Source: Flavobacteriales bacterium (GTDB lineage: Bacteria; Bacteroidota; Bacteroidia; NS11-12g; UBA955). From it: a stretch of DNA of 43,090 nucleotides. The position numbers and the translations under genes are program-made. The stretch is from NCBI GenBank assembly GCA_947496375.1, contig CANMCY010000018.1, positions 1 to 43,090 on the forward strand, read 5' to 3'. Below are positions 1 to 43,090 of this stretch, piece by piece (positions within the stretch are counted from its first letter, which is position 1; the number at the start of each line of letters is the position of its first letter). The notes under the pieces are model-generated. The model did no database searches. It saw only the letters and a program-made list of their open reading frames with translations, and was not told where the DNA came from.

Positions 1-1008
1 GTAAAGACTTGCACGGTATCCACCCACACTTCTATGGCCTTTGATTCCGCTGATTCCCGCCTCTTTACATGCAGAGTTAAACTTCAATTCCAGTTCGGGT
101 GACGGCTCGTTGAATACAAAGCAAACATTCATTCGGCTTCTGTCTTCTGCATGCACCGTACCCTTAAAATAGGGGCTGTTATCTATAGCGTTGTATAGCA
201 GCTGCGCTTTTTCCTCATTGCGTTTCTGCATTCCCTCACAGCCCCCGTTTTCTTTCACCCATTCCAGATTGAATTTACTTACCAATATGGGAAATACAGG
301 CGGGGTATTATACATACTTTCCTTTTCACCATGAAGTTTGTAATCCAGCATAGACGGAATTGCTCTGCCCTCGGGGCGTCGGTTATAGATTGACTTTTTA
401 ATAATAACAAGGGTAACGCCTGCAGGACCCATGTTTTTCTGTGCTCCGGCATAAATCAGATCAAAACCGGCAGTATCAACCGGGCGACTGAAAATATCTG
501 AGCTCATGTCGCAAAACATTGGCACCGGACTCTTAGGGAAAGATTGCATTTGGGTGCCATAAATAGTGTTGTTGCTGGTACAGTGAAAATAATCAGCATC
601 AGCAGGTATGGTATAGTCTTTAGGAATGTAGGAATAGTTTTCAGACTCACTGCTGCCAACCACTTTTACTTCACCGTATAGTTTGGCTTCTTTAATAGCA
701 CCTGCAGCCCACACTCCGGTTTTCAAATAGGCAGCGGAAGTTCTCAGAAAATTATGGGGAATCTGAAAAAACTGCGTTGATGCGCCCCCCTGTAGAAACA
801 GGATATCGTAATCATCTGGCACCGACATAATCGTTTTTACCAACTGACGGGACTCCTCCATTACGGCTTCAAATTCTTTGGTCCTGTGGCTGATTTCCAA
901 AATGCTTAAGCCGGTACCTGCAAAATTTCGGATGGCCTCCATGCTTTTCTCGATTGCTACGGGTGCCAAAATGGAAGGCCCGGCGGAAAAATTGTGTATT
1001 TTAGACAT
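1..1008 (-). CDS. serC: Phosphoserine aminotransferase, C-terminus cut by window edge
   Basis: PLP-dependent aminotransferase that converts 3-phosphohydroxypyruvate plus glutamate to phosphoserine (serine, and also pyridoxal phosphate, biosynthesis; cytosolic). The minus-strand frame is open from an ATG at 1008 to the window edge, 336 codons. It begins MSKIHNFSAGPSILAP, the classic SerC N-terminal signature, and continues with LQGGASTQF and AGAQKNMGPAGV, the latter carrying the PLP-binding lysine, then a region ending KGHRSVGGYRASLY. SerC proteins are usually about 355-365 residues, so only about 20-25 residues are missing beyond the left edge. It is divergent from the outer-membrane protein gene at 1071, with about 60 bases between them. 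Family assignment is very secure; the missing end cannot be judged. Confidence 0.95.
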   Translation of the reverse strand, partial: MSKIHNFSAGPSILAPVAIEKSMEAIRNFAGTGLSILEISHRTKEFEAVMEESRQLVKTIMSVPDDYDILFLQGGASTQFFQIPHNFLRTSAAYLKTGVWAAGAIKEAKLYGEVKVVGSSESENYSYIPKDYTIPADADYFHCTSNNTIYGTQMQSFPKSPVPMFCDMSSDIFSRPVDTAGFDLIYAGAQKNMGPAGVTLVIIKKSIYNRRPEGRAIPSMLDYKLHGEKESMYNTPPVFPILVSKFNLEWVKENGGCEGMQKRNEEKAQLLYNAIDNSPYFKGTVHAEDRSRMNVCFVFNEPSPELELKFNSACKEAGISGIKGHRSVGGYRASLY

Positions 1009-1026
1009 TGGGTCTGATTCTTGGTA

Positions 1027-1057
1027 CAATTTTAGCGCTATAATTGCGGGTAATCAA
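1027..1057 (-). promoter_or_regulatory. Possible Bacteroidota promoter for serC
   Basis: Read on the minus strand, TTG (1057-1055) is followed after 20 bases by TAAAATTG (1034-1027). This resembles the Bacteroidota -33 TTTG / -7 TAnnTTTG pair with one mismatch in the -7 box, ending 18 bases before the serC ATG. It is a motif match only. Confidence 0.35.
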
Positions 1058-1070
1058 GTATCTTAATCTT

Positions 1071-1643
1071 ATGTGCAAAAAAGCTTTGTTATGGATTGTG
1101 GCTGTTAATATGATTAACATTACCTCAGCGCAATATGAAGATGATGCACCCCGAAAAACATTTGATACCGGCTCACAAAAAAGAATGTTTTTCAAATCTC
1201 CTTCTCATGAAAATTTCATTAAAGGAACTGAGTTTATGTTTTCCCTTAGCAATGGCTATGTTTTTGGCGAAATATCCCCTTTTGTGGGATATGATATTGC
1301 CAAACCTTTGAGGGTAGGTGCCGGAATCAATGGTGCTTTTTACGCAGGAAATGGGCAGGGAAACACGGGTTTCACCTATGGCGCGCACGGATTTCTGAGA
1401 TTAAATCTGGGACAGGTGGCCTTTCTGCACGGAGAAATGAGGGCTGTGAATGCAATAATGCCAGGAAATGGTGTGTTATCTTCCAGTGAAAGAAAATGGG
1501 TGGCTTCCCCCATCCTGGGGCTGGGCATGGCACAAAGTTCAAATATGAGTTCGTGGTTTTTAATAGGTTACGCACCCAATACTGAATTTGCTTCTACTCA
1601 ACCCCTAGGGTCCATAGTTTACAGAATTGGAATTACTTTTTAA
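1071..1643 (+). CDS. Small outer-membrane beta-barrel-like protein, function unknown
   Basis: I do not recognise a named family. The ATG at 1071 gives 190 residues and is preferred over an upstream in-frame TTG at 1044, because it places a normal signal peptide (MCKKALLWIVAVNMINITSAQ) at the N-terminus. The mature part is glycine- and aromatic-rich with alternating hydrophobic strands (for example GYVFGEISPFVGYDI, GYAPNTEF) and ends in Phe (RIGITF), as outer-membrane barrels often do. An 8-10 stranded barrel would fit the length. It is convergent with nuoN, leaving only 8 bases between the two stop codons. Barrel topology and outer-membrane location are inferences. Confidence 0.6.
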   Translation: MCKKALLWIVAVNMINITSAQYEDDAPRKTFDTGSQKRMFFKSPSHENFIKGTEFMFSLSNGYVFGEISPFVGYDIAKPLRVGAGINGAFYAGNGQGNTGFTYGAHGFLRLNLGQVAFLHGEMRAVNAIMPGNGVLSSSERKWVASPILGLGMAQSSNMSSWFLIGYAPNTEFASTQPLGSIVYRIGITF

Positions 1644-1651
1644 CTATGTAA

Positions 1652-3052
1652 TTACTTACATAGGGTAATAACGGCAGGCCAACATCCCACCAATAAGGTT
1701 ATTGTGAGGGATAAGGCAAGGAATATCCATTCCATAGTACCGATTTTCCATGCTACCAGCGTACCGTCTTCTGAGAAAAAGGCATGTTTGAAGACCCGGA
1801 AATAGTATGCGATGCTGATGGCAGATCCGATGAGCGCTGCATACAACAACCAGGGATAGGAAGTAATGATGCTGCTAAAAAGTCCATATTTACCTGCAAA
1901 ACCGGCTGTCATAGGTATTCCGGCCATCGAAAACATGGAAACAATTAATATTAGCGATAGCCATTTACTTTGTTTACCCAGACCATTGAAATTGTCGAAT
2001 GAAAAATTACTGTTTTCGCCGGAAGTTCTATCCAACAGATAGAAAACAGAAACCGCACTGCTGGTGTAGGCGATCAGGTAAACAAGTAACGCCCAGAATC
2101 CATTTTGAGGAAGCGCAAGTATGGCCATGAGCATGTATCCTGCATGCGCAACACTGGAATAGGCCAACATTCTCTTGAAGGAACTTTGCCTGATGGCAGC
2201 AATATTTCCGAACAGTATGGTGGCCCCCGCAGAAACTGCCAGGGTTACCCCCCACCAATTTTTGACATCTCCTAAACCTTCGTTGAATAACCTGTAAAAA
2301 GCAGCAAAAGCGGCAATCTTCACCACGGTTGCCATAAAGACGGTGGTGCGGTTTGGGCTGCCATCGTACACATCCGGACTCCAAAAATGGAAAGGAAAAG
2401 CCGATATTTTGAACAACATTCCCGCCATAAGTAATATGATGCCCGAAAATATAAGGTTACTCTTAATACCCAGGTGAGTAATCATGGATGTAGCACGGCT
2501 AATACTCTCCAATTCTAGACTTCCTGTACCCCCGTAAAGAAAAGCACAACCCATCAGAAAAATAGCGGTACTGAATGCTCCCATGAGAAAGTATTTAACC
2601 GCAGACTCATTGGAGGCCAGATCAGATTTTTTGCTTCCCGCAAGCACATACAAGGGTATTGAAAGACACTCAATGCCAAGAAAAAGCATTATCAGGTTAC
2701 TGAAAGAGGTCATCAGCATTCCACCGCAAACACTGAATAGCATTAAGCCAAGTAAATCTGCACCTATGTAGTTGTTCCGGGAAAACAATCCCAATACCAA
2801 TAAAAACGCCAAAACCAACACTATGGAAAATGCAATCGAATTGAAATTCCATATTAGCATGTTCTCAGGTACATATTCGGTAAGCCAACCCAAAACGTTA
2901 CGATTTTTAACCGTAAGCAGGTCATAAACGAGTGATGACAATGCTGCCAGCAAAAGGATGACCGTCATCAGCAGCGATTTGCCCTCCGGCTTATTGATGC
3001 CATAATACAAGACTACAATGGCACCCAAAAACAGGATTAATAATGAAGTCAT
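1652..3052 (-). CDS. nuoN: NADH-quinone oxidoreductase subunit N (complex I membrane arm)
   Basis: Antiporter-like proton-pumping subunit of respiratory complex I, in the inner membrane. The ATG at 3052 (MTSLLILFLGAIVVLYYG) gives 466 residues, typical for NuoN; a longer open frame upstream lies inside nuoM and has no membrane character. About 14 hydrophobic segments are visible. The proton_antipo_M features are present: the segment around LFKISAFPFHFWSPDVYDGSP (conserved Lys and the PFHFW-PD-Y motif) and SSVAHAGYMLMAI. It is last in the nuoIJKLMN block and overlaps nuoM by 4 bases (ATGA), implying translational coupling. No terminator fits before the convergent gene ending at 1643. Confidence 0.95.
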   Translation of the reverse strand: MTSLLILFLGAIVVLYYGINKPEGKSLLMTVILLLAALSSLVYDLLTVKNRNVLGWLTEYVPENMLIWNFNSIAFSIVLVLAFLLVLGLFSRNNYIGADLLGLMLFSVCGGMLMTSFSNLIMLFLGIECLSIPLYVLAGSKKSDLASNESAVKYFLMGAFSTAIFLMGCAFLYGGTGSLELESISRATSMITHLGIKSNLIFSGIILLMAGMLFKISAFPFHFWSPDVYDGSPNRTTVFMATVVKIAAFAAFYRLFNEGLGDVKNWWGVTLAVSAGATILFGNIAAIRQSSFKRMLAYSSVAHAGYMLMAILALPQNGFWALLVYLIAYTSSAVSVFYLLDRTSGENSNFSFDNFNGLGKQSKWLSLILIVSMFSMAGIPMTAGFAGKYGLFSSIITSYPWLLYAALIGSAISIAYYFRVFKHAFFSEDGTLVAWKIGTMEWIFLALSLTITLLVGCWPAVITLCK

Positions 3053-4491
3053 GATATTACCCCCTTGGTATTTTGAATTAACATTAACAATTGCTTCACT
3101 GCCGGTGCACTGATATCCATGATGAGTTGAGGAAATAAACCAAAAAATACAATCAATAGCACTATGCCTGACAAAGAAACCCATTCATGCCAGGACAAAG
3201 AATTAAACACAGTGCCTTTGCTTTCACCGAGCATGCTAAACTGATACATTCTCAGCATATATACAGCGCACAGTATGATGGTGATACCTGCCATAACGCC
3301 CCAAACAGGATGATAGGAAAATACGGTTTTCAGCAACAACAGCTCACCCGGAAATCCATTGGTAAAAGGCACTGCAGTTGCACCCAAAACTATGACCAAA
3401 AAGAAAACCGCAAAAGCCCTCGATTGCGCAGCCATACCGCCCAAAGCGTCAAGGAATCGGGTTTGGTTTCTTCTCTCAATGATATCGATGGCCAAAAACA
3501 AGCCCACGGCATTAACACCGTGACTGAACATTTGCAAAATTCCACCCTGAACTCCCGTTTCACCTGCTACAGCTATACCTGCGGCGATGAGGCCTACATG
3601 GGAAAGTGATGAATAAGCAACGATACGTTTCATATCATTTTGCCTGATTGCAATAAGGGCTGCGTAAAGAATGCCTATGATACCTGCGCCAACAATAAAG
3701 GGCACAAACGTGGGAAGCGATTCCGGCACCAGGGGCATGAACCAGCGAAGCAAGCCATACAATCCCATTTTCAGCATGATGCCTGATAACAGCATTGATC
3801 CTACAGCGGGAGCTTCAGTATAGGTAGCAGGTTGCCATCCGTGAAAAGGCATGATAGGTATTTTAACGGCAAATGCCAGCAACAGTCCCGCACCCACCCA
3901 GAATGCCTCATTGGGATTCAATTGAACAGCAACAAGTGTTTCGTAGGAGAAAGATGAACTATCTGGGGTTTTACTAAACAAATAAATCAGCGATGCCAAC
4001 ATGGCAAGACTACCAATGAATGTATAGATAAAAAAGCGTAATGTTGTTTTAAAACGGTTTCCTTCTCCCCATAATCCGGCGATGAAATACACGGGAATTA
4101 GGGCCAGTTCCCAGAAGATGTAAAACATGAGTCCGTCACGTGCTACAAAAACCCCATTAAGCGCGCCCTGCATTCCTACAATCAGCGCGAACAGCAGTGC
4201 ATTATCTTCTTTTTTGTGAAACGCCGAAAGTAAAATCAACGGGCAAAGTACATTCGTTAGAATTAGCAAAACCATGCTTATTCCGTCTATGCCGCTATGA
4301 AAATGAATGGCTGATGAAAACCAGGGTTTATTCCATTGCCACTGAACCCCGGCATCGGGATTGAAATGCATAAAAAAGTACAACAGAAATACGCCTGAAA
4401 TGATTGAACCCAGCAGTGATATCCAGCGAGACCACTTCCCTGTCCAGGCGGCTATAAATGCGGCAACGATGGGTATAAAGATCAACTCCAC
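3049..4491 (-). CDS. nuoM: NADH-quinone oxidoreductase subunit M
   Basis: Second antiporter-like proton-pumping subunit of complex I. The chosen start is GTG at 4491 (VELIFIPIVAAFIAAW), just 2 bases after the nuoL stop; it gives 480 residues, a normal NuoM length. The upstream extension of the open frame is read inside nuoL and is not protein-like. Conserved features include LIFYIFWELALIPVYFIAG with the functional Glu in the WE pair, KIPIMPFHGWQPATYTEAP, and SSLSHVGLI. About 14 transmembrane helices are expected. The gene lies between nuoL (2-base gap) and nuoN (4-base overlap). Confidence 0.94.
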   Translation of the reverse strand: MELIFIPIVAAFIAAWTGKWSRWISLLGSIISGVFLLYFFMHFNPDAGVQWQWNKPWFSSAIHFHSGIDGISMVLLILTNVLCPLILLSAFHKKEDNALLFALIVGMQGALNGVFVARDGLMFYIFWELALIPVYFIAGLWGEGNRFKTTLRFFIYTFIGSLAMLASLIYLFSKTPDSSSFSYETLVAVQLNPNEAFWVGAGLLLAFAVKIPIMPFHGWQPATYTEAPAVGSMLLSGIMLKMGLYGLLRWFMPLVPESLPTFVPFIVGAGIIGILYAALIAIRQNDMKRIVAYSSLSHVGLIAAGIAVAGETGVQGGILQMFSHGVNAVGLFLAIDIIERRNQTRFLDALGGMAAQSRAFAVFFLVIVLGATAVPFTNGFPGELLLLKTVFSYHPVWGVMAGITIILCAVYMLRMYQFSMLGESKGTVFNSLSWHEWVSLSGIVLLIVFFGLFPQLIMDISAPAVKQLLMLIQNTKGVIS

Positions 4492-4493
4492 GA

Positions 4494-6404
4494 TTATTTG
4501 AAAATATTGATGACCAACATGAGAATAACACCGATAACCATATACAGCAGGTAATATTGAATTCTGCCGTTTTGAACCTTTGAAAACAGTCCTGACATAT
4601 AGGAAATTCCTGAGGACACCCAACCCATAAGTCCGGCAAAAATCCCACCATCGGCTTTATCCATGGTTGATCCTAAACGCTCGGTACTTCTCACAAAAAC
4701 TTTATCGTACAATTCATCTACATAGAATTTGTGGGCAGACCATTTGGCCGCACCGGTCATTTCCGCATCCTCCTCAGGTACCGAAGCATGTGAAATGTAC
4801 TTGTTTCGGGTATACAAAAATGCGGCTATAAACACTGAAACGGCTATTCCCATGAGCATCCATTCTGTGCTGTGAGACGGATGATGCAAAGCATCCTGAG
4901 CATTGCCCAAAACCGGACTCAGCCAGTGTTTTAACCACTGCGCATGGTCATGGGTAAACAACTCAGGTAAATTTAGGAGCCCTCCCACCAAGCTTAATAT
5001 GGCTAAAATAATAAGCGGAACTGTAATCAACGCTGGTGATTCATGTAAGTGGTGTTTTTGAGTTTCAGTACCTCTGAAGCCACCCATAAAAGTAACCAGG
5101 AATACCCTGAACATGTAGACTCCGGTAATGAGTGCACTTACCACTGCCAAAAACCAAACAACGGGCTGCTGGGTAAACACCGTAGCCAGAATTTCGTCCT
5201 TACTGAAAAAGCCGCTAAACAAAGGCATACCGCTGATGGCCAGGGTGCCGATGAGAAAAGTATAATAGGTAACCGGCATGTAGGACTTCAGACCACCCAT
5301 TTTGCGAATATCCTGTTCCCCTCCCATACCATGAATGACGCTGCCAGAACCCAAAAACAACAGGGCCTTGAAAAACGCATGGGTTATGAGGTGAAACATT
5401 GCAGCCGAATAAGCTCCTACTCCTAAAGCAATAAACATAAGCCCCAATTGACTTACCGTACTATATGCCAAAACCTTCTTGATATCATTTTGCTTTAAAC
5501 CTATCAGCGCAGCCAGAATGCTGGTAGAAAGGCCTATCCATAGAATGAGCTGTTGAGCAGCCGGTGCCATTTCAAAAAGTACATTGCAGCGTACCACCAG
5601 GTATACTCCGGCTGTTACCATGGTTGCAGCATGGATCAGCGCTGAAACAGGTGTTGGGCCAGCCATGGCATCCGGAAGCCATGTATAAAGAGGAATTTGT
5701 GCACTTTTGCCCATGGCGCCAATAAAAAACGAAATGCAAATGGCAGTAACCATTTCGGTGGATAAACTTCCTGACTTAGCTGCTGCAAACACGTCTGAAT
5801 AATTTAACGACTTGCAACTGCTTATCACCAGAAACAAACCAACCAATAAACCCAAATCACCAATTCTGTTCATGATAAACGCTTTTCTGGCAGCTTTGCC
5901 ATATTCTGCGTTTCGATACCAAAATCCTATCAACAAATAAGAACAGAGACCAACCCCTTCCCACCCGAAGAATAACATGAGGAAATTACTGCCCATAACC
6001 AAAACAAGCATGTTAAAAACAAACAGGTTGAGGTAAGCAAAGAATTTATAAAACCCTTTATCTCCATGCATGTAAGAAATGGAATACAGGTGTATTAGAA
6101 ATCCGATTCCGGTAATTACCAGCATCATTAAGGAAGTAAGACGATCGGCCTGGATGGCAAAATCCACAAAGACATCTCCCACAGACAAAAAAGTAAATCC
6201 AATGGCCTCAAAAGCGGGTCCTCCAGCCGGTTCGGCAACGTTTGGCATTAAATCCAGAAAAACCTGCAATGAAAAGATGAAAGAGACCAAAATACTTAAG
6301 GAGGAAATCCAACCTGTAATCTTCTCAGGTAAATACTTTCCAATTATTCCGGAGAATAAAAATCCAATTAAAGGTGACAGTAATATAACAAATAGCATTC
6401 CCAT
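4494..6404 (-). CDS. nuoL: NADH-quinone oxidoreductase subunit L
   Basis: Largest antiporter-like subunit of complex I (636 residues, normal length), with the long lateral helix at its C-terminus expected to clamp NuoM and NuoN. Recognisable motifs: FFGWEGVGLCSYLLIGFW (Glu of the pumping channel, about residues 145-160), MGKSAQIPLYTWLPDAMAGPTPVSALIHAATMV split around residues 235-265, and STVSQLGLMF. A hydrophilic His-rich stretch near residues 485-515 (HDHAQW, HHPSHS) precedes the last helices, which end VINIFK. Its start codon overlaps the nuoK stop by one base, as expected for a tightly coupled operon. Confidence 0.96.
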   Translation of the reverse strand: MGMLFVILLSPLIGFLFSGIIGKYLPEKITGWISSLSILVSFIFSLQVFLDLMPNVAEPAGGPAFEAIGFTFLSVGDVFVDFAIQADRLTSLMMLVITGIGFLIHLYSISYMHGDKGFYKFFAYLNLFVFNMLVLVMGSNFLMLFFGWEGVGLCSYLLIGFWYRNAEYGKAARKAFIMNRIGDLGLLVGLFLVISSCKSLNYSDVFAAAKSGSLSTEMVTAICISFFIGAMGKSAQIPLYTWLPDAMAGPTPVSALIHAATMVTAGVYLVVRCNVLFEMAPAAQQLILWIGLSTSILAALIGLKQNDIKKVLAYSTVSQLGLMFIALGVGAYSAAMFHLITHAFFKALLFLGSGSVIHGMGGEQDIRKMGGLKSYMPVTYYTFLIGTLAISGMPLFSGFFSKDEILATVFTQQPVVWFLAVVSALITGVYMFRVFLVTFMGGFRGTETQKHHLHESPALITVPLIILAILSLVGGLLNLPELFTHDHAQWLKHWLSPVLGNAQDALHHPSHSTEWMLMGIAVSVFIAAFLYTRNKYISHASVPEEDAEMTGAAKWSAHKFYVDELYDKVFVRSTERLGSTMDKADGGIFAGLMGWVSSGISYMSGLFSKVQNGRIQYYLLYMVIGVILMLVINIFK

Positions 6405-6730
6405 TACCCCTTTAGCTTATCAAATAGACCAACATCAGTACTACGGGTATTGCGGTAAATCATGACAATGATTGCAAGGCCAACAGCTGCTTCGGCGGCT
6501 GCTACTACCATGATAAAGAAAACAAACAGCTGTCCTGCCGAATCGCCCATGTAGGATGAAAATGCAACGAACAGCAAATTCACGGCATTCAGCATGAGTT
6601 CAATACACATTAGCAAAACAATGGCATTGCGACGGGTAAGAACCCCAAAAAGCCCTATGCAGAACAATACACTACTTAAATAGATGTAGTGGCTAATGTC
6701 TAATGTGTTAAATACGGAATCCGGGTTCAT
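6404..6730 (-). CDS. nuoK: NADH-quinone oxidoreductase subunit K
   Basis: Small three-helix membrane subunit of complex I (108 residues, usual size about 100). Seen directly: [30 protein letters not shown], shown here only to mark the conserved Glu in IELMLNAVN, then the second conserved Glu in the helix [14 protein letters not shown]. Both acidic residues are part of the family's proton-translocation path. The start overlaps the end of nuoJ by 4 bases and the stop shares one base with nuoL. Confidence 0.95.
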
Positions 6731-7278
6731 TGAGAGGATGTTTCTGAATAATTGTTATTTTCTTTGCTATTTGTTTGCTTTTTGCCCAAAAGCACTGCTC
6801 CTACCATTGCAGCCAGAAATAGAATACCTGACAATTCGAAAGGAACCAGATAATCTGTAAAAAGTACCTTACCTAGATTTTTTACCAGGCCAATATCTTC
6901 TGCAGGATTACGCATTATTTGCTCGGAAGACTTGTGCAGCGCGGCTGCCAAGGTAACGAGCAGCAAACCGGCAGTTACAGCAGCTCCAATATGCCAACCC
7001 ATTTTGACAATGGGCTCACTTTCTTTGTTCAGGTTCAATAACATTAGCACAAACAGGAACAAAACCATGATAGCCCCTGCATATACAATCAGATTTACGA
7101 CGGCAAGAAATTGTGCATTCAGCAGCACATAATGTGCTGAAATACTAAAGAATGCCAAAATCAATGCCAAAACACTGTATACCGGATTGGTATTGGTTAC
7201 TACATATAAGGCACACAGAATCGTAATAAACGACAACAACAGAAACGCAGGGGGTAATCCTAAAATAGTCAATAGCAT
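6727..7278 (-). CDS. nuoJ: NADH-quinone oxidoreductase subunit J
   Basis: Five-helix membrane subunit of complex I (183 residues). Family hallmarks: [21 protein letters not shown] at the N-terminus, ALNAQFLA-type segment (here [26 protein letters not shown], the conserved second and third helices) and the C-terminal helix [15 protein letters not shown]. The C-terminal tail (about the last 20 residues) is polar and Asn/Ser-rich. It begins 3 bases after nuoI and overlaps nuoK by 4 bases. The annotation rests on motif recognition plus position in the operon. Confidence 0.94.
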
Positions 7279-7281
7279 ATT

Positions 7282-7821
7282 TTACTGATTTTGATACGTC
7301 CAAACCTGACGTTTTGAAACATCGACTCTTTCATCAGTGGGTTCCACCAACTTATCTTTTCCATATATGAAACTTCCCCTGTTGTATTCTGCATCAACCA
7401 GTCGGTCAGTGAGGAAAATTGCCTCTTTAGGACATGCTTCCTCACACAAACCACAGAATATGCAGCGCAGCATATTTATTTCATAGGTTGCTGCATATTT
7501 TTCTTCGCGGTACAAATGAGCTTCTTCCGGTTTAGCTTCGGCAGCAACCATGGTAATTGCTTCAGCCGGACAGGCAACTGCACAGAGGCCACAGGCCGTG
7601 CAACGCTCCTTGCCTTCCTCATCACGCTTCAGAACATGCTGACCTCTGTAAACCGGCGCTATGGGCCTTAATACGTCAGGATAGCTTACCGTACTTTTCT
7701 TTTTGAAAAAATGGCTGAAAGTGATCCACATACCATGTAATATGGCGGGCAGGTAAATCCTTTCCATAAAGGTCATCTTCTTATTGACAACCTTTCTGCT
7801 CCTTTGGGTTAATGGTTCCAT
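7282..7821 (-). CDS. nuoI: NADH-quinone oxidoreductase subunit I, 2x[4Fe-4S] ferredoxin-like
   Basis: Peripheral-arm subunit that relays electrons through clusters N6a and N6b towards the quinone site. Two CxxCxxCxxxCP motifs are visible: CTACGLCAVACPAEAI (about residues 75-90) and CIFCGLCEEACPKEAI (about 118-133). The N-terminal amphipathic helix MERIYLPAILHGMWITF is typical. 179 residues from ATG 7821; a second in-frame ATG 15 codons in is an alternative start. A GGAG lies about 8 bases before 7821. It is the first nuo gene here: the next gene upstream is an OmpA-domain protein, not nuoH, only 33 bases away and with no obvious promoter between. Confidence 0.95.
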   Translation of the reverse strand: MEPLTQRSRKVVNKKMTFMERIYLPAILHGMWITFSHFFKKKSTVSYPDVLRPIAPVYRGQHVLKRDEEGKERCTACGLCAVACPAEAITMVAAEAKPEEAHLYREEKYAATYEINMLRCIFCGLCEEACPKEAIFLTDRLVDAEYNRGSFIYGKDKLVEPTDERVDVSKRQVWTYQNQ

Positions 7822-7854
7822 ACTACAACTCCGAACTACACCAGTTTAACCGTG

Positions 7855-9072
7855 TTAACGCTTGATATGTTTGGCTTTTATTTTATATTTCTTCCTCAGT
7901 TCGCCGGGTGATTTAGACTTGCGAATACTGTTAAGTTCAATATCTTTTATTACCGTTTCACCATCGTTGAGGGTAACGTACAGTTTTCCATTCTGAACAG
8001 AGCCATAATTAACGTACCACTTACTCCCTTTTTTGGTAGCAGGAATTATGGTAGGCGGTTCGTAGCTGACAACATAGATGTCCTTAATTTTGAAGGATTT
8101 ATCCTTAAATGTGGCCACTTTGCTTTTACCGGTCACGCCACACAGATTAATTTGTCCAGGACATTTCAGGGGCATGGTAACCTTAATATTCTCCTTGGTT
8201 TTGGCAATAGAAACCTTAATTGACTTGTCAAGCTCCAGGTAATCCTCACCTTTAGTTTTGTATACGCTCAGTTTGGCCTTTTTGTAAGTTTCAAGATCGA
8301 GGTTAACAGAGAAACTGGCGGGCTTTTTCAGGCAGGTATCACCGGCCAATTTAACATTGAATATGCCGGCCCAGTTAAATCCGTCACCTTTCAGAGTTCT
8401 AAGTGGGGTTCCACTTTCAAAAATTTCATCCAGTTCGGTTTTGCGATTAATGGTGATGCATCCTTCAGGATTTTTTCTGCACATGCGGAAATAATCACAA
8501 CGGTTTAGGGTAATTGCCACACCCTGTCCAATGAAAACAGTGGTATCTTTTACGCAAGTATCTTTGGGTGGTGGTGGTGGCGGAGGAGGTGGTGGTGCCG
8601 GTTTTTCAATAATGGTAATTTCCACCCTGCGATTCTTGGACTTTTTCTCTTCATCGCCTTCGTTCTTTTCACGGGGCTTTGATCGTCCAAAATACACACG
8701 ACCCACAACCGATGTATCAACGTCTTTCTCCATAAGCCAATCATAGACCTCATCCACACGACGCTGAGACAGCTGCATATTATAATCATCGTTACCGGTG
8801 CTGTCTGTGTGACCGGTAAGCATCATTTTGTATTCTCTTTTGGATTTGAGATCTTCAAGCAGTTTTTCAAGCTTGGCTACTTCCGACTTTTTAATGTTTG
8901 ATTTGTTAAAATCAAAATAAATCTGCACTGCTGGTGCAATTTCTTTGGGTGGTTTTGGTTTGTTTACCGCAGTTCTAGGAGCCGCAGGCCTAGGATTTGT
9001 GGGTTGAGACGATGCAGTTGATGAAAACAACAGACTCAAAACAACCATAGCAGTTACGCAACGTATTTTCAT
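7855..9072 (-). CDS. OmpA-domain protein with poly-proline linker and unknown Cys-containing C-terminal domain
   Basis: Secreted or outer-membrane-associated, peptidoglycan-binding type protein. The ATG at 9072 (MKIRCVTAMVVLSLLFSSTASSQ) supplies a signal peptide and gives 405 residues; the open frame runs further upstream but only through non-coding leader. An OmpA-like domain follows at about residues 45-160: IYFDFNKSNI, the peptidoglycan-binding region LTGHTDSTGNDDYNMQLSQRR, and KSKNRRVEI. Then comes PAP followed by a run of prolines (ten in all) and about 230 residues that I do not recognise, rich in Lys and beta-type sequence and containing roughly seven cysteines (for example CDYFRMC, CPGQINLC), perhaps disulfide-bonded in the periplasm. 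The OmpA domain is normally C-terminal, so the order is reversed. It may be co-transcribed with nuoI. Confidence 0.82.
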   Translation of the reverse strand: MKIRCVTAMVVLSLLFSSTASSQPTNPRPAAPRTAVNKPKPPKEIAPAVQIYFDFNKSNIKKSEVAKLEKLLEDLKSKREYKMMLTGHTDSTGNDDYNMQLSQRRVDEVYDWLMEKDVDTSVVGRVYFGRSKPREKNEGDEEKKSKNRRVEITIIEKPAPPPPPPPPPPKDTCVKDTTVFIGQGVAITLNRCDYFRMCRKNPEGCITINRKTELDEIFESGTPLRTLKGDGFNWAGIFNVKLAGDTCLKKPASFSVNLDLETYKKAKLSVYKTKGEDYLELDKSIKVSIAKTKENIKVTMPLKCPGQINLCGVTGKSKVATFKDKSFKIKDIYVVSYEPPTIIPATKKGSKWYVNYGSVQNGKLYVTLNDGETVIKDIELNSIRKSKSPGELRKKYKIKAKHIKR

Positions 9073-9161
9073 GGTGATTGTGGTGCGAAAATATATCATT
9101 TGCGTGATGAAACAACTGAAATTCCTACACAATTATCCCACATTTTATCAAAACACATTCA

Positions 9162-10406
9162 TTACAAACCCATTTCCTCTTCACTAATCACTTTCTTGAT
9201 GATTTCAGTTGCCTGCTCAATTTGTTCCTTATTAATAATCAAAGGCGGGGCAAACCGGATAATATTCCTGTGGGTTTGCTTGGCAAGTAAACCATGCTGT
9301 AACATTGATACACAAATATCCCAGGCAGTTTTACCGGATCCATATGGCAATATTTCCATGGCGTTTAACAATCCCATGCCGCGAACATCTTTGATTAATG
9401 GACTTTTAATTTTTTTAAGATCAGCCCTGAAAAGTTCCCCCATCGCTCTGGCATTCTCGCACAATTGTTCGTCTATGATAACTTTTAAAGATGCCATTCC
9501 TACAGCGCATGCCAAGGGATTTCCTCCAAAAGTACTGCCATGCTGACCGGGTTTTAGCGTTTTCATTACATCATCTCTTCCTAAAACGGCACTTACCGGA
9601 TACACCCCACCCCCTAATGCTTTTCCCAGCACCAGTAAATCGGGTTTTACATTCTCATGTTCACAACATGTCATTGCTCCCGTTCTGCCAAGACCTGTCT
9701 GAACTTCATCAGCAATAAACAATACATTGTACCGGCTGCATATTTCTCTTACACCCTTCAGATAACCCGGATCAGGAACTATCACCCCGGCTTCACCCTG
9801 AATGGGTTCCACCATAAATGCGACCACATCGGGGTTTTTACAAACCTCTTCCAGCTGATGTAAATCATTGTATGGAATCAAGTCGAATCCCGGCACAAAT
9901 GGGCCGAATCCGTTCCTGCTGTTCTCATCTGTACTTGAGGAAATTGCCGCAATACTTCTTCCCCAAAAATTACCGGCAGCAAAAATAATTCTGGCATTAT
10001 TTTCACTAACACCCTTTACCTCATATCCCCATTTTCTTGCCAGTTTTACTGCAGATTCTGAGGCCTCAACCCCCGTATTCATAGGCAATACTCGATCAAA
10101 CCCAAAAGTATTGGCCATAAATTCGAGATAGGGCCCCAGTTTATTATTGTGAAACGCTCTGCTTGTTAGTGACAAACTTGCTGCCTGGGATTGAAGTGCC
10201 TGCAAAATGACAGGATGGGCATGACCCTGGTTAACCGCGCTGTATGCCGATAAAAAATCCAGATACTTTTTTCCATCCACGTCCCATACATACACGCCAC
10301 TGCCCTGAGCCAACACAACCGGAAGCGGATGATAATTAAAAACCCCAAATCGTTCCTCCAAATCAACAAATTTTCGGGCACCTTCCGTAAAAAGATCACT
10401 CTGCAT
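9162..10406 (-). CDS. rocD: Ornithine aminotransferase (ornithine-oxo-acid transaminase)
   Basis: Class III PLP-dependent aminotransferase converting L-ornithine and 2-oxoglutarate to glutamate-5-semialdehyde and glutamate, linking arginine and proline metabolism. 414 residues from ATG 10406 (a GTG immediately upstream is less likely). Motifs: [32 protein letters not shown] (near residue 110), EPIQGEAGV, the PLP-contacting Asp in [13 protein letters not shown] (about 233), and the Schiff-base lysine in [10 protein letters not shown] (about 262). The GVYPVSAVL and NTGVEA sequences point to ornithine rather than acetylornithine aminotransferase. It is followed by the OmpA gene after 89 bases; no pathway partner is adjacent. 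Confidence 0.93.
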
Positions 10407-10410
10407 CACG

Positions 10411-10418
10411 CAAATTTA
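10411..10418 (-). promoter_or_regulatory. Perfect -7 box TAAATTTG directly before rocD
   Basis: On the minus strand TAAATTTG matches the Bacteroidota -7 consensus TAnnTTTG exactly and ends only 4 bases before the rocD ATG, so transcription would start at or about the start codon. No convincing -33 TTTG is visible at the expected spacing. Confidence 0.45.
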
Positions 10419-10458
10419 CCCCAAAGAAGTAATATTTCTTGCTTAAATTGCAGGTCTG

Positions 10459-13400
10459 ATGCCCGGTTTGCGTTACATCCCCATCATCGTTCTTGCATGC
10501 TTCCTGCCCTATTGGGGTAAAAGTCAGGGGATTTATTCGGATTTTGGCCAAAACCGTGTACAATACAATTCATTTCACTGGACTGCTTACAGAAGCGAAA
10601 CCGCTGATTTTCTTTATCATGACAGTCAATTGAGATATGCCGTAGATTTTGCCGACAAAACCATTGCAGAGCAGCTGCCAAAAATCGAAAAATTGTTGGG
10701 TTACAAATCATCAAACCGCCCCCAGTTCATGATTTACGGGAGTATGAGTGATTACAAACAGAACAATATCGGATACGTTAATCCCCAGTGGCACTCCGGT
10801 GGCATAACTTTCATACCGGCAGAAGCAGTGCCAATCTACCATGATGGCAATTTTGCCGCGTTTAAAACACGAATAACGCAGGGTATCAGTGACTTCCTTA
10901 TCAGAGAAATGATATACGGAGGCACTTTACAAGACCGATTTGAAAGATTGAAAAGTCCTGCACTGCCTTTCTGGTTTACAGATGGTTTAAGCGGTATCAT
11001 CTCCGAGGGATGGGGGGCGGAACAAGAAACTGATTTAAGGGATGGTTTTGCAACAGGTACATTCGACAATGTTAATTTGCTGACTAGGGATGAGCAATCA
11101 TTAATGGGTAGAAGTGTATGGAAATTTATCATTGACCGACACGGTAAAGATGTGGTTGCCGGTATCATGTTTATTGCCCGGTATACCCATTCTGCGGAAG
11201 CCGGTATATCCTATTATTCCAAAAATCAATTGTCAGATTTTCTGCAGCAATGGAAAGAAAAGTGTCGGGCAGACTTTGAAAACACTACGGGCATGATACT
11301 TCCCAGGGGTAAAGCTGAGATTCCCCGAAAAATCAACAAATTACGCATATCGGGTGCGGGCCTTAATCAGGATGGTAAAACGCTTTCACTTATCACACAT
11401 GATCATGGAAAATTTGCTGTCTGGCTTTATTCTGTAGACAACAACAGGACACAGAAAATTTATGAAGGCGGACAAAAAGTGCTCAATCAAATCAATGATT
11501 TTACCTTTCCTAAGGCCAAATGGAGAAACAATAAATTGTATATTTTAACTTTTGAGAAAGGCAATTATTTTCTATTAACCTTCAATAAACAGGGTAAAAA
11601 CATCGCCAGATTATCCTTCAGCAGCTTCAAAGCCGTTAATGATTTCGCTTTGCACCCCGATAGAGACAGCATAGTATTCTCAGCCACAAACATGAGTATC
11701 TCCCAGCTCTATACTTCCGCTTTAACCGGTGGTGGTGTTAAACAGATAACGCGGGATACAATGTATAAAAACAACCTACTTTGGTTGAACAATAGTCGTC
11801 TTGTTTACACTGCCAATTCAGCCGATAATATCAATAATTTATTTATGTGGGGAGAAGCCGGAAACAAACAAATCACCCAATTCAAAACTCCGGTATCTAT
11901 TCTATCTCCAATACCCCTGAATGATAGTATCATTGGTTTTTTGTCAGACATCAGCGGCTTGCAAAATGCATGGTACTCCCCTATTTATTTCTACGCGGAA
12001 CCCAAGGGATTAACCCATTACGCCAGATCTATATACAGTCAAAACATTTCCGGAGACAAAAGCACCTTTGCAGAGGTTGTCAAAGTCAATGGGCGAATAA
12101 CCCTGTTTATGGGTAACGTAAATGAAAACCCCGAAAAGGATGCCATCAATATTCCCATAAATACTCAATTGAATAATTGGAAAAAAGGATTAATTGTAAA
12201 TGAAAACAGTACCATTCTATTAAAGGATACCCAGTCTGTAAATTATGATGGCAACCTTATCCGGCAGGATACTGTGTCAAAAACGTATAAATATCAAACG
12301 GGATTTCCGGTTATAGATTATCCTGAAACAATAACCGAAAGTGATATTCCCAAGAGCAAGCAGCTGATTAGGACCAATCTCAATCCCATCACCCCTGATT
12401 TTATTGTAACCCAGATTGATAACCGAAACCTTGGAACATATCTTTATGACAACAGTGTACCTATGATGGTCATGAGAAACCCTTGGTTAATGCCTTATTT
12501 CAAAGTTTCATTGTCAGACCTGCAGCGCAATGTGAACATTGAGGGTGGGGTCAGAAGCAGTTTAGACCTGGCTTTTACCGATTTTCATTTTAAAATAGGC
12601 CGTTACGCAAACAGGTTTGATTATGAATTTTTATACTACAGAAGAAACAGAAAGTTTGACAATGAGCCGAATTTATATCAGCAATATGGAACCCAATTGC
12701 TTGATTTTAAAATAATGCTTCCATCCGATGAACGATCACGCTACACTTACATTACAGGATTGCGGGAGGATCACATTACCACCAAAATTACCGAAATACA
12801 GGCAGCACAAATAGAGGACAAGGTGAACCGCTTCTGGAGTAACAGAATGGAAATCATGTTTGATAACAGCACGAGTTCCGGTCTTAACCAAATGAGAGGC
12901 AGTCGAATTAAATTTGGCCTGCAACACATGATGAATACGAAAAATGCGCAAACATTAATTTGGGCAGAATCGGATATTCGGTTTTACATTCCTGTATGGA
13001 AAAGCATCAGTTTTGCGCAGCGAATTGCAGGAATTTACAATCTGGGGGCGCATAAGGCGGCCTTTTATCTAGGAGGAGTAGAAAACTGGACGGCAAAAGA
13101 ACAACTCCCGGAAAAGCCCACATTGCTAAACCCTGAAAATATTCAATTTCAATCCTGGGTATGCAATCTGAGGGGGCATTACAGGGGTGCCCGCATGGGA
13201 AATAGCTTTCTGCTTAGCAATGCTGAACTCAGATGGCAATTGATGAAAATGATTTACAAACGGCCTGTGTCATCTGAATTTATTAAACATTTCACCCTAA
13301 CAGCATTCCTGGATGCCGGTTGCGCTTTTACAGGCAAATCGCCTGCTGACATTGCCAATCCCTACAATACAAATTATGTAACAACACCCAATTATTCCAT

Positions 13401-13560
13401 GAGTATAACATCCCGCAGAAATCCTTGGCTTATGGGTGCCGGTTATGGAATACGGTCTCGTGTTTTGGGATATTTTATTAAATATGACAGGGCCTGGGGG
13501 TGGCAGGAAAGTCAATGGAACAAACCCATTCAATACATCAGTCTGGGGCTGGACTTTTAA
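10459..13560 (+). CDS. Large secreted/outer-membrane protein: degenerate peptidase MA-like domain, propeller-like middle, C-terminal barrel
   Basis: 1033 residues beginning with a signal peptide (MPGLRYIPIIVLACFLPYWGKSQ). Residues 40-280 resemble the peptidase MA-like (gluzincin) fold: YHDSQLRYA, then where HExxH is expected the sequence reads LIREMIYGG (about 147-155), followed by LPFWFTDGLSGI (169-180), equivalent to the family's PxWLxEG motif. The zinc ligands are therefore missing and proteolysis is unlikely. Residues about 290-560 contain repeated short beta motifs (TLSLITHDHGKFAVWLY, SIVFSATNMSISQLY, RLVYTANSADNINNLF) like TolB/PD40 propellers. The last 400 residues look like an outer-membrane barrel ending LGLDF. 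It resembles uncharacterised TolB-like Bacteroidota proteins. It lies 52 bases from divergent rocD and 100 bases before mreB. Function unknown. Confidence 0.7.
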   Translation: MPGLRYIPIIVLACFLPYWGKSQGIYSDFGQNRVQYNSFHWTAYRSETADFLYHDSQLRYAVDFADKTIAEQLPKIEKLLGYKSSNRPQFMIYGSMSDYKQNNIGYVNPQWHSGGITFIPAEAVPIYHDGNFAAFKTRITQGISDFLIREMIYGGTLQDRFERLKSPALPFWFTDGLSGIISEGWGAEQETDLRDGFATGTFDNVNLLTRDEQSLMGRSVWKFIIDRHGKDVVAGIMFIARYTHSAEAGISYYSKNQLSDFLQQWKEKCRADFENTTGMILPRGKAEIPRKINKLRISGAGLNQDGKTLSLITHDHGKFAVWLYSVDNNRTQKIYEGGQKVLNQINDFTFPKAKWRNNKLYILTFEKGNYFLLTFNKQGKNIARLSFSSFKAVNDFALHPDRDSIVFSATNMSISQLYTSALTGGGVKQITRDTMYKNNLLWLNNSRLVYTANSADNINNLFMWGEAGNKQITQFKTPVSILSPIPLNDSIIGFLSDISGLQNAWYSPIYFYAEPKGLTHYARSIYSQNISGDKSTFAEVVKVNGRITLFMGNVNENPEKDAINIPINTQLNNWKKGLIVNENSTILLKDTQSVNYDGNLIRQDTVSKTYKYQTGFPVIDYPETITESDIPKSKQLIRTNLNPITPDFIVTQIDNRNLGTYLYDNSVPMMVMRNPWLMPYFKVSLSDLQRNVNIEGGVRSSLDLAFTDFHFKIGRYANRFDYEFLYYRRNRKFDNEPNLYQQYGTQLLDFKIMLPSDERSRYTYITGLREDHITTKITEIQAAQIEDKVNRFWSNRMEIMFDNSTSSGLNQMRGSRIKFGLQHMMNTKNAQTLIWAESDIRFYIPVWKSISFAQRIAGIYNLGAHKAAFYLGGVENWTAKEQLPEKPTLLNPENIQFQSWVCNLRGHYRGARMGNSFLLSNAELRWQLMKMIYKRPVSSEFIKHFTLTAFLDAGCAFTGKSPADIANPYNTNYVTTPNYSMSITSRRNPWLMGAGYGIRSRVLGYFIKYDRAWGWQESQWNKPIQYISLGLDF

Positions 13561-13596
13561 ATTGTACTGCCCCGGCCAAGCCGGCTGCAATTTTTT
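13561..13596 (+). terminator. Weak possible terminator after the large barrel protein
   Basis: Directly after the stop codon, CCGGC and GCCGG form a 5-bp GC stem with a 3-base CAA loop, flanked by ATTG/CAAT that could pair around an internal loop, followed by TTTTTT. The U-tract is separated from the stem by a few bases, so efficiency is doubtful. Confidence 0.4.
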
Positions 13597-13660
13597 ATCC
13601 CGTTTTCAAAGAAAATAGCAACTTTTATGTTTATTTTGCAGACTGATATAAAACGCAAAA

Positions 13661-14686
13661 ATGGGCTTATTCAGTTTTCTGACGCAGGAACTTGCCATTG
13701 ACCTAGGCACGGCCAACACGCTAATCATACACAAAGACAAAGTTGTGGTGGACGAACCCTCTATCATTGCCATGGAAAAAGCCACCGGCAATGTAATTGC
13801 CATAGGAAAAGAGGCCATGCAAATGTTTGGTAAAGAAAACGAGGGAATCAAAACCATAAGACCATTGAAGGATGGCGTAATTGCAGATTTTCAGGCCGCA
13901 GAACACATGATCAGGGGTATGATAAAAATGATTAACCAGAAACAGAAGTGGATTTCTCCCCAGCTGAAAATGGTTATCTGCATACCGTCAGGAATAACGG
14001 AAGTGGAAAAACGGGCTGTTAAGGACAGCGCAGAGCGCAGCGGTGCCAAAGAAGTTTATCTTATTCACGAACCCATGGCGGCGGCTGTGGGTATTGGTAT
14101 AGACGTAGTTCAACCTCAGGGTAACATGATCATTGACATCGGTGGTGGTACCACAGAGATTGCCATTATTGCCCTGGGTGGCATAGTTTGCGACGAAAGC
14201 ATACGGGTGGCCGGTGATGAGTTCAACTTGGATATTGTTGAATATATGCGCAGGGAACACAATCTGCTCATCGGTGAAAGAACTGCGGAAAAGATTAAAA
14301 TACATATTGGCAGCGCTTTACAAGAGTTGGACAACCCACCTGAGGATTACCCTGTTTTTGGCAGGGATTTAATGACAGGTATTCCCAAACAAATTATGGT
14401 AAGCTATTCAGAAATCGCGCGATCGCTGGACAAGAGTATCATGAAAATAGAGGAAGCAATACTCAGGGCTTTGGAGCAATCTCCTCCCGAACTGAGTGCG
14501 GATATTTTAACCAATGGTATTTGGCTTACCGGTGGCGGTGCTCTATTAAGGGGACTAGACAAGCGCGTAAGTGCCAAAACCAAACTTAGAGTTTCCATAG
14601 CGGAAGACCCCTTGCGTGCGGTAGTGCGAGGAACCGGAATTGCGCTAAGGAACATTGGTAAATTCAAATTTTTGATGACAGCTTAA
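13661..14686 (+). CDS. mreB: Rod shape-determining protein MreB (actin-like)
   Basis: Bacterial actin that forms membrane-associated filaments guiding lateral-wall synthesis. 341 residues, normal length. The N-terminal amphipathic helix MGLFSFLTQ precedes phosphate-1 motif AIDLGTANTLI; further motifs are VDEPSIIAM, the hydrophobic CIPSGITEVEKRAVKDSAERSGAKEVYLIHEP region (residues about 107-138), phosphate-2 IDIGGGTTEIA, and the adenosine motif WLTGGGALLRGL near residue 290. First gene of an elongasome operon with mreC 10 bases downstream. A TATTTTG sequence about 22 bases before the ATG is one base short of the Bacteroidota -7 box and may be its promoter. Confidence 0.97.
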   Translation: MGLFSFLTQELAIDLGTANTLIIHKDKVVVDEPSIIAMEKATGNVIAIGKEAMQMFGKENEGIKTIRPLKDGVIADFQAAEHMIRGMIKMINQKQKWISPQLKMVICIPSGITEVEKRAVKDSAERSGAKEVYLIHEPMAAAVGIGIDVVQPQGNMIIDIGGGTTEIAIIALGGIVCDESIRVAGDEFNLDIVEYMRREHNLLIGERTAEKIKIHIGSALQELDNPPEDYPVFGRDLMTGIPKQIMVSYSEIARSLDKSIMKIEEAILRALEQSPPELSADILTNGIWLTGGGALLRGLDKRVSAKTKLRVSIAEDPLRAVVRGTGIALRNIGKFKFLMTA

Positions 14687-14696
14687 TTGTTAAAAC

Positions 14697-15533
14697 ATGG
14701 TTTTTCTGTTCAGACTTATAAGGAAAAACCTGTTTTTTATTTTATATCTCCTGCTTATGGTATTTAGCATTGGGCAGGTTGTACGATTCAACATATATCA
14801 ACAGAGCTATTTTTTTAACACAAGCAGCGCCTTTGCCAACGGTTTGTCCAGAGCTAAAACCAATGTAACAGATTATTTCAAGCTGGCAGATGTCAATCAA
14901 TCACTCGCAGAGGAAAACAGAAAATTGCGTGCTGCCCTAATCGAAAATCAACAGTTAAATGACAGCAGCAGTCATTTGATCAAAGATTCATTAGGTAAGA
15001 AAAAATACGAGTATCTCACCGCAAATGTTGTGCAGCTAACAACACACCTTCAGAACAATTTTATTACCATAGACAAAGGCAGCAATCAGGGGATCCGCAA
15101 AGACATGGCTGTATTAAGCCCTTCCGGTATTGCAGGGATTGTAATAGATGTTACCGAAGATTTTTCATTGGTGCTGTCTGCCATTAACTCACAGTTTAAG
15201 GCGACCCCCATGATACCCCAAACCAATTTCAGGGATGGCTCTGTCAGTTGGAATGGTAAAGACCCTACCATAATTCAGCTAAATGGTGTCAGCAGATTTG
15301 AGAAGATTACACCCGGTATGAACGTTGTGACCAGCAACTATTCCGTTAAGTTTCCACCAGGCATTCCCATTGGTAAAATTGAGCGGGTTAGTAAAACCGG
15401 TGGTAGCAGTTTTTATGATATTGATATTAAACTCGCCACCGATTTTCGTAAAATAAGCCATGTGTATGTGGTGAATTATCAATTCTCATCTCAAATCGAT
15501 ACATTGAATAGGAGGTCAAACCGTGGCAATTGA
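14697..15533 (+). CDS. mreC: Rod shape-determining protein MreC
   Basis: Periplasmic elongasome scaffold anchored by one N-terminal transmembrane helix (about residues 10-28, FFILYLLLMVFSIGQVV). A coiled coil follows (LADVNQSLAEENRKLRAAL, about 62-85), then the two beta-barrel domains with family motifs ITIDKGSNQGIRKDMAV, SGIAGIVIDV and FPPGIPIGKIERV. 278 residues, typical. Placed between mreB and mreD; its last 11 bases overlap the start of mreD. It is expected to bind and activate PBP2/RodA, both encoded downstream. Confidence 0.95.
   Translation: MVFLFRLIRKNLFFILYLLLMVFSIGQVVRFNIYQQSYFFNTSSAFANGLSRAKTNVTDYFKLADVNQSLAEENRKLRAALIENQQLNDSSSHLIKDSLGKKKYEYLTANVVQLTTHLQNNFITIDKGSNQGIRKDMAVLSPSGIAGIVIDVTEDFSLVLSAINSQFKATPMIPQTNFRDGSVSWNGKDPTIIQLNGVSRFEKITPGMNVVTSNYSVKFPPGIPIGKIERVSKTGGSSFYDIDIKLATDFRKISHVYVVNYQFSSQIDTLNRRSNRGN
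15510..15516 (+). promoter_or_regulatory. Strong Shine-Dalgarno site for mreD
   Basis: AGGAGGT lies 7 bases (counted from GGAGG) before the GTG start of mreD, inside the mreC coding region. Shine-Dalgarno sites are uncommon in Bacteroidota, and this one fixes the GTG at 15523 as the start. Confidence 0.6.
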
Positions 15534-16035
15534 TTTATTAAGATACCTTTTTGCTACCATCATTCTGGTTTTATTGCAGTTTTTCCTGATTCAGGAAATA
15601 AACTTTGGGGCCTGGTTAAAACCCATGCCTTATATCCTGTTCATATTGTTACTTCCCTTTTCCTACAACCGATTTTTAAAATTGCTTTCGGCCTTTTTTA
15701 TCGGTCTACTGTTGGATATTTTTAGTAACAGTGGCGGTTTGCATGCAGCTGCCTGCGCTACTTTGGCGTTTGGAAGAATTATGACTGATGAAAAACTGAT
15801 AGATGCAGATGCCATTCAGTTGCAGGGCTACCACCATGTAACACCCGAATACAAAAATTTTACGTACTACGCATTGTATGTTTTTTCACTTACGTTTTTA
15901 CATCACTGGGTATATTTTACATTGGATTATTTTACCTTCACCTCGTTTTTTTCGGTTATTGCCACTTCCCTATTAAGCAGTATCGGGACTTTTCTACTAA
16001 TGTTGCTATATAAAATCATAGCTAAAATCCAGTAA
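15523..16035 (+). CDS. mreD: Rod shape-determining protein MreD
   Basis: Small integral membrane component of the elongasome, 170 residues with about five to six hydrophobic segments. The GTG start at 15523 is supported by the AGGAGGT upstream and yields MAIDLLRYLFATIILVLLQFFL. The family signature region FFIGLLLDIFSNSGGLHAAAC (about 55-75; GLxxD followed by GxxxAAC) is recognisable, with the next helices following a short charged loop. Sequence conservation in MreD is low, so position between mreC and PBP2 contributes strongly. PBP2 starts one base after its stop. Confidence 0.9.
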   Translation: MAIDLLRYLFATIILVLLQFFLIQEINFGAWLKPMPYILFILLLPFSYNRFLKLLSAFFIGLLLDIFSNSGGLHAAACATLAFGRIMTDEKLIDADAIQLQGYHHVTPEYKNFTYYALYVFSLTFLHHWVYFTLDYFTFTSFFSVIATSLLSSIGTFLLMLLYKIIAKIQ

Positions 16036-16036
16036 C

Positions 16037-17872
16037 ATGGACTTACACCGGAATCGCAAATTTGTATATCTTGGCCTATTCGGTATCATAGCAATCGTTT
16101 ATTTAATTCAAATTTTTAAGCTTCAATTGCTTAACAACCAGTATGAGCAAAAAGCAATCAATAATGCACTGAATAAAATACCCATTTACCCTGACAGAAG
16201 TATCATTTACGACAGAAACGGGAAGTTGCTTGTTCATAACATTGCGATTTATGATTTAATTGTTTTTCCCGGAAAGGCCAAAAATATAGATACGGCAGCG
16301 TTTTGCACAATCATGAATATAACAGGTGAAGAGTATCACAAATTCATGAACATTGCTCGGGAAAACTCCAAAAAAAGACAAAAAAACAACGTGTTTAACG
16401 GCTCTGCAATCTTTATGAGTAATCTAAGTAAAGATCAATACAGTGCGATTCAGGAAAACCTTTACAGATTTCCGGGATTTTCCGTAGAACCCAAAACAGA
16501 CCGATTATATGCAGTAAAGGGCGGAGCACACATGCTGGGTTATTTGGGTGAGGCGAGTAAAAAACTACTGGCCAAAGACCCGTATTATCGTCCCGGTGAT
16601 TTGGTTGGAATTACAGGAATCGAACACACCTACGAATCCTACATTAGGGGTGTTAAGGGAGTAAAGACCGTATGGCAGGACAGAACCTACACAGAAAGAG
16701 GGGAAGCCAAAGACAACGAATTTAACTCCCCTGCTCAGGCAGGACCTGATTTTTACAGCAGTATCGATTTTGAACTGCAGGAATTTGGTGAAAGTTTGCT
16801 CGCCAACAAAAGAGGCAGTGTAGTAGCCATTGAGCCCTCCAGCGGTGAAATTTTGGCTTTGATCAATAAACCTGATTATGACCCCAATTTATTGGTTGGT
16901 GATGCCAGAGCGCGTTCTTTTAGGCAGTTATTAATTGACCCCAAAAAACCACTTTATAACAGGGCTATTAAAGGAGTGTATCCTCCCGGATCCACATTCA
17001 AGACCGTAATGGCACTCATTGGATGTCAGGAAGGAGTATTAAAACAATCTACTCTTCATGGCTGCAGTGGCGGCTATCACCTGGGAAGTCTTACCGTAGG
17101 TTGTCATCCACACGCGGCCCCCACAGACCTCAAGGGAAGCATTGGCATTTCCTGCAATGCATATTACTGTCAGGTATTCAGGGACATCATTGACAACCCA
17201 AAGTACCCAAACGTAAAATCCGGGTATGCAGTACTTGAAAAACACCTTCGCAGTTTTGGGCTTGGCGGTAAACTGGGGGTAGACTTACCCGGAGAAAACA
17301 AGGGAAATGTTCCCAGTATTAAACAGCTGGACAGAAGACACGGAAAATCTTGGAAAAGCAGCATGATCATCTCACTTGCCATCGGACAGGGTGAAATACT
17401 GCTAACGCCTATGCAAATGGCCAATTGTGCTGCCATCATTGCCAATAAAGGGTGGTTCATTACACCCCACCTGGTCAAGGGAATTGGGGTTAATAAATAC
17501 CTGCCGGATGATTTCAAGAAAAGACACTATACAACGGTTGGAGAACTTTATTACGACTGGGTTATTGACGGCATGGAACTGGTGACCAAACCCGGAGGCA
17601 CTGCATTTGGAACCGGTATAAACGACATGGTGATCTGTGCAAAAACCGGAACCGCTCAAAATCCGCATGGACAAGACCATTCGCTTTACATTGCATTTGC
17701 TCCGAGAGAAAAACCCAAAATTGCCATTGCCGTAATTGTAGAAAATGGTGGCTATGGCGCAACCTGGGCCGCTCCTATTGCCAATCTCATGATTGAAAAT
17801 TATCTAAACCGGGGTAAAAGTCCGGCTCGTCCTGATATGCTGGAACGTATAAAAACTTCTGCCGTTCAATAA
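16037..17872 (+). CDS. mrdA: Penicillin-binding protein 2 (elongasome transpeptidase)
   Basis: Class B PBP that cross-links peptidoglycan during elongation, anchored by an N-terminal helix (about residues 9-30). Dimerisation domain with PDRSIIYDRNGKLL (52-65) and GYLGEASKK; ITGIEHTYESYIRG. Transpeptidase motifs: SxxK as YPPGSTFK with catalytic Ser319, SxN as SCN (372-374), and KTG at about 536-538 (CAKTGTAQNPHG). Four cysteines/His around residues 343-358 (GCSGGYHLGSLTVGCHPH) are reminiscent of the zinc-site loop of some PBP2s; that is an inference. 611 residues, normal. Lies between mreD and rodA, its glycosyltransferase partner. Confidence 0.95.
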   Translation: MDLHRNRKFVYLGLFGIIAIVYLIQIFKLQLLNNQYEQKAINNALNKIPIYPDRSIIYDRNGKLLVHNIAIYDLIVFPGKAKNIDTAAFCTIMNITGEEYHKFMNIARENSKKRQKNNVFNGSAIFMSNLSKDQYSAIQENLYRFPGFSVEPKTDRLYAVKGGAHMLGYLGEASKKLLAKDPYYRPGDLVGITGIEHTYESYIRGVKGVKTVWQDRTYTERGEAKDNEFNSPAQAGPDFYSSIDFELQEFGESLLANKRGSVVAIEPSSGEILALINKPDYDPNLLVGDARARSFRQLLIDPKKPLYNRAIKGVYPPGSTFKTVMALIGCQEGVLKQSTLHGCSGGYHLGSLTVGCHPHAAPTDLKGSIGISCNAYYCQVFRDIIDNPKYPNVKSGYAVLEKHLRSFGLGGKLGVDLPGENKGNVPSIKQLDRRHGKSWKSSMIISLAIGQGEILLTPMQMANCAAIIANKGWFITPHLVKGIGVNKYLPDDFKKRHYTTVGELYYDWVIDGMELVTKPGGTAFGTGINDMVICAKTGTAQNPHGQDHSLYIAFAPREKPKIAIAVIVENGGYGATWAAPIANLMIENYLNRGKSPARPDMLERIKTSAVQ

Positions 17873-17876
17873 TTGT

Positions 17877-19151
17877 ATGAACAGATTCTATTCAAATAAG
17901 GAAGACAACCCGGCACTAGACACGATTTCAGTTTGGTTATACATAGTTCTTGTTTTTATTGGACTTATTAGTATTTATTCAGCCACATCAGAAGTAAATC
18001 AAACTTTTGAATTTTCTTTTTCGTCCCTTGCCGGTCGGCAACTGATCTGGATAGGTGGTGCCATTATAATCATATTTACCATTGCCTTTGCCAACGTTGC
18101 CATCATAGATTACTTCGCCTATGGATTTTATGGTTTTGCCATTCTTTTGAATATTGCAGTACTTTTTCTTGGAAAAGAAGTTTCCGGTGCTAAAAGCTGG
18201 TTTGGATTTGGTGGTTTCGGAATTCAGCCCAGTGAATTTGCAAAAGTGGCAACGGCACTAGCCATAGCCAAGTACCTTGGCACTTACGGTGTGCGGTTTA
18301 AAGGTACCCGGAATGTTGCCATAACATTGGCGTTGTTTTTAGTGCCTATGTTGTTAATATTAATTCAAAACGACACAGGAAGTGCACTGGTTTTTCTTTC
18401 CTTCTTTCTTGTTCTGTACCGGGAGGGGCTCTCAGGATGGATTTTACTCAGTGCGGTATGGCTTATGTTGATTGCCATTGCAAGAATTGTGATGGAAGCA
18501 ACTGGAGTGAGTCATTTATGGACGATGGGTATTTTATTGTTCATGGCTTCTCTGATTATCTATTTTGGAAAAAAGAACAAACAATTAATCATTGCAACCC
18601 TGTTTGTTACGGTTGTCAGTGCTGTATTTAGTGTTGCTGTAGGATTTGCCTACACCAAAATTCTGAAAGGTTATCAGCGGGATAGAATTGAACTGGTGCT
18701 GAATTTAAAACAAGACACCCGCAATATGGGATACAATCTCGAACAATCTCGCATTGCTATTGGCGCCGGACAATTTCTTGGAAGGGGCTACCTAAAGGGC
18801 ACCCAAACTAAAATGGGGTTTGTTCCGGAACAGCATACCGATTTTATATTTTGTACCATAGGGGAAGAATGGGGGTTTGTGGGTGCCCTTGTCTTTTTTG
18901 GATTATACTTTGGATTATTATTCAGATTAATCAACCTTGCCGAAAGGCAGTCCACTGCATTTGGCCGGGTTTTGGGTTACGGAGTGGTTTGCATATTATT
19001 TTTTCACGTGGCCATCAATATCGGTATGACCATTGGTATAGTGCCGGTAATAGGCATACCCCTCCCCTTTATCAGTTTTGGGGGTAGCAGTTTATGGGCC
19101 TTCACCCTACTGTTGTTTTTGTTTCTGAAAGTGGATGAAAAACGGCGTTAA
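17877..19151 (+). CDS. rodA: RodA, SEDS-family peptidoglycan glycosyltransferase
   Basis: Polymerises lipid II into glycan strands in the elongasome together with PBP2. 424 residues, about ten transmembrane helices. SEDS features: GAKSWFGFGGFGIQPSEFAKVA (about 103-124), the loop region FLGRGYLKGTQTKMGFVPEQHTDFIFCTIGEEWG split around 297-330 with the conserved Asp in EQHTDFIF, and the terminal IPVPFxSFGGSS-type motif seen as IPLPFISFGGSSL. Starts 4 bases after PBP2. The last 17 bases overlap mnmD in another frame. Confidence 0.96.
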   Translation: MNRFYSNKEDNPALDTISVWLYIVLVFIGLISIYSATSEVNQTFEFSFSSLAGRQLIWIGGAIIIIFTIAFANVAIIDYFAYGFYGFAILLNIAVLFLGKEVSGAKSWFGFGGFGIQPSEFAKVATALAIAKYLGTYGVRFKGTRNVAITLALFLVPMLLILIQNDTGSALVFLSFFLVLYREGLSGWILLSAVWLMLIAIARIVMEATGVSHLWTMGILLFMASLIIYFGKKNKQLIIATLFVTVVSAVFSVAVGFAYTKILKGYQRDRIELVLNLKQDTRNMGYNLEQSRIAIGAGQFLGRGYLKGTQTKMGFVPEQHTDFIFCTIGEEWGFVGALVFFGLYFGLLFRLINLAERQSTAFGRVLGYGVVCILFFHVAINIGMTIGIVPVIGIPLPFISFGGSSLWAFTLLLFLFLKVDEKRR

Positions 19152-19815
19152 TCAACCGTACCTTAACCTACAGCAAACACCGGACGGTAGTTATACTTTT
19201 TATGACTGTAACTACCATAACCACCTTCATTCAATCAACGGAGCTTTAACTGAAAGTCAGTATGTGTATATTAAACAAGGGTTATCACGTATTCAAAAAG
19301 AAACAATATGCATTTTTGAAATGGGATTCGGTACCGGTTTAAACGCATATCTCGCATATCAGTATGCTGAACTGTTTCACAAAACAATCCATTATCATTC
19401 GATAGACATTCACCCCATTCCCCTTACATTATTGCCACCGCCGGACTTTCTGAACGGAAATTATGCTGCTGTACAAGTATGGAATAACATCATAGAATCT
19501 GCATGGAACAAGGAAAACAGAATCAGTGATTTTTTTAATATAAAGAAGCAAAAACAGAGCATAATAGATTATCAGATAACGGAAAATATTGATATTGTTT
19601 TTTATGATGCATTTGCACCCTCTGTGCAGCCTGAGGTTTGGACTTCAACTATATTTCGCAATTTGTATGATGTATTGTATCCAGGAGGGATGATTGTCAC
19701 CTATAGCGCTGCCCGAGCGGCAAAAACGGCTATTTCCGCCGCGGGTTTCTCGATGGATAAACTGCCGGGTCCACCGGGTAAAAGGCACATGCTGAGAGCT
19801 ATAAAACCGCTATAA
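19135..19815 (+). CDS. mnmD: tRNA U34 methyltransferase MnmD (stand-alone MnmC2-type)
   Basis: SAM-dependent methyltransferase that completes mnm5(s2)U at the wobble position of tRNA, corresponding to the methyltransferase half of MnmC without the FAD oxidase half. 226 residues. SAM-binding motif FEMGFGTGLNAYL (about 61-73); SIDIHP after strand 2; the characteristic FYDAFAPSVQPEVWT (about 157-171) and the C-terminal LPGPPGKRHMLRA. ATG 19135 lies inside the rodA end (17-base overlap), so it is probably translationally coupled to rodA. No functional link to cell shape is known; it appears to be an operon passenger. Confidence 0.92.
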   Translation: MKNGVNQPYLNLQQTPDGSYTFYDCNYHNHLHSINGALTESQYVYIKQGLSRIQKETICIFEMGFGTGLNAYLAYQYAELFHKTIHYHSIDIHPIPLTLLPPPDFLNGNYAAVQVWNNIIESAWNKENRISDFFNIKKQKQSIIDYQITENIDIVFYDAFAPSVQPEVWTSTIFRNLYDVLYPGGMIVTYSAARAAKTAISAAGFSMDKLPGPPGKRHMLRAIKPL

Positions 19816-19925
19816 GTCAGTGTTCTTAATGAAGGTGTTTCAACGTAAATTTCCTTTGTTAGACATCCTAAGATTTCAGCGCATAAAGAATAACAAGGTT
19901 TTAACAATCAATCCTTCACTTTTAG

Positions 19926-19933
19926 TAAGTTTG
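19926..19933 (+). promoter_or_regulatory. Perfect -7 box TAAGTTTG before the FG-GAP lipoprotein
   Basis: TAAGTTTG matches TAnnTTTG exactly and ends 4 bases before the ATG at 19938. The 122-base gap after mnmD holds no other recognised element. The expected -33 TTTG is poor (TTTTAA region). Confidence 0.45.
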
Positions 19934-19937
19934 CAGT

Positions 19938-22900
19938 ATGCGTAATATAACAACATCTTTCATCGCTGCATGGTTGCTTATTGCTTCATCCTGCGGGCAA
20001 AAACAAGATGATCAGTCTGTGCTTTTTGAACTTACACAGCCAGAAGAAACCGGGGTGACTTTTGTGAATACCATTCCTGAAAACGACACCTTGAATCAGT
20101 TTGTTTATCATTACCTCTTCAACGGGAACGGAGTAGCAGCCGCTGATTTGAATAACGATGGGTTGCCTGAGCTTATTTTTACAGGAAATGAGAAACCTGC
20201 AGTACTATACCAAAACAACGGAGATTTTAAATTCGAAGACATTACCGAAAAAGCCGGTTTAAAAACTTCGCACTGGATGAGCGGTATTAGCTTAGCAGAT
20301 GTAAACAATGACGGCTATCTGGATATATACATTTGCAGAAGTGGCCCTGATAAAAACGCCGAAAACAAACGGAATTTATTGTTTATCAACAACGGCAACA
20401 TGACATTCACGGAAAAAGCGGCCGAATGGGGTGTTGATGATCCCGGAAATGCTACCTGTGCCACTTTTTTTGACATGGACAATGATGGTGATGTGGATTT
20501 ATACCTGGGCAATCACGCCGACCGTTTCTTTGCCGATATCGCTACAAAATTCACACCGTCACTGCACAGAGACGAGCGAAGCCAGCAACATTTGTTTAGA
20601 AATGAAGGTAAAAAATATACCGATGTAAGCGAAGGTGCAGGCGTAAATGCCATGGGATATTGCCTTAGTGCTACTGCTGCCGACTTTAATAAAGATGGTT
20701 ATACCGATCTCTATGTATGCAATGATTATCATGTACCGGATTATTACTACATCAACAATGGAGACGGTACATTTAATAATCAGTTTGAAACTTACTTCAA
20801 ACACAGCAGTACCAACAGTATGGGGGCTGATGCAGCCGATTACAATAAAGATGGATGGCTGGATCTGTTCACCGTAGACATGCTGTCAGAAGATCCCAGA
20901 AGATTTGGTTTGTTGGCCGGTCCTAAAAAATATGATTTCTTTACCACCGCCTTGCGCAGCGGTTACGGGCATCAGTACATGCATAATAATCTTCAAACCA
21001 ATTTCAAGGGTCATTTTGCAGACCTTGCCTATTTGAATGGCGTAGCCCGCACAGACTGGAGTTGGAGCCCTTTATTTGCAGATTTTGATAACGATGGCAA
21101 TTCGGATTTATTCATTACCAATGGGTATTACAGAGATGTGACCAACCTGGATTTTATCCTTTTTCAACAACGGAAAGACCAACAATTTAAAAAACCCCTG
21201 AATATTTTAAAAAGCGAACTCAAAAGGGAGCCCACCGTAAAGGAAATAGCAGCCAATCTGAATATCTCTGAGACTGAAGCCGAGAAACTGGCCTATGGCA
21301 CTACCATTAACCACAAAGAAATACTGGAAAAATTACCCTTTGAAAAACTCACTAACTATGCTTACAGAAACCTGGGTAATTACCGGTTTTCGAATGTTAC
21401 GCAGGATTGGGGACTGGATGAACCCACACTCAGCTCCGGATCTACCTACGCCGATCTCAATGCTGACGGCAGATTGGATTTGATCATCTGTAATCAGGGT
21501 GATGTTGCCCATCTGTATAAAAACGTTGGACCTGAAAAAAATTATCTTCGCATAAAATGCAAAGGCGGAAAAAAGAATAATCGTTTTGGGATTGGTTGTA
21601 AAGTGATTAGCGAATCAGATTCCGGTCAGCAAATCATGGAAATGCAGCCATCAAGAGGTTACCAGAGCGCCACAGAGCCCATTATACACATAGGCATGGG
21701 TGAATATTCCTCACTGAAAAAGCTGACCGTAATTTGGCCCAATGGTGAATTCCAGGTTCTGACCAATGTCAAAGCCAATCAGGTTCTTGAAATAGATGAA
21801 AACAATGCCTCAGGAAAATGGGATTACACACCCAAAAATTCATTTTCATTTGAGGAAATCACAAGTCAAATCGGATTGAGTTTCCTTCATCGCGAAGGAG
21901 ACAACCCGGATTTTAAAAGAGAACCTCTGCTGCCACATCGATATTCTATGCTGGGGCCGGGCAGTGCCACAGGCGACGTTAATGGTGATGGACTGACCGA
22001 CCTGTTAATCAGTAATGCAAGAGAAAGTAACGGCTGTATTCTGTATTTGCAAACGAAGGATGGGAAACTTTCTCAGGCCTCTTCCCAACCCTGGAAAAGC
22101 ATGAATAATGTAGATGTGCTGGGATGTTTGATTTTCGATGCCGATGCCGATGGAGACAATGATATATACCTTTCAGCCGGTGGCAGCGAATACGGTTATC
22201 CAAACCCTGCCTATAAACATAAAATATTTTTTAATGATGGTAAAGGAAACTTCACCGAAAAAGCCAGTGCACTTCCCGATTTGAATACAAGCGGTGCCTG
22301 CGTAGCCGCAGGAGATATTGACGGTGACGGAGATCTGGATCTATTTGTGGGCGGGCGGTTAAAACCCGGACAATATCCCGATGTCATTTTAAGAAGCTAC
22401 CTGCTCCAGAATAATAAAGGCACTTTTGTGGATGTAACAGAATATGCAGCACCGGATCTTTTCCAGCCGGGAATGGTTTGTGCCGCGGTGTTTTGCGATT
22501 ACAACAAAGACAATAAAATGGATTTAATCGTATCCGGAGAGTGGATGCCTATCGCATTTCTGGCCAACAATGGCAGCAAACTGGTTAACCAGACCGGTGA
22601 AGCAGGTACCGTGGGGATACCCGGTTGGTATAACAGCCTGATGGCTGTTGATATTGACAATGACGAAGACCTGGATATTATTGCCGGCAATAAAGGCATG
22701 AATTCTTTCTTTCAGGCGACGGATGAAGACAATATAAAAATATATTGGACGGATCTGGATCAAAGCGGCAATGTTGACTTTTGGCTTACCTACAGCAAAA
22801 ACCGCAAAGAATATCCCGTACACGAACTCGACGACATGGGAGCCGCGTATCCGCTTTTCATGAAAAAACGGTTTACGACTTATGAATCATTCGCCGGAAA

Positions 22901-23516
22901 AACAGCACAAGAGGTATTTGGCGAAGAAAACCTGAAGAAAAACAGCATGCGTGCCTCGCAGTTTAACAGTTTATTATTAAGAAACAACGGTGGATCGTTT
23001 GCAATAGAACCTCTACCCCGCCTTGCCCAGGCAGGCCCTGTTTGCGGTATTACGGCTGCAGACATAGACGGAAATGGCTTTTTAGATATTATTGGAATCG
23101 GCAACAATTATGCTCCCAGGGTTGAATACGGCAGAGATGACGCGTTATCCGGCTTTGTTTTGTACAACAACAATGGTAAAAGTTTTAATTTCAGTCATGG
23201 GACAGAAAATGGATTTTATGTTGATGGCGATGCTAAATCCTTGGTTTGGATGGATATGCCCGGAAAATCGCTTTGCCTGATAGCTACACAGAATAACAGT
23301 ACTGCTAAAGCATTTCATCTCAGCAAAACCAAAATGAAGTTTCTGGCAGCACCTGCAAAAGCAGGGAAAGCGATGGTTTACCTCAAAAATGGTGGCTCCC
23401 GCATTGAGAATCTCTCACAGGGATGGGGCTATTTATCGGCTGCCAGACCGGGGGTTTGGATGAATGACCAGGTTAAATCAGTTCAGTTTTTGGATGTATA
23501 CGGCAATAAACTCTGA
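19938..23516 (+). CDS. Giant FG-GAP/VCBS-repeat lipoprotein with ASPIC/UnbV domain (CRTAC1-like)
   Basis: 1192 residues; an SPII signal peptide with lipobox IASSC (Cys near residue 19) predicts a lipid-anchored surface or periplasmic protein. At least twelve calcium-binding FG-GAP motifs of the DxNxDGxxDL type occur, e.g. DLNNDGLPEL, DVNNDGYLDI, DMDNDGDVDL, DFNKDGYTDL, DYNKDGWLDL, DFDNDGNSDL, DLNADGRLDL, DVNGDGLTDL, DIDGDGDLDL and DIDNDEDLDI, arranged as two beta-propeller-like halves. Between them (about residues 530-625) is an ASPIC/UnbV domain (NRFGIGCKV, SRGYQSATEP, WPNGEFQVL). Such proteins are common in Bacteroidota and often uncharacterised. A helical segment at residues 425-451 resembles sigma-70 region 3. 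No SusCD genes are adjacent. Function unknown. Confidence 0.85.
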   Translation: MRNITTSFIAAWLLIASSCGQKQDDQSVLFELTQPEETGVTFVNTIPENDTLNQFVYHYLFNGNGVAAADLNNDGLPELIFTGNEKPAVLYQNNGDFKFEDITEKAGLKTSHWMSGISLADVNNDGYLDIYICRSGPDKNAENKRNLLFINNGNMTFTEKAAEWGVDDPGNATCATFFDMDNDGDVDLYLGNHADRFFADIATKFTPSLHRDERSQQHLFRNEGKKYTDVSEGAGVNAMGYCLSATAADFNKDGYTDLYVCNDYHVPDYYYINNGDGTFNNQFETYFKHSSTNSMGADAADYNKDGWLDLFTVDMLSEDPRRFGLLAGPKKYDFFTTALRSGYGHQYMHNNLQTNFKGHFADLAYLNGVARTDWSWSPLFADFDNDGNSDLFITNGYYRDVTNLDFILFQQRKDQQFKKPLNILKSELKREPTVKEIAANLNISETEAEKLAYGTTINHKEILEKLPFEKLTNYAYRNLGNYRFSNVTQDWGLDEPTLSSGSTYADLNADGRLDLIICNQGDVAHLYKNVGPEKNYLRIKCKGGKKNNRFGIGCKVISESDSGQQIMEMQPSRGYQSATEPIIHIGMGEYSSLKKLTVIWPNGEFQVLTNVKANQVLEIDENNASGKWDYTPKNSFSFEEITSQIGLSFLHREGDNPDFKREPLLPHRYSMLGPGSATGDVNGDGLTDLLISNARESNGCILYLQTKDGKLSQASSQPWKSMNNVDVLGCLIFDADADGDNDIYLSAGGSEYGYPNPAYKHKIFFNDGKGNFTEKASALPDLNTSGACVAAGDIDGDGDLDLFVGGRLKPGQYPDVILRSYLLQNNKGTFVDVTEYAAPDLFQPGMVCAAVFCDYNKDNKMDLIVSGEWMPIAFLANNGSKLVNQTGEAGTVGIPGWYNSLMAVDIDNDEDLDIIAGNKGMNSFFQATDEDNIKIYWTDLDQSGNVDFWLTYSKNRKEYPVHELDDMGAAYPLFMKKRFTTYESFAGKTAQEVFGEENLKKNSMRASQFNSLLLRNNGGSFAIEPLPRLAQAGPVCGITAADIDGNGFLDIIGIGNNYAPRVEYGRDDALSGFVLYNNNGKSFNFSHGTENGFYVDGDAKSLVWMDMPGKSLCLIATQNNSTAKAFHLSKTKMKFLAAPAKAGKAMVYLKNGGSRIENLSQGWGYLSAARPGVWMNDQVKSVQFLDVYGNKL

Positions 23517-23522
23517 TTTTAG

Positions 23523-23552
23523 TTGAAATTTCGAATAAATCCTTTATATTTG
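23523..23552 (+). promoter_or_regulatory. Full Bacteroidota promoter (-33 TTG, -7 TATATTTG)
   Basis: TTG at 23523-23525, a 19-base spacer, then TATATTTG at 23545-23552, a perfect TAnnTTTG. The start codon of the 49-residue protein follows 19 bases later. This is the best promoter match in the window; it lies within 40 bases of the upstream stop codon. Confidence 0.7.
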
Positions 23553-23571
23553 CAGTTCTAAAAAATCAGCC

Positions 23572-23721
23572 ATGGGAGTTACCAGACTAAAGCGCAAAGA
23601 AGCTAAAATCAGAGCCAGATCCAATCGCAGGGTGCAAACCATCAAGCGCCTCAAATCTATTGTTTTACTTGCATCTCCCTTCAAAGGAGAATCAGGTATT
23701 ATCCTGGAAGATCAGGAATAA
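23572..23721 (+). CDS. Small basic conserved-looking protein, 49 residues
   Basis: An ATG at 23572 opens a 49-codon frame encoding a very basic N-terminal half (MGVTRLKRKEAKIRAR, then SNRRVQTIKRLKS) and a more neutral tail ending GIILEDQE. The M-x-x-TRLKRK start resembles small basic proteins I associate with Bacteroidota genomes, but I cannot name the family. The basic half suggests binding to RNA, ribosome or DNA (inference). Support for a real gene: a consensus promoter 20 bases upstream, a Rho-independent hairpin 22 bases downstream, and no competing frame. It is an independent transcription unit between two lipoprotein genes. Confidence 0.65.
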   Translation: MGVTRLKRKEAKIRARSNRRVQTIKRLKSIVLLASPFKGESGIILEDQE

Positions 23722-23742
23722 TCACCATACCAAAAATTTAAA

Positions 23743-23770
23743 AGCGATCTTTTCAGGTCGCTTTTTTTTG
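23743..23770 (+). terminator. Rho-independent terminator
   Basis: AGCGATC and GGTCGCT form a 7-bp stem (one G-U pair) around a TTTTCA loop, followed by a run of eight T. It ends the small basic gene and separates it from the lipoprotein gene at 23829. Confidence 0.8.
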
Positions 23771-23812
23771 TACTGAAATCACGGATTTACATTTTATTAA
23801 TACTTGAACCTG

Positions 23813-23820
23813 TAACTTTG
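23813..23820 (+). promoter_or_regulatory. Perfect -7 box TAACTTTG before the PAP2-like lipoprotein
   Basis: TAACTTTG fits TAnnTTTG exactly and ends 8 bases before the ATG at 23829, just after the terminator at 23743-23770, where a new promoter is needed. The -33 element is not clear. Confidence 0.5.
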
Positions 23821-23828
23821 AATTCAAT

Positions 23829-25139
23829 ATGAAATACTTCTTACCCCTGTTTTCATCGCTGTTTTTCATTGCTGCCTGTACCCAAAAGAGCACTGAAAAT
23901 ATTATCATCAAACATGATGTTTTAACGGAATGTAACATTGCCATTCAAAATGCGGTGGTGGTAGACAGGGTTCCACCACCTGTAGCCAGCAGAAGGTATT
24001 ATTATGCCGGTGTGGCCGCCTATGAGTCACTCGTTCCATTCTCTCAAGAGTTTATTTCACTATCCGGACAATTAATAGACCTTAAAGAATTACCCAAACC
24101 GGATACCAGTCTTAGGTATTGTCTGGATCTGGTTGCGCTTTGTGCACACACTTACACAAGCCAAAAGCTCGTTTTTCAGGAGGATAGTATTGTCAATTTC
24201 AGACAGCGTAAGCTTGATTTCTATAAACGCTCATTACCCTCAAAAACCTTCTACAACTCCATTGCCTATGGTGATTCTGTGGGAGCGGCAATCGTAAAAT
24301 GGGCTAAAACTGACAACTATGGCAAGACAAGGGGTACCGATTTTTATCTGGTGAAACAGGGAGACGGTAAATGGGAGCCCACCCTACCCGAATTCGGAGA
24401 CGCGTTGGAACCAAACTGGTTCAAGTTGCGTACAGCGGTTGTTCCAACGGCAGCAAGCATAACCATACCCAAGCCGGAGCCATTTAACAAGGATAAAAAC
24501 AGCCGCTTTTATAAACTCGCAAAGCAGGTTTATGACCAAAATAAAAATCAGGACAGCAGTTATCTGGATATTGCCAAATACTGGGATGATAACCCCAACT
24601 CTACCATACATTACGGGCATGCAACCATTGGTGTTCTGCGTATCTCCCCCCCGGGCCACTGGCTCAGTATATTCAGCAATGTAGCCAAACAAAAAAAATA
24701 TGATTTGTTCAAATCTGCAGAGGGTATTGCAAGACTAAGTGCCGTAATTTATGATGCCTTCATAATTTGCTGGGATACAAAATATAAAACTGAATATGTA
24801 AGGCCTGAAACCGTTATCAGAAAATATATTGACAGCAGCTGGACGCCGGCCATTCAAACCCCTCCATTCCCTGAATACCCCAGTGCTCACAGTGTAGTCA
24901 GCTCTTCCTCCGCCACACTGCTAACCTCAATGTTTGGCGAGTACGCCTTTACAGATAGTACCCAAATGGAATTTGGACTTGGAGCCAGAAGTTTTAAAAA
25001 CTTCAGAGAAGCAGCCAACGAGGCATGCATGAGCAGATTATATGGTGGTATACACTTTATCGACGGAATTGAAAACGGAAAACTCATGGGTAATATGCTG
25101 GGTGAATATCACCTTAAGCATGTAAAAACCCGTAAATAA
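23829..25139 (+). CDS. Vanadium-haloperoxidase/PAP2-family lipoprotein, probable acid phosphatase
   Basis: 436 residues with an SPII signal peptide (lipobox IAAC, Cys near 17). The C-terminal part carries the vanadium haloperoxidase/PAP2 phosphatase motifs in order: K-x6-RP as KYKTEYVRP (about 317-325), PSAHS in place of PSGH (about 350), and SRLYGGIHFIDG (about 401-412), supplying the catalytic His and phosphate- or vanadate-binding Arg. The alanine in PSAH and the spacing after the last His agree with bacterial vanadium-dependent haloperoxidase-like proteins found in Bacteroidota. Whether it binds vanadate or acts as phosphatase cannot be decided from sequence. It has its own promoter box; its stop is 2 bases from the convergent valS stop. 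Confidence 0.83.
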   Translation: MKYFLPLFSSLFFIAACTQKSTENIIIKHDVLTECNIAIQNAVVVDRVPPPVASRRYYYAGVAAYESLVPFSQEFISLSGQLIDLKELPKPDTSLRYCLDLVALCAHTYTSQKLVFQEDSIVNFRQRKLDFYKRSLPSKTFYNSIAYGDSVGAAIVKWAKTDNYGKTRGTDFYLVKQGDGKWEPTLPEFGDALEPNWFKLRTAVVPTAASITIPKPEPFNKDKNSRFYKLAKQVYDQNKNQDSSYLDIAKYWDDNPNSTIHYGHATIGVLRISPPGHWLSIFSNVAKQKKYDLFKSAEGIARLSAVIYDAFIICWDTKYKTEYVRPETVIRKYIDSSWTPAIQTPPFPEYPSAHSVVSSSSATLLTSMFGEYAFTDSTQMEFGLGARSFKNFREAANEACMSRLYGGIHFIDGIENGKLMGNMLGEYHLKHVKTRK

Positions 25140-25141
25140 TT

Positions 25142-27754
25142 TTACAAAGATTGATATTGGGTCTGCAGACTCAATATTTTCTGTTCAGCATCTGCCTTTT
25201 TCTGTCTTTCCTTTGCCACCACATCCGGTTTGGCATTTGCCACGAATTTCTCATTGGATAATTTTGCATCTACGCTGCGCATAAAGCCCTGTAAGTAGGC
25301 AATTTCATCCTCCAGTCTTTTCTTTTCCGCTTCGGTATTCACTTCCATATTCAGTCTGATAAATGCCTGAGAAGTTCCTGCCATAACAGATATCGCAGTG
25401 TCAGGTTTATCGCCATTGATGTTAAGCGAAACATTAGCCAGTTTTTCAATCAGTTCCTGATTTTCTGTGAAAATCTTATCACCGGTGACGAGCACTACTT
25501 CCAATTTTTCTTTGGGAGACACTCCTTTACTGTTGCGAACATTTCTGATTTCTGCCACCAATTGAAGTGGCAAATCAGACGGCAGGGACAGATTGTTGGA
25601 AACGGGATAGGAATCTATAATACAGGGTTTTTTGGGATTGTTATCATACAAAGCATGATGTAATTCTTCAGAAATAAAAGGCATGAATGGATGCAGCAGC
25701 TTCAACAGACAATCGAAATGTAGTTTAACCTTATGCAGGGTCTGCTCATGTAATTTTTCTCCTTGCGGAGGTTTAATGGCTTCCAGCAATACACTGCAGA
25801 AATCATCCCAAACCAGTTTATATACAGACATCAGCGCATCATTAAGTCTGAACTCCTGAAAGGCGCTTTCCATCTCAGCAATTGTGTTATCTGCCTTTGC
25901 CTCAAACCATGTCAGCGCCTGCACCTCATTGGGCCTCACAACTGCATTTACATCCGATTCCCAGCCGGAAATCAACCTATAGGCATTCCAAATTTTGTTG
26001 CAAAAATTTCGGCCCTGTTCAACCTGTGATTCATCGAACAAAATATCATTGCCGGCAGGTGAACATAGCAACATGCCCATCCTTACCCCATCTGCACCGT
26101 ATTGAGCAATTAAATCAAGCGGATCCGGACTGTTGCCCAGACTCTTGCTCATTTTTCTTCTCAGCTTATCACGAACAATTCCGGTAAAATATACATTTTT
26201 AAATGGTTTTTCGCCTTCGTATTCATACCCTGCCATAATCATGCGGGCAACCCAGAAAAAAATGATTTCCGGAGCGGTGACCAAATCCTGTGTGGGATAG
26301 TAATACGCTAATTCCTTCTTCCCTGCTTCTGTAAAACCGTCAAATACGCTTATAGGCCAAAGCCAGCTGCTGAACCATGTATCCAGCACATCTTCATCCT
26401 GACGGAGCTCCTCTTCTTTTACCTGAATATTATTTTTTGCAAAAACGTGGGCAGCATCAGTTGCATTTTTCGCAACAACCCATAAACCATCAGGAGTGTA
26501 CCATGCGGGAATACGATGCCCCCACCATAATTGCCGGCTAATGTTCCAGTCTTTAATGTTTGAAATCCAGTGATTGTAAGTGTTTTTAAATTTAGGCGGG
26601 TGAAATTTAATTTCATCGTTCATGACCATGGAAAGAACCTCAGGATTTCTTTCCATAAATTTTTGCATATCCAGAAACCATTGTGTGCTGATGCGTGGCT
26701 CAACTACCGCATCCGTTCTTTCGCTAAAACCCACATTATGTCGATACGCTTCAGTTTTAATCAATAATCCATGCTGCTCAAGGTCCTTAATCCATAGTTT
26801 TCTGGCCTCAAATCGGTCTTTGCCTATGTACAGCTGCCCTGCTTCCGAAATTGTTCCGTCTTCATTTAAGGTATCATACACAGGAAGATTATACTTCTCT
26901 CCTATTTTATAGTCATTGATATCGTGGGCCGGGGTAACTTTCAGAACACCGGTTCCAAAATCCATGGCAATATATTCATCAGCTATCACCGGTATTTCCC
27001 TGTTGATGAGGGGAACAATTACAGACTTTCCAATCCAGTGTTTATATCGTTCATCATCAGGATGCACACATACTGCCACATCACCTGCAATGGTTTCCGG
27101 ACGGGCAGTTGCTACACTGATATAATCTTCGGTATTATCTTTTGATACATATTTTACATAATACAGATGATCATTAACCTCTTTGAATATAACCTCCTCG
27201 TCACTCAAGGTGGTTCTGCCCAGTGGATCCCAGTTCACCATTTTGGTGCCCCTGTATATCAGTCCTTTTTGGTGTAAATCAATAAATACATCAATGACCG
27301 CATCATACAGTGAGGGCTCCATGGTAAAGCGTGTGCGGCTCCAATCGCAGCTGGCACCCAGTTTTTTTAGCTGTTCAAGAATAATTCCTCCATACTTGTG
27401 TGTCCACTCCCAGGCGTGGGAAAGAAATTCATCTCTGCTCAGGTCTTTTTTTGCGATTCCCTGCTCTGCCAGCATCTTCACCACCTTTGCTTCAGTGGCA
27501 ATACTTGCATGGTCTGTTCCCGGCACCCAACAGGCATTTTTACCCTGCATACGAGCCCTTCGAATCAGCACATCCTGAATGGTGTTATTGAGCATATGCC
27601 CCATGTGGAGCACACCGGTTACGTTGGGAGGAGGAATTACAATACAGTAAGATTCCCTGTCATCAGGCTCAGAATGAAAATAGTCATTTTCCATCCAATA
27701 CTTGTACCACTTGTCTTCAATCTGCGATGGGTCATACTTACTGCTTAAATCCAT
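25142..27754 (-). CDS. valS: Valyl-tRNA synthetase
   Basis: Class I aminoacyl-tRNA synthetase charging tRNA-Val, cytosolic, with CP1 editing domain. 870 residues, full length for the family. HIGH motif seen as HMGH (about 50-53, in PPPNVTGVLHMGHML), the KMSKS loop as RRKMSKSLGNSPDPLDL (near 535), WWGHRIPAWY, and the editing-domain sequence ATARPETIAGDVAV. The C-terminal tail (about 795-870) is a coiled coil rich in Glu/Lys/Ala, ending in the ValRS tRNA-binding arm. ATG at 27754; a perfect -7 box lies 5 bases upstream. Convergent with the PAP2-like gene, leaving no space for a terminator. Confidence 0.97.
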   Translation of the reverse strand: MDLSSKYDPSQIEDKWYKYWMENDYFHSEPDDRESYCIVIPPPNVTGVLHMGHMLNNTIQDVLIRRARMQGKNACWVPGTDHASIATEAKVVKMLAEQGIAKKDLSRDEFLSHAWEWTHKYGGIILEQLKKLGASCDWSRTRFTMEPSLYDAVIDVFIDLHQKGLIYRGTKMVNWDPLGRTTLSDEEVIFKEVNDHLYYVKYVSKDNTEDYISVATARPETIAGDVAVCVHPDDERYKHWIGKSVIVPLINREIPVIADEYIAMDFGTGVLKVTPAHDINDYKIGEKYNLPVYDTLNEDGTISEAGQLYIGKDRFEARKLWIKDLEQHGLLIKTEAYRHNVGFSERTDAVVEPRISTQWFLDMQKFMERNPEVLSMVMNDEIKFHPPKFKNTYNHWISNIKDWNISRQLWWGHRIPAWYTPDGLWVVAKNATDAAHVFAKNNIQVKEEELRQDEDVLDTWFSSWLWPISVFDGFTEAGKKELAYYYPTQDLVTAPEIIFFWVARMIMAGYEYEGEKPFKNVYFTGIVRDKLRRKMSKSLGNSPDPLDLIAQYGADGVRMGMLLCSPAGNDILFDESQVEQGRNFCNKIWNAYRLISGWESDVNAVVRPNEVQALTWFEAKADNTIAEMESAFQEFRLNDALMSVYKLVWDDFCSVLLEAIKPPQGEKLHEQTLHKVKLHFDCLLKLLHPFMPFISEELHHALYDNNPKKPCIIDSYPVSNNLSLPSDLPLQLVAEIRNVRNSKGVSPKEKLEVVLVTGDKIFTENQELIEKLANVSLNINGDKPDTAISVMAGTSQAFIRLNMEVNTEAEKKRLEDEIAYLQGFMRSVDAKLSNEKFVANAKPDVVAKERQKKADAEQKILSLQTQYQSL

Positions 27755-27759
27755 GGTTA

Positions 27760-27767
27760 CAAAAATA
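27760..27767 (-). promoter_or_regulatory. Perfect -7 box TATTTTTG directly before valS
   Basis: On the minus strand TATTTTTG fits TAnnTTTG and ends 5 bases before the valS ATG, predicting a leaderless or nearly leaderless mRNA. A TTTG lies further upstream but at a 26-base spacing, longer than usual. Confidence 0.45.
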
Positions 27768-27819
27768 ATTTATTTTAGTTACGGGGACGCTCTCAAAGAC
27801 TACAAATGCAATAAAATAA

Positions 27820-27846
27820 AAAGCCCCGGATATTTTCCGAGGCTTT
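27820..27846 (-). terminator. Rho-independent terminator of the alternative complex III operon
   Basis: Read on the minus strand, an 11-bp stem AAAGCCTCGGA / TCCGGGGCTTT (one G-U pair, otherwise perfect) encloses a 5-base loop and runs into TTTTTATTTT. On the plus strand the wobble becomes a C-A mismatch, so the element is oriented for the actF end. It begins 18 bases after the actF stop. Confidence 0.85.
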
Positions 27847-27863
27847 CCATCATTTCATTTTTT

Positions 27864-29279
27864 TTAGACTCCCACATCGTGATGGGCAGATTCTTCTATG
27901 TAAGGGTGGTTTACAGCAATCAACCCTCGTTTAGTTAAGGCATTCAACACCCAGAATATGAACACTCCGCCAAAGGTTAGCAAGGTTCCAATTTCCAATA
28001 ATCCTATCTGTTGTCCGGGTCCAAAAACTCCGGGAACCACCATCAACCAAACGTCGTGATAGTGACCAAAAATCAGTATGCAACCTACAATGGTAAGTAC
28101 CACGGGGTTACGCTTGCTATTTCGAGTCATTAAAATCAGGAACGGACAGAGGAAATTCAATACAACATTCAGTAGGAAGTTGAACTTGTATTCCTCGAAA
28201 CGAATTTGATAGTAAGACATTTCTTCCGGAATGTGAGCGTACCAAATCAACAGGTATTGACTCAGCCAAATGTAGGTCCAGAAAATAGAGAACGCGAACA
28301 TGAATTTACCCAAATCGTGAATATGTTCGTCTGTAACAATTTTCAGATAACCCTGAGATTTCAGATATAACACAAAAAGGCAGATTATCGTTAAGGCAGT
28401 TACCCAGGCCGTGGCAAAATTATATACCCCAAAGATGGTACTAAACCAATGGGCATCTATGCTCATCATCCACAACCAAGCCACTACAGCTATGGTAAAA
28501 CCATAGATTACAGAAAAACCGGCACTAAAACGAATGCTTTTCTTAAAGAAAGATACATCACCGGGTTGGGCTGAATCTTCAGCTACAGACAAACTTCTCA
28601 GTTTGCGACCCAGCAACCACCAGATAGCTACCAGAACTACCGGGAAAATCAAAAACATTTTGCTATTCAGGAACCAGGATTTACCATCCAAAATTGCATC
28701 AAATCCGGGTTGACCTTTTGTAAGATGCAAATGTTCATAATGAACCCAGTGGTATAAATCATTTTTTGCTACCAGTATGGCAATGAAAGCAATGGCAAAA
28801 CCTACGGGGAAAAAGGTAGAAATAGCTTCGGGTACCCTTTTAATAGCTGCACTCCAGCCGGCATTGGCAATATACTGCACAGCCACGAAGAACAAAGCAG
28901 CCAGTGAAACCATGAATAAAAGATAGCCGACAATCAGGATGTTTGACCAAATGCGGGTAGCCCAAGGTTTAGTTTGCGTGTAAAACTCGGCCCTTGGCCC
29001 AAAATTGGGGTTTTCAACATTTCCATGATGTTCGGTTTCAGCAACATGTTTACCTGCCTCTGCTGCTTCTCCGTGATTTTCTGTTGCAGCGTGATCATGC
29101 TTGACTACGGTAGTAGCCTCATGACTATGTCCGTGGCTGCTTCCATTATCCATGGTAGCAATACCAATACCGGCAAGAATTAAACCAATAACTGTAAGAC
29201 CTATAGCAAATCTTTTGGCTTTTGCAGGTACTGTAAATTGTTCCTGCGTAATCTCAATTTTATGATGTCCGTGTCCCAT
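27864..29279 (-). CDS. actF: Alternative complex III subunit ActF (NrfD-like integral membrane subunit)
   Basis: Integral membrane subunit of the menaquinol:cytochrome c oxidoreductase that replaces bc1 in many Bacteroidota. 471 residues with about ten transmembrane helices. The short N-terminal cytoplasmic stretch (MGHGHHKIEI) and first helix are followed by a His-rich loop at about residues 48-95 containing SHGHSHE, KHDH, and ETEHHGN motifs. The later helices carry SIDAHWFSTIFGVYNFATAW and WLSQYLLIWYAHIPEEM, which are characteristic of the quinol:cytochrome c oxidoreductase membrane subunits. Last gene of the operon, 13 bases after actE, followed by a strong terminator. Confidence 0.88.
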   Translation of the reverse strand: MGHGHHKIEITQEQFTVPAKAKRFAIGLTVIGLILAGIGIATMDNGSSHGHSHEATTVVKHDHAATENHGEAAEAGKHVAETEHHGNVENPNFGPRAEFYTQTKPWATRIWSNILIVGYLLFMVSLAALFFVAVQYIANAGWSAAIKRVPEAISTFFPVGFAIAFIAILVAKNDLYHWVHYEHLHLTKGQPGFDAILDGKSWFLNSKMFLIFPVVLVAIWWLLGRKLRSLSVAEDSAQPGDVSFFKKSIRFSAGFSVIYGFTIAVVAWLWMMSIDAHWFSTIFGVYNFATAWVTALTIICLFVLYLKSQGYLKIVTDEHIHDLGKFMFAFSIFWTYIWLSQYLLIWYAHIPEEMSYYQIRFEEYKFNFLLNVVLNFLCPFLILMTRNSKRNPVVLTIVGCILIFGHYHDVWLMVVPGVFGPGQQIGLLEIGTLLTFGGVFIFWVLNALTKRGLIAVNHPYIEESAHHDVGV

Positions 29280-29292
29280 TAAGCGTTCTAAT

Positions 29293-29910
29293 TTATTTGG
29301 CGTTTACAGCGGTGCTATCCTTGGCTACAGCAGGTTCTGTTCCGGCACCACTTAATTGTTTCACATACCTGATCACTCTCCATCTATCCATGGGCTTCAA
29401 AGCATAGGCATGGCTACCCATGTTGTTTTTACCATAGGTAAGGGTGTGATAAATCTGACCAATGGAAATTTCCTTGATATATTTATCCTGAAAATTGGGC
29501 CATGCGGGTTTTCCCAAACCTCTTTTAAAGATTTCACCATCGTTTCCGCCATTAGTTCCATGACAGGGAGTGCAGTAAATTCCAAAAAGATACTTACCCC
29601 TTTCATTTTTGTCTTCAAAATCGGCAGGATACGACAGAGCTTTGGAAGCTTCATAACCATCTGCGCTATTGTCAAAGGGATAATGGTTGGTTTCCTTGCC
29701 AATAGCAACCGTACCGGCTACAGGCTCACGCATGCTCATACCATAAGGATTGATGGCATTACTATCGCCCTGATTGTATGGCTCATACCCTTTTGAATAG
29801 GCCATATCAGGCGCGTATTCCCATCCGGTGTTATTACCGCGGCTCACACATCCGGTGCTAATTGCTGCCAGAGCAATCATTCCGGCACTGATATACAAAA
29901 CATTTTTCAT
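29293..29910 (-). CDS. actE: Alternative complex III subunit ActE, monohaem cytochrome c lipoprotein
   Basis: Peripheral c-type cytochrome of alternative complex III. The ATG at 29910 (MKNVLYISAGMIALAAISTGC) is preferred over the longer open frame because it gives an SPII signal with lipobox ISTGC; 205 residues. A single haem motif CTPCH occurs in FGIYCTPCHGTNGGNDG (about residues 110-126), with a candidate distal Met in MGSHAYALKPMDRW near residue 170-180. Preceding sequence (ANSYMREPVAGTVA-type region MSMREPVAGTVAIG) is typical of the ActE family. It starts 13 bases after actD. Confidence 0.9.
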   Translation of the reverse strand: MKNVLYISAGMIALAAISTGCVSRGNNTGWEYAPDMAYSKGYEPYNQGDSNAINPYGMSMREPVAGTVAIGKETNHYPFDNSADGYEASKALSYPADFEDKNERGKYLFGIYCTPCHGTNGGNDGEIFKRGLGKPAWPNFQDKYIKEISIGQIYHTLTYGKNNMGSHAYALKPMDRWRVIRYVKQLSGAGTEPAVAKDSTAVNAK

Positions 29911-29923
29911 GAATGATTCTTTT

Positions 29924-30490
29924 TTATATGGTGGTTTGTACCCCTCCGTTACTCTCACGCAGTTCCACGGCACCGTGGTCTTTCATGATTTTTAATACTT
30001 TCTTTTCATCGACGCTCTCATCGGTTTCAACTGCGATCACCATGCGATCATCTGTCTGTCTTTCGTCCAGAAGCTCGGGTTTAATTCCCCAAATCATTCT
30101 GTTTCTTAGAAAGAAGAAGAAACCCATCCCGAAGGCAGTACACAAAACGGTAGCTTCAAACAATACCGGAACCCAGCTTGGACTGAAACGAACAGGTTTG
30201 TTACCAACATCCAGCGGCCAGTCCTGAACATACATGTAATAAATCATCCAGAAGGCCAGACTAAAACCGGTTGCTCCACATAAAAATGCAACAATGGACA
30301 ACCAACTCCGACGAATACCCATGACCCTGTCCAGTCCGTGAACCGGATAAGGGGTATACACATCCTGAATTTTCACACCGGCATGCACCAGTTCGCTGGT
30401 AGCTTCTACCAGTTTATCTTCATCTTCCCAAATACCCAACAGCAATTTATTTCTGTTACGCAGGCTTAGGTTACTATCTATAATTCCCAT
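29924..30490 (-). CDS. actD: Alternative complex III subunit ActD (DUF3341)
   Basis: Small membrane subunit, 188 residues. The N-terminal part has the ferredoxin-like DUF3341 pattern (LLGIWEDEDKLVEATSEL, then VYTPYPVHGLD), followed by two transmembrane helices (about residues 61-85 and 108-130), and a C-terminal charged tail with ETDESVDEKKVLKIMKDHGAVE. Family assignment follows from DUF3341 motifs and from its position between actC and actE. Its precise role in the complex is unclear; it is a structural subunit in known complexes. Confidence 0.9.
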   Translation of the reverse strand: MGIIDSNLSLRNRNKLLLGIWEDEDKLVEATSELVHAGVKIQDVYTPYPVHGLDRVMGIRRSWLSIVAFLCGATGFSLAFWMIYYMYVQDWPLDVGNKPVRFSPSWVPVLFEATVLCTAFGMGFFFFLRNRMIWGIKPELLDERQTDDRMVIAVETDESVDEKKVLKIMKDHGAVELRESNGGVQTTI

Positions 30491-30513
30491 GAATGGTAAT
30501 CTCCTTATTTGAT

Positions 30514-31863
30514 TTATTCGCGATTGCGAAGAATGGTTTTAATTTCTGACATATTAATAACGGGCAGGAATTTGGCGAACAGGAAGAAACAGGTAAAGAA
30601 TATTCCGAAAGTCCCCAAAAACAGACCGATTTCGGTGAGTGAACCTGCATACATTACCCAGCTGCTTGGAAGGTAATCGCGGTGCAGTGAGGTTACGATA
30701 ATTACAAAACGTTCGAACCACATGCCCACATTCACCACAATACTCATGATGAAAATGAACCATGGGGTTGTTCTAGCCCACTTAAACCAAAAAACCTGGG
30801 GAGAAACAAGGTTACAGAACATCATGCTCCAGTATGCCCACCAATAAGGACCACTTGCTCGGTTAAGGAATGCATATTGTTCATATTCAACACCTGAATA
30901 TTGGGCAATAAAGAACTCCGTCAGGTAAGCAATACCTACGAGCGTTCCGGTGAGCATGATAATTTTTGTCATGGCTTCCAGGTGTCCGATGGTGATGTAA
31001 TTTTCATAATTCATCACTTTACGGGCAACTACCAGCAGCGTAGCCACCATACCAAATCCGGAGAAAATGGCACCTGCTACGAAATATGGAGGGAAAATGG
31101 TGGTGTGCCAGCCTGGAATAACCGATGTAGCAAAGTCTGTAGATACAATAGTATGCACTGACAATACCAGTGGAGTGCTCAGACCTGCCAGAATCAGTGA
31201 AATCAATTCATAACGAGCCCATGTGCGGGTACTACCGGTCCAACCCATAGAGAAGAAACGATACCAGTACTGTGCGGCTTTGGTCTTCACCTTGTCGCGT
31301 ATAGTAGCAATATCAGGAATCAAACCTATGTACCAGAAAAGCAACGATACACTGAAATAAGTAGATATTGCAAATACGTCCCACAGCAGGGGTGAGTTAA
31401 AGTTTACCCACAGAGAACCAAACGCATTGGGAAGAGGCAGAGCCCAGTAACCTACCCAAACACGTCCCATGTGAAACACGGGAAACATGGCGGCACAGAT
31501 TACGGCGAAGATGGTCATAGCTTCTGCCGATCGGTTGATACTCATCCTCCATTTTTGTCTGAAGAGCAGCAAGATGGCTGAAATCAGCGTACCGGCGTGA
31601 CCTATACCCACCCAAAATACGAAGTTGGTGATGTCCCAGCCCCACATTACTGATTTGTTGATATTCCATGTACCAATACCGGTCCAGAGTGTCCAGAAAA
31701 GGCTTACTACGAAAATACCCAAAAAGATTACAGACAGGGTAAAACCAACTTTCCATGCGGTAGATGGTTTGTTTAGAATGGGCCTGGCAATATCACGGGT
31801 AACATCCGAGGCCGTTTTGCCTCCGGTTACCAGGCGTTCCCTAATGAGTGAATCATGTATCAT
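30514..31863 (-). CDS. actC: Alternative complex III subunit ActC (NrfD/PsrC-like, quinol-binding)
   Basis: Integral membrane subunit with about ten helices, 449 residues, thought to hold the menaquinol oxidation site in alternative complex III. Characteristic sequence includes WGIGTWNINKSVMWGWDITNFVFWVGIGHAGTLIS (split here; about 61-96), HMGRVWVGYWALPLPNAFG (about 130-148), LSVHTIVSTDFATSVIPGWHTTIFPPYFVAGAIFSG-region (about 230-265), and WFERFVIIVTSLHRDYLPSSW (about 380-400). ATG 31863 is 20 bases after the actB stop. Assignment is secure from NrfD-family helices and operon order. Confidence 0.93.
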   Translation of the reverse strand: MIHDSLIRERLVTGGKTASDVTRDIARPILNKPSTAWKVGFTLSVIFLGIFVVSLFWTLWTGIGTWNINKSVMWGWDITNFVFWVGIGHAGTLISAILLLFRQKWRMSINRSAEAMTIFAVICAAMFPVFHMGRVWVGYWALPLPNAFGSLWVNFNSPLLWDVFAISTYFSVSLLFWYIGLIPDIATIRDKVKTKAAQYWYRFFSMGWTGSTRTWARYELISLILAGLSTPLVLSVHTIVSTDFATSVIPGWHTTIFPPYFVAGAIFSGFGMVATLLVVARKVMNYENYITIGHLEAMTKIIMLTGTLVGIAYLTEFFIAQYSGVEYEQYAFLNRASGPYWWAYWSMMFCNLVSPQVFWFKWARTTPWFIFIMSIVVNVGMWFERFVIIVTSLHRDYLPSSWVMYAGSLTEIGLFLGTFGIFFTCFFLFAKFLPVINMSEIKTILRNRE

Positions 31864-31883
31864 TTTTTTAGTGCTTGGGGTTT

Positions 31884-34800
31884 TTAAATGGTTTCTGTAT
31901 TACGAATTTTGGTCAGGTACTTCACGCTGCTCTGCACATTGATTTCCTCGAGCACACCGAAAGCACGTTCGTTTTTGTACAACTTACTAATTTCACTTTC
32001 AGGGTTATGCAGGTCTCCAAATACGATGGCATTGGCAGGACATGCACGCTGACAGGCGGTTTCAACCTTTACCTCATTGGGTGATTTACCTTCACGCTTG
32101 GCTTTGAGTTTGCCTTCCTGTATTCTTTGAACGCAGAATGAGCATTTCTCCATCACACCGCGAGTACGAACGGTAACATCGGGGTTGATAACCATTTTAC
32201 CCAGTGGGTTGTTGAAGTGGAAATCGAACTTATCGTTATCATTATAACGGAACCAGTTAAAACGACGAACCTTGTAAGGACAGTTATTTCCGCAATATTT
32301 TGTACCGATACAGCGGTTGTATGTCATCTGGTTCAACCCTTCTGTACTGTGTGTTGTAGCCAAAACAGGACAAACTGTTTCGCATGGTGCCTGAGAACAA
32401 TGCTGACACATCATGGGCTGATGTACCACCTTGATATTTTCCCAGTGTGCAAAATCCCCTTTATCAGCTTGGTCAATTTGTCCAATTTCCTTCTCACGGG
32501 TTACATAATTACCGTCAATCTCCTTTGAAGTGTTGGCAAAACTGTAATAACGATCAATTCTTATCCAGGTCATTTCCCTGCGCAGTCGGATTTCCTCACG
32601 ACCCACTACAGGAACATTGTTCTCTATGGAGCAACTCACAACGCAGCTTCCGCAGCCGGTGCATGCATTAAGATCAATTGCCATAGCCCACAAGTGGTTG
32701 GGTGAACCGTCCTTGCGGTAATCACGTTTCTCCCAAATGGTGTAAACGTGTGTTTTTTCTTTATCGTTACCGGCAGTTGGGTTCTTTTTCCATTCCGAAT
32801 AAGAGGCCTCACGAACCAGGTCGCGCCCTTCAATGCTATGGTGCGTCTGGGTTTGAGCTAAAGCATAGGATTCGTCTCCCTTGGTAATTTCTACTCCGTT
32901 AGTAAACCAGCTTCTACCTCCGTTTTTGGAAGAAATAAGAGGCCATGCTGATACACCTACAGCATCAAAACCTTTTTCTTTACTACCTCCTACTTTACCG
33001 GCGGCTGTTCTACCGTACCCAAGGGCCAAACCTACAGTTTCATTGGCCTGTCCGGGCTGCACCATGGCAGGAACGTTGTTAAGGGTAGTATTTCCAACCT
33101 TTACATTTACGGTATCACCTTCTTTAAAGTTAATCTTATGAGCCAATGATTTTGGCAGAGAAACGTAATTATCCCAGGTAACCTTGCTCACAGGATCCGG
33201 TAATTCATGCAACCATGGGTTATTTCCGTGTGCACCGTCTTTTAGATACACCTGTGAGTACAAAATCAAGTCCGTACCAATGGCTTTACCGGAATCAAGA
33301 ATTTCATTGGTAAGTGTGGTAACATCACCGGCATAAGATACGGGCTTGCTTTCGGCCACTGAAGACCAAACCCCATCATGTAGGGCTTTGTTAAATGCTT
33401 CATTGTTATTCAGCTGTGCTGCCCAGTTGCTCTTGATGTAAATATAATAAGGCGAAGCACTCAACTTTTGTGACAGAATGGCCTTGGATGCAAAAGGATC
33501 GTTTTCTGCCTTGGGGGTCGCTTCAGCCCAGGCGAGCAGACTCAGCTGAGACTGACGCGTGTTAAACACATTACTGATGGTGGGCTGCATAAAATGATAC
33601 TCCCCTGCTTTGGGCTCTGCATCTCCCCAACTTTCCAGATAATGGTTATCGGGACAGATGAATTGACAAACTGAAGCAGTTTCATCCTTGGTGGAAGAAA
33701 AACTTACAGAAAGGGATGCCTTTTTGATGGCATCAGCCCATTTTGCATTATGGCTGTATACAGGGTTGGTGTTGTAGAAAATTACAGCAGACACCTTGCC
33801 TGTAGTTAAATCGTTAAGCAGATTATCTGTATCGGCATCAACGCCTTTAAACTGGTTGCTGTGGTTGCTGATATCGATGGTTTTGCCATAGTTTTCAAGC
33901 AACATATTGATACCATTTACCAGTTTTTGTGCGGCAGTATTGTTTGAACCCGAAATCACCAAGGATTTACCTTTGGCATTCCACAAGAGCTCTGCTGTTT
34001 TTTTAATGCTGTTACCGGCCAGTTCTCCGGATTGGGGCACCGGAATCTGTTTATTACCTGCTTTTTCTGCCAGGTAATTATACAAACTGCCAAGGTACAA
34101 TAATTCTTTGGACGCCTTCATGGGGAAACGTTCATCCGCATTGGTTCCCGTCATACTCAGATTGGATTCAAACTGAATGTGCTTACTCATGGTTTTACCG
34201 GCGGTAGGGATGCGATTGGCAACATAACCTTTGGTAAATTCAACCGGAGAAATCCAGGTTCCAAGGAAGTCGGCTCCAAAACTCACAATGATTTCAGCAT
34301 TTTCAAACTTGTATGCCGGAATAGCGGCCTTACCAAAATCGTCTTTATTGGCTGAAATGATACCACTATAAGAGATGGCATCATAGGTTATGTGCTCGGC
34401 AGTGGTGAATTTTGATTTAAAGTCGGCAATAGACTTCAGCGTAGATGGGCTGTGTATGGTATTGCTCAGAATGACGATTCTGCCTTTTGCCTTATCAATA
34501 TCCTTTAGTTTGTCTGAAACCAACTTATCAATTTTGGTCCAATCGGCAGTTTCTGCACCATTGGCAACAGGATTTGCCAATCTTTCTGTATCATACAATG
34601 AAAGAATTCCTGCCTGTCCGGTGGCACACAAACCACCCTTGCTAACGGTAGAACGAGGGTTACCGTCAACCTTAATGGGTCGGCCTTCTCTCACCTTTAC
34701 TTCCACACCGCAGGCCGTGCTGCACGAACCGCAGGTAGAAGAGTAATAAGAGGCGACGCCGGGGGTAACATCATCGGGTTTAACCAGGTATGGAACAGCA

Positions 34801-35024
34801 TGTCTAACCTTGGTTTTGTAACAAGCTGCCAGGGCTACGGCGGTAACACTAAATCCAAAAAATTTCAGAAAATCCCTACGATTTGAATTTAGCTCCACCC
34901 CATCTTCACCCAAAACCTCATCAAGAGGCAGCGCATCGGGAAACTCATTTTTACGGGCTGCCAGGAACGCCGGATCTTTGGCCAGCTCCTCTTCACCTTT
35001 CCAGTACTTTATGTTATTGGACAT
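31884..35024 (-). CDS. actB: Alternative complex III subunit ActB, fused molybdopterin-like and Fe-S protein
   Basis: 1046 residues from ATG 35024 (MSNNIKYWKGEEELA), chosen over an upstream in-frame ATG that overlaps actA. A Tat-like signal NRRDFLKFFGF near residue 48 ends in a lipobox LAAC, suggesting lipid anchoring on the periplasmic side. Domain B1 (about 75-750) resembles a molybdopterin oxidoreductase and has CGSCSTACG and GGLCATG; Mo cofactor is not expected in the family. Domain B2 (about 770-1040) has ferredoxin-type motifs CTGCGSCVVSC, CQHCSQAPCETVCP, CIGTKYCGNNCP and CSFCVQRI...CQRACP, for four Fe-S clusters. Sits between actA (14-base gap) and actC. Confidence 0.94.
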   Translation of the reverse strand: MSNNIKYWKGEEELAKDPAFLAARKNEFPDALPLDEVLGEDGVELNSNRRDFLKFFGFSVTAVALAACYKTKVRHAVPYLVKPDDVTPGVASYYSSTCGSCSTACGVEVKVREGRPIKVDGNPRSTVSKGGLCATGQAGILSLYDTERLANPVANGAETADWTKIDKLVSDKLKDIDKAKGRIVILSNTIHSPSTLKSIADFKSKFTTAEHITYDAISYSGIISANKDDFGKAAIPAYKFENAEIIVSFGADFLGTWISPVEFTKGYVANRIPTAGKTMSKHIQFESNLSMTGTNADERFPMKASKELLYLGSLYNYLAEKAGNKQIPVPQSGELAGNSIKKTAELLWNAKGKSLVISGSNNTAAQKLVNGINMLLENYGKTIDISNHSNQFKGVDADTDNLLNDLTTGKVSAVIFYNTNPVYSHNAKWADAIKKASLSVSFSSTKDETASVCQFICPDNHYLESWGDAEPKAGEYHFMQPTISNVFNTRQSQLSLLAWAEATPKAENDPFASKAILSQKLSASPYYIYIKSNWAAQLNNNEAFNKALHDGVWSSVAESKPVSYAGDVTTLTNEILDSGKAIGTDLILYSQVYLKDGAHGNNPWLHELPDPVSKVTWDNYVSLPKSLAHKINFKEGDTVNVKVGNTTLNNVPAMVQPGQANETVGLALGYGRTAAGKVGGSKEKGFDAVGVSAWPLISSKNGGRSWFTNGVEITKGDESYALAQTQTHHSIEGRDLVREASYSEWKKNPTAGNDKEKTHVYTIWEKRDYRKDGSPNHLWAMAIDLNACTGCGSCVVSCSIENNVPVVGREEIRLRREMTWIRIDRYYSFANTSKEIDGNYVTREKEIGQIDQADKGDFAHWENIKVVHQPMMCQHCSQAPCETVCPVLATTHSTEGLNQMTYNRCIGTKYCGNNCPYKVRRFNWFRYNDNDKFDFHFNNPLGKMVINPDVTVRTRGVMEKCSFCVQRIQEGKLKAKREGKSPNEVKVETACQRACPANAIVFGDLHNPESEISKLYKNERAFGVLEEINVQSSVKYLTKIRNTETI

Positions 35025-35038
35025 GTTTGTTTTTTCAA

Positions 35039-36343
35039 TTAATAATGACACTTAGCACATTCAAGACCACCATTCATGGCCGGGGTAATTTTAACTTTAC
35101 CATCGGGACCGAAATACTGGCTTTTGTTCTTGTGATCTTTCAAATCCTTTGCCGCCTTCTCATGCAGAGCAGCATAATAGTTGTTATTGGCTGCATCAAT
35201 GCCTGCATTTCTGTGACAATCAATACACCAGCCCATTTGCAGAGAGCTCCACTGCTGTACAACTTCCATTTTTTCAATAGGACCATGGCAAGTCTGACAG
35301 GCAAGTCCGGCTACTTTCACGTGCTGACTATGATTGAAATAAGCATGGTCGGGCAGATTGTGAATTCTTACCCAACGAATGGGTTTAGGATTTTGGCCAA
35401 ATGCCTCAGCGCCTATTTTCTCAGGATTGTAATCCAGGGCCTTGTATATTTTGGCTATTTCAGGAGAAATCTCATCCCCTTCTGCAGTAGATGCTTTCTG
35501 AACACCTTTGTGACAGTTCATGCAAATATTTAACGAAGGAATTGTCGCAGATTTGCTTTCTTCTACCCCAATGTGGCAATATTTACAATCGATTTTGAGG
35601 TCACCGGCGTGTAATTTATGGCTGTATGCAATGGGCTGTTTGGGAGCGTATCCTTTCTGAACGCCAACTTCCGTAATTCCGAATTTGTATGACCATACGA
35701 ATCCAATTCCACCGAGAATAACCACCGTAAATACGGTCAATACGGTAGGATTCATTTTAGCCAGTTTGGCAGGCATCAACCCCTTGATGAAAGATCCTTT
35801 GGCGTTATCTTCGGCAGTTCCATCCTGTTCGGCAGCAAGTCTGCGTAAGGTATTTCTCACCTTACCCAATATGATGAGTACGATGACAAAAATGCCGATT
35901 AGGGCCAACATGATATACAATGAATTGGAATCTGACTTGCCGGAATCCCCCTCAACTGTAGCTGCCGCTTTTGGCGCTACCGGCTTGGGGGCCGTTTTAA
36001 TGTATTCCAAAATGTTCTTTACCTGATCGGGTGAAAGATTTTCGAAAATGTTCATGGCAGCACCGCCGTACTCCTTGTAGAGTGCATTGGCATCTGCATC
36101 GCCACTCTTTCTGAATGCTTCGTTGTTACGAATCCATTTGATCAGCCACTCTTCGCTTCGTCTTTCTGTAACCCCACGTAGTGCGGGTCCCACGACTTTT
36201 TTGTCCATTGCGTGACAGCTGCCACAGTTGTTCGCTTCATAGAGCTTTTTACCCTCCTCGGCGCTGGCCTTGAATTCCGCTTTCAAAGAAACTGAAAGGG
36301 AAATCGCGGCTGCCAGTACCAAAGTTCTCATTTGTCTTTGCAT
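35039..36343 (-). CDS. actA: Alternative complex III subunit ActA, multihaem cytochrome c with extra N-terminal haem domain
   Basis: 434 residues with an N-terminal signal peptide (MRTLVLAAAISLSVSLKA; a second ATG at codon 5 is an alternative start). Six haem c motifs are seen: CGSCH (about residue 40), then CKYCH, CMNCH, CQTCH, CIDCH and CAKCH in the last 200 residues. The last five form the canonical pentahaem ActA core; the first is in a separate class I cytochrome c-like domain (about 25-115) followed by two hydrophobic segments (about 142-165 and 200-220). First gene of the operon, with a promoter box 28 bases upstream and a stop 14 bases before actB. Confidence 0.92.
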   Translation of the reverse strand: MQRQMRTLVLAAAISLSVSLKAEFKASAEEGKKLYEANNCGSCHAMDKKVVGPALRGVTERRSEEWLIKWIRNNEAFRKSGDADANALYKEYGGAAMNIFENLSPDQVKNILEYIKTAPKPVAPKAAATVEGDSGKSDSNSLYIMLALIGIFVIVLIILGKVRNTLRRLAAEQDGTAEDNAKGSFIKGLMPAKLAKMNPTVLTVFTVVILGGIGFVWSYKFGITEVGVQKGYAPKQPIAYSHKLHAGDLKIDCKYCHIGVEESKSATIPSLNICMNCHKGVQKASTAEGDEISPEIAKIYKALDYNPEKIGAEAFGQNPKPIRWVRIHNLPDHAYFNHSQHVKVAGLACQTCHGPIEKMEVVQQWSSLQMGWCIDCHRNAGIDAANNNYYAALHEKAAKDLKDHKNKSQYFGPDGKVKITPAMNGGLECAKCHY

Positions 36344-36371
36344 GCTTATTTGAACGGAGTTATTCGCGGTG

Positions 36372-36379
36372 CAAATATA
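36372..36379 (-). promoter_or_regulatory. -7 box TATATTTG for the act operon
   Basis: On the minus strand TATATTTG (perfect TAnnTTTG) ends 28 bases before the actA ATG. The sequence 19 bases further upstream reads TTTA rather than TTTG; a TTTG lies at a 24-base spacing. Likely operon promoter. Confidence 0.5.
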
Positions 36380-36419
36380 GAAAGTGCAACATGGCGGTTA
36401 AAACAAATTGTTCACATTG

Positions 36420-36452
36420 AATACAATTTAAAAAGATTCTAAATATTGTATT
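36420..36452. repeat. Inverted repeat in the act/glycosyltransferase intergenic region
   Basis: AATACAAT (36420-36427) and its exact reverse complement ATTGTATT (36445-36452) are separated by 17 bases, in the 227-base divergent gap between actA and the glycosyltransferase gene. It could be an operator or chance in AT-rich sequence. The rest of the gap shows no gene. Confidence 0.4.
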
Positions 36453-36570
36453 TATTTATATGATAATCAATATATTAAATTCAAAGCAATATTCTTTAGA
36501 GCAAAATGTATTAAAAGGTATACACAACAACGGTATATGTATGTTGGATAAAGAATGACAAATTTGTAAT

Positions 36571-37311
36571 GTGATATTCGGAAAGAAGATTGTTGTGGTG
36601 CTTCCTGCATACAATGCCGGCAAGACGCTGGAGAAAACGTACAGAGAGATACCCTTTGACATTGTAGATGAGGTTATCCTGGTGGATGATGCGAGTAAGG
36701 ATAATACTTCACAACTGGCAAAGGAACTGGGGATTGGTCATGTAGTAGTGCACAAAAACAACCGTGGATACGGAGGCAACCAAAAAACATGTTATGACAC
36801 TGCTCAAAAGCTTGGAGCTGATGTAGTGGTTATGCTGCATCCCGATTATCAGTATACGCCCAAGCTTATTAGAAGCATGGCATATTTAATTGCTGAGGGG
36901 GTTTATCCTGTGGTGTTTGGCAGCCGCATACTAGGGAAAGGTGCGCTCAAGGGTGGCATGCCTTTATATAAATACGTTGCAAACCGGTTACTCACCTTAT
37001 TACAAAATATCATGCTCAATCAAAAACTGGCAGAATACCATACCGGATACAGGGCTTTTTCAGGAGAGGTACTCAAAACGGTTAAATATCATCTCAATTC
37101 TGATGATTTTGTTTTTGACAATGAGATGATAGGTCAAATCTTCATGAATGGATTTGAAATCGGTGAGATTACCTGCCCTACCAAATATTTTGAAGAAGCA
37201 AGTTCCATCAATTTTGCCAGAAGTTCTAAATATGGACTAGGGGTATTGCGGGTAAGTATTACTTACAGACTCTGTAAGTGGGGAATTTACCGCAGCCCTA
37301 TATTTCGTTAA
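36571..37311 (+). CDS. Family 2 glycosyltransferase, DPM1-like
   Basis: Inverting GT-A glycosyltransferase, 246 residues, no transmembrane helix. The only fitting start is GTG at 36571 (an ATG two bases earlier is followed at once by a stop). Motifs: VVLPAYNAGKTL (about 8-19), the nucleotide-binding VILVDDASKDNT (about 35-46), NRGYGGNQ, MLHPDYQYTP (about 89-98, DxD-like), and YHTGYRAFS (about 158-166). It resembles polyprenyl-phosphate sugar transferases (dolichyl-phosphate mannose synthase type), but donor and acceptor cannot be determined. It ends by overlapping the convergent lytic transglycosylase gene by 4 bases. Confidence is high for the family, low for substrate. Confidence 0.85.
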   Translation: MIFGKKIVVVLPAYNAGKTLEKTYREIPFDIVDEVILVDDASKDNTSQLAKELGIGHVVVHKNNRGYGGNQKTCYDTAQKLGADVVVMLHPDYQYTPKLIRSMAYLIAEGVYPVVFGSRILGKGALKGGMPLYKYVANRLLTLLQNIMLNQKLAEYHTGYRAFSGEVLKTVKYHLNSDDFVFDNEMIGQIFMNGFEIGEITCPTKYFEEASSINFARSSKYGLGVLRVSITYRLCKWGIYRSPIFR

Positions 37312-38330
37312 TTTTTGGAATATGGCACCCTGTTTTCTTCAGTATGCAGCATGTTTTGCTGTTCAAATTCCAGGTAACAGGCAAGAGCCAGCTGAGAGTA
37401 ATTCTGGGCTTCGCTTCTAAAATACCCTGCACTGGTCTTCCATAGGGTCTTAATCAGATCATTGCCTTTCACATGGCCGGGAAGCGCAGCCACGGCACTT
37501 TTCACGGTACCTGCACCTGCATTGTAATTATGAAGGGCCAGCAGTTTGAACCACACGGCAGATTCGTCTACTTCAAACCCATAGGTTTCGCACCACTTAC
37601 GTGCATAGGGAATGCAAATTTCTTTAATTAGTCTTGCTGCCGCATAGGCACTGCGGTCGAAATTTTCTCTTTCGTCCAAATATCTGTCAACCCGAAGACC
37701 ATATTGGCGGGCCACAAATGGCATCAGTTGAAAGTTTCCATAGGCGCCTGCAGTACTTTTTTGCCTGTCAGAGCCGGGACTTTCTATAAGCAATACACTT
37801 TGGGCATAAAATGGATCGACTCCAAAACTGTCAAACAGGGTTATTCCCCGCTCCATTTTTCCCGCAATCTTGTCAAATCGGTAAAAATGGCTTCTGCCGG
37901 AGGTGAATCGAATGTGATTATTGGAATCCACGCGGAATTTTATGGCCAGTTCATCTCTGAACTGAGAAAGCCGGCCAATTGATTCCAGACTGTCTATCAT
38001 TTTTTTTGAATAAACAGCCAGTCCCCTTCTGTTTTCTATCACATTGGCCAGCACGCTGTCTTTGCTCAATGTTACAATTCTTCGCCAGAATTTGATTTCC
38101 GGAAGCGTATCCCAGCCGTCCTTGCGAATACAACCTACCTTAAAATAGCAGATTTTTGCACCATCACTTTTTCTTACAGTGCAAATTTCGCGAATACAAG
38201 TGCCCTGATCGGTGGGTGATTTTGCCAAGTCGGATTCGGACGATGATGCCGAATTGCATGACACCGCCATCACAAGGGATAAAGACAAAGCAGACAAAGC
38301 TGTTCTAATGGTGTTGCTAAGAGAATTCAT
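37308..38330 (-). CDS. SLT-family lytic transglycosylase lipoprotein
   Basis: Cleaves the MurNAc-GlcNAc bond in peptidoglycan, forming 1,6-anhydroMurNAc. 340 residues; SPII signal with lipobox MAVSC (Cys25). The C-terminal SLT domain (about 155-325) holds the catalytic Glu183 in VLLIESPGSDR, then GAYGNFQLMPFVARQYG (195-211), and NYNAGAG (268-274). Four cysteines between residues 45 and 67 (spacing C-x4-C-x10-C-x5-C) sit in an N-terminal region that I do not recognise. The start overlaps the upstream TPR gene by 4 bases, so the two are co-translated. Converges on the glycosyltransferase with a 4-base overlap. Confidence 0.88.
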   Translation of the reverse strand: MNSLSNTIRTALSALSLSLVMAVSCNSASSSESDLAKSPTDQGTCIREICTVRKSDGAKICYFKVGCIRKDGWDTLPEIKFWRRIVTLSKDSVLANVIENRRGLAVYSKKMIDSLESIGRLSQFRDELAIKFRVDSNNHIRFTSGRSHFYRFDKIAGKMERGITLFDSFGVDPFYAQSVLLIESPGSDRQKSTAGAYGNFQLMPFVARQYGLRVDRYLDERENFDRSAYAAARLIKEICIPYARKWCETYGFEVDESAVWFKLLALHNYNAGAGTVKSAVAALPGHVKGNDLIKTLWKTSAGYFRSEAQNYSQLALACYLEFEQQNMLHTEENRVPYSKN

Positions 38331-39379
38331 TCTTTTTTATTACAATATATGTTGAGGTATTTTCCGGCTGCTTTTTCGCCCAGTTTAAAACTTTTTTCCC
38401 AATCTGCGCAGGCGTCCTCCCCTTTTCCAAGCTTTAATCGGGCCATTCCTCGCCCCAGATAAGCGTAGGCGGGAGTCATATTTTTCATTTTCAATGCACG
38501 GCTCAAAATAAGGTCGGCCTCTGTGAATTTCTCCTGCTGAAGTAAGCAATGTCCATAATCGGCCAACAGATTGGCATTCCCCGTATCGATCTGCAGCAGG
38601 GTTGTGTAAATATCGGCTGCCGGGGAATATTCCTTCATAAAAAAGTAATTATCAGCTTTCAGGTGCAACACCTCAGACTTTGTTTCGTCCGGAATAGCTT
38701 CCTCAAGCAGAATCCTATTTAAAAATTCCATACTGCGCTGGTAGTTTGCCAGTCGTTGCAGCATGGCAGCTGCTTCCAGCTGCACGGTAATGTCCGAAGG
38801 CTTCTCCGAAACGGCCTTTTCCAAATATGTGGCAGCTTCTGCATTACGTCCGGCCTTTTCATACAAGCCGGCAAGCAGCATGGTCGCCCCGTCGGTGAAA
38901 TGCTGCTTCATTTTCCAACGCAGATCTTCAATGGCCAGATCCCAGTCTTCTGCATCAAGCGCAATCATGTATCGCATTTCTCTTGCTTCCATTTGCGTAG
39001 GATTCTTTTGCAGATAATGGGTAATATCAGAAAGTGCGAATTGGTAATTTTTCGTTTGCCACAGGGCCAGTGCCCTATTAAAATAAGCATCCCGAAAGCC
39101 CGTATCCAGCGATATGCACTTATTGAGGTCTACCACGGCAAGACTGTATTGTTTTTGTTTGATTCTTACAGCACCTCGGTTATACCAGAAAGTAGGCAGC
39201 GCCGGTTCCAGTTTAATAGCCTGATTGTAGCACTCCTGGGCGTATTTCAGATCCCCCTTATCCTCTGCATCCATTCCTTTTTGCAACCATAATTCTGCTG
39301 TTTGGGCTACTACGGTATGGCTGACGCAGAAAACCGATGTGGCTAAAATAATGAAAAGTATATGGCGCTTCCACTTCAT
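38327..39379 (-). CDS. Secreted TPR-repeat protein
   Basis: 350 residues from ATG 39379, chosen to place a signal peptide (MKWKRHILFIILATSVF, cleavage after VVAQ) at the N-terminus; the open frame extends 8 codons further. The mature protein consists of tandem TPR units, for example AELWLQKGMDAEDKGDLKYA, PTFWYNRGAVRIKQKQYSLA, RDAYFNRALALWQTKNYQFA and NANLLADYGHCLLQQEKFTE; about eight repeats. It is probably a periplasmic protein-protein interaction scaffold. Encoded immediately before the lytic transglycosylase with a 4-base overlap, which suggests a joint role in cell-wall metabolism (inference). Confidence 0.85.
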   Translation of the reverse strand: MKWKRHILFIILATSVFCVSHTVVAQTAELWLQKGMDAEDKGDLKYAQECYNQAIKLEPALPTFWYNRGAVRIKQKQYSLAVVDLNKCISLDTGFRDAYFNRALALWQTKNYQFALSDITHYLQKNPTQMEAREMRYMIALDAEDWDLAIEDLRWKMKQHFTDGATMLLAGLYEKAGRNAEAATYLEKAVSEKPSDITVQLEAAAMLQRLANYQRSMEFLNRILLEEAIPDETKSEVLHLKADNYFFMKEYSPAADIYTTLLQIDTGNANLLADYGHCLLQQEKFTEADLILSRALKMKNMTPAYAYLGRGMARLKLGKGEDACADWEKSFKLGEKAAGKYLNIYCNKKE

Positions 39380-39444
39380 TCTTAACTGATATTTGCAAAA
39401 CACGGGCCGAAAATGAACTTCATTCCATCAAAGATGTTAACACC

Positions 39445-40848
39445 ATGAATATAACTTTTCACGGAGCAGCCGGCAGGGTAACCGGGTCTAAGCACCTCAT
39501 TACAACAGACCAGGGCGAACGGATATTGCTGGATTGTGGGCTGTTTCAAGGAGAAGGCCGTGCGGGTGATTTTTTAAACAGGCACTTTGGATTTGATCCT
39601 TTATCAATTGATTGCGTTATTCTTTCCCATGCTCATATTGACCATTCCGGATTGCTTCCCATGTTGGTTAAACAAGGGTTTTCAGGGCCAATTTACGCTA
39701 ATGAATCTACAGCGGACCTGTGTCGACTCATGTTAATGGATAGTGCTAAAATCCAGAAAACAGACCTTGAGCGCATCAATAAAAGAAAGGTAGCAAGGGG
39801 TGAGCCCACACTGGAATTGCTGTACGATGAAGATGATGTGCAGCGAACCCTTTCTTTATTTCAGTTCATAAGGAATGAAAACTGGACCAATATTGGGAAA
39901 GAAACCCGTGTGTATCTTACCCCCAATGCCCATATTCTGGGTTCTGTGGCCATTACCCTTGAACTGAGGAAAAATGGGGTACCGGTAACGCTCACCTATA
40001 CTGGAGATATCGGTAGGCCCGGCGACAGCATTTTGGATGGTCCGCGCGCTTTTCCGCCCTCCGATTACATTATTTGTGAAAGTACCTATGGTGATCGTTT
40101 GCATCCCGCAGCTGAGGATTCCGAAAAGGCGTTGCTTCAACTGGTATCGGAAATCTGCATTGAAAATAGAGGGAAAATAATTATCCCTGCATTTAGTGTA
40201 GACCGCACACAGGAACTTATTTACCTGTTGGACCGACTGGCTTATCAGAAAAAACTGCCTCACATTGATGTATACGTAGATTCCCCGCTCAGTGTTCAGG
40301 CCACCCATATTATGGGACGTCATCGTGAAGAATTCAATCAGTCCATTCTGGAATACATCAGCAAAGATGGAAACCCATTTGATTTCCCCACGCTGCATTA
40401 CATCTCAAAGGTTGAAGATTCCAAGAAAATCAATGAAAACGAGGGGCCATGTATCATCATTTCCGCCAGTGGCATGGCAGATGCGGGCCGCATCAAACAC
40501 CATATCGCCAACAATATACAAGATGCCCGAAATACCATTTTGCTGGTAGGTTACGCCACCCCGGATAGCCTGGCCGGCAGACTGAGAGATGGAATAAATC
40601 CGGTGAGAATTTTTGGAGAAGATTATCCTGTTGAGGCACGTATTGCACACATGCCCTACTTCAGTGCCCACGCAGACTATGAAGAGATGTTAGCGTATTT
40701 ATCCTGTCAGCGCACCTCACAGGTGAAAGGCATCTTTTTGGTACATGGAGACCTGCCGGCGCTATCTGCCTGGAAGAGCAGATTGATCAATAAAGGTTAT
40801 AAAAACGTACATATTGCAGAGGATAAACAAACAGTTGAAATAACATGA
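39445..40848 (+). CDS. Metallo-beta-lactamase/beta-CASP RNase, CPSF-like
   Basis: Predicted zinc-dependent RNA-processing exonuclease or endonuclease, cytosolic. 467 residues, typical of the bacterial YsnA/CPSF73-like group. Metal motif SHAHIDHSG (62-70), a second His in NAHILGS, D in TYTGDIGRPGD, then the beta-CASP segments (CESTYGDR near 210-217; YVDSPLSV; SASGMADAGRIKHH near 343-356) and C-terminal HADYEEM and VHGD motifs. The stop overlaps the next gene by 4 bases. The 65-base gap to the divergent TPR gene holds no clear -7 box. Confidence 0.92.
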   Translation: MNITFHGAAGRVTGSKHLITTDQGERILLDCGLFQGEGRAGDFLNRHFGFDPLSIDCVILSHAHIDHSGLLPMLVKQGFSGPIYANESTADLCRLMLMDSAKIQKTDLERINKRKVARGEPTLELLYDEDDVQRTLSLFQFIRNENWTNIGKETRVYLTPNAHILGSVAITLELRKNGVPVTLTYTGDIGRPGDSILDGPRAFPPSDYIICESTYGDRLHPAAEDSEKALLQLVSEICIENRGKIIIPAFSVDRTQELIYLLDRLAYQKKLPHIDVYVDSPLSVQATHIMGRHREEFNQSILEYISKDGNPFDFPTLHYISKVEDSKKINENEGPCIIISASGMADAGRIKHHIANNIQDARNTILLVGYATPDSLAGRLRDGINPVRIFGEDYPVEARIAHMPYFSAHADYEEMLAYLSCQRTSQVKGIFLVHGDLPALSAWKSRLINKGYKNVHIAEDKQTVEIT

Positions 40849-41624
40849 CAAATACACCTGTAAACCAACATACTAAATATCAAAATCTCTTTATTTTTTT
40901 AGGGTTTTTATTTTTAACGAATGCCATCATAGCCGAAATCATAGGAACCAAAATATTTTCACTGGAAGGTACACTTGGCCTCCCTCCTGCCTCCATTTCA
41001 CTGGGTGGTGAGAATTTCAATTTCAACCTTACTGCCGGGGTTTTGCTTTGGCCTGTAGTTTTCATTTTAACGGATATTATCAATGAATATTATGGACGTA
41101 AAGGGGTTAAAAAACTATCATTCCTGGCAGCGGGTATGCTGGTATACAGTTTTGTCATGATTTTGGCAGCGATAAAACTGGAACCGGCCGAATTTTGGAT
41201 TTACAGCAAGCAGCAGCAGGGTATTTCTGAACTTGACACTGCCTATAATGCTATATTGGGGCAAGGTACTTTTATCATTATTGGTTCGCTGGTTGCTTTT
41301 CTGGTAGGGCAAATGGTAGATGCCTTTGTATTTACCCAGGTTAAAAAAAGAACCGGCAACAACATGATCTGGCTGAGGGCAACCGGCAGCACACTGGTTT
41401 CTCAGTTCATAGACAGTTATGTGGTGCTGTTTATTGCTTTTTATTTTGGTGCCGACTGGTCTGTTACAACTGTGTTGAAAGTGGGCACGGTAAATTACAT
41501 ATACAAACTGGGTGTGGCACTATTGCTAACACCCATGCTGTATGTTATTCATGGATGGATTGATCGTTATCTTGGAGCAGAACTAAGCAAAAAAATGATG
41601 AAAACCGCCATGGAAAATGAGTAA
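40845..41624 (+). CDS. Queuosine precursor transporter (YhhQ/DUF165 family)
   Basis: Integral membrane transporter for queuine/preQ0/preQ1-type tRNA-modification precursors, 259 residues, about six to seven helices. Family hallmarks: LTNAIIAEIIGTKIF near the N-terminus, WPVVFILTDIINEYYGRKGVKK (about 69-90), and VGQMVDAFVFTQVKKRTG followed by WLRATGSTLVSQFIDSY. The start overlaps the upstream RNase gene by 4 bases, implying an operon. Bacteria that salvage queuosine need this transporter even without the de novo pathway; this window does not show queuosine synthesis genes. Confidence 0.9.
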   Translation: MTNTPVNQHTKYQNLFIFLGFLFLTNAIIAEIIGTKIFSLEGTLGLPPASISLGGENFNFNLTAGVLLWPVVFILTDIINEYYGRKGVKKLSFLAAGMLVYSFVMILAAIKLEPAEFWIYSKQQQGISELDTAYNAILGQGTFIIIGSLVAFLVGQMVDAFVFTQVKKRTGNNMIWLRATGSTLVSQFIDSYVVLFIAFYFGADWSVTTVLKVGTVNYIYKLGVALLLTPMLYVIHGWIDRYLGAELSKKMMKTAMENE

Positions 41625-41640
41625 GCTCGTTTTCGGGTGT

Positions 41641-41648
41641 TATTTTTG
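41641..41648 (+). promoter_or_regulatory. Perfect -7 box TATTTTTG before the His-rich membrane protein
   Basis: TATTTTTG matches TAnnTTTG and ends 8 bases before the ATG at 41657. No -33 TTTG is visible at the usual spacing. Confidence 0.4.
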
Positions 41649-41656
41649 CTACTTTG

Positions 41657-42259
41657 ATGAAAGAACAACTGCTGGGTGCTTTTTTAATTAGTTTACTGCA
41701 TGGATTGATTCCCAGCCATTGGTTGCCCATGGTGAGTATTGCAAAACAGGAGGGCTGGAATCTTCAAAAAACGCTGATTAGGACATTTTTACTGGCCATG
41801 GCGCATGCTGTCAGCACCATTCTCATTGGAATATTAATCGCTACTGAAAGCAATCTGATGATTGATGTACATGCCGGCTGGTTTAAGTGGCTTCCGGCCA
41901 CCCTACTTACGGGCATGGGAATATGGTTTCTGTACAGGCACCACAAACACCATCACTTTCACATAAACCCCGGGCAACCCAAAGGATCGTTCAGCATTTT
42001 CCCCTTGTTGCTGGCCATGTTTCTCTCTCCATGCCTGGAGATTGAAGGTTTTTATTTTTCCATGGCAAAAGAAGGATGGTTTTGGATTGGTTTATTGTCT
42101 GCCGTTTATTTATTAACCACTTTAATCAGTATGCTGGTCTGGATTTGGCTGGCATACCGAGGGCTTGAAAAAATCAATTCGCACCGCTGGACACATAGTT
42201 CCGGGATATTAACAGGCATTATTTTGATTGTATCGGGATTGCTGTTTCTGCTGGATTGA
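41657..42259 (+). CDS. Integral membrane protein with cytoplasmic His-rich loop, UreH/NiCoT-like
   Basis: 200 residues, about five to six transmembrane helices. ATG 41657 is preferred to the adjacent TTG. Recognisable features are HGLIPSHWLP (about 16-25) in the first helix, RTFLLAMAHAVSTILIG (about 43-59), then a His-rich loop RHHKHHHFHI (about 96-105) and LSPCLEIEGFYFSMAKEGW. This layout of HxxPxH in helix 1 and a His-rich loop resembles UreH/RcnA-type and nickel/cobalt transporters, so a divalent metal role is possible; it is an inference from pattern. The gene is 32 bases after the queuosine transporter but has its own promoter box. Confidence 0.6.
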   Translation: MKEQLLGAFLISLLHGLIPSHWLPMVSIAKQEGWNLQKTLIRTFLLAMAHAVSTILIGILIATESNLMIDVHAGWFKWLPATLLTGMGIWFLYRHHKHHHFHINPGQPKGSFSIFPLLLAMFLSPCLEIEGFYFSMAKEGWFWIGLLSAVYLLTTLISMLVWIWLAYRGLEKINSHRWTHSSGILTGIILIVSGLLFLLD

Positions 42260-42440
42260 TATCCGCTTCAAATATTGTTCCCCTAAAATTGATTGATAGT
42301 TGTTTTCTGTCTATTGCCTCTAGGGTGTATCGTCATTATTTAATTAAAATGACAGATTGTATTTAACTAGGTTTTATCTCTTAGTTGGTTAAACCTTGCC
42401 CATCAGCTGCTATGATCTGTTAAGAAACCAATTTATGTAT

Positions 42441-42475
42441 CAAATAAAAAAGCCCTCAACATTGTTGAGGGCTTT
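42441..42475 (-). terminator. Rho-independent terminator downstream of rpsA
   Basis: A perfect 12-bp stem AAAGCCCTCAAC / GTTGAGGGCTTT with a 3-base loop (42449-42475). The minus strand continues into TTTTTTATTTG, a U-tract suited to rpsA, whose stop lies about 20 bases upstream; on the plus strand the flanking T-run is shorter, so it may also stop transcripts from the gene ending at 42259. The remainder of the 235-base gap (42260-42440) shows no gene or clear motif. Confidence 0.85.
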
Positions 42476-42494
42476 CACTAGTTAAATTAATTAA

Positions 42495-43090
42495 TTACAG
42501 CGCCTTAGCACCTTCAATCCACTTATTCCACTGCTCTGCAGATGTTTTACTGTCCTGTTCAACCAGGGCGGCAATTTTCTCTTCGCTCAGTGAAACCAGA
42601 TCAGATACTGAATTGATGCCCAGGGCATTCATTTTTTTCACGGCAGCTGGACCTACACCGGCAATGTCTTTCAACTCTTTTCCGGTTTCAGTTGAAGACG
42701 CAGGAGCAGGAGCTTCAACCTTGGGCGCTTCCTCTTTGGCTTTGGCCTTAGGAGCTGCCTTTTCGGTTTTCTCTGCTTGCTCAAACTTAGCTCTCAGTTC
42801 GCTCAACGCATCCAGTTCACCCATGGTTGTTGCCTGTGCATTCTGGTTAATCTTCTTAACCGCTTTGCTGGCGTTTTTACGGGCTTTCTCGCGAGACTTG
42901 TCGTCAGCTTCACCTTTTGCCTTGTCGGCTGCCTTCCAGGTATTAGTATGGCTTACAATGATGCGCTTACTGTCTTTGCTGAATTCAATCACCTCAAACT
43001 CCAGGCTTTCGTCCTCTTTGGCAGACTGATTGCTTTCCTTTTTGATGTGACGTGAAGGAGCAAATGCTTCAACACCATATTGCATCTGAA
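42495..43090 (-). CDS. rpsA: 30S ribosomal protein S1, C-terminal part, with appended helix-hairpin-helix domain
   Basis: Frame is open to the right window edge, so this is the 3' end of a longer gene (S1 is normally 500-600+ residues in Bacteroidota). About 198 residues are visible. The first 50 are the end of an S1 (OB-fold) repeat: VEAFAPSRHIKKE, then LEFEVIEFSKDSKRIIVSHT, then a Lys/Ala-rich helix and TTMGELDALSELRAKFEQ, which matches the usual C-terminal end of Bacteroidota S1. Beyond it is a low-complexity Ala/Lys/Pro/Glu linker (about residues 108-130 of the visible part) and an HhH domain, LKDIAGVGPAAVKKMNALGI then SVSDLVSLSEEKIAALVE, ending WNKWIEGAKAL. The HhH extension is not part of ordinary S1. 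Confidence 0.88.
   Translation of the reverse strand, partial: QMQYGVEAFAPSRHIKKESNQSAKEDESLEFEVIEFSKDSKRIIVSHTNTWKAADKAKGEADDKSREKARKNASKAVKKINQNAQATTMGELDALSELRAKFEQAEKTEKAAPKAKAKEEAPKVEAPAPASSTETGKELKDIAGVGPAAVKKMNALGINSVSDLVSLSEEKIAALVEQDSKTSAEQWNKWIEGAKAL

Follow-up and report, generated by a model that had tools for sequence, protein, structure and literature searches.

The window, by which we mean the whole 43,090-nucleotide stretch analysed here (contig CANMCY010000018.1 of assembly GCA_947496375.1, a Flavobacteriales bacterium of the lineage Bacteroidota, Bacteroidia, NS11-12g, UBA955), carries on its forward strand an open reading frame of 1033 aa whose product ends in YISLGLDF (Table 1). 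The gene is real and single-copy in the window genome. The arrangement amounts to far more than chance, as its domains and the positions of its motifs are found again in full-length relatives spread over many of the phylum's families. A first-pass annotation of the same DNA had called this frame and placed mreB 100 bases beyond its stop codon on the same strand; both calls are correct, the ATG of mreB lying at 13661. Farther downstream on the forward strand, a gene for a 1192-aa lipoprotein (19938-23516), in which we assume FG-GAP/VCBS-like repeats, is followed by one (23829-25139) whose product looks to us like a vanadium haloperoxidase or PAP2-type protein.

Table 1. Features of the 1033-aa gene and of the interval preceding mreB (window coordinates).
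Feature	Residues	Coordinates	Strand	Basis
Whole gene: peptidase-like domain, TolB-like propeller, Omp85-type barrel (predicted)		10459..13560	+	family-wide profiles
Signal-peptide-like N-terminus	1-23	10459..10527	+	sequence and alignment
Peptidase-MA-type domain without zinc site	~30-285	10546..11313	+	hhalign and PF13485 matches of relatives
Former HExxH columns, reading QGISD	141-145	10879..10893	+	alignments with intact relatives
REMIYGG, conserved stretch 3' of the zinc motif	149-155	10903..10923	+	aligns with NDMFYGG
LPFWFTDGLSG, third-ligand region; the ligand E is D175 here	169-179	10963..10995	+	alignments
TolB-like propeller	~290-600	11326..12258	+	hhalign; TolB profile match
Omp85-type barrel	~641-1033	12379..13557	+	hhalign; Omp85 family in 7/40 members
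LRGHYRGARMG, presumably the RGF/Y motif of Omp85 loop 6	904-914	13168..13200	+	alignment
FLDAGCAFTG, conserved FxDxGxA motif late in the barrel	950-959	13306..13335	+	alignment
C-terminal strand with final F, as in outer-membrane proteins		13534..13557	+	family count
Terminator-like 5-bp hairpin and T run between the gene and mreB		13573..13593	+	fold z-score -1.16 (weak)

Searched alone, the window protein had just one match in Pfam, a weak one to a propeller family (E 0.037), and none to PF13485 or the Omp85 families; its TolB matches in NCBIfam were also weak (E 0.02), and phmmer found nothing in the PDB. Its relatives were more informative. Among 48 of them, at E 0.1, PD40 was found in 13, Peptidase_MA_2 in 3 (best 4.4e-5) and Omp85 in 2 (best 5.4e-9). 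We used two alignments, A1, a 48-row profile, and A2, a wider set of 40 members, 17 of them from other classes. In the A2 set at E 1e-3, PD40 matched 28/40 proteins, Peptidase_MA_2 (PF13485) 19/40 and Omp85 7/40 (best 6.3e-13); POTRA was absent from the 19 families found in these 40 members, and the window protein itself had no family match. The relatives that retain a zinc site (hereafter called active) include L123, with matches to PF13485 (1.5e-16) and PD40 (4.7e-24). Members from other classes matched Omp85 (1.3e-8 in L133) and TolB propellers (up to 1e-43), and the active-family profile matched solved TolB at 1.3e-25. By profile, the barrel region also matched a solved POTRA-domain protein, 9ccg_A (8e-8).

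With the domains realigned separately, hhalign paired the zinc-less (dead) family with the active one at probability 100 for the N-terminal domain (E 1.9e-59), the propeller (E 1.8e-44) and the barrel (E 6.7e-60). The relatives share an (S/A)QG boundary at their N-termini, and their alignment shows no conserved cysteine in the N-terminal region. The final residue is F in 102/116 own-class members, which is suggestive of an outer-membrane barrel. Structure models were poor, with a pLDDT of 27.9 at full length and 39.6 for the N-terminal domain, with the window and L001 sequences as their only input. As read from these profiles, the predicted order of signal peptide, Peptidase-MA-type domain, TolB-like propeller and POTRA-less Omp85-type barrel is well supported. 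The propeller-like middle and barrel-like end proposed in the first-pass annotation are thus borne out through the profiles of relatives, and its view of the protein as one of several domains, probably residing in the outer membrane and including a metallopeptidase-type domain that is inactive, is supported.

As a fold, the N-terminal domain belongs with the Peptidase MA superfamily by the profile similarity of its relatives; as a peptidase it lacks HExxH, reading QGISD instead. The barrel joins the Omp85 superfamily, likewise by profile and through relatives. The protein shares this type of barrel with BamA, TamA and TamL, the last of which matches the barrel of active relatives at 1.8e-6, but it differs from all three in that neither an N-terminal POTRA domain nor a conserved lipoprotein cysteine was found. 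It scores 13.5 bits against the TolB equivalog TIGR02800, and its best active relative 149.9 bits, both below the NCBIfam cut-off of 343 bits. The arrangement is that of the WD40-Omp85 subfamily of Heinz and Lithgow (2014), in which an Omp85-type barrel follows a TolB-like propeller that takes the place of POTRA domains (PMC4104836). As far as consulted, that description names no peptidase domain in the subfamily and no lost zinc site (PMC4104836). OMP-TolB-like proteins are likewise built of an outer-membrane barrel, a TolB-like propeller of six blades and one more folded domain (PMC12204202). That extra domain is described as Rossmann-like (PMC12204202), whereas here it matches Peptidase_MA_2, active elsewhere and dead in the window's class. 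The zinc site and its loss are mentioned in neither description, as far as consulted, and we came upon no paper on the loss in the open-licence literature searched, which is not proof of absence.

The zinc site is lost in the window protein, as the first-pass annotation had claimed, and no intact HExxH lies anywhere else in it. The annotation had rightly recognized the third-ligand region in LPFWFTDGLSG, which alignments with active relatives confirm, but it mistook REMIYGG for the former HExxH: this stretch corresponds to a conserved one found downstream of HELVH in active relatives, and HELVH itself falls on Q141-G142-I143-S144-D145. A HELVH-type motif together with an EG-x-AE third-ligand motif was present in 17/17 other-class loci first fetched and in 0 own-class loci of that set. 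For a census, 201 loci with a best hit were reduced to 174 by removal of duplicates and to 155 by leaving out sequences shorter than 850 aa or gapped at the HExxH columns; L001, which is the same genome as G003, stands for it. As to whether the motif is lost in all homologues, a question raised by the annotation, the loss is common to the window's class (116 of 118 loci without HExxH) but does not extend to other classes, where the motif is intact in 37/37 loci. The H, E, H and third E are each conserved in 34/34 active forms that are of the same type as this gene. In the 116 dead forms, drift has left a wide variety of residues in the catalytic columns, the E of HExxH being replaced by G in 70, and the third-ligand position is still E in 18. 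W172 and G176 are kept in 116/116 of them and P170 in 112/116. An alignment artefact at the HExxH columns was ruled out by a second alignment and by the separate realignment of domains for hhalign.

The gene is widespread in the window's class and is matched across the phylum. A match was obtained by tblastn in 55/58 relatives, and the A1 profile at E 1e-5 matched 224/247 genomes drawn from the phylum and 262/295 of the class, the latter figure overstating full-length presence as it includes weak propeller-only matches near E 1e-6. Most places matched by this profile are single full-length genes. Families f30, f34 and f55 mostly lack the gene; as several families of the class do without it, it is not universally required. 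No further relatives were found in the viral contigs searched. The locus L001 (VHBA01000004.1) has its genes in the same order as the window, with a version of this protein that is 62% identical; its record is titled Sphingomonadales and is probably a mislabelled metagenome bin.

We built a quick tree with IQ-TREE (LG+G4) from 110 of the 155 census rows, namely all those with HExxH and, for the others, a single row from each family or genus, with the HExxH and third-ligand columns blanked; the search was short, without bootstrap, and two rows are long. All 71 dead rows fall on one side of a branch with an SH-aLRT of 100, and the HExxH state changes once on the tree, against a shuffled mean of 32. 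The two own-class exceptions with HExxH, L165 and L166, represent a separate active paralog and group with L191-L193, so the possibility that some class members retained the motif was rejected. With this paralog as outgroup, loss is favoured over gain. A single loss of the zinc site, at the base of the window's class, is well supported by this tree, and we are highly confident of the anatomy and evolution of the protein as read here from sequence comparisons. The paralog (L165 in G097, L166 in G301 and L191-L193) is of the same overall type, carries an intact HExxH (GHExVHAFQY or GHELVHSFQY) and occurs in other classes and, within the window's class, in a few genomes. None was detected in the window genome, either with PF13485 at E 0.1 or with the protein itself as query at E 1. 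At the base of the dead group, L144 (G096, family f41) has an intermediate look, having lost HExxH (KNLCL) and kept the third-ligand motif NEGLAEY.

The neighbourhood of mreB is a local feature. An mreB gene lies at most 300 nt downstream in 21/32 evaluable loci of the window's family (20/31 plus L001), 0/13 in the second family of the order and 0/66 in the rest of the class (0/79 together), 13 own-class loci with too little flank having been left out of the count; in L113 and L115 it lies 1.3-1.7 kb away. As only some members of the window's family have mreB next to the gene, the functional tie to the elongasome suggested by the first-pass annotation is not supported, and a general role as an elongasome partner was rejected. 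The hairpin that follows the gene in the window is absent in the five genus relatives compared. In genus relatives the sequence before mreB repeatedly contains a T run and a stretch like TTTATTTTGCA, the latter resembling the promoter consensus of the phylum. The hairpin, the T run and the promoter-like stretch, which in the window lie within the interval 13561-13660, lean against co-transcription with mreB. Upstream, a divergent rocD is a common neighbour in the order, and in some 20 loci elsewhere in the class a peptidase-like gene, presumably of M20 type, is found nearby.

Other classes show a different neighbourhood. A TamB-like gene lies near the active form in 6/17 other-class loci (L123-L126, L128 and L137), upstream and on the same strand in 5/6, and TamB families were confirmed by search in four of the six. 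The gene preceding the active form in 6 other-class loci, which in most of the loci with a TamB-like gene stands between the two, is presumably that of RNase R. No TamB-like gene was seen near the own-class loci of the searched set. TamL scored above cut-off in 1/17 of those other-class genomes, with weaker TamL-like hits in several, and in 5/5 own-class genomes. The window genome encodes elsewhere a strong TamL, a TamB and a 384-aa Omp85 protein; given that TamL, the idea that its TamB is an orphan needing this protein was rejected. TolB exceeded its cut-off neither in the window genome nor in any of the relatives examined (0/20).

The best overall explanation, which we hold at about an even balance of belief, is that the protein is a non-catalytic factor of outer-membrane biogenesis or quality control. 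Its barrel would sit in the outer membrane, with the propeller and the peptidase-like domain in the periplasm, a location of the N-terminal domains that is presumed from other members of the Omp85 superfamily. BepA, which is of another peptidase family, is soluble and catalytically active and has neither a barrel nor a propeller. This M48 protease at BAM offers a working analogy only, as a HExxH-type domain with a second role in promoting the assembly of barrels; an edge strand beside its active site is needed both for assembly promotion and for proteolysis (PMC8423444). The ancestor of the present family may have been an anchored protease acting on outer-membrane clients, as soluble BepA does at BAM. 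The class's form may have retained a client-binding groove after the loss of cutting, and may act on barrels or surface lipoproteins without cutting them, as a holdase or as a factor in their assembly or quality control. The lost site, its single loss, the constraint on the domain, the TamL/Omp85-like barrel, TamB near the active form and the BepA precedent all point to such a factor; against it stand the own-class loci without TamB adjacency, the absence of the gene from several families of the class and the poor models. The step from anchored protease to non-cutting factor we put forward with slightly less than even conviction.

Another thought, that the peptidase domain survives as a functionless leftover of a formerly active enzyme, could appeal to the drift of its catalytic columns, but the invariant W172 and G176 and the near-invariant P170 speak against it, as do the measures of selection. 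Within each of three own-class groups, dead domain and barrel have nearly equal mean identities (0.68/0.66, 0.41/0.43 and 0.49/0.52), the propeller being the least conserved of the three domains (0.52, 0.32 and 0.39). The dN/dS of the dead domain is 0.02-0.09 in the 7 of 11 close pairs with finite dS, a rough estimate with many dS >1, and is below that of the propeller in 6/7 pairs. Judged by these values, the dead domain is still under strong purifying selection; the constraint largely refutes decay, which we consider scarcely credible.

The protein might instead be a TamB partner, its barrel forming the outer-membrane end of a TamB-type bridge, like TamA or TamL, while the propeller and pseudopeptidase receive clients or lipids. 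The TamB-like genes near active forms, the near-lack of TamL over cut-off in those 17 genomes and the TamL-like barrel suit this view; the coexistence of TamB and a strong TamL in the window genome, the lack of TamB-like neighbours at the own-class loci searched and the weaker TamL-like hits in several other-class genomes do not, and we judge it unlikely. A similarly low probability attaches to an envelope tether or wall-linked factor, in which a TolB-like protein anchored to the outer membrane would bind Pal/OmpA-type or wall components and help shape the cell. Such a role would fit the position beside mreB in part of the window's family, the TolB-like propeller, the 20/20 relatives without TolB over cut-off and the proposal that TolB descends from OMP-TolB-like proteins (PMC12204202). 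However, mreB is not adjacent in any of the 79 evaluable loci of the rest of the class, and it is the propeller that is least conserved. Delivery of the N-terminal domains to the cell surface by the barrel, to bind something there, has a proposed precedent in PlpD, described as an Omp85-type protein whose enzyme domain reaches the surface (PMC4104836). Nothing found here favours it, and an N-terminal part three times the usual passenger domain, with what would be a periplasmic-type propeller, makes it quite improbable.

Our favoured reading of a non-cutting biogenesis or quality-control factor can be extended to the origin of the class. An outer-membrane-anchored, client-handling metalloprotease, perhaps working with TamB, may have become a non-cutting assembly or holding factor in a single step and been retained to this day, providing an overlooked third arm of outer-membrane biogenesis beside BAM and TAM; this fuller scenario is possible, though we consider it doubtful. 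Recent reports reflect current work on how this phylum assembles its outer membrane, with its wealth of barrels and surface lipoproteins (PMC12578637, PMC12611786). Being widespread and of Omp85 type, with a protease domain that died once and is yet strongly selected, the protein naturally suggests itself as a component still missing from that picture. It seems that an ancient enzyme was converted, on one occasion, into a non-cutting, strongly conserved envelope protein, while other classes keep the site. A comparison of the two forms, dead and active, would reveal what the fold achieves in the absence of cutting.
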